Origin: a virus
Virus record (IMG/VR): IMGVR_UViG_3300035698_003388
Coordinates: 1-36,917 of that record
DNA length: 36,917 bases
Reading direction: 5' to 3' (one strand)
Positions 1 to 36,917 of this stretch are shown piece after piece. The notes under the pieces are model-generated. The model searched no databases. It had not been told where the DNA came from and saw only the letters and a program-made list of their open reading frames with translations. Both the position numbers and the translations under genes were made by a program. The stretch's first letter is position 1. Every line of letters begins with the position of its first letter.

Positions 1-11
1 AACAATTAACT

Positions 12-25
12 TATCAATATTGATA
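12..25. promoter_or_regulatory. 14-bp perfect palindrome upstream of the first gene
   Basis: The sequence TATCAATATTGATA is a perfect 14-bp palindrome lying just before the ribosome site (GGAG, 34-37) of the first small gene. It could be an operator for a dimeric regulator or simply an AT-rich chance palindrome. No good -35/-10 pair is visible in the 38 bases before the gene. If the genome is circular, transcription would arrive from the promoter near 36753-36781. Confidence 0.4.
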
Positions 26-44
26 GCGCTATTGGAGAATGAAA

Positions 45-242
45 ATGATTAATGACGCAATAAGAATAACAATAGTATTATTTGTTTACGGTGCCCTACA
101 GTTTTTTCTGGGATGTCAATATAATAATATGTTTGGCGAAGCTAAAGCTCTTGACAATACATCCGAGTCATGGTATTCTTTAGAAGATCCAAACCTGGAT
201 TACTATTATGATAGAGATACGGTATATAAAGGACCCAAATAA
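45..242 (+). CDS. small membrane-anchored or lipoprotein-like protein, unknown
   Basis: This 65-residue protein has a hydrophobic N-terminal segment (about residues 6-22) that ends in FFLGC, close to a lipobox, so it may be an inner-membrane protein or a lipoprotein. The rest is acidic and Tyr-rich (LDYYYDRDTVY). The ATG at 45 is preferred over the in-frame ATG at 39 because GGAG at 34-37 lies 7 nt before it and only 1 nt before 39. It is the first gene of a compact rightward operon, and 9 bases separate it from the next gene. I do not recognise a family. Confidence 0.6.
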   Translation: MINDAIRITIVLFVYGALQFFLGCQYNNMFGEAKALDNTSESWYSLEDPNLDYYYDRDTVYKGPK

Positions 243-251
243 GGAGAATAT

Positions 252-473
252 ATGTTTAAAAATGGAATGAAGATGTCGTTATCTAAATATAAGTCTCTAG
301 TTAAGGATGAATATTGGATTACGGCTTCTGAAATGAAGGCTAAAGGAGCAATAGATAGAGTTGTAAAAATTAAATGTTCTAAGAAACTTACAGAAGAAGT
401 AATAGTTAAAGAAATTAGTACAATGTTTGGTATATTTAAAACAGAACAGAGAGCCTGTCCACACTTGAGGTAA
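252..473 (+). CDS. short protein resembling the C-terminal part of ClpP
   Basis: This 73-residue basic protein has a strong ribosome site (AAGGAG). I do not recognise it as a complete family, but residues 19-37 (DEYWITASEMKAKGAIDRV) resemble the segment of ClpP/SppA-type proteases that carries the catalytic acid, with the common pattern D-x-(Y/W)-x-T-A-x-E-A-x3-G-x-(I/V)-D-x-V. The nucleophile and histidine parts of a protease are absent. A full-length ClpP-like gene lies three genes downstream at 1054. It could be a degraded copy, a partner or inhibitor of that protease, or a chance likeness. The start ATG follows AAGGAGAATAT with good spacing. Confidence 0.65.
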   Translation: MFKNGMKMSLSKYKSLVKDEYWITASEMKAKGAIDRVVKIKCSKKLTEEVIVKEISTMFGIFKTEQRACPHLR

Positions 474-475
474 TT

Positions 476-748
476 ATGGATAAACCAGATAATAAACGAC
501 TATTAAGAATCGTACAAGGCCTAGAGGTTCCACATAACCAAAAGGAACTTATGTTCTATCAAGGATATATATTGCGAATGGAAGGAAAGTCTCTTATGAA
601 TATACAAAGAGAGGCCGACCCTAAAATAGAGCAGTTGACCGCCGAGGAGTTGAGATACTTTATATATGGCCTAGGTACAGCAGAGAATGACATTTTAAAC
701 ATGGACATTAAGTTCATGGTTGATGGTGATGAAAATAAAACACATTAA
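476..748 (+). CDS. unknown small acidic protein
   Basis: This 90-residue protein has no family I recognise. It is predicted helical, with acidic stretches at about residues 45-60 (READPKIEQLTAEELRYF). The start ATG follows TTGAGG with 5-nt spacing and lies two bases after the preceding stop. It sits in the early rightward operon between the ClpP-tail-like gene and another small unknown gene. No signal peptide or membrane segment is visible. Confidence 0.65.
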   Translation: MDKPDNKRLLRIVQGLEVPHNQKELMFYQGYILRMEGKSLMNIQREADPKIEQLTAEELRYFIYGLGTAENDILNMDIKFMVDGDENKTH

Positions 749-764
749 ACAAGGAGAATATTAT

Positions 765-1052
765 ATGAGTAAAACACCTGCTACAATCGAGACAGCAAAG
801 AACTGGGGAATTGCCTCTATTTCTAAAAAAACGATTACAACTAAAGAAGGTAAGGACATTGAAATCAGTGAATTGAAATTCAATAAAGATGTTGAAATTC
901 TTGTCGGTGGCAAGAAACTAAATATGAAGTATAACACTGCCTCATTGCATCTTTCAGATGACAAAAAGAAGCATCCGAATTTATTGGCTGCTGAAAAGCA
1001 ATATAACTTCACAATAGTGAGAGACGTTGTAGCCCAAATCAATAGAGATTAG
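765..1052 (+). CDS. unknown 95-residue early protein
   Basis: The reading frame is open from 720, but the ATG at 765 has an excellent ribosome site (AAGGAG at 751-756) and lies clear of the preceding gene, so I take it as the start. The protein is lysine-rich, with alternating hydrophobic patterns that suggest beta strands (ISELKFNKDVEILVGGKKL). It ends one base before the ClpP-like gene. No family is recognised. A nucleic-acid or protein-binding role is possible but unsupported. Confidence 0.7.
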   Translation: MSKTPATIETAKNWGIASISKKTITTKEGKDIEISELKFNKDVEILVGGKKLNMKYNTASLHLSDDKKKHPNLLAAEKQYNFTIVRDVVAQINRD

Positions 1053-1053
1053 T

Positions 1054-1545
1054 ATGAAGAAAGTATGCTTGAGTTTAACTGGCGAAGTTAATGAAGAAAT
1101 GTTTAAGAAAGTTTTTGCATTTTATAAAACAGTGGTAGTAGATAAAAGCGTACAAGTAGATCAGATAGATATTTATTTAAATACCGGGGGCGGTGAAGTT
1201 TATGGGGCCCTCGGAATCTATGATCTATTGTTGCAACTAGAAAAGGCGGTACACGTTAATATGATATGTGTTGGACAGGTGATGAGTAGTGGAATTATTA
1301 TACTACAGGCCGCGACTACTAGAATATCAATGCAACATACGCAATTTATGACACACTATGGTGAATGTTCTAGCGAGAGTATAAACGAGTTACAACACAA
1401 TAAACATTTAATAGATATAGCTAACGATATAATGTACAACAGACTATTAGTTAGCAAGAAAACCTTAAAGAATTGGTGTAATGGAAATCATTACTTTACA
1501 TCTGACAGGGCCTTAGAAGTTGGGCTCATTGATGAGATAATATGA
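1054..1545 (+). CDS. ClpP-like serine protease, early region, catalytic Asp replaced
   Basis: This 163-residue protein has the ClpP/crotonase fold pattern: the oxyanion strand region YLNTGGGEVYGALGIYD (41-57), the nucleophile elbow GQVMSSG (74-80, Ser78 at the ClpP nucleophile position), the histidine in FMTHYGE (His101), and the closing helix SDRALEVGLIDEI (150-162). The residue aligned with the ClpP catalytic aspartate is Asn145 (GNHYFT), so the triad looks incomplete. It is shorter than bacterial ClpP (about 195-207 residues). Phage ClpP-like proteins usually sit beside capsid genes as prohead proteases, whereas this one is in the early operon. No other prohead protease is visible, so a capsid role cannot be excluded. 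It shares ATGA with the next gene. Confidence 0.8.
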   Translation: MKKVCLSLTGEVNEEMFKKVFAFYKTVVVDKSVQVDQIDIYLNTGGGEVYGALGIYDLLLQLEKAVHVNMICVGQVMSSGIIILQAATTRISMQHTQFMTHYGECSSESINELQHNKHLIDIANDIMYNRLLVSKKTLKNWCNGNHYFTSDRALEVGLIDEII

Positions 1546-2012
1546 AAAACAAAGGGCGTAAATTTTATTTAGAGGACCTGACAGAATATGAAGGTCTTGA
1601 TGAAAGTCAGCAGAAATGGATAAAACAGTTCTATGCTGAGAATTATTTAGGTTACAGGCCTTTAGATGACAATAAGATATTAAAGTCTCCAGACGTTAAG
1701 CGGGCAGCCTGTAGATCACATAATAATATTAAGCGCGATGCTTATATCGTAGCAGAAAAGACTGGTAAATTGATAAGTGTTGATCGATTGAGTAATAAAG
1801 ACCAGTTAGTTAATACAGAAGATTCATGGAGAAACGCCTATAAGATCGGTGGCTATGAATTGGCAGCAAAAACGATAGTGTTGCAAACAAAAGAAGATAT
1901 TGAAGTTAGTAAATTAAACACTATACATTGTTTATTAAGTATGTTAGAATCAATGAGGGCTTTGAAGAATGAATATAGAAAAGATAAGCGCGAAAAGGGG
2001 AAATTTAAGTGA
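1542..2012 (+). CDS. unknown 156-residue protein
   Basis: The ATG overlaps the ClpP-like stop as ATGA, which suggests translational coupling. The protein is charged and basic, with a lysine-rich C-terminal tail (about 140-156) and a predicted helix at about 115-140. There is no membrane segment and no recognised domain. Its coupling to the protease upstream and the phosphoesterase downstream makes a shared early function plausible, but the sequence gives no direct clue. Confidence 0.7.
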   Translation: MKNKGRKFYLEDLTEYEGLDESQQKWIKQFYAENYLGYRPLDDNKILKSPDVKRAACRSHNNIKRDAYIVAEKTGKLISVDRLSNKDQLVNTEDSWRNAYKIGGYELAAKTIVLQTKEDIEVSKLNTIHCLLSMLESMRALKNEYRKDKREKGKFK

Positions 2013-2725
2013 ACATAGATAAGAATAATAACGATAGAGTTTTAATTATATCTGATATGCATGAACCTTATGGTCATAAGGATATTCTTGCCTTTTTAAA
2101 AGCAGTTAAAAAGAAATATAAACCCACAAGAATTATATCTGTAGGAGATGAAGTTGATAAACATGCAATGAGTTTTCATGATAGTGATCCCGATTTAGAT
2201 AGTGCAGGTAAAGAACTAGAATTAGCTATAAAGAAGTTACAACCCCTTTATGAGTTGTTTCCCAAAATGGACATCATGGACTCTAATCACGGATCAATGG
2301 CATTCCGTAAGGCCAAACATCATGGTATTCCTGTTGCTTATATCAGAGAGTATCAAGAAGTATTAAGGGCTCCTAAAGGATGGGTATGGCATAATGACCT
2401 TTTCATTCAATATAAAAAGAACCCACCAATATACATTTGTCATGGTATATCTGCTAATGTAATGAAGGTAGTAGAACAGCGCGGAGTTAGTGTTGTACAG
2501 GGTCATTATCATACAACATTTGGTGTTGGTTATTTATCTACTCCGGCAAGTCTTTTATTTGGACTACAAGTTGGTTGTTTAATCGATAAGAAGTCATTGG
2601 CATTTGCTTACGATAAGATTAATCTTAAAAGACCTATGTTGGGAGTTGGTGTTATTATTGAAGGGGTAGCCTTTCCGGTACCAATGCAGTTAAATATTAA
2701 AGGTCGCTGGAACGGTAAGTTATGA
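2009..2725 (+). CDS. calcineurin-like metallophosphoesterase
   Basis: This 238-residue protein carries the ordered metal-binding motifs of the metallophosphoesterase superfamily: DMH (16-18), GDE (46-48), SNH (92-94), CHG (144-146) and GHYHT (165-169). Members hydrolyse phosphomono- or diesters with two metal ions. In phages they are variously linked to nucleic-acid or nucleotide processing, and the substrate cannot be read here. The start is GTG at 2009, overlapping the previous stop as GTGA and preceded by AAGGGGA. The protein is cytosolic, with no signal peptide. The fold assignment is firm and the role is open. Confidence 0.9.
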   Translation: MNIDKNNNDRVLIISDMHEPYGHKDILAFLKAVKKKYKPTRIISVGDEVDKHAMSFHDSDPDLDSAGKELELAIKKLQPLYELFPKMDIMDSNHGSMAFRKAKHHGIPVAYIREYQEVLRAPKGWVWHNDLFIQYKKNPPIYICHGISANVMKVVEQRGVSVVQGHYHTTFGVGYLSTPASLLFGLQVGCLIDKKSLAFAYDKINLKRPMLGVGVIIEGVAFPVPMQLNIKGRWNGKL

Positions 2726-2892
2726 ACTGGTTCTTTGTTATCGCAATAGTTGTTGTATTCATTTTTGGATTTAAAGCCGGACAATATGCACTTTTTGTTG
2801 GAATGGCTTTTAGCCTTCAAAAGATGTCTAAACAAGATCAAAATGATTTTAGGAAATTAATAGAAAAAATGGGAGAGCAATATGTTAAATAA
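2722..2892 (+). CDS. small membrane protein, unknown
   Basis: This 56-residue reading frame starts ATGA-overlapped with the phosphoesterase. A hydrophobic stretch (FFVIAIVVVFIFGF, about 4-17) and a second weaker one (about 22-32) give one or two membrane segments, followed by a charged helix (QKMSKQDQNDFRKL). It overlaps the next gene by 11 bases. Tight coupling and a sensible membrane profile support it as a real gene. Function is unknown. Confidence 0.55.
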   Translation: MNWFFVIAIVVVFIFGFKAGQYALFVGMAFSLQKMSKQDQNDFRKLIEKMGEQYVK

Positions 2893-3118
2893 GATATTAG
2901 GATTTTTTAACTTGGTTTTGATAGATAAAGAGACAAGCGATTGTATTAAAACTAAATTGGATTTTTCTAGAGATAAATTAAACTCTGCATATTTAGAGTC
3001 CGAAGAACTTAGAGATAAAATCTTTTTAAAAGAAGAGACAATATCTGGCTTAATGAATATAGTAAGAGAATTAAATTATTATTCTCAAGACTTAGAGACC
3101 ATGCTGGAGGTTAAATAA
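2882..3118 (+). CDS. predicted coiled-coil protein, unknown
   Basis: This 78-residue protein has a short hydrophobic N-terminus (about 5-14) and then a long charged helix (about 20-75) with heptad-like spacing of Leu and Ile. The start ATG follows GGGAGAGCAAT. It overlaps the gene before it and touches the gene after it (TAATG). The small membrane protein just upstream may be its partner. No family is recognised. Confidence 0.6.
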   Translation: MLNKILGFFNLVLIDKETSDCIKTKLDFSRDKLNSAYLESEELRDKIFLKEETISGLMNIVRELNYYSQDLETMLEVK

Positions 3119-3306
3119 TGCAACCTTTGTATGCTAATAGAGAAGACCGTAAACGTATATCCGATAAGTCTATGTTATTATATGGACGCCGACAACACTG
3201 GGTTAAAGTTGCAAATCGAAACTGCCTAGATATAACTCAAATTGAACTATTATTAGACTCTATGATGAAACAATTAACGGAGAAGACTGATGTTAAAAAT
3301 AAATGA
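3118..3306 (+). CDS. unknown 62-residue basic protein
   Basis: The start ATG overlaps the preceding stop as TAATG, with GGAGG 7 nt upstream. The protein is rich in Arg and Lys in its first half (NREDRKRISDK, GRRQHW) and helical at the C-terminus (about 40-55). It overlaps the next gene by 17 bases. Nucleic-acid binding is possible from its charge, but no domain is recognised. Confidence 0.6.
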   Translation: MQPLYANREDRKRISDKSMLLYGRRQHWVKVANRNCLDITQIELLLDSMMKQLTEKTDVKNK

Positions 3307-3772
3307 TAGAGTCATGACCAAACGTGGTCGTTTTGGTAAGGTTGTTGGTGTTCACAAAATAAGTGGTAAGTTTGCGATACAATTAGACTGCGGTCTATTA
3401 TCTGAAGGGACACCTTCAGACTATACAATAATACCGCACAAACCAACAATTTGTCCAGTAATCGAAAGTGGCGGCACTAAAAAAGATCAAGGTAAATTAA
3501 GACCAGAGTTGTTACCAATAGAAGCACTAGAGTCTGTTATAAAAGTATTTACCTTTGGTGCCAGTAAATATGACGACTTTAACTGGGAGAAAGGATTTAA
3601 ATTTACTCGACTAACTGGTGCGACATTTAGACACATATTCGACTGGATGAAAGGCATAGATAAAGATCCGGAGAGTGGTGAATCTCATTTGGCTCACGCG
3701 ATTTGTTGTTTAATGATGTTAATATCTTTTCAAATAAAGGGGACAGGAACCGATGACAGGCGTAAAGACTAA
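3290..3772 (+). CDS. dATP/dGTP diphosphohydrolase-like (DUF5664) with N-terminal SH3-like domain
   Basis: Residues 66-147 match the phage dATP/dGTP diphosphohydrolase N-terminal family: GKLRPELLP (69-77), FGASKY..NW (89-99), RHIFDW (114-119), ESGESHLAHA (128-137). Such all-alpha, MazG-related enzymes remove pyrophosphate from dNTPs and shift the nucleotide pool during phage replication. The Glu/Asp/His residues around 123-137 are the likely metal site. Residues 1-50 look like a small KOW/SH3-like barrel (NDRVMTKRGRFGKVVGVH), an unusual fusion. The start ATG has GGAG 7 nt upstream. There is no PurZ or DatZ-type partner in the window, so a Z-genome pathway is not indicated. Confidence 0.8.
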   Translation: MLKINDRVMTKRGRFGKVVGVHKISGKFAIQLDCGLLSEGTPSDYTIIPHKPTICPVIESGGTKKDQGKLRPELLPIEALESVIKVFTFGASKYDDFNWEKGFKFTRLTGATFRHIFDWMKGIDKDPESGESHLAHAICCLMMLISFQIKGTGTDDRRKD

Positions 3773-4697
3773 GAAGCTCTCACATTCTGCATGGGGCAAG
3801 TATTTAACATGTGGCCATATGTATAACCTACACTATAATAAACGACTGCGCCCTATCTTAAAGAGCTCTAACCTTATGTTTGGCTCAGCAATAGATGAAG
3901 CAATCAATGACCTATTAGAAAAGGACATCGACCCAATAAAAACATTTCAGGATTTTTTTTCATATGAGAAATGCGATAAGATCACATTTGAAATCAAAGA
4001 CTATCAGCCAGAATTATTTACAACAGAGCACTTAGAATTATTAAAAGATAAAGACGAGCATTATAAACAGTGGGCTAACTTCAGAATTAAAGGGCGCTTA
4101 TTATTAGAATGCTTTCAAGATAATATAGTACCAAAGATTAAAAAAGTTGTTGCAGTTCAAAAAGAAACAAACTCTAGACCGGGTTTTATTGATTGTATTC
4201 TAGAACTAGATGATGACGGACCTATCCTATGTGATGTTAAGACTGCCAGACGCCCTTATAAACAGGAACAGGCGGCCTTATCTACACAGCTTGCCCTCTA
4301 CGCAAAAGATCAAGGGATTGATCGAATTGCCTTCCTTGTATTAGTAAAGACACTAGACAAAGATAAGGTATGTTCTAAGTGCGGATTTGACGGCAGTGGT
4401 AGAATGTTTAAGACTTGCAACAATACTGTGGACGGGACCCGATGTCATGGAAAATGGGACATTGAAGTAAAAGCACCAAAGTTTCAAATAATAGTTGACA
4501 AAGTAGATAAAGTGTTGCAAGATAATGTTAGTGAAAGCATAGCCGAATGTGAGCGTTCAATCGAGGCTAAGATATTCCCTAAAAATTTAAATAATTGTGG
4601 CGCCATCTATGGTCAGCCGTGTCAGTATTTTAATTACTGTCATAAGAATGATGATATGGGATTAATAATTGAACCAGAAAGGAAAATAAATGCATAA
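3753..4697 (+). CDS. PD-(D/E)XK nuclease, Cas4/RecB-like, with Fe-S cysteines and a zinc-ribbon insert
   Basis: This 314-residue protein has the RecB/Cas4 nuclease core: YLTCGHMYNLHY (18-29), FGSAIDEAI (43-51), an acidic site GFIDCILEL followed by DVKTA, and a helix with Q..LALYA. Cys20 together with Cys282, Cys290 and Cys296 gives the one-plus-three cysteine pattern that holds a [4Fe-4S] cluster in Cas4 and AddB. A CxxC...C...C insert (roughly 208-240) looks like a zinc ribbon. Likely a DNA exonuclease that makes 3' single strands for the ERF recombinase encoded downstream. The ATG follows AGGAACCG and overlaps the previous gene by 20 bases. Confidence 0.85.
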   Translation: MTGVKTKKLSHSAWGKYLTCGHMYNLHYNKRLRPILKSSNLMFGSAIDEAINDLLEKDIDPIKTFQDFFSYEKCDKITFEIKDYQPELFTTEHLELLKDKDEHYKQWANFRIKGRLLLECFQDNIVPKIKKVVAVQKETNSRPGFIDCILELDDDGPILCDVKTARRPYKQEQAALSTQLALYAKDQGIDRIAFLVLVKTLDKDKVCSKCGFDGSGRMFKTCNNTVDGTRCHGKWDIEVKAPKFQIIVDKVDKVLQDNVSESIAECERSIEAKIFPKNLNNCGAIYGQPCQYFNYCHKNDDMGLIIEPERKINA

Positions 4698-4803
4698 TGA
4701 TATAATAATATCTATAATAATGGGGTTATATGTATTGGGTCATTTTTATTATTGTTACCAATTATATAAACTAGAAAAGGAGAATGAGTATGAGTCAAAG
4801 TGA
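4690..4803 (+). CDS. 37-residue membrane peptide
   Basis: A short frame starts at ATG 4690 behind AGAAAGGAAAATAA, overlapping the nuclease stop by 8 bases and the ERF start by 14. It encodes one hydrophobic segment (IIISIIMGLYVLGHFYYCY, about 5-23) and a charged tail. Without it, about 90 bases between nuclease and ERF would be unused, which is out of keeping with this operon. Function is unknown. Confidence 0.45.
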   Translation: MHNDIIISIIMGLYVLGHFYYCYQLYKLEKENEYESK

Positions 4804-5272
4804 AATCACACAGGCGGATTTTGTAGCACTATACAAAGGAATCGCGGCAGTAAAGAAAGAAATCGGCGCATTAGTTAAAGATCAAAAGGTTGCCTTTGGT
4901 AACACACGATATAGCTACATCGATATTAACCAGATCTTAGAGGTTATTGAGCCCCTTTGTCAGAAGCATGGACTGTTATTAATGCAGCCGATTTTATCTG
5001 ATGGCGGAGTTAATACATTCGATTTAGTTAGAACACAGGTTTTTCATATTGAAAGTGGTGCTAACATTGCATCAACTAAACGTTTAGAAGCAGGTACTGA
5101 TCCACAGAAACAAGGATCATTGATTACTTATTACAGACGTTATACATTACAGTCATTATTCGGACTACAAGTTGAAGATGATGATGGACTAAAGGCTGCA
5201 GGTAAGTCTAGAAATGCAGTTGTTAAAGCTGTACCCAGTGTAACTAAAAAAGTAGTTAGTAAAGATTTTTAA
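4790..5272 (+). CDS. erf: ERF-family single-strand annealing recombinase
   Basis: This protein of about 160 residues matches the ERF superfamily of phage single-strand annealing proteins. Diagnostic stretches are the N-terminal helix pair (LYKGIAAVKKEIGALVKDQ), YSYIDINQILEVIEPLCQKHGL and the conserved QKQGSLITYYRRYTLQSLFGL near residues 105-125, followed by an acidic EVEDDDG-like end. ERF proteins bind single-stranded DNA and anneal strands for recombination or genome circularisation. I choose ATG 4790 over 4784 because AAAGGAG (4776-4782) gives 7-nt spacing to 4790. It works naturally with the nuclease two genes upstream. Confidence 0.85.
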   Translation: MSQSEITQADFVALYKGIAAVKKEIGALVKDQKVAFGNTRYSYIDINQILEVIEPLCQKHGLLLMQPILSDGGVNTFDLVRTQVFHIESGANIASTKRLEAGTDPQKQGSLITYYRRYTLQSLFGLQVEDDDGLKAAGKSRNAVVKAVPSVTKKVVSKDF

Positions 5273-5279
5273 AATTGTT

Positions 5280-5417
5280 TAGTGGGCTGCATGGAAAGCT
5301 GGTGTATGGGTACCCGATTTTGGATCGCCATATTCCCTGGTTAGCACGCCGGTAAACGGATTGATCACCGGACCGTAACCTACAAGTGAGTTTCGCGCCT
5401 CACCCCACTATTTTTTT
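5280..5417 (+). ncRNA. structured RNA between erf and the primase-helicase; possible attenuator
   Basis: This gene-free stretch is GC-richer than its surroundings and folds compactly. A closing helix TAGTGGG (5280-5286) pairs with CCCACTA (5404-5410). GCTGGTGT (5298-5305) pairs with ACGCCGGT (5346-5353). Inside it lies TATGG (5305-5309) with CCATA (5328-5332) and CGAT/ATCG capped by TTTGG. ACGG/CCGT (5356-5359, 5373-5376) and GTGAG/CTCAC (5386-5390, 5399-5403) form further hairpins. CCGGT (5349-5353) can instead pair with ACCGG (5367-5371). Seven T follow the last helix, then the GGAGGG site of the next gene. It could be a leader with a terminator switch or a separate small RNA. No known class is recognised. 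Confidence 0.65.
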
Positions 5418-5431
5418 CTTGGAGGGAAAGA

Positions 5432-6916
5432 ATGCAAATATCAATATCAAAACATAACACGTTTAACTATAAACCACAGGACTTTAATACTCTTGTTGAG
5501 TTAAGTGAACTATTAACATCCGAGAACAACTACACATGTGGCATATTTAAAGGTGGCCACAGAACAAATGAGAACTTCATCAAGACTTATACTATAGGAT
5601 TAGATATAGATAACGGCGTTAATGAAGATCAAATGACTTTAGAAGAAGCTAAAGTATTATTTCGCGACCATAAACATATAATAATGCCATCTAAGTCTCA
5701 TCAAAAAGATAAGAACGGCACGGTTGCTGACAGATTTCGAGTTATATTATTCCTTACAACACCAATTGAAAATAAACCAGACTACTATGCTACATGGCAT
5801 GAGTTGAAAGCTTTCTATCCAGCGATAGATCGCCAGTGTAAAGACCCGGCTAGGTTCTGGTATCCATCAACCAGTGTTGTATCTTATCAAGAAACCGGCC
5901 TAACAATAGAAACAATTAAACATGTAGATGATATACCTAGTGAAGGTATAAAGGTCAATGTACAACAGAAAGGTAAGCTTGCCCGCACCACATTAGAATT
6001 TATAATGAGTGGTGCAACAGACGGCGGTTGGAACTATCAATTAAATAAAGCCGCCATTGACACTAGAGAGCAGGGCTATAATAAAGAAGAGACGGTTAAT
6101 ATATTAAGTAAAGCAACCGGTCATTTAGATGATGCAGACCTTAGATGTATCGACTCAGTATACAGTAAAGAAATGAAATACCCAGCAAGAGATAACGATG
6201 AGTGTTTTACTATTCAAACCATGGAAGACGTTTACAACAACACAGAGGTCGTTGAATGGTCGGTCGATCGTATGTTAATGAAGGGTGGCCTTAGTATTAT
6301 AGGGGGCAATCCAAAGTCTGGTAAATCAACTATCATTAGACAGTTAGTTAAGAACCTAGTTAATGGTGAGAAATTCTTGGGGCGCGATACAAAGAAAGAC
6401 ACTGTATTATATCTGGCACTAGAAGAGTTCGAGTCAATGATTAAAGAGCAGTTTAAGAAGGTCGGCGTTAAGAAAGAAGACCCTATATACTTACATGTTG
6501 GTTCATTTAAGAACTTTGATAAGCGATATGAGAACTTAGAGGCCACTATAAATAAATTAGGGGCAGGCTTTGTTGTGATTGATACAATGTCTCTATTCAC
6601 TAGAATGAGTGACCTTAATGATTATAATGTTGTAAACAATACATTGACTATACTAAGAGAAGTTGCCAGAAATACAGGAGCCCATATACTATTGATACAT
6701 CATTTAAGTAAGGGATTTCAAGGAAAGAAAGGTACTATATTGGGTTCACAGGCAATAACTGGGGCAGTAGACAACATCATGGAGCTTCAAAGAAAAGGAT
6801 ATGAGAGATTTTTAAGTACAGACGGTCGTGGTTGTCGTTTATTTCAAGAACAACCATTGGAGTTTCATGCAGACAGTGAGACATATACTTTGGGAGAAAA
6901 GAAAAGTGACTTCTAA
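5432..6916 (+). CDS. primase-helicase (AEP-like primase fused to RepA-like helicase)
   Basis: This 494-residue protein looks like a two-part replication enzyme. The first half resembles archaeo-eukaryotic-type primases of plasmids and phages: YTIGLDIDNG (about 54-63), a MPSKSHQK...ADRFRVILFL block (about 90-110), and a Cys/Asp-containing RQCKDPARFWYPS stretch. The second half is a RecA-fold hexameric helicase of the RepA/DnaB kind: Walker A GGNPKSGKST (about 291-300), Walker B GFVVIDTMSL (about 382-391), and ILLIHHLSKG (about 416-425). It would unwind DNA and lay primers for the polymerase encoded next. The ATG follows GGAGGGAAAGA directly after the structured RNA. Confidence 0.85.
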   Translation: MQISISKHNTFNYKPQDFNTLVELSELLTSENNYTCGIFKGGHRTNENFIKTYTIGLDIDNGVNEDQMTLEEAKVLFRDHKHIIMPSKSHQKDKNGTVADRFRVILFLTTPIENKPDYYATWHELKAFYPAIDRQCKDPARFWYPSTSVVSYQETGLTIETIKHVDDIPSEGIKVNVQQKGKLARTTLEFIMSGATDGGWNYQLNKAAIDTREQGYNKEETVNILSKATGHLDDADLRCIDSVYSKEMKYPARDNDECFTIQTMEDVYNNTEVVEWSVDRMLMKGGLSIIGGNPKSGKSTIIRQLVKNLVNGEKFLGRDTKKDTVLYLALEEFESMIKEQFKKVGVKKEDPIYLHVGSFKNFDKRYENLEATINKLGAGFVVIDTMSLFTRMSDLNDYNVVNNTLTILREVARNTGAHILLIHHLSKGFQGKKGTILGSQAITGAVDNIMELQRKGYERFLSTDGRGCRLFQEQPLEFHADSETYTLGEKKSDF

Positions 6917-9038
6917 TCTAATATACGGTAAATCAAATAAAGAATATATAGTTAATATCTCAGTTAAAGATGACAAGGTACATATATATAAAGAAATGCC
7001 CGGCGGTCTATCGGTTGAAACTAAAGACATGGAATATTATATGTTGAAAAGCGACTATAATGATGGGGACTATGTACTTAAAGGTAAACAACACTATAAG
7101 TATGCTGAGAAGTTTACAACATCAACAGAGTATTATGAGGCCCGTCAAAGAGCTAAATATGCAAATACAGATAACTTTGTTATATATAATAACCCAGAAG
7201 CATACATGACTAAGCATGGCGATACATATTTTAAAGGTATGACTCCTTCAGATGTATCTGTATTGTCTTTTGATATAGAAACGACTGGTTTAGTTCACGA
7301 TAAAAGTTCATTTGTACTGCTAATATCTAATACTTTTAGGGATTCTAAAGGTAAAGTTCGTAGAAAACTATTCAGTTATGACGACTATGACTCAAATAAA
7401 GAGATGATTGCCGCTTGGTGCTCATGGGTTAGAATAATGAATCCGTCTATTATGCTTGGTCATAACATATTTGGGTTTGATTTACCTTATTTAAAGTTCT
7501 GTGCTGAAGGTGCTATGCATCTAGGGCGCGATGAGTCTCCTATTAAATTCAATAGAAATAAGTCTCAAAAGAGAAAAGATGGTTCACAGAGTTATTCTTA
7601 TAATAATGCTACAATATTTGGACGAGAACTTGTAGATACAATGTTCTTAGCGATTAACTTTGCAACACCTAATGGGCGCGACTATGAAAGCTACGGCCTA
7701 AAGAGTGTTATTAAACATGAGGGACTAGAAAAGGAAGATAGAATAGTTTGGGACTTTGACAAGAACCCTGTTGCAACTATTATTGATACTAAGAATGAAG
7801 GAAATAAGACTTTATGGAGTCAATTCTGTGCATATTGTGAGGATGATGGCGACGATGCGTTAGCTCTGTTTGATCTAATGATACCAGCATACTTCTATTT
7901 GAATATGTCTGTCCCCATGAGTTTACAACAAATTATTAATAGGGCCTCGGGCTCTCAAGTAAACGCTATTATGGTGCGGTCTTACCTTCAAGACGGTCAT
8001 AGTATAGCCAAGGCTTCGCCTCCAACGAAGTTTCAAGGCGCGACTACATTTGGGAATCCGGGGCTTTATACTCATGTTTATAAGGTAGATGTTGCAAGTC
8101 TTTATCCGTCAATTATCCGCCAGTATGAGATATCTGATAAGAAAAAAGATCCAGAAGGCAACTTCTTAAGGGTTATTAAGGTGCTTACAGAAGAAAGGCT
8201 CGAAAACAAGCGTAAAGGTGCCGCCGGTGATATTAAGGCTGCTATGCTTGAGAAGGCACAGAAGATTATTATAAACTCAGGATATGGGTTCCTAGGAGCT
8301 CCTGGGCTAAATTACAACAGTCCGGTTAATGCGTCTCTAGTAACTAAGTATGGGCGTGAAATATTAGATGAGTCAATGGAATGGGCCAAGAATAAAGGAT
8401 ATGACCTAGTTAATGGTGATACCGATAGTATTAGTTATACATGTGGTAAGAAGATAGAGAATTTTGAACAAGAGATAGATGAATTGAATGATCTATTCCC
8501 TGAGCTTATTATATGGGAGGATGACGGCTACTTTAATAAGTTCCTGGTCATTAAGTCTAAGAATTATGTAATGGTACAAGGTAAGAAGATTAAATACAAA
8601 GGATCTAGTATTAAGGATTCTAAGAAAGAACCAATATTGAAGGAGTTAATGTACGATGTTATTGATGATTTACTTAATAAAAGAAAAGATCGCGTGTACG
8701 ATACGTATCATGCTTATATATACAAAGCTTCAAATATTACTGAGATTGCCCCGTGGTGTTCAAAGAAGACTATTACAAAGGCGGTTCTCGAAGCTAAAGA
8801 TAAAACACAACAAAGAATCAAAGCGGCCGTTGGCGATAAAGCAGTTCAAGAGGGAGACAAAGTTTATATTTTCGCCCGCGCAGATAAGACACTACAACTT
8901 CGTGAAGAGTTTACCGGGGAATATTATAAGCCAAAAATGTATGAGCGAGTATATAAGACAATGGGAATCTTCAAAGAAATCTTAGATGTTGATGTATTTC
9001 CAAATTATTCTTTAGTTAAAAACCAAGATAGACTATAA
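6906..9038 (+). CDS. family B DNA polymerase with 3'-5' exonuclease
   Basis: About 710 residues with all key PolB motifs: Exo I SFDIETTGL, Exo II LGHNIFGFDLPYL, Exo III YCEDDGDDALALFDL, polymerase motif A VDVASLYPSII, motif B KIIINSGYGFLG, motif C NGDTDSI. Both proofreading and synthesis should be active. The frame is open from 6828, but that would overlap the primase-helicase by 89 bases. GTG at 6906 has GGGAG (6892-6896) 9 nt upstream and overlaps by only 11 bases, so I take it as the start. There is no clear terminal-protein gene nearby, so it is probably RNA-primed. It is the last gene of the rightward operon. Confidence 0.93.
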   Translation: MTSNLIYGKSNKEYIVNISVKDDKVHIYKEMPGGLSVETKDMEYYMLKSDYNDGDYVLKGKQHYKYAEKFTTSTEYYEARQRAKYANTDNFVIYNNPEAYMTKHGDTYFKGMTPSDVSVLSFDIETTGLVHDKSSFVLLISNTFRDSKGKVRRKLFSYDDYDSNKEMIAAWCSWVRIMNPSIMLGHNIFGFDLPYLKFCAEGAMHLGRDESPIKFNRNKSQKRKDGSQSYSYNNATIFGRELVDTMFLAINFATPNGRDYESYGLKSVIKHEGLEKEDRIVWDFDKNPVATIIDTKNEGNKTLWSQFCAYCEDDGDDALALFDLMIPAYFYLNMSVPMSLQQIINRASGSQVNAIMVRSYLQDGHSIAKASPPTKFQGATTFGNPGLYTHVYKVDVASLYPSIIRQYEISDKKKDPEGNFLRVIKVLTEERLENKRKGAAGDIKAAMLEKAQKIIINSGYGFLGAPGLNYNSPVNASLVTKYGREILDESMEWAKNKGYDLVNGDTDSISYTCGKKIENFEQEIDELNDLFPELIIWEDDGYFNKFLVIKSKNYVMVQGKKIKYKGSSIKDSKKEPILKELMYDVIDDLLNKRKDRVYDTYHAYIYKASNITEIAPWCSKKTITKAVLEAKDKTQQRIKAAVGDKAVQEGDKVYIFARADKTLQLREEFTGEYYKPKMYERVYKTMGIFKEILDVDVFPNYSLVKNQDRL

Positions 9039-9077
9039 AAAAGGCCCCAGACCAAGAGGGAGAACTCAGAAAGGGGC
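9037..9077 (-). terminator. leftward intrinsic terminator after the structural operon
   Basis: Read leftward, GCCCC (9077-9073) pairs with GGGGC (9048-9044) across a 24-nt loop and is followed by C and six T (complement of 9037-9042). It would stop transcripts leaving the glycine-rich fibre gene. The loop is long, which weakens the call. It overlaps the last bases of the polymerase gene. Confidence 0.5.
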
Positions 9078-9098
9078 AGTGAAATTACTATCATTTGT

Positions 9099-9139
9099 GG
9101 TACTTAAGTTGTATTAAGTGCCATTTTTGTTTGTTTTTG
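9099..9139 (+). terminator. rightward intrinsic terminator after the polymerase gene
   Basis: GGTACTTAA (9099-9107) pairs with TTAAGTGCC (9114-9122), nine pairs including one G-T wobble, around a 6-nt loop, followed by ATTTTTGTTTGTTTTTG. This is a clear rightward terminator for the early operon. It is placed just before the end of the opposing fibre gene (stop at 9144). Confidence 0.8.
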
Positions 9140-9143
9140 TTAC

Positions 9144-9815
9144 TTAAGAATTTTCAAAGTAGTATATATGAACTCGTCCAGACCCACCGGCACCAGTTGT
9201 TGGTCCGATACTAAATGCTCCACCTCCACCAGCACCACTATTTGGTAAGGCAGAAGTTCCGTTAGCAATCCGACCAGAAACAGCACCAGCACCACCGGGA
9301 CCATAAGCGGCTCCACCCCCACCACCGGCAGGATTAGTAAACGTTTGTCCACTATCGCCCCCTAAAGCGTATATAGTACTTTCTCCATCTTTAGGCGCAA
9401 TCCCACTGGACCCACCGGCTGTGCCACTAAATGGCACGATAACTGCCCCAATTCCGGTAACAGTTCCGCCTATACATCTTATTGATTGTAGTCCACCAGT
9501 AACAGAACTTTCCCCACCATTATTACCCAATTGTCCACCAGGACCGGCACTGGTAACAGATGCTCCACCTGATCCAACAACAATAGTTAAACTTTCCCCA
9601 GGGGTTACCATCATGGGTACAAAGGCAGAAACTCCGCCCCCACCACCAAACCCACTAGTTACAACACTTCCTGGTACAGAACCACTTGCCCCTCCGCCAA
9701 CAATTAATGTATATATATTACTAACATAACTGGGTACAACAAATACACCGTTAGATAAAAATTCAACCGTCTTTAATCCAGATCTGTCTGGAAAATATAC
9801 CATACTAGCACTCAT
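9144..9815 (-). CDS. glycine-rich tail fibre tip or adhesin
   Basis: This 223-residue protein consists of repeated glycine blocks (GGGGGVS, GGGGGAAYGPGGAG, GAGGGGAFS) separated by short variable stretches, and ends in GRVHIYYFENS. This is typical of phage glycine-rich receptor-binding domains that fold as packed polyglycine-II helices, as in T-even gp38-type adhesins. The variable stretches between glycine blocks are the likely host-contact loops. It is the last gene of the structural operon, in the usual place for a fibre tip, and touches the preceding gene (overlap at 9815). Confidence 0.7.
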   Translation of the reverse strand: MSASMVYFPDRSGLKTVEFLSNGVFVVPSYVSNIYTLIVGGGASGSVPGSVVTSGFGGGGGVSAFVPMMVTPGESLTIVVGSGGASVTSAGPGGQLGNNGGESSVTGGLQSIRCIGGTVTGIGAVIVPFSGTAGGSSGIAPKDGESTIYALGGDSGQTFTNPAGGGGGAAYGPGGAGAVSGRIANGTSALPNSGAGGGGAFSIGPTTGAGGSGRVHIYYFENS

Positions 9816-10324
9816 TACGCCACCTCTCCGAAAACTGCCACATGAAACTCGCCTTGATCTACTTGGGTTCCAACAAGTCTCACTCTAATTAAATCGTCTT
9901 GATTAAACGCCTGAGAAACAAAGTTCACTGCACCACTAACATCACCAACCTGAAATGTTGTAATCTCTACGGGAGACACTAACATCGGGACCCAGTTGAT
10001 TCCTTGATCTGTTGAGCGATCGACTTCGACTTGAAGTGATCCAGAGGTACTTGGTGCCAATAAAGTTAGTTTTATTTGAACTATATTGCCAGTAATCGGA
10101 GCCCTGTAAGTTGGAACCCTATTAGAAATTTCAGCAAATGTATACTGAGTAACGTCTCCAGAGAACTTGATATTAAACATATCTATCGTCCCGGTCTGTT
10201 TCAGTAATTCTATATCAGTATTAAAGCAATCTTGGTTATCTTTAATCCTAGAGAATATCTCTTCTTTTGTCGGCTTTCCTGCCGCTATGTCTGCATCATC
10301 TAATGCAACGTAAGTACTACTCAT
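9815..10324 (-). CDS. tail-fibre-associated protein, unknown
   Basis: This 169-residue protein has a charged helical N-terminus (about 1-45) followed by a beta-rich domain (about 55-169) with strands such as NIVQIKLTLLAP and GSLQVEVDRSTD, which looks like a small beta-sandwich. Similar modules sit beside phage fibres. Its stop abuts the adhesin start at 9815, suggesting coupled translation. The start ATG (10324) is preceded by AAGGGGAATTAA. No family is named with confidence. Confidence 0.6.
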   Translation of the reverse strand: MSSTYVALDDADIAAGKPTKEEIFSRIKDNQDCFNTDIELLKQTGTIDMFNIKFSGDVTQYTFAEISNRVPTYRAPITGNIVQIKLTLLAPSTSGSLQVEVDRSTDQGINWVPMLVSPVEITTFQVGDVSGAVNFVSQAFNQDDLIRVRLVGTQVDQGEFHVAVFGEVA

Positions 10325-10334
10325 TTAATTCCCC

Positions 10335-13289
10335 TTAGCTTATCAAGTGATTATTATTTGTATCTTCATTATCGTCAACTATTCCTCGGTCATCTGTTAT
10401 AAAGCCGAGCTTTAACTTTTCTTCTTGTGTTGCATCCCCATAACAAGGTGCGGTATTTCTAGTAATTATATTACTGCGATTATATAAGTTGCCGAAATCT
10501 GTACAGAAGAATGTGATCTTATTTCCTGTAACTTTCTTACCAACAATCATTACAACTTTCTTTCTGTAGTTATCACCAAGACGTCTATAAAGTCGTTCTA
10601 GGTTTAATACTATCGAGTCGCCGATATTAAATGACTCAAGACTTAAATCACTGGTCATCTCAATATCTGAACGACTAAGTGACCTATGATATGTCTCTCT
10701 ATGTGCACGGATTTTAGCATCGAATTCATCGTAAAGGTATATATCTAAATCGCCTCTTTGTGTTGTACCTATATATTTATCAACAAAATCATATGAATAC
10801 TCTACATTTTTACTAGTAGAATCTTTTATATCTGGATCAAAGTCTGTATGCCTGTAATCTACCCCTACAGATTGTATAACCTTACCGTTTACAGTATTAA
10901 CCTTCCAAGATATCAAGTCACAATCCATTACTTCTGGTATTGCATCCTCGTCAATATTTGGTTGTATTATAGTATATTGTAAGTCTAGGTTATTATCCAT
11001 ATTTAAAGAACCAATAACCGTCTTATTTACTAGATCGATTATACTTTTAGCTGTTTGTTGTTTACTTCCTGGGGTTGTTGGTATTGCTAAGGATATTAGT
11101 TGTGGTGCTTCTATGTCTGCGTTAGAAAACTTAGGTAAATTAATATTAGTAATTCCAATCTCTTGGCAGATATCTAATACAACTTCTGGACCACTTTTAA
11201 TCCATTCACCGGTAGGTGTATTATCTTTAGTCTTACCTAATACATCAGAAGATACAACAGAATCATCATCTATGAAATCTACTGCCTTATACTCAAATGT
11301 CCCCTGAATTGTTGGATCTAAAAAGGCGCTTCTAAGAGATATTGATGGTAAAGCATTTATACTATCACCAGGATTAAATGCTGGTCCGGCAGGAGTAACT
11401 AGGTCTATATATGAATTGCCTGAAACCTTGTTAACTGAAGCAATTTCAGATGTATGCGCCCCTATTGTTATTGTTATTCCTGCATCATATTTAACATTGT
11501 CTTCATCTAATATATAAACCCTAGAGTTTGTATGATAATTAGTTGCCGGGTCCGTGTTAATATCAGCTATTACAACATAGATTGCACCGTCCCATGCATA
11601 TAATGTGTCTGTTGAAAAGTCTTTATAGGTCCTTCCACTAATTCCTGTGATCGGAAATACACCTAATGTTGCAAATATCAATGTTGGAAAATTCGCATCC
11701 ATATAATCTTTATAATTTATAGTCGTAGAAGATATCTCGTCTATATTAATTATACTGTAAAATGTTGTAAAAGTTAAATCAGAAGGTCTAATTAAATCAT
11801 TGATTTCTATAGTACTTTTGATAGTATCTACATCATCTAAAATTATTACATTTCGACTGCCATTAATGAATTGAACATTTAAGTTTGATCTTACTATGTG
11901 TGCGACATTTATTTCTGCCTGTTCTGTTAATTCTATAAAACATCCAACAGAACTATTATTTATAGTATAATCCTCTTCTAATAATACAGATCCATTATGG
12001 TATACATCTTGCACAGCTAAACGCTTAATTGTATCACCAACCGATGGTAAATTTACTATAGCCTGCCTCATAACTAAAATATTGCCAGGAGCAGTAGATT
12101 TAACTTCCACCTTCTCGCCAGATCCAGACAATTCAACTAAATCACCAGAGAAGAAACCGTCTGTAGAGTCAACTCTGACCCTATTTAACTGTATTGTTTC
12201 AACAACCGTGCCGGTTGTTTCAGTACAAGCGTGTGAAGTTATTTGGAAATCTCTATTTTTATATACTGGGGCAGTTTCTGGTTTCAAGAATATAGATACG
12301 TTACTAAATCCAAAGTCTACTATAGAAGTAAATTCTAAAAGTGTATCAGAATATACAGTTTGTATTTCATATTCGGTATTACTAACAAATATCTTATCGC
12401 CAGGAGTTACTTCTGTTAGAAATAAAGTACCTGTACCATTAAGAAATTCGCTTTCAGATAGTATTGTTCCTGTACCACTTATATCAAATCCGTTACCAAT
12501 CTTATCAAGGGAATCTATTTTAACACCATCTACGCGCCCATAAACCCACCTTTTAGACTTTCCAATCAATTTAGGGTCCACATTATCTGTTTCAGTGTAA
12601 AGCCCAGTTGGAACTGGTTGGTTAAGATCATACATAGTATCTTTAATATTAAATGATACAGTACTAGAATCAAAGCTTTTATTAGTGATTCTACCACGAT
12701 ATATAATCTGTGCTTCAGAGAAGTTCAACTCCTTATTCCAAGAGTAAACTCTAACCGTTTGGTTCTCAAAATAATATCTATCAAAGATATCATCTAAGGC
12801 CCCGTCTTGATTGAATAATTTTAATTGACCTTGACCAACAATAGATGTTAATCCTTGTTCATAACCAATCTTATGGTTATAACCAGGAGCTGCCTGTATA
12901 CGACCATCATATAATACATGAACACTTGTGTCAGATAAATCGTACGATGCAGTACAGGTCACGTCAGAGTAGAATAAACGATATGTTACAACACAGTCCG
13001 TTAGTCCTGGATCTGAGTCATTCGCCAGGTTAGTAAATATTTCGCCACTCTTTGGATTATAATACCATGTACCCGGTATTACCGAACCCATATCACTCAC
13101 TTGTTGTAACTGAGTCACACAGTTGAATAACTTAACTGGAAATTGGTCAATAACTCGACTATATAATCCACCACTAACATTAACCCATGTAATTAAACGA
13201 TGTGTTGCCTCAACATGAACCAGTACATTCTTTTCTGAAGACTGTCTAGCTATAAAATCTGATCTATCTTTGATATAAGCTGAGCTCAT
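10335..13289 (-). CDS. large tail-tip / central baseplate hub-like protein
   Basis: At 984 residues this is the longest gene. The N-terminus (about 1-250) has beta-rich sequence with phrases such as YDGRIQAAPGYNHKIGYEQG and IIYRGRITNKSF, seen in phage tail proteins that plug the tail tube. The middle has repeats of short beta segments. The C-terminal third (about 700-960) resembles the baseplate hub region of siphovirus tail-tip proteins (SFNIGDSIVLNLERLYRRLG). By size and position after the tape measure and distal tail genes it is the best candidate for the tip protein that contacts the membrane. It starts by TAATG overlap with the small gene upstream. Confidence 0.65.
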   Translation of the reverse strand: MSSAYIKDRSDFIARQSSEKNVLVHVEATHRLITWVNVSGGLYSRVIDQFPVKLFNCVTQLQQVSDMGSVIPGTWYYNPKSGEIFTNLANDSDPGLTDCVVTYRLFYSDVTCTASYDLSDTSVHVLYDGRIQAAPGYNHKIGYEQGLTSIVGQGQLKLFNQDGALDDIFDRYYFENQTVRVYSWNKELNFSEAQIIYRGRITNKSFDSSTVSFNIKDTMYDLNQPVPTGLYTETDNVDPKLIGKSKRWVYGRVDGVKIDSLDKIGNGFDISGTGTILSESEFLNGTGTLFLTEVTPGDKIFVSNTEYEIQTVYSDTLLEFTSIVDFGFSNVSIFLKPETAPVYKNRDFQITSHACTETTGTVVETIQLNRVRVDSTDGFFSGDLVELSGSGEKVEVKSTAPGNILVMRQAIVNLPSVGDTIKRLAVQDVYHNGSVLLEEDYTINNSSVGCFIELTEQAEINVAHIVRSNLNVQFINGSRNVIILDDVDTIKSTIEINDLIRPSDLTFTTFYSIINIDEISSTTINYKDYMDANFPTLIFATLGVFPITGISGRTYKDFSTDTLYAWDGAIYVVIADINTDPATNYHTNSRVYILDEDNVKYDAGITITIGAHTSEIASVNKVSGNSYIDLVTPAGPAFNPGDSINALPSISLRSAFLDPTIQGTFEYKAVDFIDDDSVVSSDVLGKTKDNTPTGEWIKSGPEVVLDICQEIGITNINLPKFSNADIEAPQLISLAIPTTPGSKQQTAKSIIDLVNKTVIGSLNMDNNLDLQYTIIQPNIDEDAIPEVMDCDLISWKVNTVNGKVIQSVGVDYRHTDFDPDIKDSTSKNVEYSYDFVDKYIGTTQRGDLDIYLYDEFDAKIRAHRETYHRSLSRSDIEMTSDLSLESFNIGDSIVLNLERLYRRLGDNYRKKVVMIVGKKVTGNKITFFCTDFGNLYNRSNIITRNTAPCYGDATQEEKLKLGFITDDRGIVDDNEDTNNNHLIS

Positions 13290-13459
13290 TATTCCGCCGG
13301 GTCTGGAGTGTTACCGTCTGCTAACCAATTTAAATATTTTTGATAGTCAGCATTACCGCTATCCACCGGTATAACCGATTCTTTATCGCCATCAAGTTTA
13401 ATTACATGGGTCATTTCTAAGTTAAATTCTATATTTATTTTACCTAATCTATATTGCAT
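13289..13459 (-). CDS. 56-residue tail protein with a DYxxYLxWLxxG motif
   Basis: A short gene fills the gap between the fibre gene and the tail-tip gene. Its C-terminal half ADYQKYLNWLADGNTPDPAE carries the D-Y-x2-Y-L-x-W-L-x2-G-N-T-P pattern seen in small tail proteins and fibre-assembly proteins of many phages. It starts at ATG 13459 and overlaps the following start by one base (TAATG), a coupling used repeatedly in this operon. It is too short for most gene callers but well supported by context. Confidence 0.7.
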   Translation of the reverse strand: MQYRLGKINIEFNLEMTHVIKLDGDKESVIPVDSGNADYQKYLNWLADGNTPDPAE

Positions 13460-13460
13460 A

Positions 13461-15182
13461 TTATAGCTCCGAAGTTAACATAAAAAGAACACTGTTGTTT
13501 TGTCTCAATCCAACATTATATATATTTCCAGTAATTATACCTGTGTAATTTATGAGTTCAATATAAAATCCGTTGGCATCTAATGCAACTGTTGCCCCAG
13601 TAGCAAAAGAAGGTGGGGTTTGGTCATATATCCCCGGCAACTGGGTATTAAGTCCGGTACCATTAATGTCTAGTATACCATTATAAGACGTCGCAGTTGG
13701 TGTTGTTCGCATCGTAACGGGCGTCCTTTCTGAAATAAACACACTGGCACCAGCAAGGCCTTGAGCTTTCATATTATCGAACATCTTTAAATACCTATAA
13801 CACTCATTAAACTCTTCACCGATATTTTGTCCGGCAGGCTCGAACGGTGCAGTTATATCGGCACCTTTATATAAATGTGGGTGTTTTATTACCATTGTAA
13901 AAAGTGACCCAATAACGTCTTTGCCACCAAAAATAACCATAATACCATTATCTAACATATTCTGAGTAACAATAATAGTATTAGTTATCTCTTCTGTTGG
14001 TGGCGTTATATTTGTTGATAATGTTCCCGGTGTAATGTATTCACTTATTAAAGTTGCCGTAGTAAAATCGTCCGGGCCATTCGCGTAATACCATTGTATA
14101 AATCCATTTATTGTTGTATCTGGACTAAGATTTGATATTCCACCTAAAAATTTAAATGTAATGCTGTCTCCAACAGAAAGACTATTTAATTTAATCTTCT
14201 CTATTTTATGTATTAGTCCACCATCAACGGCGGTTGAATTTCCCTTACTAAATACACAGTGTGTGGGATTTGTGCCTTGAACTTGTAAATCTGTTATATC
14301 TGATGTTGTTTGCCAACCGTCTGATGTATAAGTTGTGGCCCCTCCCAATGAACTAAAAGAAATACTCCTCTGATTGATTTGAAATAAAGAGTTTCTAATT
14401 AAATTCGGGAACGTAGAAGGTAAAGCCTCTGTGGATGCCCCAGCAGTTAACATAGCAGATTCGCCTAAAGCCAACCTAATACTATGATGGGTTCCAACAT
14501 GCATTTCACTACCCAATCGTCTAGCAATAATTAATGTATCATTAGTTTCTACCATTGATGCAACATCTAAAATCATTATTGTTCTACTCGCCGCTAATAC
14601 TCCGCGATTTATATCAATATAAGCAACTTCGTTATCGGCAAGAGATATTGTTTGGGCGACTATTTCATTTGATGCGTTTGGTAAACCAGCCACCTGTAAG
14701 AAAGCACTTTGAGAAAAAACTAAACTACCTAGTACAGAATGTGTCACATCACCCAACGACATAAGATACATATTTCGATCATGGTTTGATCTAGCATTAA
14801 CTAATCCAATTTCTGTTACATTAGTTGCTATATTGTTAGCATTTGTTGTAACATCTGTTGAAAGGTCCCCAATATCTGTGGCATTTTGTGCTATAGCTAG
14901 GTCTTGAACGTCTTGCTCTAAGTCTAGTCTTGCAACTTCTAATGCGATTAATACTAAAGCCTCGTCATCACTGTCTTTCCAAACGGCGGCGTTGTGATCA
15001 TAGTATCTTATCTTACAAGTAGTTGTATTATAATAGATATTACCTTGAGTAGGTGCACCAAGCTCAGCCGCCTCATAAGATGCATCATCGGGATATTGAA
15101 TAATATTGGATGCTGTTATATTACCGAATGTCGGCTCTGTACTTGATGTTATTCCATCATTAAAATTGACTTTTCTAGGCAT
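13461..15182 (-). CDS. tail fibre protein
   Basis: This 573-residue protein has an N-terminal virion-attachment-like region (about 1-70) with the fibre phrase QGNIYYNTTTCKIRYYDHN and VWKDSDDEA, a coiled-coil stretch (about 75-125; heptads in LEVARLDLEQDVQDLAIAQN and repeated TTNANNIATNV), a middle linker, and a C-terminal beta-rich domain (about 260-573) that includes a probable carbohydrate-binding jelly roll (NLIRNSLFQINQR..., DGWQTTSD). This layout fits a trimeric side or tip fibre. It starts at ATG 15182. Confidence 0.75.
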   Translation of the reverse strand: MPRKVNFNDGITSSTEPTFGNITASNIIQYPDDASYEAAELGAPTQGNIYYNTTTCKIRYYDHNAAVWKDSDDEALVLIALEVARLDLEQDVQDLAIAQNATDIGDLSTDVTTNANNIATNVTEIGLVNARSNHDRNMYLMSLGDVTHSVLGSLVFSQSAFLQVAGLPNASNEIVAQTISLADNEVAYIDINRGVLAASRTIMILDVASMVETNDTLIIARRLGSEMHVGTHHSIRLALGESAMLTAGASTEALPSTFPNLIRNSLFQINQRSISFSSLGGATTYTSDGWQTTSDITDLQVQGTNPTHCVFSKGNSTAVDGGLIHKIEKIKLNSLSVGDSITFKFLGGISNLSPDTTINGFIQWYYANGPDDFTTATLISEYITPGTLSTNITPPTEEITNTIIVTQNMLDNGIMVIFGGKDVIGSLFTMVIKHPHLYKGADITAPFEPAGQNIGEEFNECYRYLKMFDNMKAQGLAGASVFISERTPVTMRTTPTATSYNGILDINGTGLNTQLPGIYDQTPPSFATGATVALDANGFYIELINYTGIITGNIYNVGLRQNNSVLFMLTSEL

Positions 15183-15193
15183 TAAAGTGCTCC

Positions 15194-15661
15194 TTAAGTG
15201 TACTTATGTTCGTAAATTTCAAATCCATATGGCTCGATAAGGTCATTTGTTGCCTCATCTAATTCTACACCATCTTGATATACTGTATATATATGTTGTT
15301 CCCATTGACGAACAAGTGATATAAATGCAAGATCCGTGCCACCCACTCCTTCAACAGTAAAATAATACTCTGTTTTAGTCTCACCCTCGGCTGTATGTAG
15401 ATTTATATGACTATCAAAGTCAAACCTAATAAAGCCATGAAAGTAAGCCTCTGGAATAGCTGCGTTTATTTCTGCCGCTGTGACTATTGATGAAGCGAGC
15501 TCTATACCATCTTGATATACTTTAAGTGTAATATCAGTTGTTGCAACACCGTGTTTATAAAATCTAGGTCGAATTACATGAATATCCGTATCTCTGTGGA
15601 TTTTAAAGTTTTGTGTGATAACTGTACCATCCATTAAGTCATCTACTATTAAACAACTCAT
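15194..15661 (-). CDS. tail-associated beta-rich protein, unknown
   Basis: This 155-residue protein contains an internal near-repeat, VYQDGIELASS (about 47-57) and VYQDGVELDEA (about 129-139), each at the end of a beta-rich half, so it may be two related subdomains. It overlaps the stop of the preceding gene at 15661. Position between the distal-tail-like protein and the fibre gene suggests a tail-tip component. No family is recognised. Confidence 0.6.
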   Translation of the reverse strand: MSCLIVDDLMDGTVITQNFKIHRDTDIHVIRPRFYKHGVATTDITLKVYQDGIELASSIVTAAEINAAIPEAYFHGFIRFDFDSHINLHTAEGETKTEYYFTVEGVGGTDLAFISLVRQWEQHIYTVYQDGVELDEATNDLIEPYGFEIYEHKYT

Positions 15662-16461
15662 TAGACGGCCTCATCGAGCTGTAGTGACGTTGAATATAAT
15701 TGCCCACCGTCTGCTGACCACGAAGGCATAGATGTCAGGTAACCGTATATAGAGGCTTTAAACTCTGCATTAGTAAAACTGGCCCCACCAAGATCCATAA
15801 CCATGAAGATCGGAGAATGAATACCATTAGTAATAAACATTGAGTCAAGAACATCCATCTCGTCTTTAGTACAATATTTGATACTTCCACCCAATTTCTT
15901 TGTCATAGGGCGTTCATCAACAAATCTTTGTCCATATGTATTCTGGCTTACAACACTTCTGTCTTGATAACCATAACTAAAAGAGTTTAAATCTAAGTTA
16001 TTCTGTTGTAGGTAAAGGGCCTCGCCTATAATTACTCGACCAAGTTCTATATAAGAACCCGTACCAGTTAGCGTCAATTCAACGTATCTATGTGAAACGG
16101 GTGCATCTAAGAATATGTAACCCATATTTTGTTCAGCATCTAATGGTATGTTGTAAGAGGTTGCCAAAGAAAAATCGGTACTTGGAGCAGTCTTAACTGA
16201 GGCCAAAGATATACCGAAAGTCCTATTGGTGTTTCCAATTATAACAAAAGAGTCTATAGATGATGTCTGTTGTAAATCTATTACAATTACTGCATCATTT
16301 GATTCTGATCTAAAATACTTCATAGTAGCTGGGTTTTTCAGATTATCTAAAGGAAACTGAGCATTTGCAACACCAGTGTCTAGCGTTAATACGGAGTTCT
16401 CTATATAGTTATCTGATACAAATCTAATACCACAGTCACCTGCGCCAGTTAATACTGCCAT
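15661..16461 (-). CDS. distal-tail-like protein with discoidin-like fold
   Basis: This 266-residue protein lies directly after the tape measure, the usual site of distal tail or minor tail proteins. Residues about 20-140 have the pattern of a discoidin/galactose-binding sandwich (FPLDNLKNPATMKYFRSES, VIVIDLQQTSSIDSFVIIGN, HRYVELTLTGTGSYIELGRV). The C-terminal half contains RSVVSQNTYGQRFVDERP and KLGGSIKYCT, phrases common in phage minor tail proteins. It overlaps the tape measure stop at 16461. It probably joins tube to tip. Confidence 0.6.
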   Translation of the reverse strand: MAVLTGAGDCGIRFVSDNYIENSVLTLDTGVANAQFPLDNLKNPATMKYFRSESNDAVIVIDLQQTSSIDSFVIIGNTNRTFGISLASVKTAPSTDFSLATSYNIPLDAEQNMGYIFLDAPVSHRYVELTLTGTGSYIELGRVIIGEALYLQQNNLDLNSFSYGYQDRSVVSQNTYGQRFVDERPMTKKLGGSIKYCTKDEMDVLDSMFITNGIHSPIFMVMDLGGASFTNAEFKASIYGYLTSMPSWSADGGQLYSTSLQLDEAV

Positions 16462-18710
16462 TATATTACCTCACCTAGTTGTAACCCATTGGCTACTTGC
16501 TTAGAGACTGCCTTACCGATAGCCTCGCCATCTATTTCAACGACTACATTTGAATTAACATTAGTAGAACCACCACCTTGTAGTAATTTAAACATGTTCT
16601 GTTGTTGGGCATTATTTAATATCATTTCTCCCGAGTTAACTCTGGCATCAACTTTGTCTCCACTGAAACTAGTTCCCGGAACAATACCGCCCTGTTCAAA
16701 CGTTGGGGCCTTTTGTGATTGTATTCTCGCTAATTGTGCTGCACTAGTTGCAAGAGAAGCGATTCCTGCCGGTATGTTAGCTGGATATGGTAGCGTCTGT
16801 GAGTTCATAAAGGAAACAATACCAGAAGATATAACTTGTGCTATACCTAATGCCTTTTGAATTCTAAACATCTTCTTTCCGCCCAATGCTGCTATATTAG
16901 CTAAAGCGCCAAACATGTTAGCACTCTGAGTTAATACAGCCCTATTGGTTGCTTCTTTCTGTTTAGCTAACTCTTGGTTATCTGATGCTATTATTTTATT
17001 AGCATCACGAATTGCTCTAACCCTTTCTGAGTTCTCTAATCTTAAATTTTCTAGTTTCTTTGCAGAAGAATCTCTTTCTATCTCTAATTCTATTAAAGTG
17101 GATTCTCTAAGGTTATCTGCATTTCTTAAACGGGCCTCAAACTTAATTGCCTGTTCAATACCAAGACGTTCTATTAGTTTTTCAACTCTTGCCGTCTGTA
17201 CTTCACCATCTGATATTGATTGTGCTATTTTAAATTCAGTTTCGGCTATACGACCTTGTTCTTCTAATGCCTTCTTTTGGTTTAAATAATTACTTAGTGA
17301 CGCCATTTTTTTAGCATTAGCTTTTATAACAGCTTCCGCTTGTTTCTTGTTATTATCTACAACAGCGCTTGTTGTTGTACTACTTTCTTGCTGATATTTC
17401 TTTAATGAATTTTGTATATTATTTATTGATAGAGTAATTTTACCATCAACATCTCCGCCACTCTTAATTATGTCTTTACCGTCAGCAATTACTTTAGATG
17501 CTGTTTCCGCTACTTTATTTGCAAGTCCTTCATATTGAGCAATAGCTTCATCAAATTGACTGAAATCACCTTGTCCTAGAGTTTTAACAAACTCAAATGC
17601 TCTAGCTAATTTAACTGCATCTGCAGCAGTCTGTAGTGCTGCAGATCTAAATCCTTGAAATACACCATTGATAAAGTTTACAGCAACTCTTAATAGAGTA
17701 AATTGACCATTAAGTATTCTTATTGCTGTTCCAACAACAGATACTGCTTTGGCAACAAAACTCATTACATTACTTAAAGTTAATGAACTTTCTACCCACT
17801 TTCCTAAAGATTGTAAACTAGTTGCTAATTCTATCCCGATAATTTTTAAAGCGGGTAATAATTTAGCACCAAACTGTGCAGCAAGTAAAGATACATTACC
17901 CTTTAGTGTACTAAATACACCACCGGCTGTTTTAGATAATTTAATTGTCCCTTCAAAGAACTGTCCACCAGCTTCAGTTAATTTATCAAAAGCTTCAACA
18001 ACTAAATCAGAACCAACCTTGCCTGCAGATACAAACTTTCTAAAGTCCTTCTCCGCTATTCCCATACTAGCTGATATAGATGGCCCTAAGTTAATACCAA
18101 CATCTGTCAACTGATTTAATCTTTCTGCAGTTAACTTACCCTCTGTTGTAATCTGTCCAAATATACGAGCTAAGTCTGATAATGGTTTACCTGAAACTGC
18201 AGATATATCTGCTAATTTTCTAACCTGTTTCTTAGTCTCATCTACAGTTAAACCAAATGCTAATAATACTTTACCAGCTTTTACAACTTGTTCTGGTTCA
18301 AATGGTGTTTGATTTGAGAAATCAACTAAATCATTGAATACTTCGTTTGCTGTTTCTGCGCTACCAGTTAAAACCTCTAGTTGTACTTTCATTGTTTCAA
18401 AATCTGCTGCAGTTTTAATTGTACTGACACCCATCGCAGTTATGGCTCTTGTTGCAGCGACAATTGTACCTGCAATTAATTTACCAGCTAACTCTCCAAC
18501 AGTGATAGCTCCTGCTAATTTCTTAAAACTTATTGCAGCAACACCATTAGCCTTGGAAACTTTTTTAGTATTCCTAGCATAATTAGACGCAACCTTATTT
18601 AATCCATTAAGGTTCTTCTGTGTAGACTGGGCTGCCTTTTGTAATCTCTTTAAATCAGAGATTGCTTTAGACGCCTTTAGTGCTATATCAAATTTGATGC
18701 TATTATTCAT
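16461..18710 (-). CDS. tape measure protein
   Basis: This 749-residue protein has the tape-measure domain near residues 100-250 (MKVQLEVLTGSAETANEVFNDL, NQTPFEPEQVVKAGKVLLAFG, ARIFGQITTEGKLTAERLNQL), long helical stretches (about 430-600) and hydrophobic segments (about 310-350, 610-680). It sets tail length and is ejected with the genome. With roughly 0.15 nm per residue it would give a tail near 110 nm, so a siphovirus. It overlaps the frameshifted chaperone frame by 4 bases. Confidence 0.93.
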   Translation of the reverse strand: MNNSIKFDIALKASKAISDLKRLQKAAQSTQKNLNGLNKVASNYARNTKKVSKANGVAAISFKKLAGAITVGELAGKLIAGTIVAATRAITAMGVSTIKTAADFETMKVQLEVLTGSAETANEVFNDLVDFSNQTPFEPEQVVKAGKVLLAFGLTVDETKKQVRKLADISAVSGKPLSDLARIFGQITTEGKLTAERLNQLTDVGINLGPSISASMGIAEKDFRKFVSAGKVGSDLVVEAFDKLTEAGGQFFEGTIKLSKTAGGVFSTLKGNVSLLAAQFGAKLLPALKIIGIELATSLQSLGKWVESSLTLSNVMSFVAKAVSVVGTAIRILNGQFTLLRVAVNFINGVFQGFRSAALQTAADAVKLARAFEFVKTLGQGDFSQFDEAIAQYEGLANKVAETASKVIADGKDIIKSGGDVDGKITLSINNIQNSLKKYQQESSTTTSAVVDNNKKQAEAVIKANAKKMASLSNYLNQKKALEEQGRIAETEFKIAQSISDGEVQTARVEKLIERLGIEQAIKFEARLRNADNLRESTLIELEIERDSSAKKLENLRLENSERVRAIRDANKIIASDNQELAKQKEATNRAVLTQSANMFGALANIAALGGKKMFRIQKALGIAQVISSGIVSFMNSQTLPYPANIPAGIASLATSAAQLARIQSQKAPTFEQGGIVPGTSFSGDKVDARVNSGEMILNNAQQQNMFKLLQGGGSTNVNSNVVVEIDGEAIGKAVSKQVANGLQLGEVI

Positions 18711-19159
18711 TTACGTTTCTTCCTCATTTCCCTTTCTTGTTTCTGTCTCTCGCGCTTCTCATATTCAAGTTGCAAAGATTTTAAGATCTCAAAGATCTCT
18801 ATAATTTTACTTGGTTGTTCTGTAGGACTGCCTGGAAACGGCATTGTACCCTTTTCATATGAATTAAAAAGAGAGTAGTAATAATCAAAATAGTCATATT
18901 CTAAGTCTTCAAATCCAGCATTTAATCTCAGATTTAAAGATTCGTGTACCCCTTTACTTTGGGATATAATCATATCTATTTTTTCTTTGGATAGTCCTCT
19001 AGATTCTAATGCACGCCTATCAACTAATCCTTGGCCCGTAGTAACATTATATGTACTAACAATCTTGGCGTATTCCCAAAACATAACAGCCGACTCCCGC
19101 ATAACCACCATAAATATATAGTATAGTGGCGTTGGGACATATTCAAAGGAGTCTACTAC
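18707..19159 (-). CDS. tail assembly chaperone, frameshift extension (gpT-like)
   Basis: This frame follows the gpG-like gene and is reached by a -1 shift at A_AAA_AAG (19165-19159). From the slip to the stop it stays open for 150 codons, beginning VVDSFEYVPTPLYY. A stand-alone start at ATG 19111 exists but has no good ribosome site. The fusion product would be about 285 residues. In lambda and most siphoviruses, G and GT act as chaperones that coat the tape measure before the tail tube is built. Position between tail tube and tape measure fits exactly. The sequence is basic and charged at the C-terminus (KRERQKQEREMRKKRK). Confidence 0.8.
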   Translation of the reverse strand, partial: VVDSFEYVPTPLYYIFMVVMRESAVMFWEYAKIVSTYNVTTGQGLVDRRALESRGLSKEKIDMIISQSKGVHESLNLRLNAGFEDLEYDYFDYYYSLFNSYEKGTMPFPGSPTEQPSKIIEIFEILKSLQLEYEKRERQKQEREMRKKRK

Positions 19160-19174
19160 TTTTTTCCAGTAGAC
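19151..19174 (-). promoter_or_regulatory. programmed -1 frameshift site A_AAA_AAG inside a hairpin loop
   Basis: On the coding (minus) strand the heptamer A_AAA_AAG lies in the correct phase (gga aaa aag) at 19165-19159, followed at once by TAG. GTCTACT (19174-19168) and AGTAGAC (19157-19151) are perfect 7-bp complements flanking the heptamer, so the slip site sits in the loop of a small hairpin. The -1 frame continues without a stop into the downstream chaperone frame. Confidence 0.8.
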
Positions 19175-19563
19175 CCATTGTCAATAATTTTTACACCTTT
19201 TAGTTTATCTCCAGTTTCTGGATCAATAAACTCGGATGGTATCTTTTGTATAAGATTCAAGGCTACAACACTTAGAGTCTCACCGAAATCTGCATTCATC
19301 AAATCGTCCATTATTTCTTCTTTGATGTGTCCATTTTCGTCTTTCTCTAGTACATAGTCTGTACCGTCTTCATTCTTTAGTCCCTGAATATCTTGCAACG
19401 CATATTTGATAGCTAGACCAGTTCCCATTAGTGCATCTTCTATAGTTCCTTTACCAAGTATTGATTGGACCTGGACCTTTAGTAAACGAGTTAGGGGGCT
19501 GACCTTTACAGTCAGCTTCCCAAGTTTTAAACTTATATTTTCTTTCGTACTTTTTACAATCAT
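19156..19563 (-). CDS. tail assembly chaperone (gpG-like)
   Basis: This 135-residue protein follows the tail tube gene and precedes the tape measure, the conserved place for gpG-type chaperones. It is acidic in its second half (DGTDYVLEKDENGHIKEEIMDD). The last codons GGA AAA AAG TAG hold the slippery heptamer right before the stop, so most ribosomes would end here and a minority would shift by -1 into the longer product. The ribosome site lies in the short gap after the tail tube gene (AGGGAGATATAAAG). Confidence 0.8.
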   Translation of the reverse strand: MIVKSTKENISLKLGKLTVKVSPLTRLLKVQVQSILGKGTIEDALMGTGLAIKYALQDIQGLKNEDGTDYVLEKDENGHIKEEIMDDLMNADFGETLSVVALNLIQKIPSEFIDPETGDKLKGVKIIDNGSTGKK

Positions 19564-19587
19564 CTTTATATCTCCCTAATTATATAA

Positions 19588-20787
19588 TTATGAAAAAGTT
19601 ATGTATATCTCTTCAGTTTTACTATCGTTTCCACGACCAGCCATGAATGATATATCGTCCTGTAAGTTACCATCTAAGTCAGCCTCTGCAATCTCAGTAA
19701 CAATAACCTTAGGCATATAAACTGAAACAGTTCCTGCATACTCTCCATCATCTGGACAGTTAGGGTTATAAGCTGATGCAAATAGACTAAATTCTGTATT
19801 ACATTCAAATTTATCATATAGACCACAATCATCACTTTGTTTATAAGGATTGATTGAACCTGTTACTTCACGACTTGTCGCTCTAGAACCAATTTGTCCA
19901 GTAGGACTACAAGTAGCTGTTATCTTTGAAACAGTGTTTTCAACAGAGAAAGAAAAATCATTCAATTCTAAGTTTGCACCATCTAAAAATACACATGCAC
20001 TTAATATAACCGGTGGGCTACATTCTTGATAGTCTGGGGTAAATGGGTTAGCACTTAAATCACAATCTAATTCAATAGCATCGAAACCAAAGTTAAAACT
20101 AGCCAATTGACCAGTAGACCAGTTCTCTAAAGCGAGACTGTTAACCTTAGCACCACGTACATATTCTCTACGAGTACTTTCGATGTACTTAGATATTGAA
20201 AGACTGGGATGACCACTCTCTGCAGTAACATAAGTTGTTGTTGCACCAATTGGTGTAGTATCGACTGGAGGGGCTGCCATAGGGACCAAAAGGTCAACAT
20301 AACCATCAGCTAACGTGCTGCTTACCGCAATAATCGGACTAGTGTGAAAGGCACCAGGACTTTGAACCGTGATAGTATCACCAACCTGATAAGTTGAACT
20401 TTCAATATCTGATAAATAAATTCTGCTAATCGTATGTGTTCCACCGCTATCAGCTGAATCGACTGTGGTTGCGGCTGTCTGTCTTCTTAGTCCCATTGCA
20501 GAACGCATAAGAGCGTCATACTCGGGGGCTTGACCTGCTGCAGTATCACCTGAACACATTTCTACTGGCATTGAACCAGCGGCCGATTTAGAGCCCGTGC
20601 GTGGTGTTACTTTACCGATTGATCCTGTTGAAATTTCTCTAGTAAGTAATTCCTTACTTGAAGTCATTTCGGCACCATCTGATAGAGTTTTTACATAACT
20701 AGTAGCGGCTGTTGGTGCAACATATACACCTTCAGTAATCTCTTCTTCTACGGCATATACCGTATTATTTTTGACTGAAACTGCCAT
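19588..20787 (-). CDS. major tail tube protein
   Basis: This 399-residue protein begins with the tail-tube type pattern (VYAVEEEITEGVYVAPTAAT), followed by an IgG-like/tube fold rich in short strands (about 30-330) and a C-terminal region ending RGNDSKTEEIYITFS. It is long for a tube protein, so the middle (about 110-200) may be an extra surface domain. It lies directly upstream of the chaperone pair, the conserved order connector, tail terminator, tail tube, chaperones, tape measure. An AAGGAGATTTAACG ribosome site precedes the ATG. Confidence 0.8.
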   Translation of the reverse strand: MAVSVKNNTVYAVEEEITEGVYVAPTAATSYVKTLSDGAEMTSSKELLTREISTGSIGKVTPRTGSKSAAGSMPVEMCSGDTAAGQAPEYDALMRSAMGLRRQTAATTVDSADSGGTHTISRIYLSDIESSTYQVGDTITVQSPGAFHTSPIIAVSSTLADGYVDLLVPMAAPPVDTTPIGATTTYVTAESGHPSLSISKYIESTRREYVRGAKVNSLALENWSTGQLASFNFGFDAIELDCDLSANPFTPDYQECSPPVILSACVFLDGANLELNDFSFSVENTVSKITATCSPTGQIGSRATSREVTGSINPYKQSDDCGLYDKFECNTEFSLFASAYNPNCPDDGEYAGTVSVYMPKVIVTEIAEADLDGNLQDDISFMAGRGNDSKTEEIYITFS

Positions 20788-20804
20788 TCGTTAAATCTCC
20801 TTAA

Positions 20805-21254
20805 TTAAATTTGACATCTATATTGAACTGTAAATTGGACACGCTGTACAACAACTTTCCCATCTTCTAAAAATTCGGGTTCCGCAATAGTTAGATTTGA
20901 TATGTGTAATACTTCTGGGGTTCCGGCCCTGGTGTATGCTAATTTCTTATACACACACAATGCATCTCTCATATTATCTGCACTAAGTCCAAGTAGTTCC
21001 GAGTCACCTGTTGCTAATACAAATTTTGATCTAACCAACACCAATTCAAACGTTTGAGCCAGTGTCACGAATTTTGTAACACCCTCGATCTCTACAGCAT
21101 CAAGGGGTCTTATTCCATATATTTTATTTTGGGCCAATTGATTGTTCTTCTCAATATCTTGTAGGAACGGCGCTTTCTTCCATTCTACTCCCAATTCTGT
21201 TACAACACATGCTTCTAGCGCCGTTGTAATATCTCTAATAGGGTCAAGTGACAT
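20805..21254 (-). CDS. tail terminator / tail completion protein
   Basis: This protein of about 149 residues is a small alpha/beta protein in the tail terminator position (between connector and tail tube). It has alternating strands and helices (FVTLAQTFELVLVRSKF; VVVQRVQFTVQYRCQI at the C-terminus) as in siphovirus terminator proteins such as lambda gpU. An in-frame GTG at 21266 is possible, but the ATG at 21254 overlaps the preceding stop as TAATG, the coupling seen elsewhere in this operon, with AGGTGG upstream. Confidence 0.6.
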   Translation of the reverse strand: MSLDPIRDITTALEACVVTELGVEWKKAPFLQDIEKNNQLAQNKIYGIRPLDAVEIEGVTKFVTLAQTFELVLVRSKFVLATGDSELLGLSADNMRDALCVYKKLAYTRAGTPEVLHISNLTIAEPEFLEDGKVVVQRVQFTVQYRCQI

Positions 21255-22087
21255 TATCTGGCCCACCTAGATGATTTTATTTGTGCTGGCCCCAAATTAT
21301 TATCTGGCAAACCATCGTTATCTTCATCCATTGAAAGACGGGCTAATCTAAAAGCCTCTTCAAATTTACTTTGATATTCTAAATACTTAGCCCAATATAC
21401 ACTCTCTTGTGTGTCGGCCATTCTAAAGAAAATGTTAGACAGTGCTAAATATGTTGCGGCCTGTCTCATCTCGAATATATCCATCAGATCCCAATAAGTG
21501 ACATTTTCCGGAACACACTCTACGATGTATTTTACATAACCAAGGTTACGTAATAATTGAACAATATGGTTTCTTGCACCAACATGTGCTACTATATGAG
21601 ATGTAAAGCCTTCCGAATAAAGGCACGCCTCTGAGGCTATTTGATAATTTTCTTGTTTTAGTGCATTGTCATCAGAGAATACTAAGTTTAGACCAAGCAA
21701 TGTAATAGCACTTGATGTTACCTGAGTGCGAACTCTAACAAAAAACTTCTCTATACCATTAACTGAAGTACTCGCCATTGAACTTTTATCCCAAAATATA
21801 AACCCAGATCTACTAAGTCCGTTTGTTTCATCTGATGGTGATAATGTCGCCCAGACGGTTCCGTCCCAGTATTCCATTACTACATCGTCAGTATTAGTGT
21901 TACCTGTAGATATTTCTGCAAAAACTGTGCCAAATGGTTTATAGAATCCAATGTATAAATTATCGGTATTTGGATCTATCGTGATATCAAAAGTGTCCCT
22001 AAGATAATCTTGGGCACCATCTGAATGGTCCGTAAAAACCCCTACGTTGTCCACCAGTACATTTAACTTATTGTTTGGATCTAACAT
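21254..22087 (-). CDS. head-tail connector or completion protein with extra N-terminal beta domain
   Basis: This 277-residue protein has a beta-rich N-terminal half (about 1-130; ITIDPNTDNLYIGFYKPF, VVMEYWDGTVWATLSP) and a helical C-terminal half (about 140-260) with the pattern of a connector/adaptor or a DUF6682-like head-completion protein (ASEACLYSEGFTSHIV; ECVPENVTYWDLMDIFEMRQ). It sits just before the tail terminator. The charged tail ends LGPAQIKSSRWAR. The two-domain layout is unusual, and the assignment rests on position. Confidence 0.5.
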   Translation of the reverse strand: MLDPNNKLNVLVDNVGVFTDHSDGAQDYLRDTFDITIDPNTDNLYIGFYKPFGTVFAEISTGNTNTDDVVMEYWDGTVWATLSPSDETNGLSRSGFIFWDKSSMASTSVNGIEKFFVRVRTQVTSSAITLLGLNLVFSDDNALKQENYQIASEACLYSEGFTSHIVAHVGARNHIVQLLRNLGYVKYIVECVPENVTYWDLMDIFEMRQAATYLALSNIFFRMADTQESVYWAKYLEYQSKFEEAFRLARLSMDEDNDGLPDNNLGPAQIKSSRWAR

Positions 22088-22377
22088 TAAAACACTCCTA
22101 AATATTTACATATGAGGGCCACTGCGCCACCGACACCAACTATCCAACTTGCCCATTTCTTAATTAAAGCGAGTGCTATTCCTGGCTCTTCTAATTTATC
22201 TACTTTCTTTTCTAGACTATCTTCTTGTTTTTCTAAACTTTCTATTCTGGCGCGATTCTGCATCACACCTTCAATATGCAACTTAAGATCTGATTCAATT
22301 CGAGTCATTCTATCGTTGCTATCTCTAATGAAGTCTTTGAGTATCTCGTATATTAAGTCTATCTTTTCGCTGCCCAT
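22087..22377 (-). CDS. coiled-coil protein with C-terminal membrane segment (XhlA/holin-like)
   Basis: This 96-residue protein has a long charged helix with heptads (about 10-65; NDRMTRIESDLKLHIEG, IESLEKQEDSLEKKVDKLEE) and one C-terminal transmembrane segment (about 72-93; WASWIVGVGGAVALICKYL). This matches the architecture of XhlA-type accessory lysis proteins and some class III holins. It lies inside the structural operon, away from the amidase cassette. It may be a second holin-like factor or an anchor for a virion component. It touches the next gene as TAATG. Confidence 0.6.
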   Translation of the reverse strand: MGSEKIDLIYEILKDFIRDSNDRMTRIESDLKLHIEGVMQNRARIESLEKQEDSLEKKVDKLEEPGIALALIKKWASWIVGVGGAVALICKYLGVF

Positions 22378-22378
22378 A

Positions 22379-22654
22379 TTAACCTTCGTATCCCAAGTTT
22401 AATTTGTCGCCAACAGTACCATTTACATATATGTCTTCTGACTGAATAATTTCAACATCGCTCACACCCAGTTTATCTATTTCCATTGATTGTCCAGGAG
22501 TTAATTCTAATACTGCCGCCCCAATAGAGCCAACAAATACACTATCGGTATTATCAGATGCGGCCTGTATAATAACAGTCGGTGATCTAAACGCTGCAAT
22601 CGTTGTAAGCTTCTCTTCACTACCCGATAGTGTCTTCTGTTCTGTTTTCAACAT
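22379..22654 (-). CDS. small beta-rich virion protein, unknown
   Basis: This 91-residue protein is almost all short strands (TVIIQAASDNTDSVFVGS; VLELTPGQSMEID; SDVEIIQSEDIYVNGT). The V-L-E-L-x-P-G-Q-S pattern is common in small phage spike or decoration proteins. It is placed between the C1q-like protein and the coiled-coil membrane protein. No catalytic motif is visible. A head or tail decoration role is an inference from fold type and position. Confidence 0.55.
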   Translation of the reverse strand: MLKTEQKTLSGSEEKLTTIAAFRSPTVIIQAASDNTDSVFVGSIGAAVLELTPGQSMEIDKLGVSDVEIIQSEDIYVNGTVGDKLNLGYEG

Positions 22655-22671
22655 GTTATACTCCTAGTATA

Positions 22672-23145
22672 TTAAATTTCTTCTATAATTATAGATCTAT
22701 AATTCACGAACCCGTTCGACATACTAGATAACATAGAGACAGTGTCTGTATCATTTAATGCAACTAGTGCAAATATAGTTATTGACGAAATGGGCGCCTG
22801 ACCATTACTATTCTTTATTACAGGGACTGCCTGTGTAATATGGGGTAACCCGTTTATTCCCAATTTAAGTTGGAAATTTTGGGCTATTACGTTACCTAAA
22901 TTTGAATAACCACCGGCAGTAATACTAATTCTGTATACGGCAGTTTTACTAACAACTATATCTAGATCATTCAAAGTCATGTCACCAGATGTATATATAA
23001 TATCGTTTACATTGTTTATTTTTAATCTAATTGGTACGTTACCACCGACTATACTATCTACAGCACTGGCGGTTACGGAAAGTACATGTTTTGTGTCAGA
23101 AGAACCACCAGAACCTCCCCCAGAACTACTAATTTTTATACTCAT
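22672..23145 (-). CDS. virion protein with C1q/TNF-like beta sandwich
   Basis: This 157-residue protein has a Gly/Ser-rich N-terminal linker (SSSGGGSGGSSD, 6-17), then a jelly-roll type domain: AVYRISITAGGYSNLG (about 73-88), FQLKLGINGLPHI, ITIFALVALNDTDTVSMLSS, ending RSIIIEEI. The tyrosine-containing strand and the L-x2-x-D-T-V turn resemble C1q-like trimeric knob domains. Such knobs form capsid or fibre heads. It lies just after the phospholipase-like gene in transcription order. Confidence 0.55.
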   Translation of the reverse strand: MSIKISSSGGGSGGSSDTKHVLSVTASAVDSIVGGNVPIRLKINNVNDIIYTSGDMTLNDLDIVVSKTAVYRISITAGGYSNLGNVIAQNFQLKLGINGLPHITQAVPVIKNSNGQAPISSITIFALVALNDTDTVSMLSSMSNGFVNYRSIIIEEI

Positions 23146-23426
23146 TTTATATTTCCTTTATACGATTTATTTCCAAAATTAACAACAACAATATAATAAA
23201 CTCTTGCAACACATCTCAACCATATCCTCTTGGCTCCGCTTGGATGTTTAGATATACTATCTTCCATGACTTCTTTAAATAGTTCGTCTGCATCTTTCTG
23301 AGATAAAACGCTATTTTTAGAATAAGCGAGATCATGTAATTTAGCGGCTTGATTCAATTCTCTAACACTTAATAAACGCCTAATCCATTTTGGCCATTTC
23401 TGTGGACCAACATAATATTTTTTCAT
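23142..23426 (-). CDS. phospholipase A2-like protein
   Basis: This 94-residue protein has the three hallmarks of parvovirus-type phospholipase A2 domains: a calcium-loop-like YYVGP (4-8), the catalytic dyad helix NQAAKLHDLAYS (25-36, His31-Asp32) and a second acidic helix QKDADELF (43-50). The basic C-terminus (about 64-94) contains a hydrophobic run (VARVYYIVVVNFG). Such enzymes cut membrane phospholipids; in parvoviruses the domain sits in the capsid and opens the endosome. Here it is encoded among head and fibre genes, so it may be a virion enzyme for membrane passage, or help lysis. It overlaps its neighbours by 4 bases on both sides. Confidence 0.7.
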   Translation of the reverse strand: MKKYYVGPQKWPKWIRRLLSVRELNQAAKLHDLAYSKNSVLSQKDADELFKEVMEDSISKHPSGAKRIWLRCVARVYYIVVVNFGNKSYKGNIK

Positions 23427-23719
23427 ATGGTTTCAGATGTTTTTAGGGAATCTATATAAGATTGTGATGCTCCATATTTTAAACAAAGTTCTTCTAACCA
23501 TAGAGTATATCTTGCAGTTTGATCAGCGGGTAAAGTTGGTCCAATTTCTTTTACAAAGGCCCTTAATGCCCAAGTAAATAATCCATCTTTAAGCATATTT
23601 CTTATAGAAGTCATTCCGCCATACTTAAGCATAGACACATCAATACTAGGATCTAACCCACCATGAAGTTCTACATCAGAAATCATTCTAGTATAAGTAG
23701 CAAATCCCTCATCATTCAT
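23423..23719 (-). CDS. unknown helical protein in the structural block
   Basis: This 98-residue protein is predicted mainly helical (MLKDGLFTWALRAFVKEIG; YTLWLEELCLKYGAS), with no signal peptide and no recognised motif. It overlaps the start of the phospholipase-like gene as ATGA, so the two are likely made together. It could be a partner of that enzyme or a small head protein. Confidence 0.55.
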   Translation of the reverse strand: MNDEGFATYTRMISDVELHGGLDPSIDVSMLKYGGMTSIRNMLKDGLFTWALRAFVKEIGPTLPADQTARYTLWLEELCLKYGASQSYIDSLKTSETI

Positions 23720-23745
23720 ATTTTGGTTAATACTAAATTTATCAT

Positions 23746-23967
23746 CTAGTGCTTTGTCTTGCGGTTTTGGTCCAATATCTGTATGTAATCCGAACTATAA
23801 TCAGAAAGATCCATAGTTGTAATAAATTTAACATACCACGCTGATTCGAATTCTACGGGAATTTCATCAATAACAGGCATATCTAATAATTCTGTAATGG
23901 ATTTTGTCTTTGCCGCGATTTCTAACGCCTTAACTTCATTTATCATCTGTAATACTTTGATCTGCAC
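23746..23967 (-). CDS. unknown small protein in the structural block
   Basis: This 73-residue acidic protein has a helical N-terminal half and the phrase VEFESAWYVKFITTMD in the middle. It starts one base overlapped with the fibre gene stop (23967). It may be a fibre-associated chaperone, as small genes after phage fibre genes often are, but no sequence motif proves it. Confidence 0.5.
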   Translation of the reverse strand: MQIKVLQMINEVKALEIAAKTKSITELLDMPVIDEIPVEFESAWYVKFITTMDLSDYSSDYIQILDQNRKTKH

Positions 23968-25340
23968 TATGATCTCCTTTTTATCGTAAATTCTACACCA
24001 TTAGCAGGACTAGTAACTGTTCCACCGGCAGCGAAATTATTATGTTGTATTTGTATAGGTTGTCCTGCAACTACTTGTATTGTTGATACAACTTTTGCCG
24101 TTGACTCATTATGTCCTGTACTATTTCTGATATATGTTTCAATATTCCAAGGACCATTATTTCCATTATGTAACCATCTAAACCCCGGAGCCGCCCTAGT
24201 TATATTACCTTCAATTTGTATAGTAAACTCTATATCAACAGTTCCTGTAAAATTTGGTGTAATACCATTAGTCGCAAAAGTAAATTGTCCTAGAGTAGAA
24301 CCTAACTCATCTACTGTCGTGAAATCATTAAATGTTGCAATTCCAATATTTACATCAGCGGAAGCTGTATTTCTAACCTTAACAGCATCTGTTAATAATC
24401 TATGTTGATTTAATGTAATTAAGTCTTGAGGATCTGTGGCGTTAGCAAAATTCTTAGCCTGATTACCAGAACCATTAATATCTCCATTATATGTAGCAGT
24501 TTGTGTCGCCCTATCAAATGTAAATGCTATAGTTTCAACACCGGCCTGAACTGTAACAAACTCTAATAAATTAGTTGCAGCGTCATACCGAATTCTAGCA
24601 CCATAATCTCCAGGAAATGCGCCAGGAACAGACTCGTATAATCCTAATGTTGATGTACCGTTATTAGTTGCTGTACCAGAATATTGTGCTATCTCTGTAT
24701 TCTGTATTCTACCTGGTCCAGGAATATCATTATTTTCTTGACCAACTTGTATATTATATATAGGATTGTCAACATCAACTCCAACATTTCCGGAACTATA
24801 ATGTATATCAGACCCATTAACTATCCATGGCGAAGATCCCCCACCGACTAAAGAAGTAACATCAACAATAAAAGTACTTGAATCATCTCTAGTAAAAGTT
24901 AAATCATTACCGGTAACTGATCCTGATACAATTCTAGATAGATTAGTATCGTCTAGATATATTGATAAATCTATATCTTGATTTGTCCCGTCTTCCCCAA
25001 TATATCTAAGTGTATTACCAATTAAGTTTATTGTTGTATCTGTTTCTGCATTCTGTATCGCAATATTTAAATCTGATATAGTAGCGGCTAATTGGGTTCC
25101 TGTGTGATTAGATCTATCCCTATTATTAGTATCTCTAACATTTAATTGTGTAGTAGTTTCAAAATTTGATATATCTGCTTCCTCAAATTTGTATGGAAGT
25201 GTGTTCCAATCACTAATACCATCACCTATTTTTACTTTAGATGTATCCAGTTCATAACCAAATTCACCTTGAGCAAGTACTGGGTTAGCACTAGTCCAAT
25301 TAACAGCTAAATCTCTTCTTAATTGAATTTTATCTGCCAT
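23967..25340 (-). CDS. fibre protein with Mtd-type N-terminal domain
   Basis: This 457-residue protein opens with a clear Mtd_N-type domain: KIQLRRDLAVNWTSANPVLA (4-23) then GEFGYELDTSKVKIGDG and DWNTLPY, the phage module known from the Bordetella phage major tropism determinant and many fibres. A middle region has fibre phrases (SGSVTGNDLTFTRDDSSTF, GNVGVDVDNPIYNIQVG). The C-terminal domain (about 330-457) is a beta sandwich (GQFTFATNGITPNFTGTVDI). It lies in the head block rather than the tail block, so it may be a head fibre. I see no variable-repeat/reverse transcriptase system near it. Confidence 0.75.
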   Translation of the reverse strand: MADKIQLRRDLAVNWTSANPVLAQGEFGYELDTSKVKIGDGISDWNTLPYKFEEADISNFETTTQLNVRDTNNRDRSNHTGTQLAATISDLNIAIQNAETDTTINLIGNTLRYIGEDGTNQDIDLSIYLDDTNLSRIVSGSVTGNDLTFTRDDSSTFIVDVTSLVGGGSSPWIVNGSDIHYSSGNVGVDVDNPIYNIQVGQENNDIPGPGRIQNTEIAQYSGTATNNGTSTLGLYESVPGAFPGDYGARIRYDAATNLLEFVTVQAGVETIAFTFDRATQTATYNGDINGSGNQAKNFANATDPQDLITLNQHRLLTDAVKVRNTASADVNIGIATFNDFTTVDELGSTLGQFTFATNGITPNFTGTVDIEFTIQIEGNITRAAPGFRWLHNGNNGPWNIETYIRNSTGHNESTAKVVSTIQVVAGQPIQIQHNNFAAGGTVTSPANGVEFTIKRRS

Positions 25341-25561
25341 TATGCACCACCACCATCAAAACACTGTTCTGGAGTATATATAGAATTAGCGAAACCCCCG
25401 TCAATACATGCGTCTACACTAACGCCACTGGCGGCTAACTCATCTATTGCAGCCTGTGCATTAAGTGCAGTTAAACCGCTAGTAGAATTGTCATAGGACA
25501 CATCTATCCCGGTTATACCGAGTAGTTGTAAGCATCCATTGACGAGAGTAATAAATCTCAT
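25340..25561 (-). CDS. short fibre-type protein with AQAAIDELAA motif
   Basis: This 73-residue protein carries YDNSTSGLTALNAQAAIDEL (23-42), the stalk motif found in many phage fibre and neck proteins. It touches both neighbours by one base (25340, 25561). The C-terminus has two Cys and a DGG tail. It may be an adaptor that links the decoration proteins to the Mtd-type fibre, or a duplicated fibre stub. Confidence 0.6.
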   Translation of the reverse strand: MRFITLVNGCLQLLGITGIDVSYDNSTSGLTALNAQAAIDELAASGVSVDACIDGGFANSIYTPEQCFDGGGA

Positions 25562-26073
25562 TATAGAACGACCTTATCATCCATTTCAACACAGATTTCA
25601 GTAGCACTAGAGGCTTTACCTAAATATTGGTGTACACTTCCTGCTGCAGCACTTGTCGGATCTAAAGGAGTTGCTGTAACGTTTCCTGCAGTATCGAGAT
25701 AGTATCTAGCACCAGGGGTTAATCCACTAAGTGCAGTATTTCCACCCTCAAAATAAACCGTAGCATTAGAAGCTAAAGTTGCTGCAGTTAATACAAAACC
25801 ATCAGCTTCGCGATCATTAGAATTATCTGCCTTTTGTATTTTAGCTGTTCCACCATCGTCATATATGTTTACAAAGTCGCCAGCATCAATAGCTTCACCA
25901 GCTTCGATAACTTTTACATCAGCACCAATACCATTAGGTAATAAAGATATATCGATCTTACCATCTGGACCAGTTGCTATAATGTCGCCAGCTTCAGCCA
26001 CGCCAGTTGACACAGTTGTTGCTTCGTTTAATTTCTTACACCCATTTTCGAGGGTTTGATATCTATCTGCCAT
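25561..26073 (-). CDS. capsid decoration-like protein, paralogue 1
   Basis: This 170-residue protein has a beta-barrel-like core: AGEAIDAGDFVNIYDDGGTA (about 57-76), EADGFVLTAATLASNATVYF, ARYYLDTAGNVTATPLDP, ending ICVEMDDKVVL. It shares the layout and the phrase (A/L)YLDT-x-GN(V/I)T with the next upstream gene, which points to a duplicated decoration or head-fibre-base protein. It resembles the DUF2190-type decoration pattern. It lies two genes after the major capsid protein in transcription order. Confidence 0.6.
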   Translation of the reverse strand: MADRYQTLENGCKKLNEATTVSTGVAEAGDIIATGPDGKIDISLLPNGIGADVKVIEAGEAIDAGDFVNIYDDGGTAKIQKADNSNDREADGFVLTAATLASNATVYFEGGNTALSGLTPGARYYLDTAGNVTATPLDPTSAAAGSVHQYLGKASSATEICVEMDDKVVL

Positions 26074-26084
26074 GTTGTATTCTC

Positions 26085-26585
26085 CTATAGAATTATGGGT
26101 TCTTCGATTCTTATTAGTATTTTATTATTTCCAAGAGCCTTACCAACTACAGTTAAAACGCCTACTGTTGGGGGTACATTGGTTATATTTCCGTTAGTAT
26201 CTAAATATAATGCCTCACCAAATGTAAAGTTAAACGATGAATCGTACACTTCTCCATTTAAAAGGACTTCTACTTGATTGCCGCTATTAGCAGAGTGTCT
26301 AGTAATTCCTACAACACAAGCCTCGGGCTTTGTTCCATTGTCAGCTAAACTGACAGTATTTGCAGCACTAATGTAAACTAATTTTACGGCGGATAATGTT
26401 TCACCAGCAATATAACTCACACAAGATGTATTCGACATATTATCGGCTATTTGTTGCAACAAGAGATTCGCCTCTTCATCAACTACAGCTTTAGTAACAC
26501 ACTGTGGATCAGTATCATCAATTCTAAATGATTTCTTTTCTAAATCCAAGGCATTGTCACATGCATTAACTTTACGATTCGCCAC
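26085..26585 (-). CDS. capsid decoration-like protein, paralogue 2
   Basis: This 166-residue protein shows the same order of features as its neighbour: an N-terminal Cys-containing helix (NACDNALDLEKKSF), AGETLSAVKLVYISAANTV, EVLLNGEVYD, GEALYLDTNGNITNVPPT, and a C-terminal ILIRIEEPIIL strand. It is likely the partner or ancestor of the other copy. Each copy may occupy a different site on the capsid. It overlaps the small gene upstream by 14 bases. Confidence 0.6.
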   Translation of the reverse strand: MANRKVNACDNALDLEKKSFRIDDTDPQCVTKAVVDEEANLLLQQIADNMSNTSCVSYIAGETLSAVKLVYISAANTVSLADNGTKPEACVVGITRHSANSGNQVEVLLNGEVYDSSFNFTFGEALYLDTNGNITNVPPTVGVLTVVGKALGNNKILIRIEEPIIL

Positions 26586-26769
26586 TCTGAGCCTCCTCTA
26601 GTTCAAATTCTCTAGGAATATCATACCAGCAAACCCACTTCTTTCCTTCTTGTTGGAAATCATAGAATGTAATATTTAGTCGAGTCCTACGTTGGAGCTC
26701 TGCCATAAACAAACGCAATTGCACCTTGTCTTCAGCTTCTAAATAGTTTGGTATAGATCTTTGTCTCAT
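26572..26769 (-). CDS. unknown 65-residue protein after the capsid gene
   Basis: The frame is open from a TTG at 26775, but the ATG at 26769 is the better start. There is no good ribosome site, and a strong hairpin (26781-26801) stands just upstream, so expression may be low or depend on read-through. The protein is charged, with a helical first half (DKVQLRLFMAELQRRTRLN) and an aromatic patch (KKWVCWYDIP). It overlaps the decoration gene. No family is recognised. Confidence 0.55.
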   Translation of the reverse strand: MRQRSIPNYLEAEDKVQLRLFMAELQRRTRLNITFYDFQQEGKKWVCWYDIPREFELEEAQSGES

Positions 26770-26773
26770 AGGC

Positions 26774-26801
26774 AAAAGGTGGGGAGCTTAACCTGCCCCC
26801 C
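26774..26801 (-). terminator. hairpin and short T run after the major capsid gene
   Basis: On the minus strand GGGGGGC (26801-26795) pairs with GCTCCCC (26787-26781), with one G-T pair and a 7-nt loop, followed by ACCTTTT. A hairpin just after the capsid gene commonly acts as a partial terminator or an mRNA stabiliser, so capsid mRNA would exceed downstream mRNA. Confidence 0.55.
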
Positions 26802-26818
26802 GAAAGGTCTAATTATTA

Positions 26819-27679
26819 CTACGCGTCTGTCAACTTAACACCATAAACTCCGGCGTGTTTGATTTTTAGTCCCCATAAAGCCGAGAAAGAAATCTCATCT
26901 CTAAGTAACTGAACAGATCCACGTTGCTCTTCAATCTTAACACCTTGTTGGAAAGCATATCTAAGCCATTCTTTTTGAACAACATAAGACTCGCCAGCAG
27001 GAATTGCATTAGACTTGATAACAGTTAGGTCGAAAACTCTTCCGATCTCACCGTTTAAAAGAGCTTCTCTAGAACCATACTTATCGGCATGAATGAAATT
27101 ATCTATGTTCAACATAGCCTTTTCTTGTTCTGGAGAAATAACTAAGAAGCGAGCGTCATCTGGGATGTCTTTTCTATCCAAGATTCTACGAGCTTCAGTA
27201 ATGTCACTAACACTAACAGAAGCGGCAGTACCAGCAGCTACATCAGCAGGACCACTCATAACGAAAGTTTCTGTAAGAGTAGCCATCTGTGTATATATGC
27301 TATCATCTACATACTGAGCCATTTTACGACCAGCTTGACTAGCAAAATGGGCCTTAATAGCGACTTTATTTTGAAGTTGACCTCTATCAGTAATTGCGAA
27401 AGGAAGGTTGACATGAATATCTAAATCTAGATTTTCTACGTCAAGACTTGCAGTCTGAAAGGGGGTTGGAGTGTCGCCATCTTGGTTTTGAACTGTTGGA
27501 GCACCAAAAGTCGCGTCATCTTTAGGCAACTTGATTTGATCATAACCCGGCATAGCCATGCTTGATACGTCAGTTGCAGTTGAAAGTAAAACTACTCTTT
27601 TCTCTAACTCTACATCTACAATTGTAGCTAGAAGTTGGTCTTGAGTAGCACCAGTGTGTGTTGCACCGTTAATTGCCAT
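26819..27679 (-). CDS. major capsid protein
   Basis: This 286-residue protein has the major capsid protein layout: an N-terminal region (VDVELEKRVVLLSTATDVSS), a beta strand patch (LDLDIHVNLPFAITDRGQLQ), a helix (AQYVDDSIYTQMATL), a P-domain-like block (DARFLVISPEQEKAML..., SREALLNGEIGRVFDLTVIKS), and a C-terminal GLKIKHAGVYGVKLTDA. Position after the scaffold and before decoration genes confirms it. There is no N-terminal delta domain needing cleavage that I can see, which fits a separate scaffold gene. AAGAGGTATTTAA precedes the ATG. Confidence 0.9.
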   Translation of the reverse strand: MAINGATHTGATQDQLLATIVDVELEKRVVLLSTATDVSSMAMPGYDQIKLPKDDATFGAPTVQNQDGDTPTPFQTASLDVENLDLDIHVNLPFAITDRGQLQNKVAIKAHFASQAGRKMAQYVDDSIYTQMATLTETFVMSGPADVAAGTAASVSVSDITEARRILDRKDIPDDARFLVISPEQEKAMLNIDNFIHADKYGSREALLNGEIGRVFDLTVIKSNAIPAGESYVVQKEWLRYAFQQGVKIEEQRGSVQLLRDEISFSALWGLKIKHAGVYGVKLTDA

Positions 27680-27690
27680 TTAAATACCTC

Positions 27691-28281
27691 TTATTGTTTT
27701 GAATTATTGATTAACATTTGTTTAAGAACTTCAACATCTTTAATGTCTTTATAGTTCTCTGTACTATTTACTACCGAACCTATCGGTGCTGCCTGCGATG
27801 TTAAAGCATCAGATGACCCACCTGGTACTAACTCTGGATATTCTTGCTTAAATGAATTGGCTAATGCAAGTACAGATTCGGAACTAACTGCACCATTTTC
27901 ATCAACTTCAATTGCATCTAAATTCGCAAGATTCAGATAAACATCTTTTACGTTTCCAAGATGTGCCTTGAGGGCTATAACTTTACGTTCTTTTGTAAGG
28001 CCCGCCTCTTTAGCTTGATAGCTTTGTATTAACTGCGACTTTTCGTCTTCTGCGCGCTTATACAATTCTTCAAACTTCTTTTCTTTCTCAAGTTTTTCTA
28101 CTTCTTGTTGTTTGAACATTACTTCCAATTCTGCGGTACGAGCTTTCTGATCTTTGAGTTGTTGCTTATATTTATGCATATCAGCACTCTTTTCTTCGTA
28201 AGCTTTCTTTGGTACGTATTGATCGTCTTTGTTGTCTAAGATTTCCTTAGGTTCGTCTTTTGGTGTGATACTATCACTCAT
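27691..28281 (-). CDS. scaffolding protein
   Basis: This 196-residue protein is highly charged, with a long coiled coil (about 25-115; EKSADMHKYKQQLKDQKAR, MFKQQEVEKLEKEKKFEEL), a flexible C-terminal part (GGSSDALTSQAAPIGSVVNS) and a short final helix. This is typical of phage head scaffolds, encoded right before the major capsid gene, and it would guide procapsid assembly and then leave. AAGGAGTAAATA precedes the ATG. Confidence 0.85.
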   Translation of the reverse strand: MSDSITPKDEPKEILDNKDDQYVPKKAYEEKSADMHKYKQQLKDQKARTAELEVMFKQQEVEKLEKEKKFEELYKRAEDEKSQLIQSYQAKEAGLTKERKVIALKAHLGNVKDVYLNLANLDAIEVDENGAVSSESVLALANSFKQEYPELVPGGSSDALTSQAAPIGSVVNSTENYKDIKDVEVLKQMLINNSKQ

Positions 28282-28314
28282 TATTTACTCCTTGTTAGTA
28301 CAACTAACTAGTTG

Positions 28315-28821
28315 TTATTTTAGAAAGCCCTTAAGTTTACCTCTAAGTTTGCTCTCAATTTCTTTTTTAAGCTTCCCGGTCTCTGATTTACTCAGTTCCA
28401 TGAAGTTATAACCCTTACTAATCTTCTCTGTTGTTGCAACGGCGCTTTGGCCATGAGAATCCAGCTCTAACGTTACGCCATCTCTTTTGGCTTTTATTTG
28501 TATATTCTCTAGACTCTTACCAGTCCTATTAAACCCAGTTTTCTTTGGTGTGGCACCAGGACCAGTTAATTTGCCCTGCTTCTTTAAGTTCTTTCTAATC
28601 GCAATAGTTGCGGGCTTTAGTGTTGGAAGTCTTTTTTGTGGACCTTCCGACTTTGTTACCCCGAAACCCTTTCTTGTTCTTTTTTGAACCATATCTTTTG
28701 ATTGTTCGCCAATATCTTTATATAATTGTTTACTTCTGATAGAAGACGTTAGTTTCTTCTCCAACTTTGTGAAGAGTTTAAGTAGCTTATTTTGCAACTT
28801 TATCCCTCTCGGCGTTTTCAC
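28315..28821 (-). CDS. head morphogenesis / HK97 gp10-like protein
   Basis: This 168-residue basic protein lies between portal and scaffold. It has the pattern of the phage virion-morphogenesis/HK97-gp10 group: LYKDIGEQSKDMVQKRT (about 44-60), LPTLKPATIAIRKNL, FNRTGKSLENIQIKAK, then DSHGQSAVATTEKIS. Members help joining of head and tail. The overlap of 35 bases with the portal gene is large for this operon, so a later start is possible. Confidence 0.65.
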   Translation of the reverse strand: MKTPRGIKLQNKLLKLFTKLEKKLTSSIRSKQLYKDIGEQSKDMVQKRTRKGFGVTKSEGPQKRLPTLKPATIAIRKNLKKQGKLTGPGATPKKTGFNRTGKSLENIQIKAKRDGVTLELDSHGQSAVATTEKISKGYNFMELSKSETGKLKKEIESKLRGKLKGFLK

Positions 28822-30352
28822 GTTTTACTGGGTCGTTTTTAGCGGCATCGTTGCCTTGACTGAACTGTCCATTTACTGGGGTCCTATCAGCCCCAATACT
28901 CGATACGTCCATTCCGGCAAGAGCCTTATCCATCATTTCTTTATCTTCTTCATCTAGATCTTCAATCCATTCATCCAATTGCTTGTCTGTATACATTGGT
29001 TTCATCTCTCTAAGGGCTTGTTTACGAGTCATCAACTTCTCTGCGCGCCATAAAGATATTTCATTAAGTTTTTGTTGGTCAGTCTTGGCTAATCTCATTT
29101 CTGCGAATTCGATTCTAAAGGTCTTTTCAAATGTAGGGGAAAACGATCTACGTTCGTTTAACTTTTGTTCACTAGCCCATACAGCCTGAACATCACTTAT
29201 TAGGTCCCATAGTTCTCTTTCAACGCCTCTAAAGAATTCTGTCTGAATCTTCATTTCGGCGGTAATGTCCCCTTCATCCATTGCTTTAGATATACCAGAA
29301 GCGGGATTATCGCCTTCAGTGCTCATTTTAGCGCCCTTGATCCCTTTACCTTCCATATAACCAATCGTCTGAAACCGAATAAGTTTTAGATTTTGATCTA
29401 TATCAACAGTAGGGTCGACTTTACCGATCTCGGGGTCGCCACCATCTGGATTAGTACTACCAAGATTAATAACGTTGTCTGGATTAAGTTCTGCATTAGC
29501 TAGGTTTGTGTTTTTAGTCCATAATATAGAATGCGACATAAATTGTGCCGCATAGTTTAAATCTGTCAACATCTTTGGAACAAGAATAGACATATCTAAA
29601 CCCTCTTTATTAGGATAAGGAATTAATTGTAATTTAGACTTTGATTTATATACAAAGGGAATTCGACCAAATGGGTTCTTAGTTGTTTTAACGCCCATAT
29701 CTGCCATAATATCGTTTCTTACTTCACCACGAGAATCTATAACAAGAAACTCGGTATCAGAATACAGTGCAATGATTTCAACTTCTCTAACATGCTTTCT
29801 ATTAACAAGGCCGGCACTATCAGAAAATTCAGAAACAGTATCAACCTTACGTTTACCAAGAAACTTCATAAATACAGTCATTTCATTTGGATTAGATAGG
29901 CTGTCAGAAAAGGGCAGAAATTGATGTGATGTAAGCGCCCTAACTTTATGTTCTTTGTTTTGAATATAAGGTTCCAACGCAAAAGAATAAACCGAATTAT
30001 AAAGACGGTTAGCCTCGCATAATACAGAATCCATTTCAGCGGTTCTTTCTACTTCTTGTAATATTTCTTGATCTTGATCGTTATCAGTAAGGCGAGTTGG
30101 CTTATCTACATATACTTTACTTAGTTTATCTGTAACTTGACTCATTAGATTAATTGAAGGGATGCGTTGTAAACATCTGTTTAACGCCGACTGGCTTAAT
30201 ATCTCTTTACGTAAAGATTGCTCAACCTCATAACGAAGCTGCCCCTGTAATATATTGTATATACGGTAATTAGCCTGTAAATAGTCAGCATAATTATTAA
30301 AATGCGCCAGCAACTCAGGTATCATTTGCTTTAAAGGTTTTCTAGTTTTCAT
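28787..30352 (-). CDS. portal protein
   Basis: This 521-residue protein sits in the standard portal position after the large terminase. It has a helical N-terminal region (NYADYLQANYRIYNILQGQ), a beta-rich middle (FLVIDSRGEVRNDIMADMGV, GRIPFVYKSKSKLQL), the long helix region (VPKMLTDLNYAAQFMSHSIL) and an acidic C-terminal region (DEWIEDLDEEDKEMMDKAL). Twelve copies would form the ring through which DNA is packed. An AAGGAAAAT site precedes the ATG. Confidence 0.85.
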   Translation of the reverse strand: MKTRKPLKQMIPELLAHFNNYADYLQANYRIYNILQGQLRYEVEQSLRKEILSQSALNRCLQRIPSINLMSQVTDKLSKVYVDKPTRLTDNDQDQEILQEVERTAEMDSVLCEANRLYNSVYSFALEPYIQNKEHKVRALTSHQFLPFSDSLSNPNEMTVFMKFLGKRKVDTVSEFSDSAGLVNRKHVREVEIIALYSDTEFLVIDSRGEVRNDIMADMGVKTTKNPFGRIPFVYKSKSKLQLIPYPNKEGLDMSILVPKMLTDLNYAAQFMSHSILWTKNTNLANAELNPDNVINLGSTNPDGGDPEIGKVDPTVDIDQNLKLIRFQTIGYMEGKGIKGAKMSTEGDNPASGISKAMDEGDITAEMKIQTEFFRGVERELWDLISDVQAVWASEQKLNERRSFSPTFEKTFRIEFAEMRLAKTDQQKLNEISLWRAEKLMTRKQALREMKPMYTDKQLDEWIEDLDEEDKEMMDKALAGMDVSSIGADRTPVNGQFSQGNDAAKNDPVKRENAERDKVAK

Positions 30353-30359
30353 ATTTTCC

Positions 30360-31571
30360 TTATCTTAAAGTAATCTTGGCTTCATTTCTTGGCCGGCGTA
30401 ATGGATTAACGTACCATGCTGCATAACCTAAAGCGTCCGATATATGAGAGAGCATGTCGTCTTTATTGTCATAAGACAGTTTCTCTAAGTCACCGATCAA
30501 TTTTTTACACTTAGGACTGATAAATAAGTAGCCCTTGTCCAACAATCTGTTAATATTGTTGTATCTATCTTTGACCTGTGGATTTTTAAATGGTGGAACT
30601 ATTAAATTCGCATCCCTTAAAATCTTATGATCTGTTCTCCCAACTTCTGCCGATGTTTTTCTTCTATTACCAGTCTCATCAGCAATGACTAGTTTATTTT
30701 CAACAGGATATTTATTTATGATCTCTTTCGCGGCCTGAAAGGTATTACTGTTGAGGAGGAAGCTCTCGTCGACAACAAACATAGTACCCGCTTTGTCAAT
30801 ACAAAGGTAAGTAGCGCAAAGGGGATTAACGTTGAAATCAAGACCAATAATAATGCTAGACCTGTCACCATTAAACTCCTTTAAATGTTTAGTTCTATCA
30901 AACGTATAATAAACAAGGCCCGATGTTAGATTTACAAACTCACCATCTAGTTCTTGCTGTGCCAGTTTTGCGTCATACTGGTCGTTTAGTGTTTCAAAGT
31001 AATCTCCGCCGAGATTAGCTAGATTGTCCGTGGTCTTACACTTAACTATCTGTGAATTCCTCAGAGGCGTCTCTACGAAGGCCGTGTAGAGCCAATTGAA
31101 CCCATTTGGTGTTGTGGTGCCCTTCCATTGACAAGGCCCCTTAGCATCCCTTATGCGACCGATTAGAACGTCAAATGCCTCTTTCTTATAAAATGCACAT
31201 TCATCTGACCATGCCCAGCCATATTCTGGTCCCCGCAAGGCTTCGTACTTCTCCATTGATCTAGTGTGTATTTCTGAACCACCTTCAACGAATATCTTGC
31301 CCTCTTGTTTGTTGTATCTGTACTTATAACCAAATATGTCTAAAACTTGAAATAATGTAATTAATGTTGCATCTCTTAGCTGTGTATATGTGTTTGCTGT
31401 TATAACCCCTCGACATTTAGGGTATTTTTGTGACATTAAAACCGCCCAGACTGCTCCGGCAAATGTTTTACCAGACCCTAGGCCACCATTAAACAATACT
31501 TTAGCTTTATCAGATTGAACAAAAGTTAATTGGGACTTTGACAGCCCAAAATTCATATTATTCTGTGCCAT
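30360..31571 (-). CDS. terL: terminase large subunit
   Basis: This protein of about 403 residues has the full packaging motor pattern. Walker A: GGLGSGKT (about 28-35). Walker B with catalytic Glu: WAWSDECAF (about 122-130). Coupling motif: KGTTTPNG. Nuclease acids: GLDFN, IADETGN and HISDALGYAAW near the end. It cuts and pumps DNA with the small subunit and the portal. The ATG at 31571 follows AAGGTGG with good spacing; an in-frame GTG at 31574 is less likely. It overlaps the small subunit gene by 14 bases. Confidence 0.95.
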   Translation of the reverse strand: MAQNNMNFGLSKSQLTFVQSDKAKVLFNGGLGSGKTFAGAVWAVLMSQKYPKCRGVITANTYTQLRDATLITLFQVLDIFGYKYRYNKQEGKIFVEGGSEIHTRSMEKYEALRGPEYGWAWSDECAFYKKEAFDVLIGRIRDAKGPCQWKGTTTPNGFNWLYTAFVETPLRNSQIVKCKTTDNLANLGGDYFETLNDQYDAKLAQQELDGEFVNLTSGLVYYTFDRTKHLKEFNGDRSSIIIGLDFNVNPLCATYLCIDKAGTMFVVDESFLLNSNTFQAAKEIINKYPVENKLVIADETGNRRKTSAEVGRTDHKILRDANLIVPPFKNPQVKDRYNNINRLLDKGYLFISPKCKKLIGDLEKLSYDNKDDMLSHISDALGYAAWYVNPLRRPRNEAKITLR

Positions 31572-31929
31572 CACCAGCCACCTTAAGTTTTGTCTTAAAG
31601 TCTGCTTCCACTAAGGTGATAATATCCGGACGTTTTTCTTCATCTTGCTCTTCTTCTAATAATGAGCCTAATTTTGCATTATTCATTAATATATCTGCCG
31701 CATGTTTATATTTGCCCTCAGATACACATTTCTTATATAAAAAATCATTTTTAGCCATAATCGATTGTCTCAATTCAGCTCTACCCTCTTTTAATTCTTT
31801 ACCCATGTCCTTAAGTAGCTTATAATACTGTCTTTCTACAGTTCTTTCGGCTATTTCATACTTTTCGGCAACAAACTTACATATATGTTTACGCGTAGCA
31901 CCACCAGTCAACATTTCTTGAATGTCCAC
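31558..31929 (-). CDS. terS: terminase small subunit
   Basis: This 123-residue protein lies directly upstream of terL. It has an N-terminal helix-turn-helix (ATRKHICKFVAEKYEIAERT, about 11-30) that would read the packaging site, a helical middle used for ring assembly, and an acidic C-terminal tail that contacts the motor. The start is GTG 31929 with a weak AAGAGAA site; ATG 31914 is an alternative. It is the first gene of the leftward late operon. Confidence 0.85.
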   Translation of the reverse strand: MDIQEMLTGGATRKHICKFVAEKYEIAERTVERQYYKLLKDMGKELKEGRAELRQSIMAKNDFLYKKCVSEGKYKHAADILMNNAKLGSLLEEEQDEEKRPDIITLVEADFKTKLKVAGDGTE

Positions 31930-32012
31930 TTCTCTTAGATATAATAGGTGTTTAGATGCTTTAGGTGCGATAATTTACTCCATACAATGGGTTAAATAAA
32001 AAACTCTCCTAC

Positions 32013-32079
32013 TTATTATGGTCGAGAATGTAAAAGTTTTAGTCAAATGTATAAAAGTTTTACAAATATGACCATAATA
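32013..32079. promoter_or_regulatory. divergent late control region: 28-bp imperfect inverted repeat with TATTATGGTC ends
   Basis: Between the terminase and amidase genes an arm TATTATGGTC (32014-32023) is mirrored by GACCATAATA (32070-32079). The likeness extends inwards: after 5 variable bases each arm has TGTAAAA(G/C)TTTTA, seen as TAAAAGTTTTA at 32031-32041 and 32052-32062, 21 bp apart. Each outer TATTAT could be a -10 box facing into the repeat, or the arms may bind a dimeric late regulator. The right arm ends 5 bases before the amidase start. Two related copies occur at 36633-36690. Confidence 0.6.
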
Positions 32080-32083
32080 GTAT

Positions 32084-32509
32084 ATGAGAAAGATTAAAAC
32101 CATTGTAATACATTGTTCAGCAAGTCCCGATTCATTGGACTTTGATGTTAAAGACATAGATCGCTGGCATAAAGAGCGTGGCTGGTCAGGCGTTGGATAT
32201 CATTATGTTATTAAACGTAATGGAACGGTACAAAGAGGCCGCCCAGATAGTAAAACGGGTGCCCATGTAAAAGGACATAATCGAGGAAGCCTTGGTATAT
32301 GTCTTATCGGAACTAATAAGTTTACAACTAAGCAATTGCAATCATTATATATTTTGAGTCATAGTTTAATGTATCAGTATGATATTGATGTTGAAAGTGT
32401 TCTTGGCCACTATGAATTATATTCAGGAAAGACCTGTCCCAATCTTAAAATGGAAATAGTTAGAGCTAATTTAGTATTTAAACAAGATTCAGAATTAGAT
32501 ATAGTATAA
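32084..32509 (+). CDS. endolysin: N-acetylmuramoyl-L-alanine amidase, T7-lysozyme-like
   Basis: This 141-residue amidase_2/PGRP protein has zinc ligands His10, His109 and Cys118, with Tyr39/His40 and Lys116 at the catalytic places, in the same order as T7 lysozyme (His17, Tyr46, His122, Lys128, Cys130). It cuts the amide bond between muramic acid and L-alanine. There is no signal peptide, so a holin should release it. The ATG has no Shine-Dalgarno sequence, since ATAATAGTAT precedes it, in contrast to most genes here. Translation may be weak or leaderless. T7-type amidases can also bind RNA polymerase, but this phage encodes none. Confidence 0.93.
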   Translation: MRKIKTIVIHCSASPDSLDFDVKDIDRWHKERGWSGVGYHYVIKRNGTVQRGRPDSKTGAHVKGHNRGSLGICLIGTNKFTTKQLQSLYILSHSLMYQYDIDVESVLGHYELYSGKTCPNLKMEIVRANLVFKQDSELDIV

Positions 32510-32512
32510 TTT

Positions 32513-32556
32513 ACCCGAACGGGTATAAAATATAGATAAAACGGGTATTTATACCC
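32513..32556. repeat. two hairpins sharing ACGGGTAT before the holin gene
   Basis: ACCCGAACGGGT (32513-32524) is an inverted repeat with two central bases. GGGTATTTATACCC (32543-32556) is a perfect inverted repeat around TT. Both include ACGGGTAT (from 32519 and 32541). They lie between the amidase stop and the holin ribosome site (AAGG 32560-32563), where they could block or time holin expression or bind a regulator. Confidence 0.55.
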
Positions 32557-32569
32557 TATAAGGTATAAT

Positions 32570-32824
32570 ATGAAGAAATTTTTAAATGGACTGAGTGGTT
32601 TTAGAAAATGGTCAATGACTTTAATATTTATAATAGTTGCAACAGTTTTGCTTGTAATGGGATATGTCCCCGGCACTGATTGGATGAAACAAATGTCTGT
32701 AGTTATAGCTGCATTTATGGCAACTAACATTGGAGAACATATAATTAAGACTGTTCATGATTGGGGCAAGTCGAAAAAGATTGAAGAGACTATTAAAGGT
32801 GCTAAGGAGAAGCTTGGATTATGA
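32570..32824 (+). CDS. holin-like membrane protein
   Basis: This 84-residue protein has two hydrophobic segments (about 15-31, WSMTLIFIIVATVLLVMGY; about 42-58, MSVVIAAFMATNIGEHI), a basic N-terminus and a lysine-rich charged C-terminal tail (GKSKKIEETIKGAKEKLG). This is the layout of a class II holin. It follows the endolysin gene, an expected place. The stop overlaps the next ATG as ATGA. Confidence 0.7.
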   Translation: MKKFLNGLSGFRKWSMTLIFIIVATVLLVMGYVPGTDWMKQMSVVIAAFMATNIGEHIIKTVHDWGKSKKIEETIKGAKEKLGL

Positions 32825-32994
32825 GAAAAATTTTATTTAATATAGAATTTATTAAAACAAATCTTGTTTGTTTTTCAAGAAAAAATAATGAAAGAATGTT
32901 TAAATTAAAAAGTGGTCAATATTTTAGGGACAAATATTTAACTTTATACTTGTTTGAAAAAGAATATACTTTGACTTTAGAGCCCAAAGGGTGA
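32821..32994 (+). CDS. unknown 57-residue protein in the lysis cassette
   Basis: The ATG overlaps the holin stop (ATGA) and the stop overlaps the HNH start (GTGA), so it is held within a coupled set. The protein is rich in Lys, Phe and Tyr (KNNERMFKLKSGQYFRDKYL) and has no clear membrane segment. It could be a lysis regulator or a spacer gene. No family is recognised. Confidence 0.55.
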   Translation: MRKILFNIEFIKTNLVCFSRKNNERMFKLKSGQYFRDKYLTLYLFEKEYTLTLEPKG

Positions 32995-33347
32995 ATGAAA
33001 AAGATAAACGCGCTAAGATTGTTGCATCATTGCGACTACTTGCACGCCAATGGGACCCTAAACGCAAGGCCCGAAAAGACAGCCGAGTAGATGTTTGCGT
33101 CGGTAAATTTAAAAACGGGAATGATAAATATGTTGCAAAATATAAATGCGCACATTGTGAAGAACTTTTTGACGCTAAAGAAACACATATGGATCATATT
33201 GATCCAGTCGTTGATCCTAAATTTGGTTTTATTGATTATAATACTTTTATTGATCGCCTCTTTTTAAATCAAGACGGCTATCAGACTTTATGTAAAGTTT
33301 GTCATAAGAAAAAAAGTAAAGAAGAGAACTCTAGGAGAACCAGATGA
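32991..33347 (+). CDS. HNH endonuclease
   Basis: This 118-residue protein has a zinc-bound HNH fold: CAHC (53-56), the catalytic ETHMDHIDPV (64-73, Asp68-His69), and CKVCH (101-105) with the closing Lys-rich tail. Phage HNH proteins may act with terminase in DNA cutting or be free-standing homing enzymes. It lies in the lysis cassette, not next to terminase. The start is GTG 32991, overlapping the previous stop. It overlaps the next gene by 4 bases. Confidence 0.88.
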   Translation: MNEKDKRAKIVASLRLLARQWDPKRKARKDSRVDVCVGKFKNGNDKYVAKYKCAHCEELFDAKETHMDHIDPVVDPKFGFIDYNTFIDRLFLNQDGYQTLCKVCHKKKSKEENSRRTR

Positions 33348-33745
33348 ATAAGTTTAAGTTGTGTGGCATAGTTATTGCATTACTAATTGTATGCTCCGGA
33401 CTACAATACTTCTTCGGACCTAAGAGAGTTGAATTTAAAGAAAAAATTAAAATTGTAGAAATAATGAACACCGAAGTCAGGACTATCACCCGAAATGAAA
33501 AGAGGCCAGACGGATCAGTAATTATAACTACTACTAACGAAAAGATTGACACAGTTAGTCGATCAAAAGAAAAAGAGACTGAGAAGAAAAGCATTCCAGT
33601 TTCTCCTCAATGGCTCATCAGTGGATCATATGGTATTGACGGATCTATAGGTGGATCAATTCAAAGAAAGATCATATTTGGTTTATATGGCGGAGTTCAG
33701 ATTCAAAGTAAAACTATGTCTGCGGTTCTTACATACAGTTTCTAA
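33344..33745 (+). CDS. membrane-anchored protein with beta-strand C-terminus, spanin-like
   Basis: This 133-residue protein has one N-terminal membrane segment (about 6-25; LCGIVIALLIVCSGLQYFF), a charged periplasm-facing region (about 30-85; FKEKIKIVEIMNTEVRTI, SRSKEKETEKKS), and a C-terminal stretch of alternating residues (about 90-133; LISGSYGIDGSIGGSIQRKI, FGLYGGVQIQ) ending in Phe. The last part looks like outer-membrane-type strands with the usual C-terminal Phe. This layout would link inner and outer membranes, as spanins do. Position after amidase and holin supports it, but no spanin family motif is seen. Confidence 0.5.
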   Translation: MNKFKLCGIVIALLIVCSGLQYFFGPKRVEFKEKIKIVEIMNTEVRTITRNEKRPDGSVIITTTNEKIDTVSRSKEKETEKKSIPVSPQWLISGSYGIDGSIGGSIQRKIIFGLYGGVQIQSKTMSAVLTYSF

Positions 33746-33845
33746 ATAATAAATCAATCGCATGATAAGAATTAATTAACATATAAGATTGAACATATAG
33801 TCCGAATAATAAAATAACTATTGTTATTAGTAGGAATTTATTCAT
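33729..33845 (-). CDS. 38-residue membrane peptide
   Basis: A short leftward frame starts at ATG 33845, overlapping the upstream gene's stop as ATGA, and runs 17 bases into the 3' end of the opposing spanin-like gene. It has one membrane segment (FLLITIVILLFGLYV, 4-18). Its N-terminus MNKF... resembles that of the opposing membrane gene only by chance. Function is unknown. Confidence 0.4.
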   Translation of the reverse strand: MNKFLLITIVILLFGLYVQSYMLINSYHAIDLLFRNCM

Positions 33846-34087
33846 TTCGACCCATTCTCCAGTAATCTATGATCACACAATCCCTTATCAACCCAACGAT
33901 TAATAAAGTTCAATCTATTATCTGCTAGTTTATATTTAAACTTAATGTACTTGTTACAACTTACTTCGTACTGTAAGTCAGATTCAGATATCACCTTACA
34001 GTTCGCGGGGTATTGTCTAGTTTGTTCATCACATACTTTACCATCCATGTTGCAAACAATTATATTTATTAAACACATCATTAACAT
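33842..34087 (-). CDS. cysteine-rich, probably exported small protein
   Basis: This 81-residue protein has a short hydrophobic N-terminus (MLMMCLINIIVC) followed by several Cys (about residues 5, 12, 19, 30, 44, 71), suggesting export and disulfides. AGGAG with 6-nt spacing precedes the ATG. A possible -10 (TATAAT, complement of 34159-34164) lies upstream. No family is recognised. Confidence 0.5.
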   Translation of the reverse strand: MLMMCLINIIVCNMDGKVCDEQTRQYPANCKVISESDLQYEVSCNKYIKFKYKLADNRLNFINRWVDKGLCDHRLLENGSK

Positions 34088-34185
34088 TTTAAACTCCTAT
34101 ACCCTTGGTGGGACTATCGTTAAAGGCTCACAAGTTTGTTCGCTAAAACTTACTATCAATTATACTAATTATGCTAACATGTGAT

Positions 34186-34368
34186 TTATAACAAGTCAAG
34201 CTTTATTTTACTATTTTTTATTCTACCCCTAATTATACCCAGTAATCTAACATAATTTATTTTTAAAGCACGAGATGCAACTTGAGGTGAGTTATAAATA
34301 ATTCCAGTATTACGATCTATTATTTTATATATTGGGCCATCATGTGTCCCCTTCCATTCCTTAGACAT
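34186..34368 (-). CDS. NUMOD1-like DNA-binding protein
   Basis: This 60-residue protein has the pattern Y-K-I-I-D-R-N-T-G-I-I-Y-N-S-P-Q-V-A-S-R-A-L (14-35) of the NUMOD1 helix-turn-helix found in homing endonucleases, followed by a second helix. No nuclease domain is attached. It could be a remnant of a homing enzyme or a small regulator. AAAGGAATTAAAA precedes the ATG, and it overlaps the cold-shock-like gene by 8 bases. Confidence 0.55.
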   Translation of the reverse strand: MSKEWKGTHDGPIYKIIDRNTGIIYNSPQVASRALKINYVRLLGIIRGRIKNSKIKLDLL

Positions 34369-34576
34369 TTTTAATTCCTTTCCACAATTTTGGGGCTATT
34401 AATTCGACCTCTTTATAACTCGTAATCGGATTCATTTCGATTATTTCATATATAGCAATCTGTCCCGCTTCATATCCTTTCTGCACGAACCTATATGATT
34501 TAGTCCTGTATGTAGAGTCCACTATAAAACCGCGACCATCTATTTTGTTGTAACTTATTATCTTGCCGTATCTCAT
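34361..34576 (-). CDS. cold-shock-domain-like protein
   Basis: This 71-residue protein follows the cold-shock domain plan: GKIISYN (4-10), an RNP1-like DGRGFIVD (13-20), an RNP2-like SYRFVQKG (27-34), and GQIAIYEIIE (38-47) before a final AP. It would bind single-stranded DNA or RNA. The aromatic residues are partly replaced by Tyr and Ile, so binding may differ. It starts as ATGA with the upstream gene. Confidence 0.55.
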   Translation of the reverse strand: MRYGKIISYNKIDGRGFIVDSTYRTKSYRFVQKGYEAGQIAIYEIIEMNPITSYKEVELIAPKLWKGIKNV

Positions 34577-34740
34577 AATTTACCTAGCCTTTTATATCCC
34601 AATAATCTAGGATGGATACCAAATACCATTATAGTATACATGTCTTCTATTTCGAATCTACCGTCTTTTAGATCTCTTACAACAATCAGTTTATTGTATA
34701 TTGCATTATAATATAATTTCTTTGTTCTATAAATATTCAT
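34573..34740 (-). CDS. unknown 55-residue basic protein
   Basis: The first gene of the leftward accessory operon starts at ATG 34740 after AAGGCGGTAAT. The protein is basic (NIYRTKKLYYN..., RLLGYKRLGKL) with a short acidic middle. It overlaps the cold-shock-like gene as ATGA, and a strong promoter lies just upstream. No family is recognised. Confidence 0.6.
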   Translation of the reverse strand: MNIYRTKKLYYNAIYNKLIVVRDLKDGRFEIEDMYTIMVFGIHPRLLGYKRLGKL

Positions 34741-34759
34741 ATTACCGCCTTGTTAACTA

Positions 34760-34788
34760 ATAATAACATCGACCAATAAACGTCACAA
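34760..34788 (-). promoter_or_regulatory. leftward sigma-70-type promoter
   Basis: On the minus strand TTGTGA (34788-34783) and TATTAT (34765-34760) are separated by exactly 17 bp. It would drive the 34740-33729 operon and is divergent from the ncRNA promoter at 34822. Confidence 0.6.
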
Positions 34789-34821
34789 GTAAATAATAAG
34801 GAGTGGTCCAAATTAATACAC

Positions 34822-34850
34822 TTGACATATGTTGCAACATAGTGTAAGGT
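34822..34850 (+). promoter_or_regulatory. promoter with 14-bp palindrome filling its spacer
   Basis: A perfect TTGACA (34822-34827) is followed by 17 bp and TAAGGT (34845-34850), a weak -10. The spacer holds the perfect palindrome TATGTTGCAACATA (34828-34841). A dimer bound there would block polymerase, or a MerR-type factor could twist the site to activate it. It reads into the structured RNA. Confidence 0.6.
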
Positions 34851-34856
34851 GTAGGT

Positions 34857-35078
34857 AGTCGGTAGACCGGGAGCTTAGACGGTCGCGAAAGATAATAGAG
34901 TGTGTTGAATGTATTGATTGGTCCCGAAAGGTTATAGTACCCCAATAGTAAACACGATTGCTGGAGTTGCGCCCAGCTCGACTTAGAATGGCAGGTCATT
35001 AGTTTGGCCACACCCATTTGACTCATCCCGTTATAACCGGGGCTTGGTCTGACAGTCCGGAAAGACGGACAATTTTTT
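34857..35078 (+). ncRNA. structured RNA of about 220 nt with its own promoter and terminator
   Basis: The whole stretch is non-coding but highly structured. A closing helix has GTC (34858-34860), AGACC (34864-34868) and GAGC (34871-34874) pairing with the continuous GCTTGGTCTGAC (35042-35053). Inner hairpins are ATTGG/CCAAT (34917-34921, 34942-34946), CGA-GCTGG/CCAGC-TCG (34955-34964, 34973-34980), TGGC/GCCA (34989-34992, 35007-35010) and CCCG/CGGG (35027-35041). A terminator hairpin follows. It is distinct from tRNA, tmRNA and 6S as far as I can see. The function is unknown; a late regulator, an antisense or decoy RNA, or a packaging-type RNA are all possible. Confidence 0.65.
35055..35078 (+). 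terminator. intrinsic terminator of the structured RNA
   Basis: GTCCG (35055-35059) pairs with CGGAC (35066-35070) around GAAAGA, followed by AATTTTTT. The next gene's ribosome site (AAAGGAGAA) starts only about 8 bases later, so read-through would express the downstream genes. Confidence 0.8.
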
Positions 35079-35098
35079 ATATATTAAAGGAGAATATA

Positions 35099-35293
35099 GT
35101 GGAAACAACAGAATTAAAGCGCACTTATTTATTATTTATGGGACTCAACCCCGAAGATTCACTAGAGTTAGAACTCACTTCAGAGGAAGCTACAACATTC
35201 TTTGAAGAAACTATATTTGAATATAAGTATAAGTCTGGTCACCGAGTCTATTTTAACACTGGGGCCTTTACCCATATTGCAGAAAAGCGATGA
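35099..35293 (+). CDS. unknown 64-residue acidic protein
   Basis: The frame is open further upstream, but that part is the structured RNA. GTG 35099 follows AAAGGAGAATATA and is the best start. The protein is acidic in its first half (NPEDSLELELTSEEATTFFE) with a basic C-terminal half (YKYKSGHRVYFNTG). There is no membrane segment and no known family. Expression probably depends on read-through of the RNA's terminator. Confidence 0.6.
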   Translation: METTELKRTYLLFMGLNPEDSLELELTSEEATTFFEETIFEYKYKSGHRVYFNTGAFTHIAEKR

Positions 35294-35354
35294 TTGATTA
35301 TATTTTTTGCGATAATTTTTATTTTATTTGTAATTTTAGATAAGGAGGATTAAT

Positions 35355-35663
35355 ATGACACATAAGGAAATCTTTGAGGCTTTATTGGCCGGAAAGAAAT
35401 TAAGATCAGATTTTTGGAATGTTGAAAATTATGTATATCTTAAAGATGATATGCTATATGATGAAGAGGGCGTATGTCTAATTATAGATATATTAGACAA
35501 CACAATGGAGATTTTTGAAGAACAACACTATCAAGTGTTGTATACTAATTATGTCGGCCGCTATAAAGTAACTAGCTCAACATATAAATCAAAGGAAGAA
35601 TTTGATGCAGTGTGTTCTGACTATGATGAAGTATATGACTTCGTTAAGCTCCTAATACCTTAG
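35355..35663 (+). CDS. small phage protein with GKKLRSDFW motif
   Basis: This 102-residue acidic protein follows a very strong ribosome site (AAGGAGG). The N-terminal EIFEALLAGKKLRSDFWN (5-22) then YVYLKDDMLYDEEG resembles a small domain common in phage accessory genes (EAL-x-G-K-x-(V/I)-R-x3-W). Tad2/DUF2829-type proteins share part of this pattern, but the match is weak and the function cannot be claimed. It ends 40 bases before an intrinsic terminator. Confidence 0.6.
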   Translation: MTHKEIFEALLAGKKLRSDFWNVENYVYLKDDMLYDEEGVCLIIDILDNTMEIFEEQHYQVLYTNYVGRYKVTSSTYKSKEEFDAVCSDYDEVYDFVKLLIP

Positions 35664-35703
35664 AATAACATTCACTAATGATTACAACTACTTATAACAA
35701 ACA

Positions 35704-35737
35704 GGCTCCTATTGTTAACCACTTAGGGGCCATTTTT
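35704..35737 (+). terminator. rightward intrinsic terminator
   Basis: GGCTCCT (35704-35710) pairs with AGGGGCC (35725-35731), with one G-T pair and a 14-nt loop holding GTTAAC, followed by ATTTTT. It ends the 34857-35663 transcription unit. The segment CTTAGGGGCCA recurs about 110 bases downstream (near 35836) without a T run. Confidence 0.65.
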
Positions 35738-36632
35738 CGTCACCATTCCCACATAAACGCTAAAAGACCTCTCACATGCCCTACAAGCCGCCTATACAAT
35801 ACTAAGCCGACCATGTGAAGCCAGTCGCTCTGCTCCTTAGGGGCCAAACTCGGCCTTATTAGGGCACCATCACACTCGCCGTCACATCGAATATACCGTT
35901 ACTTTTTATATTTTCCATTACGCATCAATAGGCACCACTTTAACACACCCCCCACACCACACGGCCGTACCGTAATCCCACTATAAAACAGTATAATAAT
36001 AACTTATGTCATAATAATACAATATAGTTGTAGACTATCAGTAATATGGTATAGATCTTGCATATATAAGGTCTACTTATAGGTATATTGGCATGTATAT
36101 TGCATTCAAGGGCGTATAATAGCCTAAATAACACTTAATTCAATTCGTGTAGATTTATGAAAAGTCTCATAATGAGACAGTGGACTACCCTTTAGATATA
36201 TACTATACATCTGCTACCCTCTCTATATATGAAAAGTTGCAACACACTATATATGATAAGCCGGCTTCTAATTAGGCGATTATTCAGAGTCAGTCAGATA
36301 TACGTAATATCAATGACTTAGGGATGTAAGTACTATTTAATTGATCATTAATGGTAGTTAATATGTTGTAAGCTATTGTTAATACTAACATGAACAAGAC
36401 GCAACAAAGTCTACCTATAGCCGGCTTATAAACAGCCCCTCTTTAGATGTGCTTCAGTCCCACCCTTTTGAGGTGATTGTCGTGAGTACCTTTATTTAAA
36501 GTTTCCAGTACCTGCTATCTTCATACTAACACATTTGGCCTTCCACCCAGGGGTTCTGATCTTCCCTTCCTGAGTACGCATTTCTTTGTAATTGATCCTG
36601 CGCCCTATCGACTCTCGGCATACGCCCGCTAT
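35738..36632. other. roughly 0.9 kb region with no convincing gene
   Basis: No reading frame with a start and ribosome site is convincing. Bases 35738-35990 are rich in C and poor in G on the plus strand. Bases 36000-36300 are very AT-rich with TATATA runs. Bases 36420-36632 are GC-richer again. Palindromes include GTCTCAT-A-ATGAGAC (36164-36178) and AAGCCGGCTT (36258-36267), and AGCCGGCT returns at 36419-36426. CTATATATGA occurs twice around 36222-36256, flanking GTTGCAAC. It may hold the replication origin, the packaging site or further structured RNA. Confidence 0.5.
36164..36178. repeat. inverted repeat GTCTCAT-A-ATGAGAC
   Basis: Two 7-bp perfect arms flank a single A, giving a 15-bp operator-like palindrome in the AT-rich gene-free region. 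No second copy was noticed in the window. Confidence 0.55.
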
Positions 36633-36690
36633 TTTTAATGGTCCCTATGTGTGTTCTTGTTACTCTCTACCTTATTATGGTCCGGTCTGT
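36633..36690 (+). repeat. two tandem copies of the TATTATGGTC-type motif
   Basis: TTTTAATGGTC (36633-36643) with TGTGTG four bases on, and TATTATGGTC (36673-36682) with TGTGTG five bases on, match the arms of the late control region at 32013-32079. The second copy also shares ACTCTC and a C before TTATTATGGTC with the copy at 32013. They lie upstream of the early promoter. Confidence 0.6.
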
Positions 36691-36752
36691 GTGAAATAAA
36701 TGGCCCACATATCCCATTATGATACATAAATCCAACGAAATCAATTAATTAG

Positions 36753-36781
36753 TTGCAAAAAATAAAAACAAGGCGTATTAT
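36753..36781 (+). promoter_or_regulatory. early rightward sigma-70-type promoter
   Basis: TTGCAA (36753-36758), 17 bp, and TATTAT (36776-36781) form a good promoter, with AAAAGGAG and the ATG at 36801 just downstream. If the genome is circular, this promoter would drive the whole early operon that begins at the left end of the window. Confidence 0.7.
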
Positions 36782-36800
36782 TAATAAAAGGAGATAAATA

Positions 36801-36917
36801 ATGATAATTCACAAAATAGAGAGATTTGAAACAGAAATTAAGGCCGCCAATAAAAAAATAGGCGAGCTGCTCCATATACAGGCACTATTGCATTATAAGG
36901 ATCAAGTGGTCACTGAG
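36801..36917 (+). CDS. small protein cut by the window end
   Basis: Thirty-nine codons are present, starting at ATG 36801 after AAAAGGAGATAAATA. The protein is a charged helix (HKIERFETEIKAANKKIGEL). The last base completes a codon, and the first nine bases of the window read AAC AAT TAA in the same frame, which would end the protein at 41 residues if the ends join. It would then be the first early gene. No family is recognised. Confidence 0.6.
   Translation, partial: MIIHKIERFETEIKAANKKIGELLHIQALLHYKDQVVTE

What the first reader, a model, noticed from the sequence alone, without database searches (positions are those of the whole stretch)
34857..35078. A roughly 220-nt structured RNA with its own promoter and terminator
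Seen: TTGACA-17-TAAGGT upstream, a long-range closing helix (GTC/AGACC/GAGC with GCTTGGTCTGAC), at least four internal hairpins, and a terminator hairpin with a T run. The stretch is GC-richer than the genome and has no sensible gene. Known: phages carry several structured RNAs, but I recognise none of them here. Inference: an unreported phage RNA, possibly regulatory or acting against the host.
Basis: partly seen in the sequence, partly recalled or inferred. Interest (0 to 1): 0.78.

Follow-up and report, generated by a model that had tools for sequence, protein, structure and literature searches.

The report
Noncoding leader transcript in uncultured phage
A phage genome contains a short gene-free stretch with a start and a stop signal for making RNA, most likely the untranslated front end of a two-gene unit; its predicted fold is no better than chance and no relative could be found to test it.

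Summary
The described parts are there: TTGACA-17-TAAGGT at 34822-34850, a long-range helix closing 34858-34871 on 35043-35053, four well-predicted internal hairpins, and a terminator hairpin with a T run at 35055-35078. The stretch is noncoding in all six frames and GC-richer than the genome (48% against 36%). But the fold is not special: z = -0.18 against dinucleotide shuffles, and 33 of 300 shuffles close their ends as well. The -10 box matches only 3 of 6 positions. No Rfam family matches, and no homologue was found in IMG/VR, GTDB genomes, phages or plasmids. Covariation could not be tested, so 'structured RNA' is unproven. The terminator is followed 20 nt later by the start of a two-gene unit with no evident promoter of its own. 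The best reading is therefore a noncoding 5' leader, partly terminated at 35078 and read through into two small genes (64 and 102 aa), a layout like the Gifsy-1 isrK locus. An alternative antiterminator pairing exists but is also no better than chance. A host-directed, independent RNA is possible but has no specific support. Ordinary to moderately interesting.

The parts
34817..34853 (+). Imperfect dyad (TACAC..TATGTTG/CAACATA..GTGTA) that spans the promoter; possible operator
   Evidence: Self-match on the opposite strand, E 2e-4 to 4e-4; in an ungapped test it does not stand out, so weak
34822..34850 (+). Sigma-70-like promoter TTGACA-17-TAAGGT
   Evidence: Perfect -35 box; -10 box matches only 3 of 6 (TAnnnT kept); only such match in the window outside listed same-strand ORFs
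34857..35078 (+). Noncoding leader / short transcript, about 222 nt
   Evidence: Six-frame negative codon score, GC 0.48, no Rfam match, fold z -0.18
34858..35053 (+). Long-range closing helix 34858-60/35051-53 and 34864-71/35043-50
   Evidence: P 0.5-0.72; equalled by 11% of shuffles
34867..35060 (+). Alternative (antiterminator-like) pairing 34867-71/35056-60 plus 34875-80/35047-52, exclusive with closing helix and terminator
   Evidence: Dominant fold of the transcript ending at 35063; equalled by 15-50% of shuffles
35055..35078 (+). Intrinsic terminator T1
   Evidence: 5-bp stem, -7.4 kcal/mol, T run; only one of this strictness in the genome, shuffles 0-2
35099..35293 (+). Gene A, 64 aa, GTG start, Shine-Dalgarno AAAGGAG, no known family
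   Evidence: Positive codon score; no Pfam or PHROG match; no relatives
35355..35663 (+). Gene B, 102 aa, weak likeness to the Tad2-like domain
   Evidence: PF11195 E 0.04, below cut-off; phrog_6670 E 2.4e-4
35704..35737 (+). Probable terminator T2 closing the two-gene unit (8-bp stem, 12-nt loop, ATTTTT)
   Evidence: Hairpin -13.0 kcal/mol

Best explanation
This is the noncoding 5' leader of a small phage operon (genes A and B). Transcription starts near 34857 from the promoter at 34822-34850. Most transcripts end at the intrinsic terminator at 35055-35078, giving a short RNA of about 220 nt; a fraction reads through into genes A and B and ends at T2. Shown here: the order and noncoding nature of the parts, the predicted terminator, the Shine-Dalgarno about 10 nt behind the T run, and no consensus promoter between the leader and gene A. 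Inferred: that the promoter is used, that read-through occurs, and that the leader controls it (by refolding, by a bound phage or host protein, or merely as a terminator of fixed efficiency). Whether the terminated RNA also acts in trans is open.
For: Order promoter - noncoding body - T1 - Shine-Dalgarno - gene A - gene B - T2 on one strand. The scan lists no plus-strand promoter-like site between 34798 and 35421, and the 20 nt between T run and gene A leave no room for one. All six frames of the body score noncoding. A pairing of the terminator's 5' arm with 34867-34871, exclusive with the terminator, is the preferred fold of the transcript just before the terminator completes. Precedents: Gifsy-1 isrK, where an sRNA ends at its terminator or reads through into a small ORF and downstream genes (PMC4825925); 150-200-nt untranslated leaders of PLE satellite operons that are not conserved in sequence (PMC7567579).
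Against: The antiterminator pairing is no better than in shuffled leaders (15-50%), so regulation by refolding is not shown. Promoter and terminator are each only moderate matches. Gene B could have a weak promoter of its own in 35294-35354. There are no transcript data and no relatives to show conservation.
Confidence: 0.5

Rival explanations
1. A free-standing trans-acting small RNA (on phage or host targets) with its own promoter and terminator; genes A and B are expressed independently.
For: Complete unit: promoter, GC-rich noncoding body, terminator. Phages K and ICP1 make abundant intergenic ncRNAs during infection.
Against: No evident separate promoter for gene A; no notable complementarity to the rest of the genome (off-target matches inside the RNA are at chance level); fold not stable beyond chance; no conservation found.
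Confidence: 0.25
2. No functional RNA structure: an ordinary intergenic or regulatory DNA segment (promoter, operator, plain 5' UTR) whose predicted fold is what any 48% GC sequence of this length shows.
For: z = -0.18; closing helix, helix number and antiterminator all within the shuffled range. Two other gene-free GC-rich stretches lie close by (35700-35999 and 36400-36699), so GC enrichment is not unique to this stretch.
Against: An ordered promoter and terminator around a noncoding body in a gene-dense phage genome is hard to explain as filler.
Confidence: 0.2
3. A protein-coding gene on the minus strand (34757-35026, 89 aa) continuing the row of small minus-strand genes.
For: Open reading frame with ATG, in line with 34573-34740.
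Against: Codon score -0.225 per codon against +0.05 to +0.23 in neighbours; no acidic residues; no family; no relatives; no convincing Shine-Dalgarno before the ATG.
Confidence: 0.03

Closest known systems
Gifsy-1 prophage isrK locus (Salmonella)
   Same: Promoter, short RNA ending at an intrinsic terminator, then a small ORF and further genes reached by read-through (PMC4825925)
   Different: No sequence or structure relationship was tested; isrK is shown by experiment, lies in a prophage, and its cis/trans pairing with orf45 is demonstrated, which is not the case here
Untranslated operon leaders of PLE phage satellites and intergenic ncRNAs of phage ICP1
   Same: 150-300-nt noncoding transcripts, some in front of operons and not conserved in sequence (PMC7567579)
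   Different: Those were seen by RNA-seq; here there are only sequence signals
HK022 put / lambda nut antitermination leaders (own knowledge)
   Same: Structured leader directly behind a promoter of a phage operon with a terminator downstream
   Different: put is short (about 70 nt, two hairpins) and occurs twice in its genome; here a single copy with no second place in the window
P4/P1/N15 C4-type antisense leader RNAs
   Same: RNA whose complementarity to leader sequences regulates phage genes (named in PMC7567579)
   Different: These depend on complementarity to other leader segments; none beyond chance here
Large phage-associated ornate RNAs (GOLLD, ROOL)
   Same: Noncoding RNA in a phage genome with no known function
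   Different: Those are several hundred nt; no Rfam family matches here

Membership tests
Any Rfam 15 RNA family | Score at or above a family's gathering threshold | tested here: not met
   0 matches at gathering; only noise at E 0.57 and 5.5 under the lax search
tRNA / tmRNA | Recognised by ARAGORN | tested here: not met
   No tRNA or tmRNA in the window
Transcription attenuator / riboswitch-type leader | Terminator directly upstream of a gene on the same strand | tested here: met
   T1 35055-35078, Shine-Dalgarno about 35088-35094, GTG 35099
Transcription attenuator / riboswitch-type leader | Antiterminator exclusive with terminator, beyond chance | tested here: inconclusive
   The pairing exists but is equalled by 15-50% of shuffles
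Transcription attenuator / riboswitch-type leader | Structure conserved by compensatory change | not testable with these tools
   No homologue found
IsrK-like dual sRNA/mRNA leader | Short terminated RNA plus read-through mRNA with trans pairing | not testable with these tools
   Needs transcript mapping; the layout alone agrees
Type III toxin-antitoxin (ToxIN-like) | Tandem repeats in the RNA and a ToxN-like endoribonuclease behind the terminator | tested here: not met
   No repeats seen by reading the sequence; genes A and B have 64 and 102 aa and no such domain
Retron ncRNA | Reverse transcriptase gene downstream | tested here: not met
   Downstream genes of 64 and 102 aa, no RT domain

The most novel reading that the evidence does not exclude
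A new class of phage-encoded structured RNA, about 200 nt with a closed multi-branch fold, made early as a stable transcript and acting on host RNA polymerase or host messages, restricted to an uncultured phage lineage.
Probability: 0.07. Interest if true: 0.65.

Novelty: new member of a known kind. Interest (0 to 1): 0.27.

Why it matters
If transcribed as predicted, it would be one more example of a terminated leader controlling a small phage operon, here one whose second gene faintly resembles an anti-defence protein. If it proved conserved in relatives yet to be sequenced, it could define a new phage RNA family. On present evidence it is a candidate without comparative support.

Tried and rejected
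1) Homology by DNA: blastn against phages (only a 28-nt match around the Shine-Dalgarno in Staphylococcus phages) and plasmids (a 26-nt identity in Sinorhizobium pLM21S1 without T run or flanking similarity, and no model match: taken as chance). 2) Exact-pattern scan of IMG/VR: 15 stretches, all with unrelated flanks. GTDB scan: one hit, with flanks unlike the RNA. 3) Terminase relatives by sequence and profile: the RNA is absent by nhmmer in the loci held at that point and by covariance model over loci and whole records. The model is built from one sequence and so is weak for distant relatives, and the only close relative (L003, 81% terminase identity) ends before the site. 4) Polymerase, gene A, gene B and the antisense ORF as anchors: no relatives. 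5) Analogous GC-rich gene-free stretches with terminators in relatives: none clear (that gene caller is crude and misses even this one). 6) Attenuator by refolding: possible, not beyond chance. 8) Literature searches on phage leader RNAs gave few papers (one search was a malformed query).

Full report
What the window is. The window is a whole IMG/VR virus record of 36,917 nt. It encodes a tape measure protein, a terminase large subunit, a portal protein, a DNA polymerase and an ERF recombinase, and looks like a siphophage of an uncultured lineage. Among the listed hits the terminase has no cultured match above about 32% identity, and the polymerase only 26-28% matches. The open reading frame that starts at 36801 closes in frame a few bases into the other end of the record, so the record is probably a circular or circularly permuted complete genome.

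Observation. The stretch has 47.7% GC against 36.2% for the window and is noncoding: all six frames score negative in codon usage, including an 89-aa antisense ORF (-0.225 per codon, neighbours +0.05 to +0.23). The weaknesses are in the statistics. The fold has z = -0.18, or -0.13 with the following 20 nt. The body alone has z = +0.53 and its closing helix is matched by 33 of 300 shuffles. The number of confident helices is ordinary. The -10 box is poor, and a strict terminator count in the genome equals the shuffled count. Each element alone is therefore near chance; the ordered combination around a noncoding body is not (rough joint odds, inference).

Surroundings. T1 is followed by AAAGGAG and a GTG start at 35099 (gene A, 64 aa), gene B at 35355-35663 (102 aa, a sub-threshold Tad2-like match) and a second hairpin with T run, T2. 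The scan lists no plus-strand promoter-like site between the RNA start and gene A. The simplest reading is one transcription unit in which the 222 nt are a leader with an internal terminator, so genes A and B depend on read-through. On the minus strand, small genes run away from this site (34186-34740), with a promoter-like site at 34788-34760, so the region is a divergent promoter region.

Mechanism. When the transcript has been made to 35063, the terminator's 5' arm prefers to pair with 34867-34871, and 35047-35052 with 34875-34880. In the complete RNA the terminator state is 6.5 kcal/mol better. Shuffled leaders do as well in 15-50% of cases, so this is a possibility, not evidence. No leader peptide with a Shine-Dalgarno was seen on reading the sequence. 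No antisense complementarity to other parts of the genome stands out.

Relatives. Terminase searches gave other contigs at about 53-82% identity. The sole close one (L003) ends before the site; the others share the amidase gene next to the terminase but not the genes flanking the RNA. Sequence and single-sequence covariance searches of loci and whole records found only the window. Anchors near the site found nothing. The absence is therefore uninformative about conservation in true siblings.

Comparison with what is known. Nothing in Rfam fits. The layout is like isrK of Gifsy-1, where the terminated RNA and its read-through mRNA have different roles (PMC4825925), and like the non-conserved 150-200-nt leaders of PLE satellites (PMC7567579). 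These are comparisons of layout, not of descent. Membership in put, C4-type, type III toxin-antitoxin or retron RNAs is not supported.

Verdict. A probable noncoding leader transcript with a partial terminator, ordinary in kind. The structured-RNA and anti-host readings remain untested, not excluded.

Noticed in passing
window 36088-36181; L090 1814-1735 (minus strand): A sigma-54-like site TTGGCATG-N4-TTGC followed 71-85 nt later by a hairpin element TCTCA(T/A)AATGAGACAGT is shared between the window and the distantly related L090, in the gene-free region in front of plus-strand (probably early) genes. Possibly a conserved promoter with a downstream transcript element or binding site.
   Followed up: partly
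window 35664-36800: A 1.1-kb gene-free region with two further GC-rich stretches (35700-35999 at 47-50%, 36400-36699 at 44-45%) in an otherwise dense genome; candidate origin, packaging site or further noncoding RNAs, perhaps on the minus strand.
   Followed up: no
window 35355-35663: A 102-aa protein with a sub-threshold Tad2-like match at its N-terminus, possibly an anti-defence protein.
   Followed up: no
window 32001-32120: Strongest local fold in the sampled windows, z -5.3 (plus) and -3.6 (minus), with a near-palindrome centred at 32046, near the start of the amidase gene.
   Followed up: no
window 36801-36917 and 1-12: An open reading frame runs off the right end and closes in frame at the left end, suggesting a circularly permuted complete genome.
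   Followed up: partly
window 3290-3772: dATP/dGTP pyrophosphohydrolase (PF18909, E 1.8e-30), a family also found in phages with 2-aminoadenine DNA (own knowledge); no PurZ-sized gene of that kind was noticed among the early ORFs.
   Followed up: no
window 1-36917: TGTTGCAACA-like sequences (up to 2 mismatches) occur 71 times against 20 expected from shuffles; the promoter of the finding contains an exact copy.
   Followed up: no
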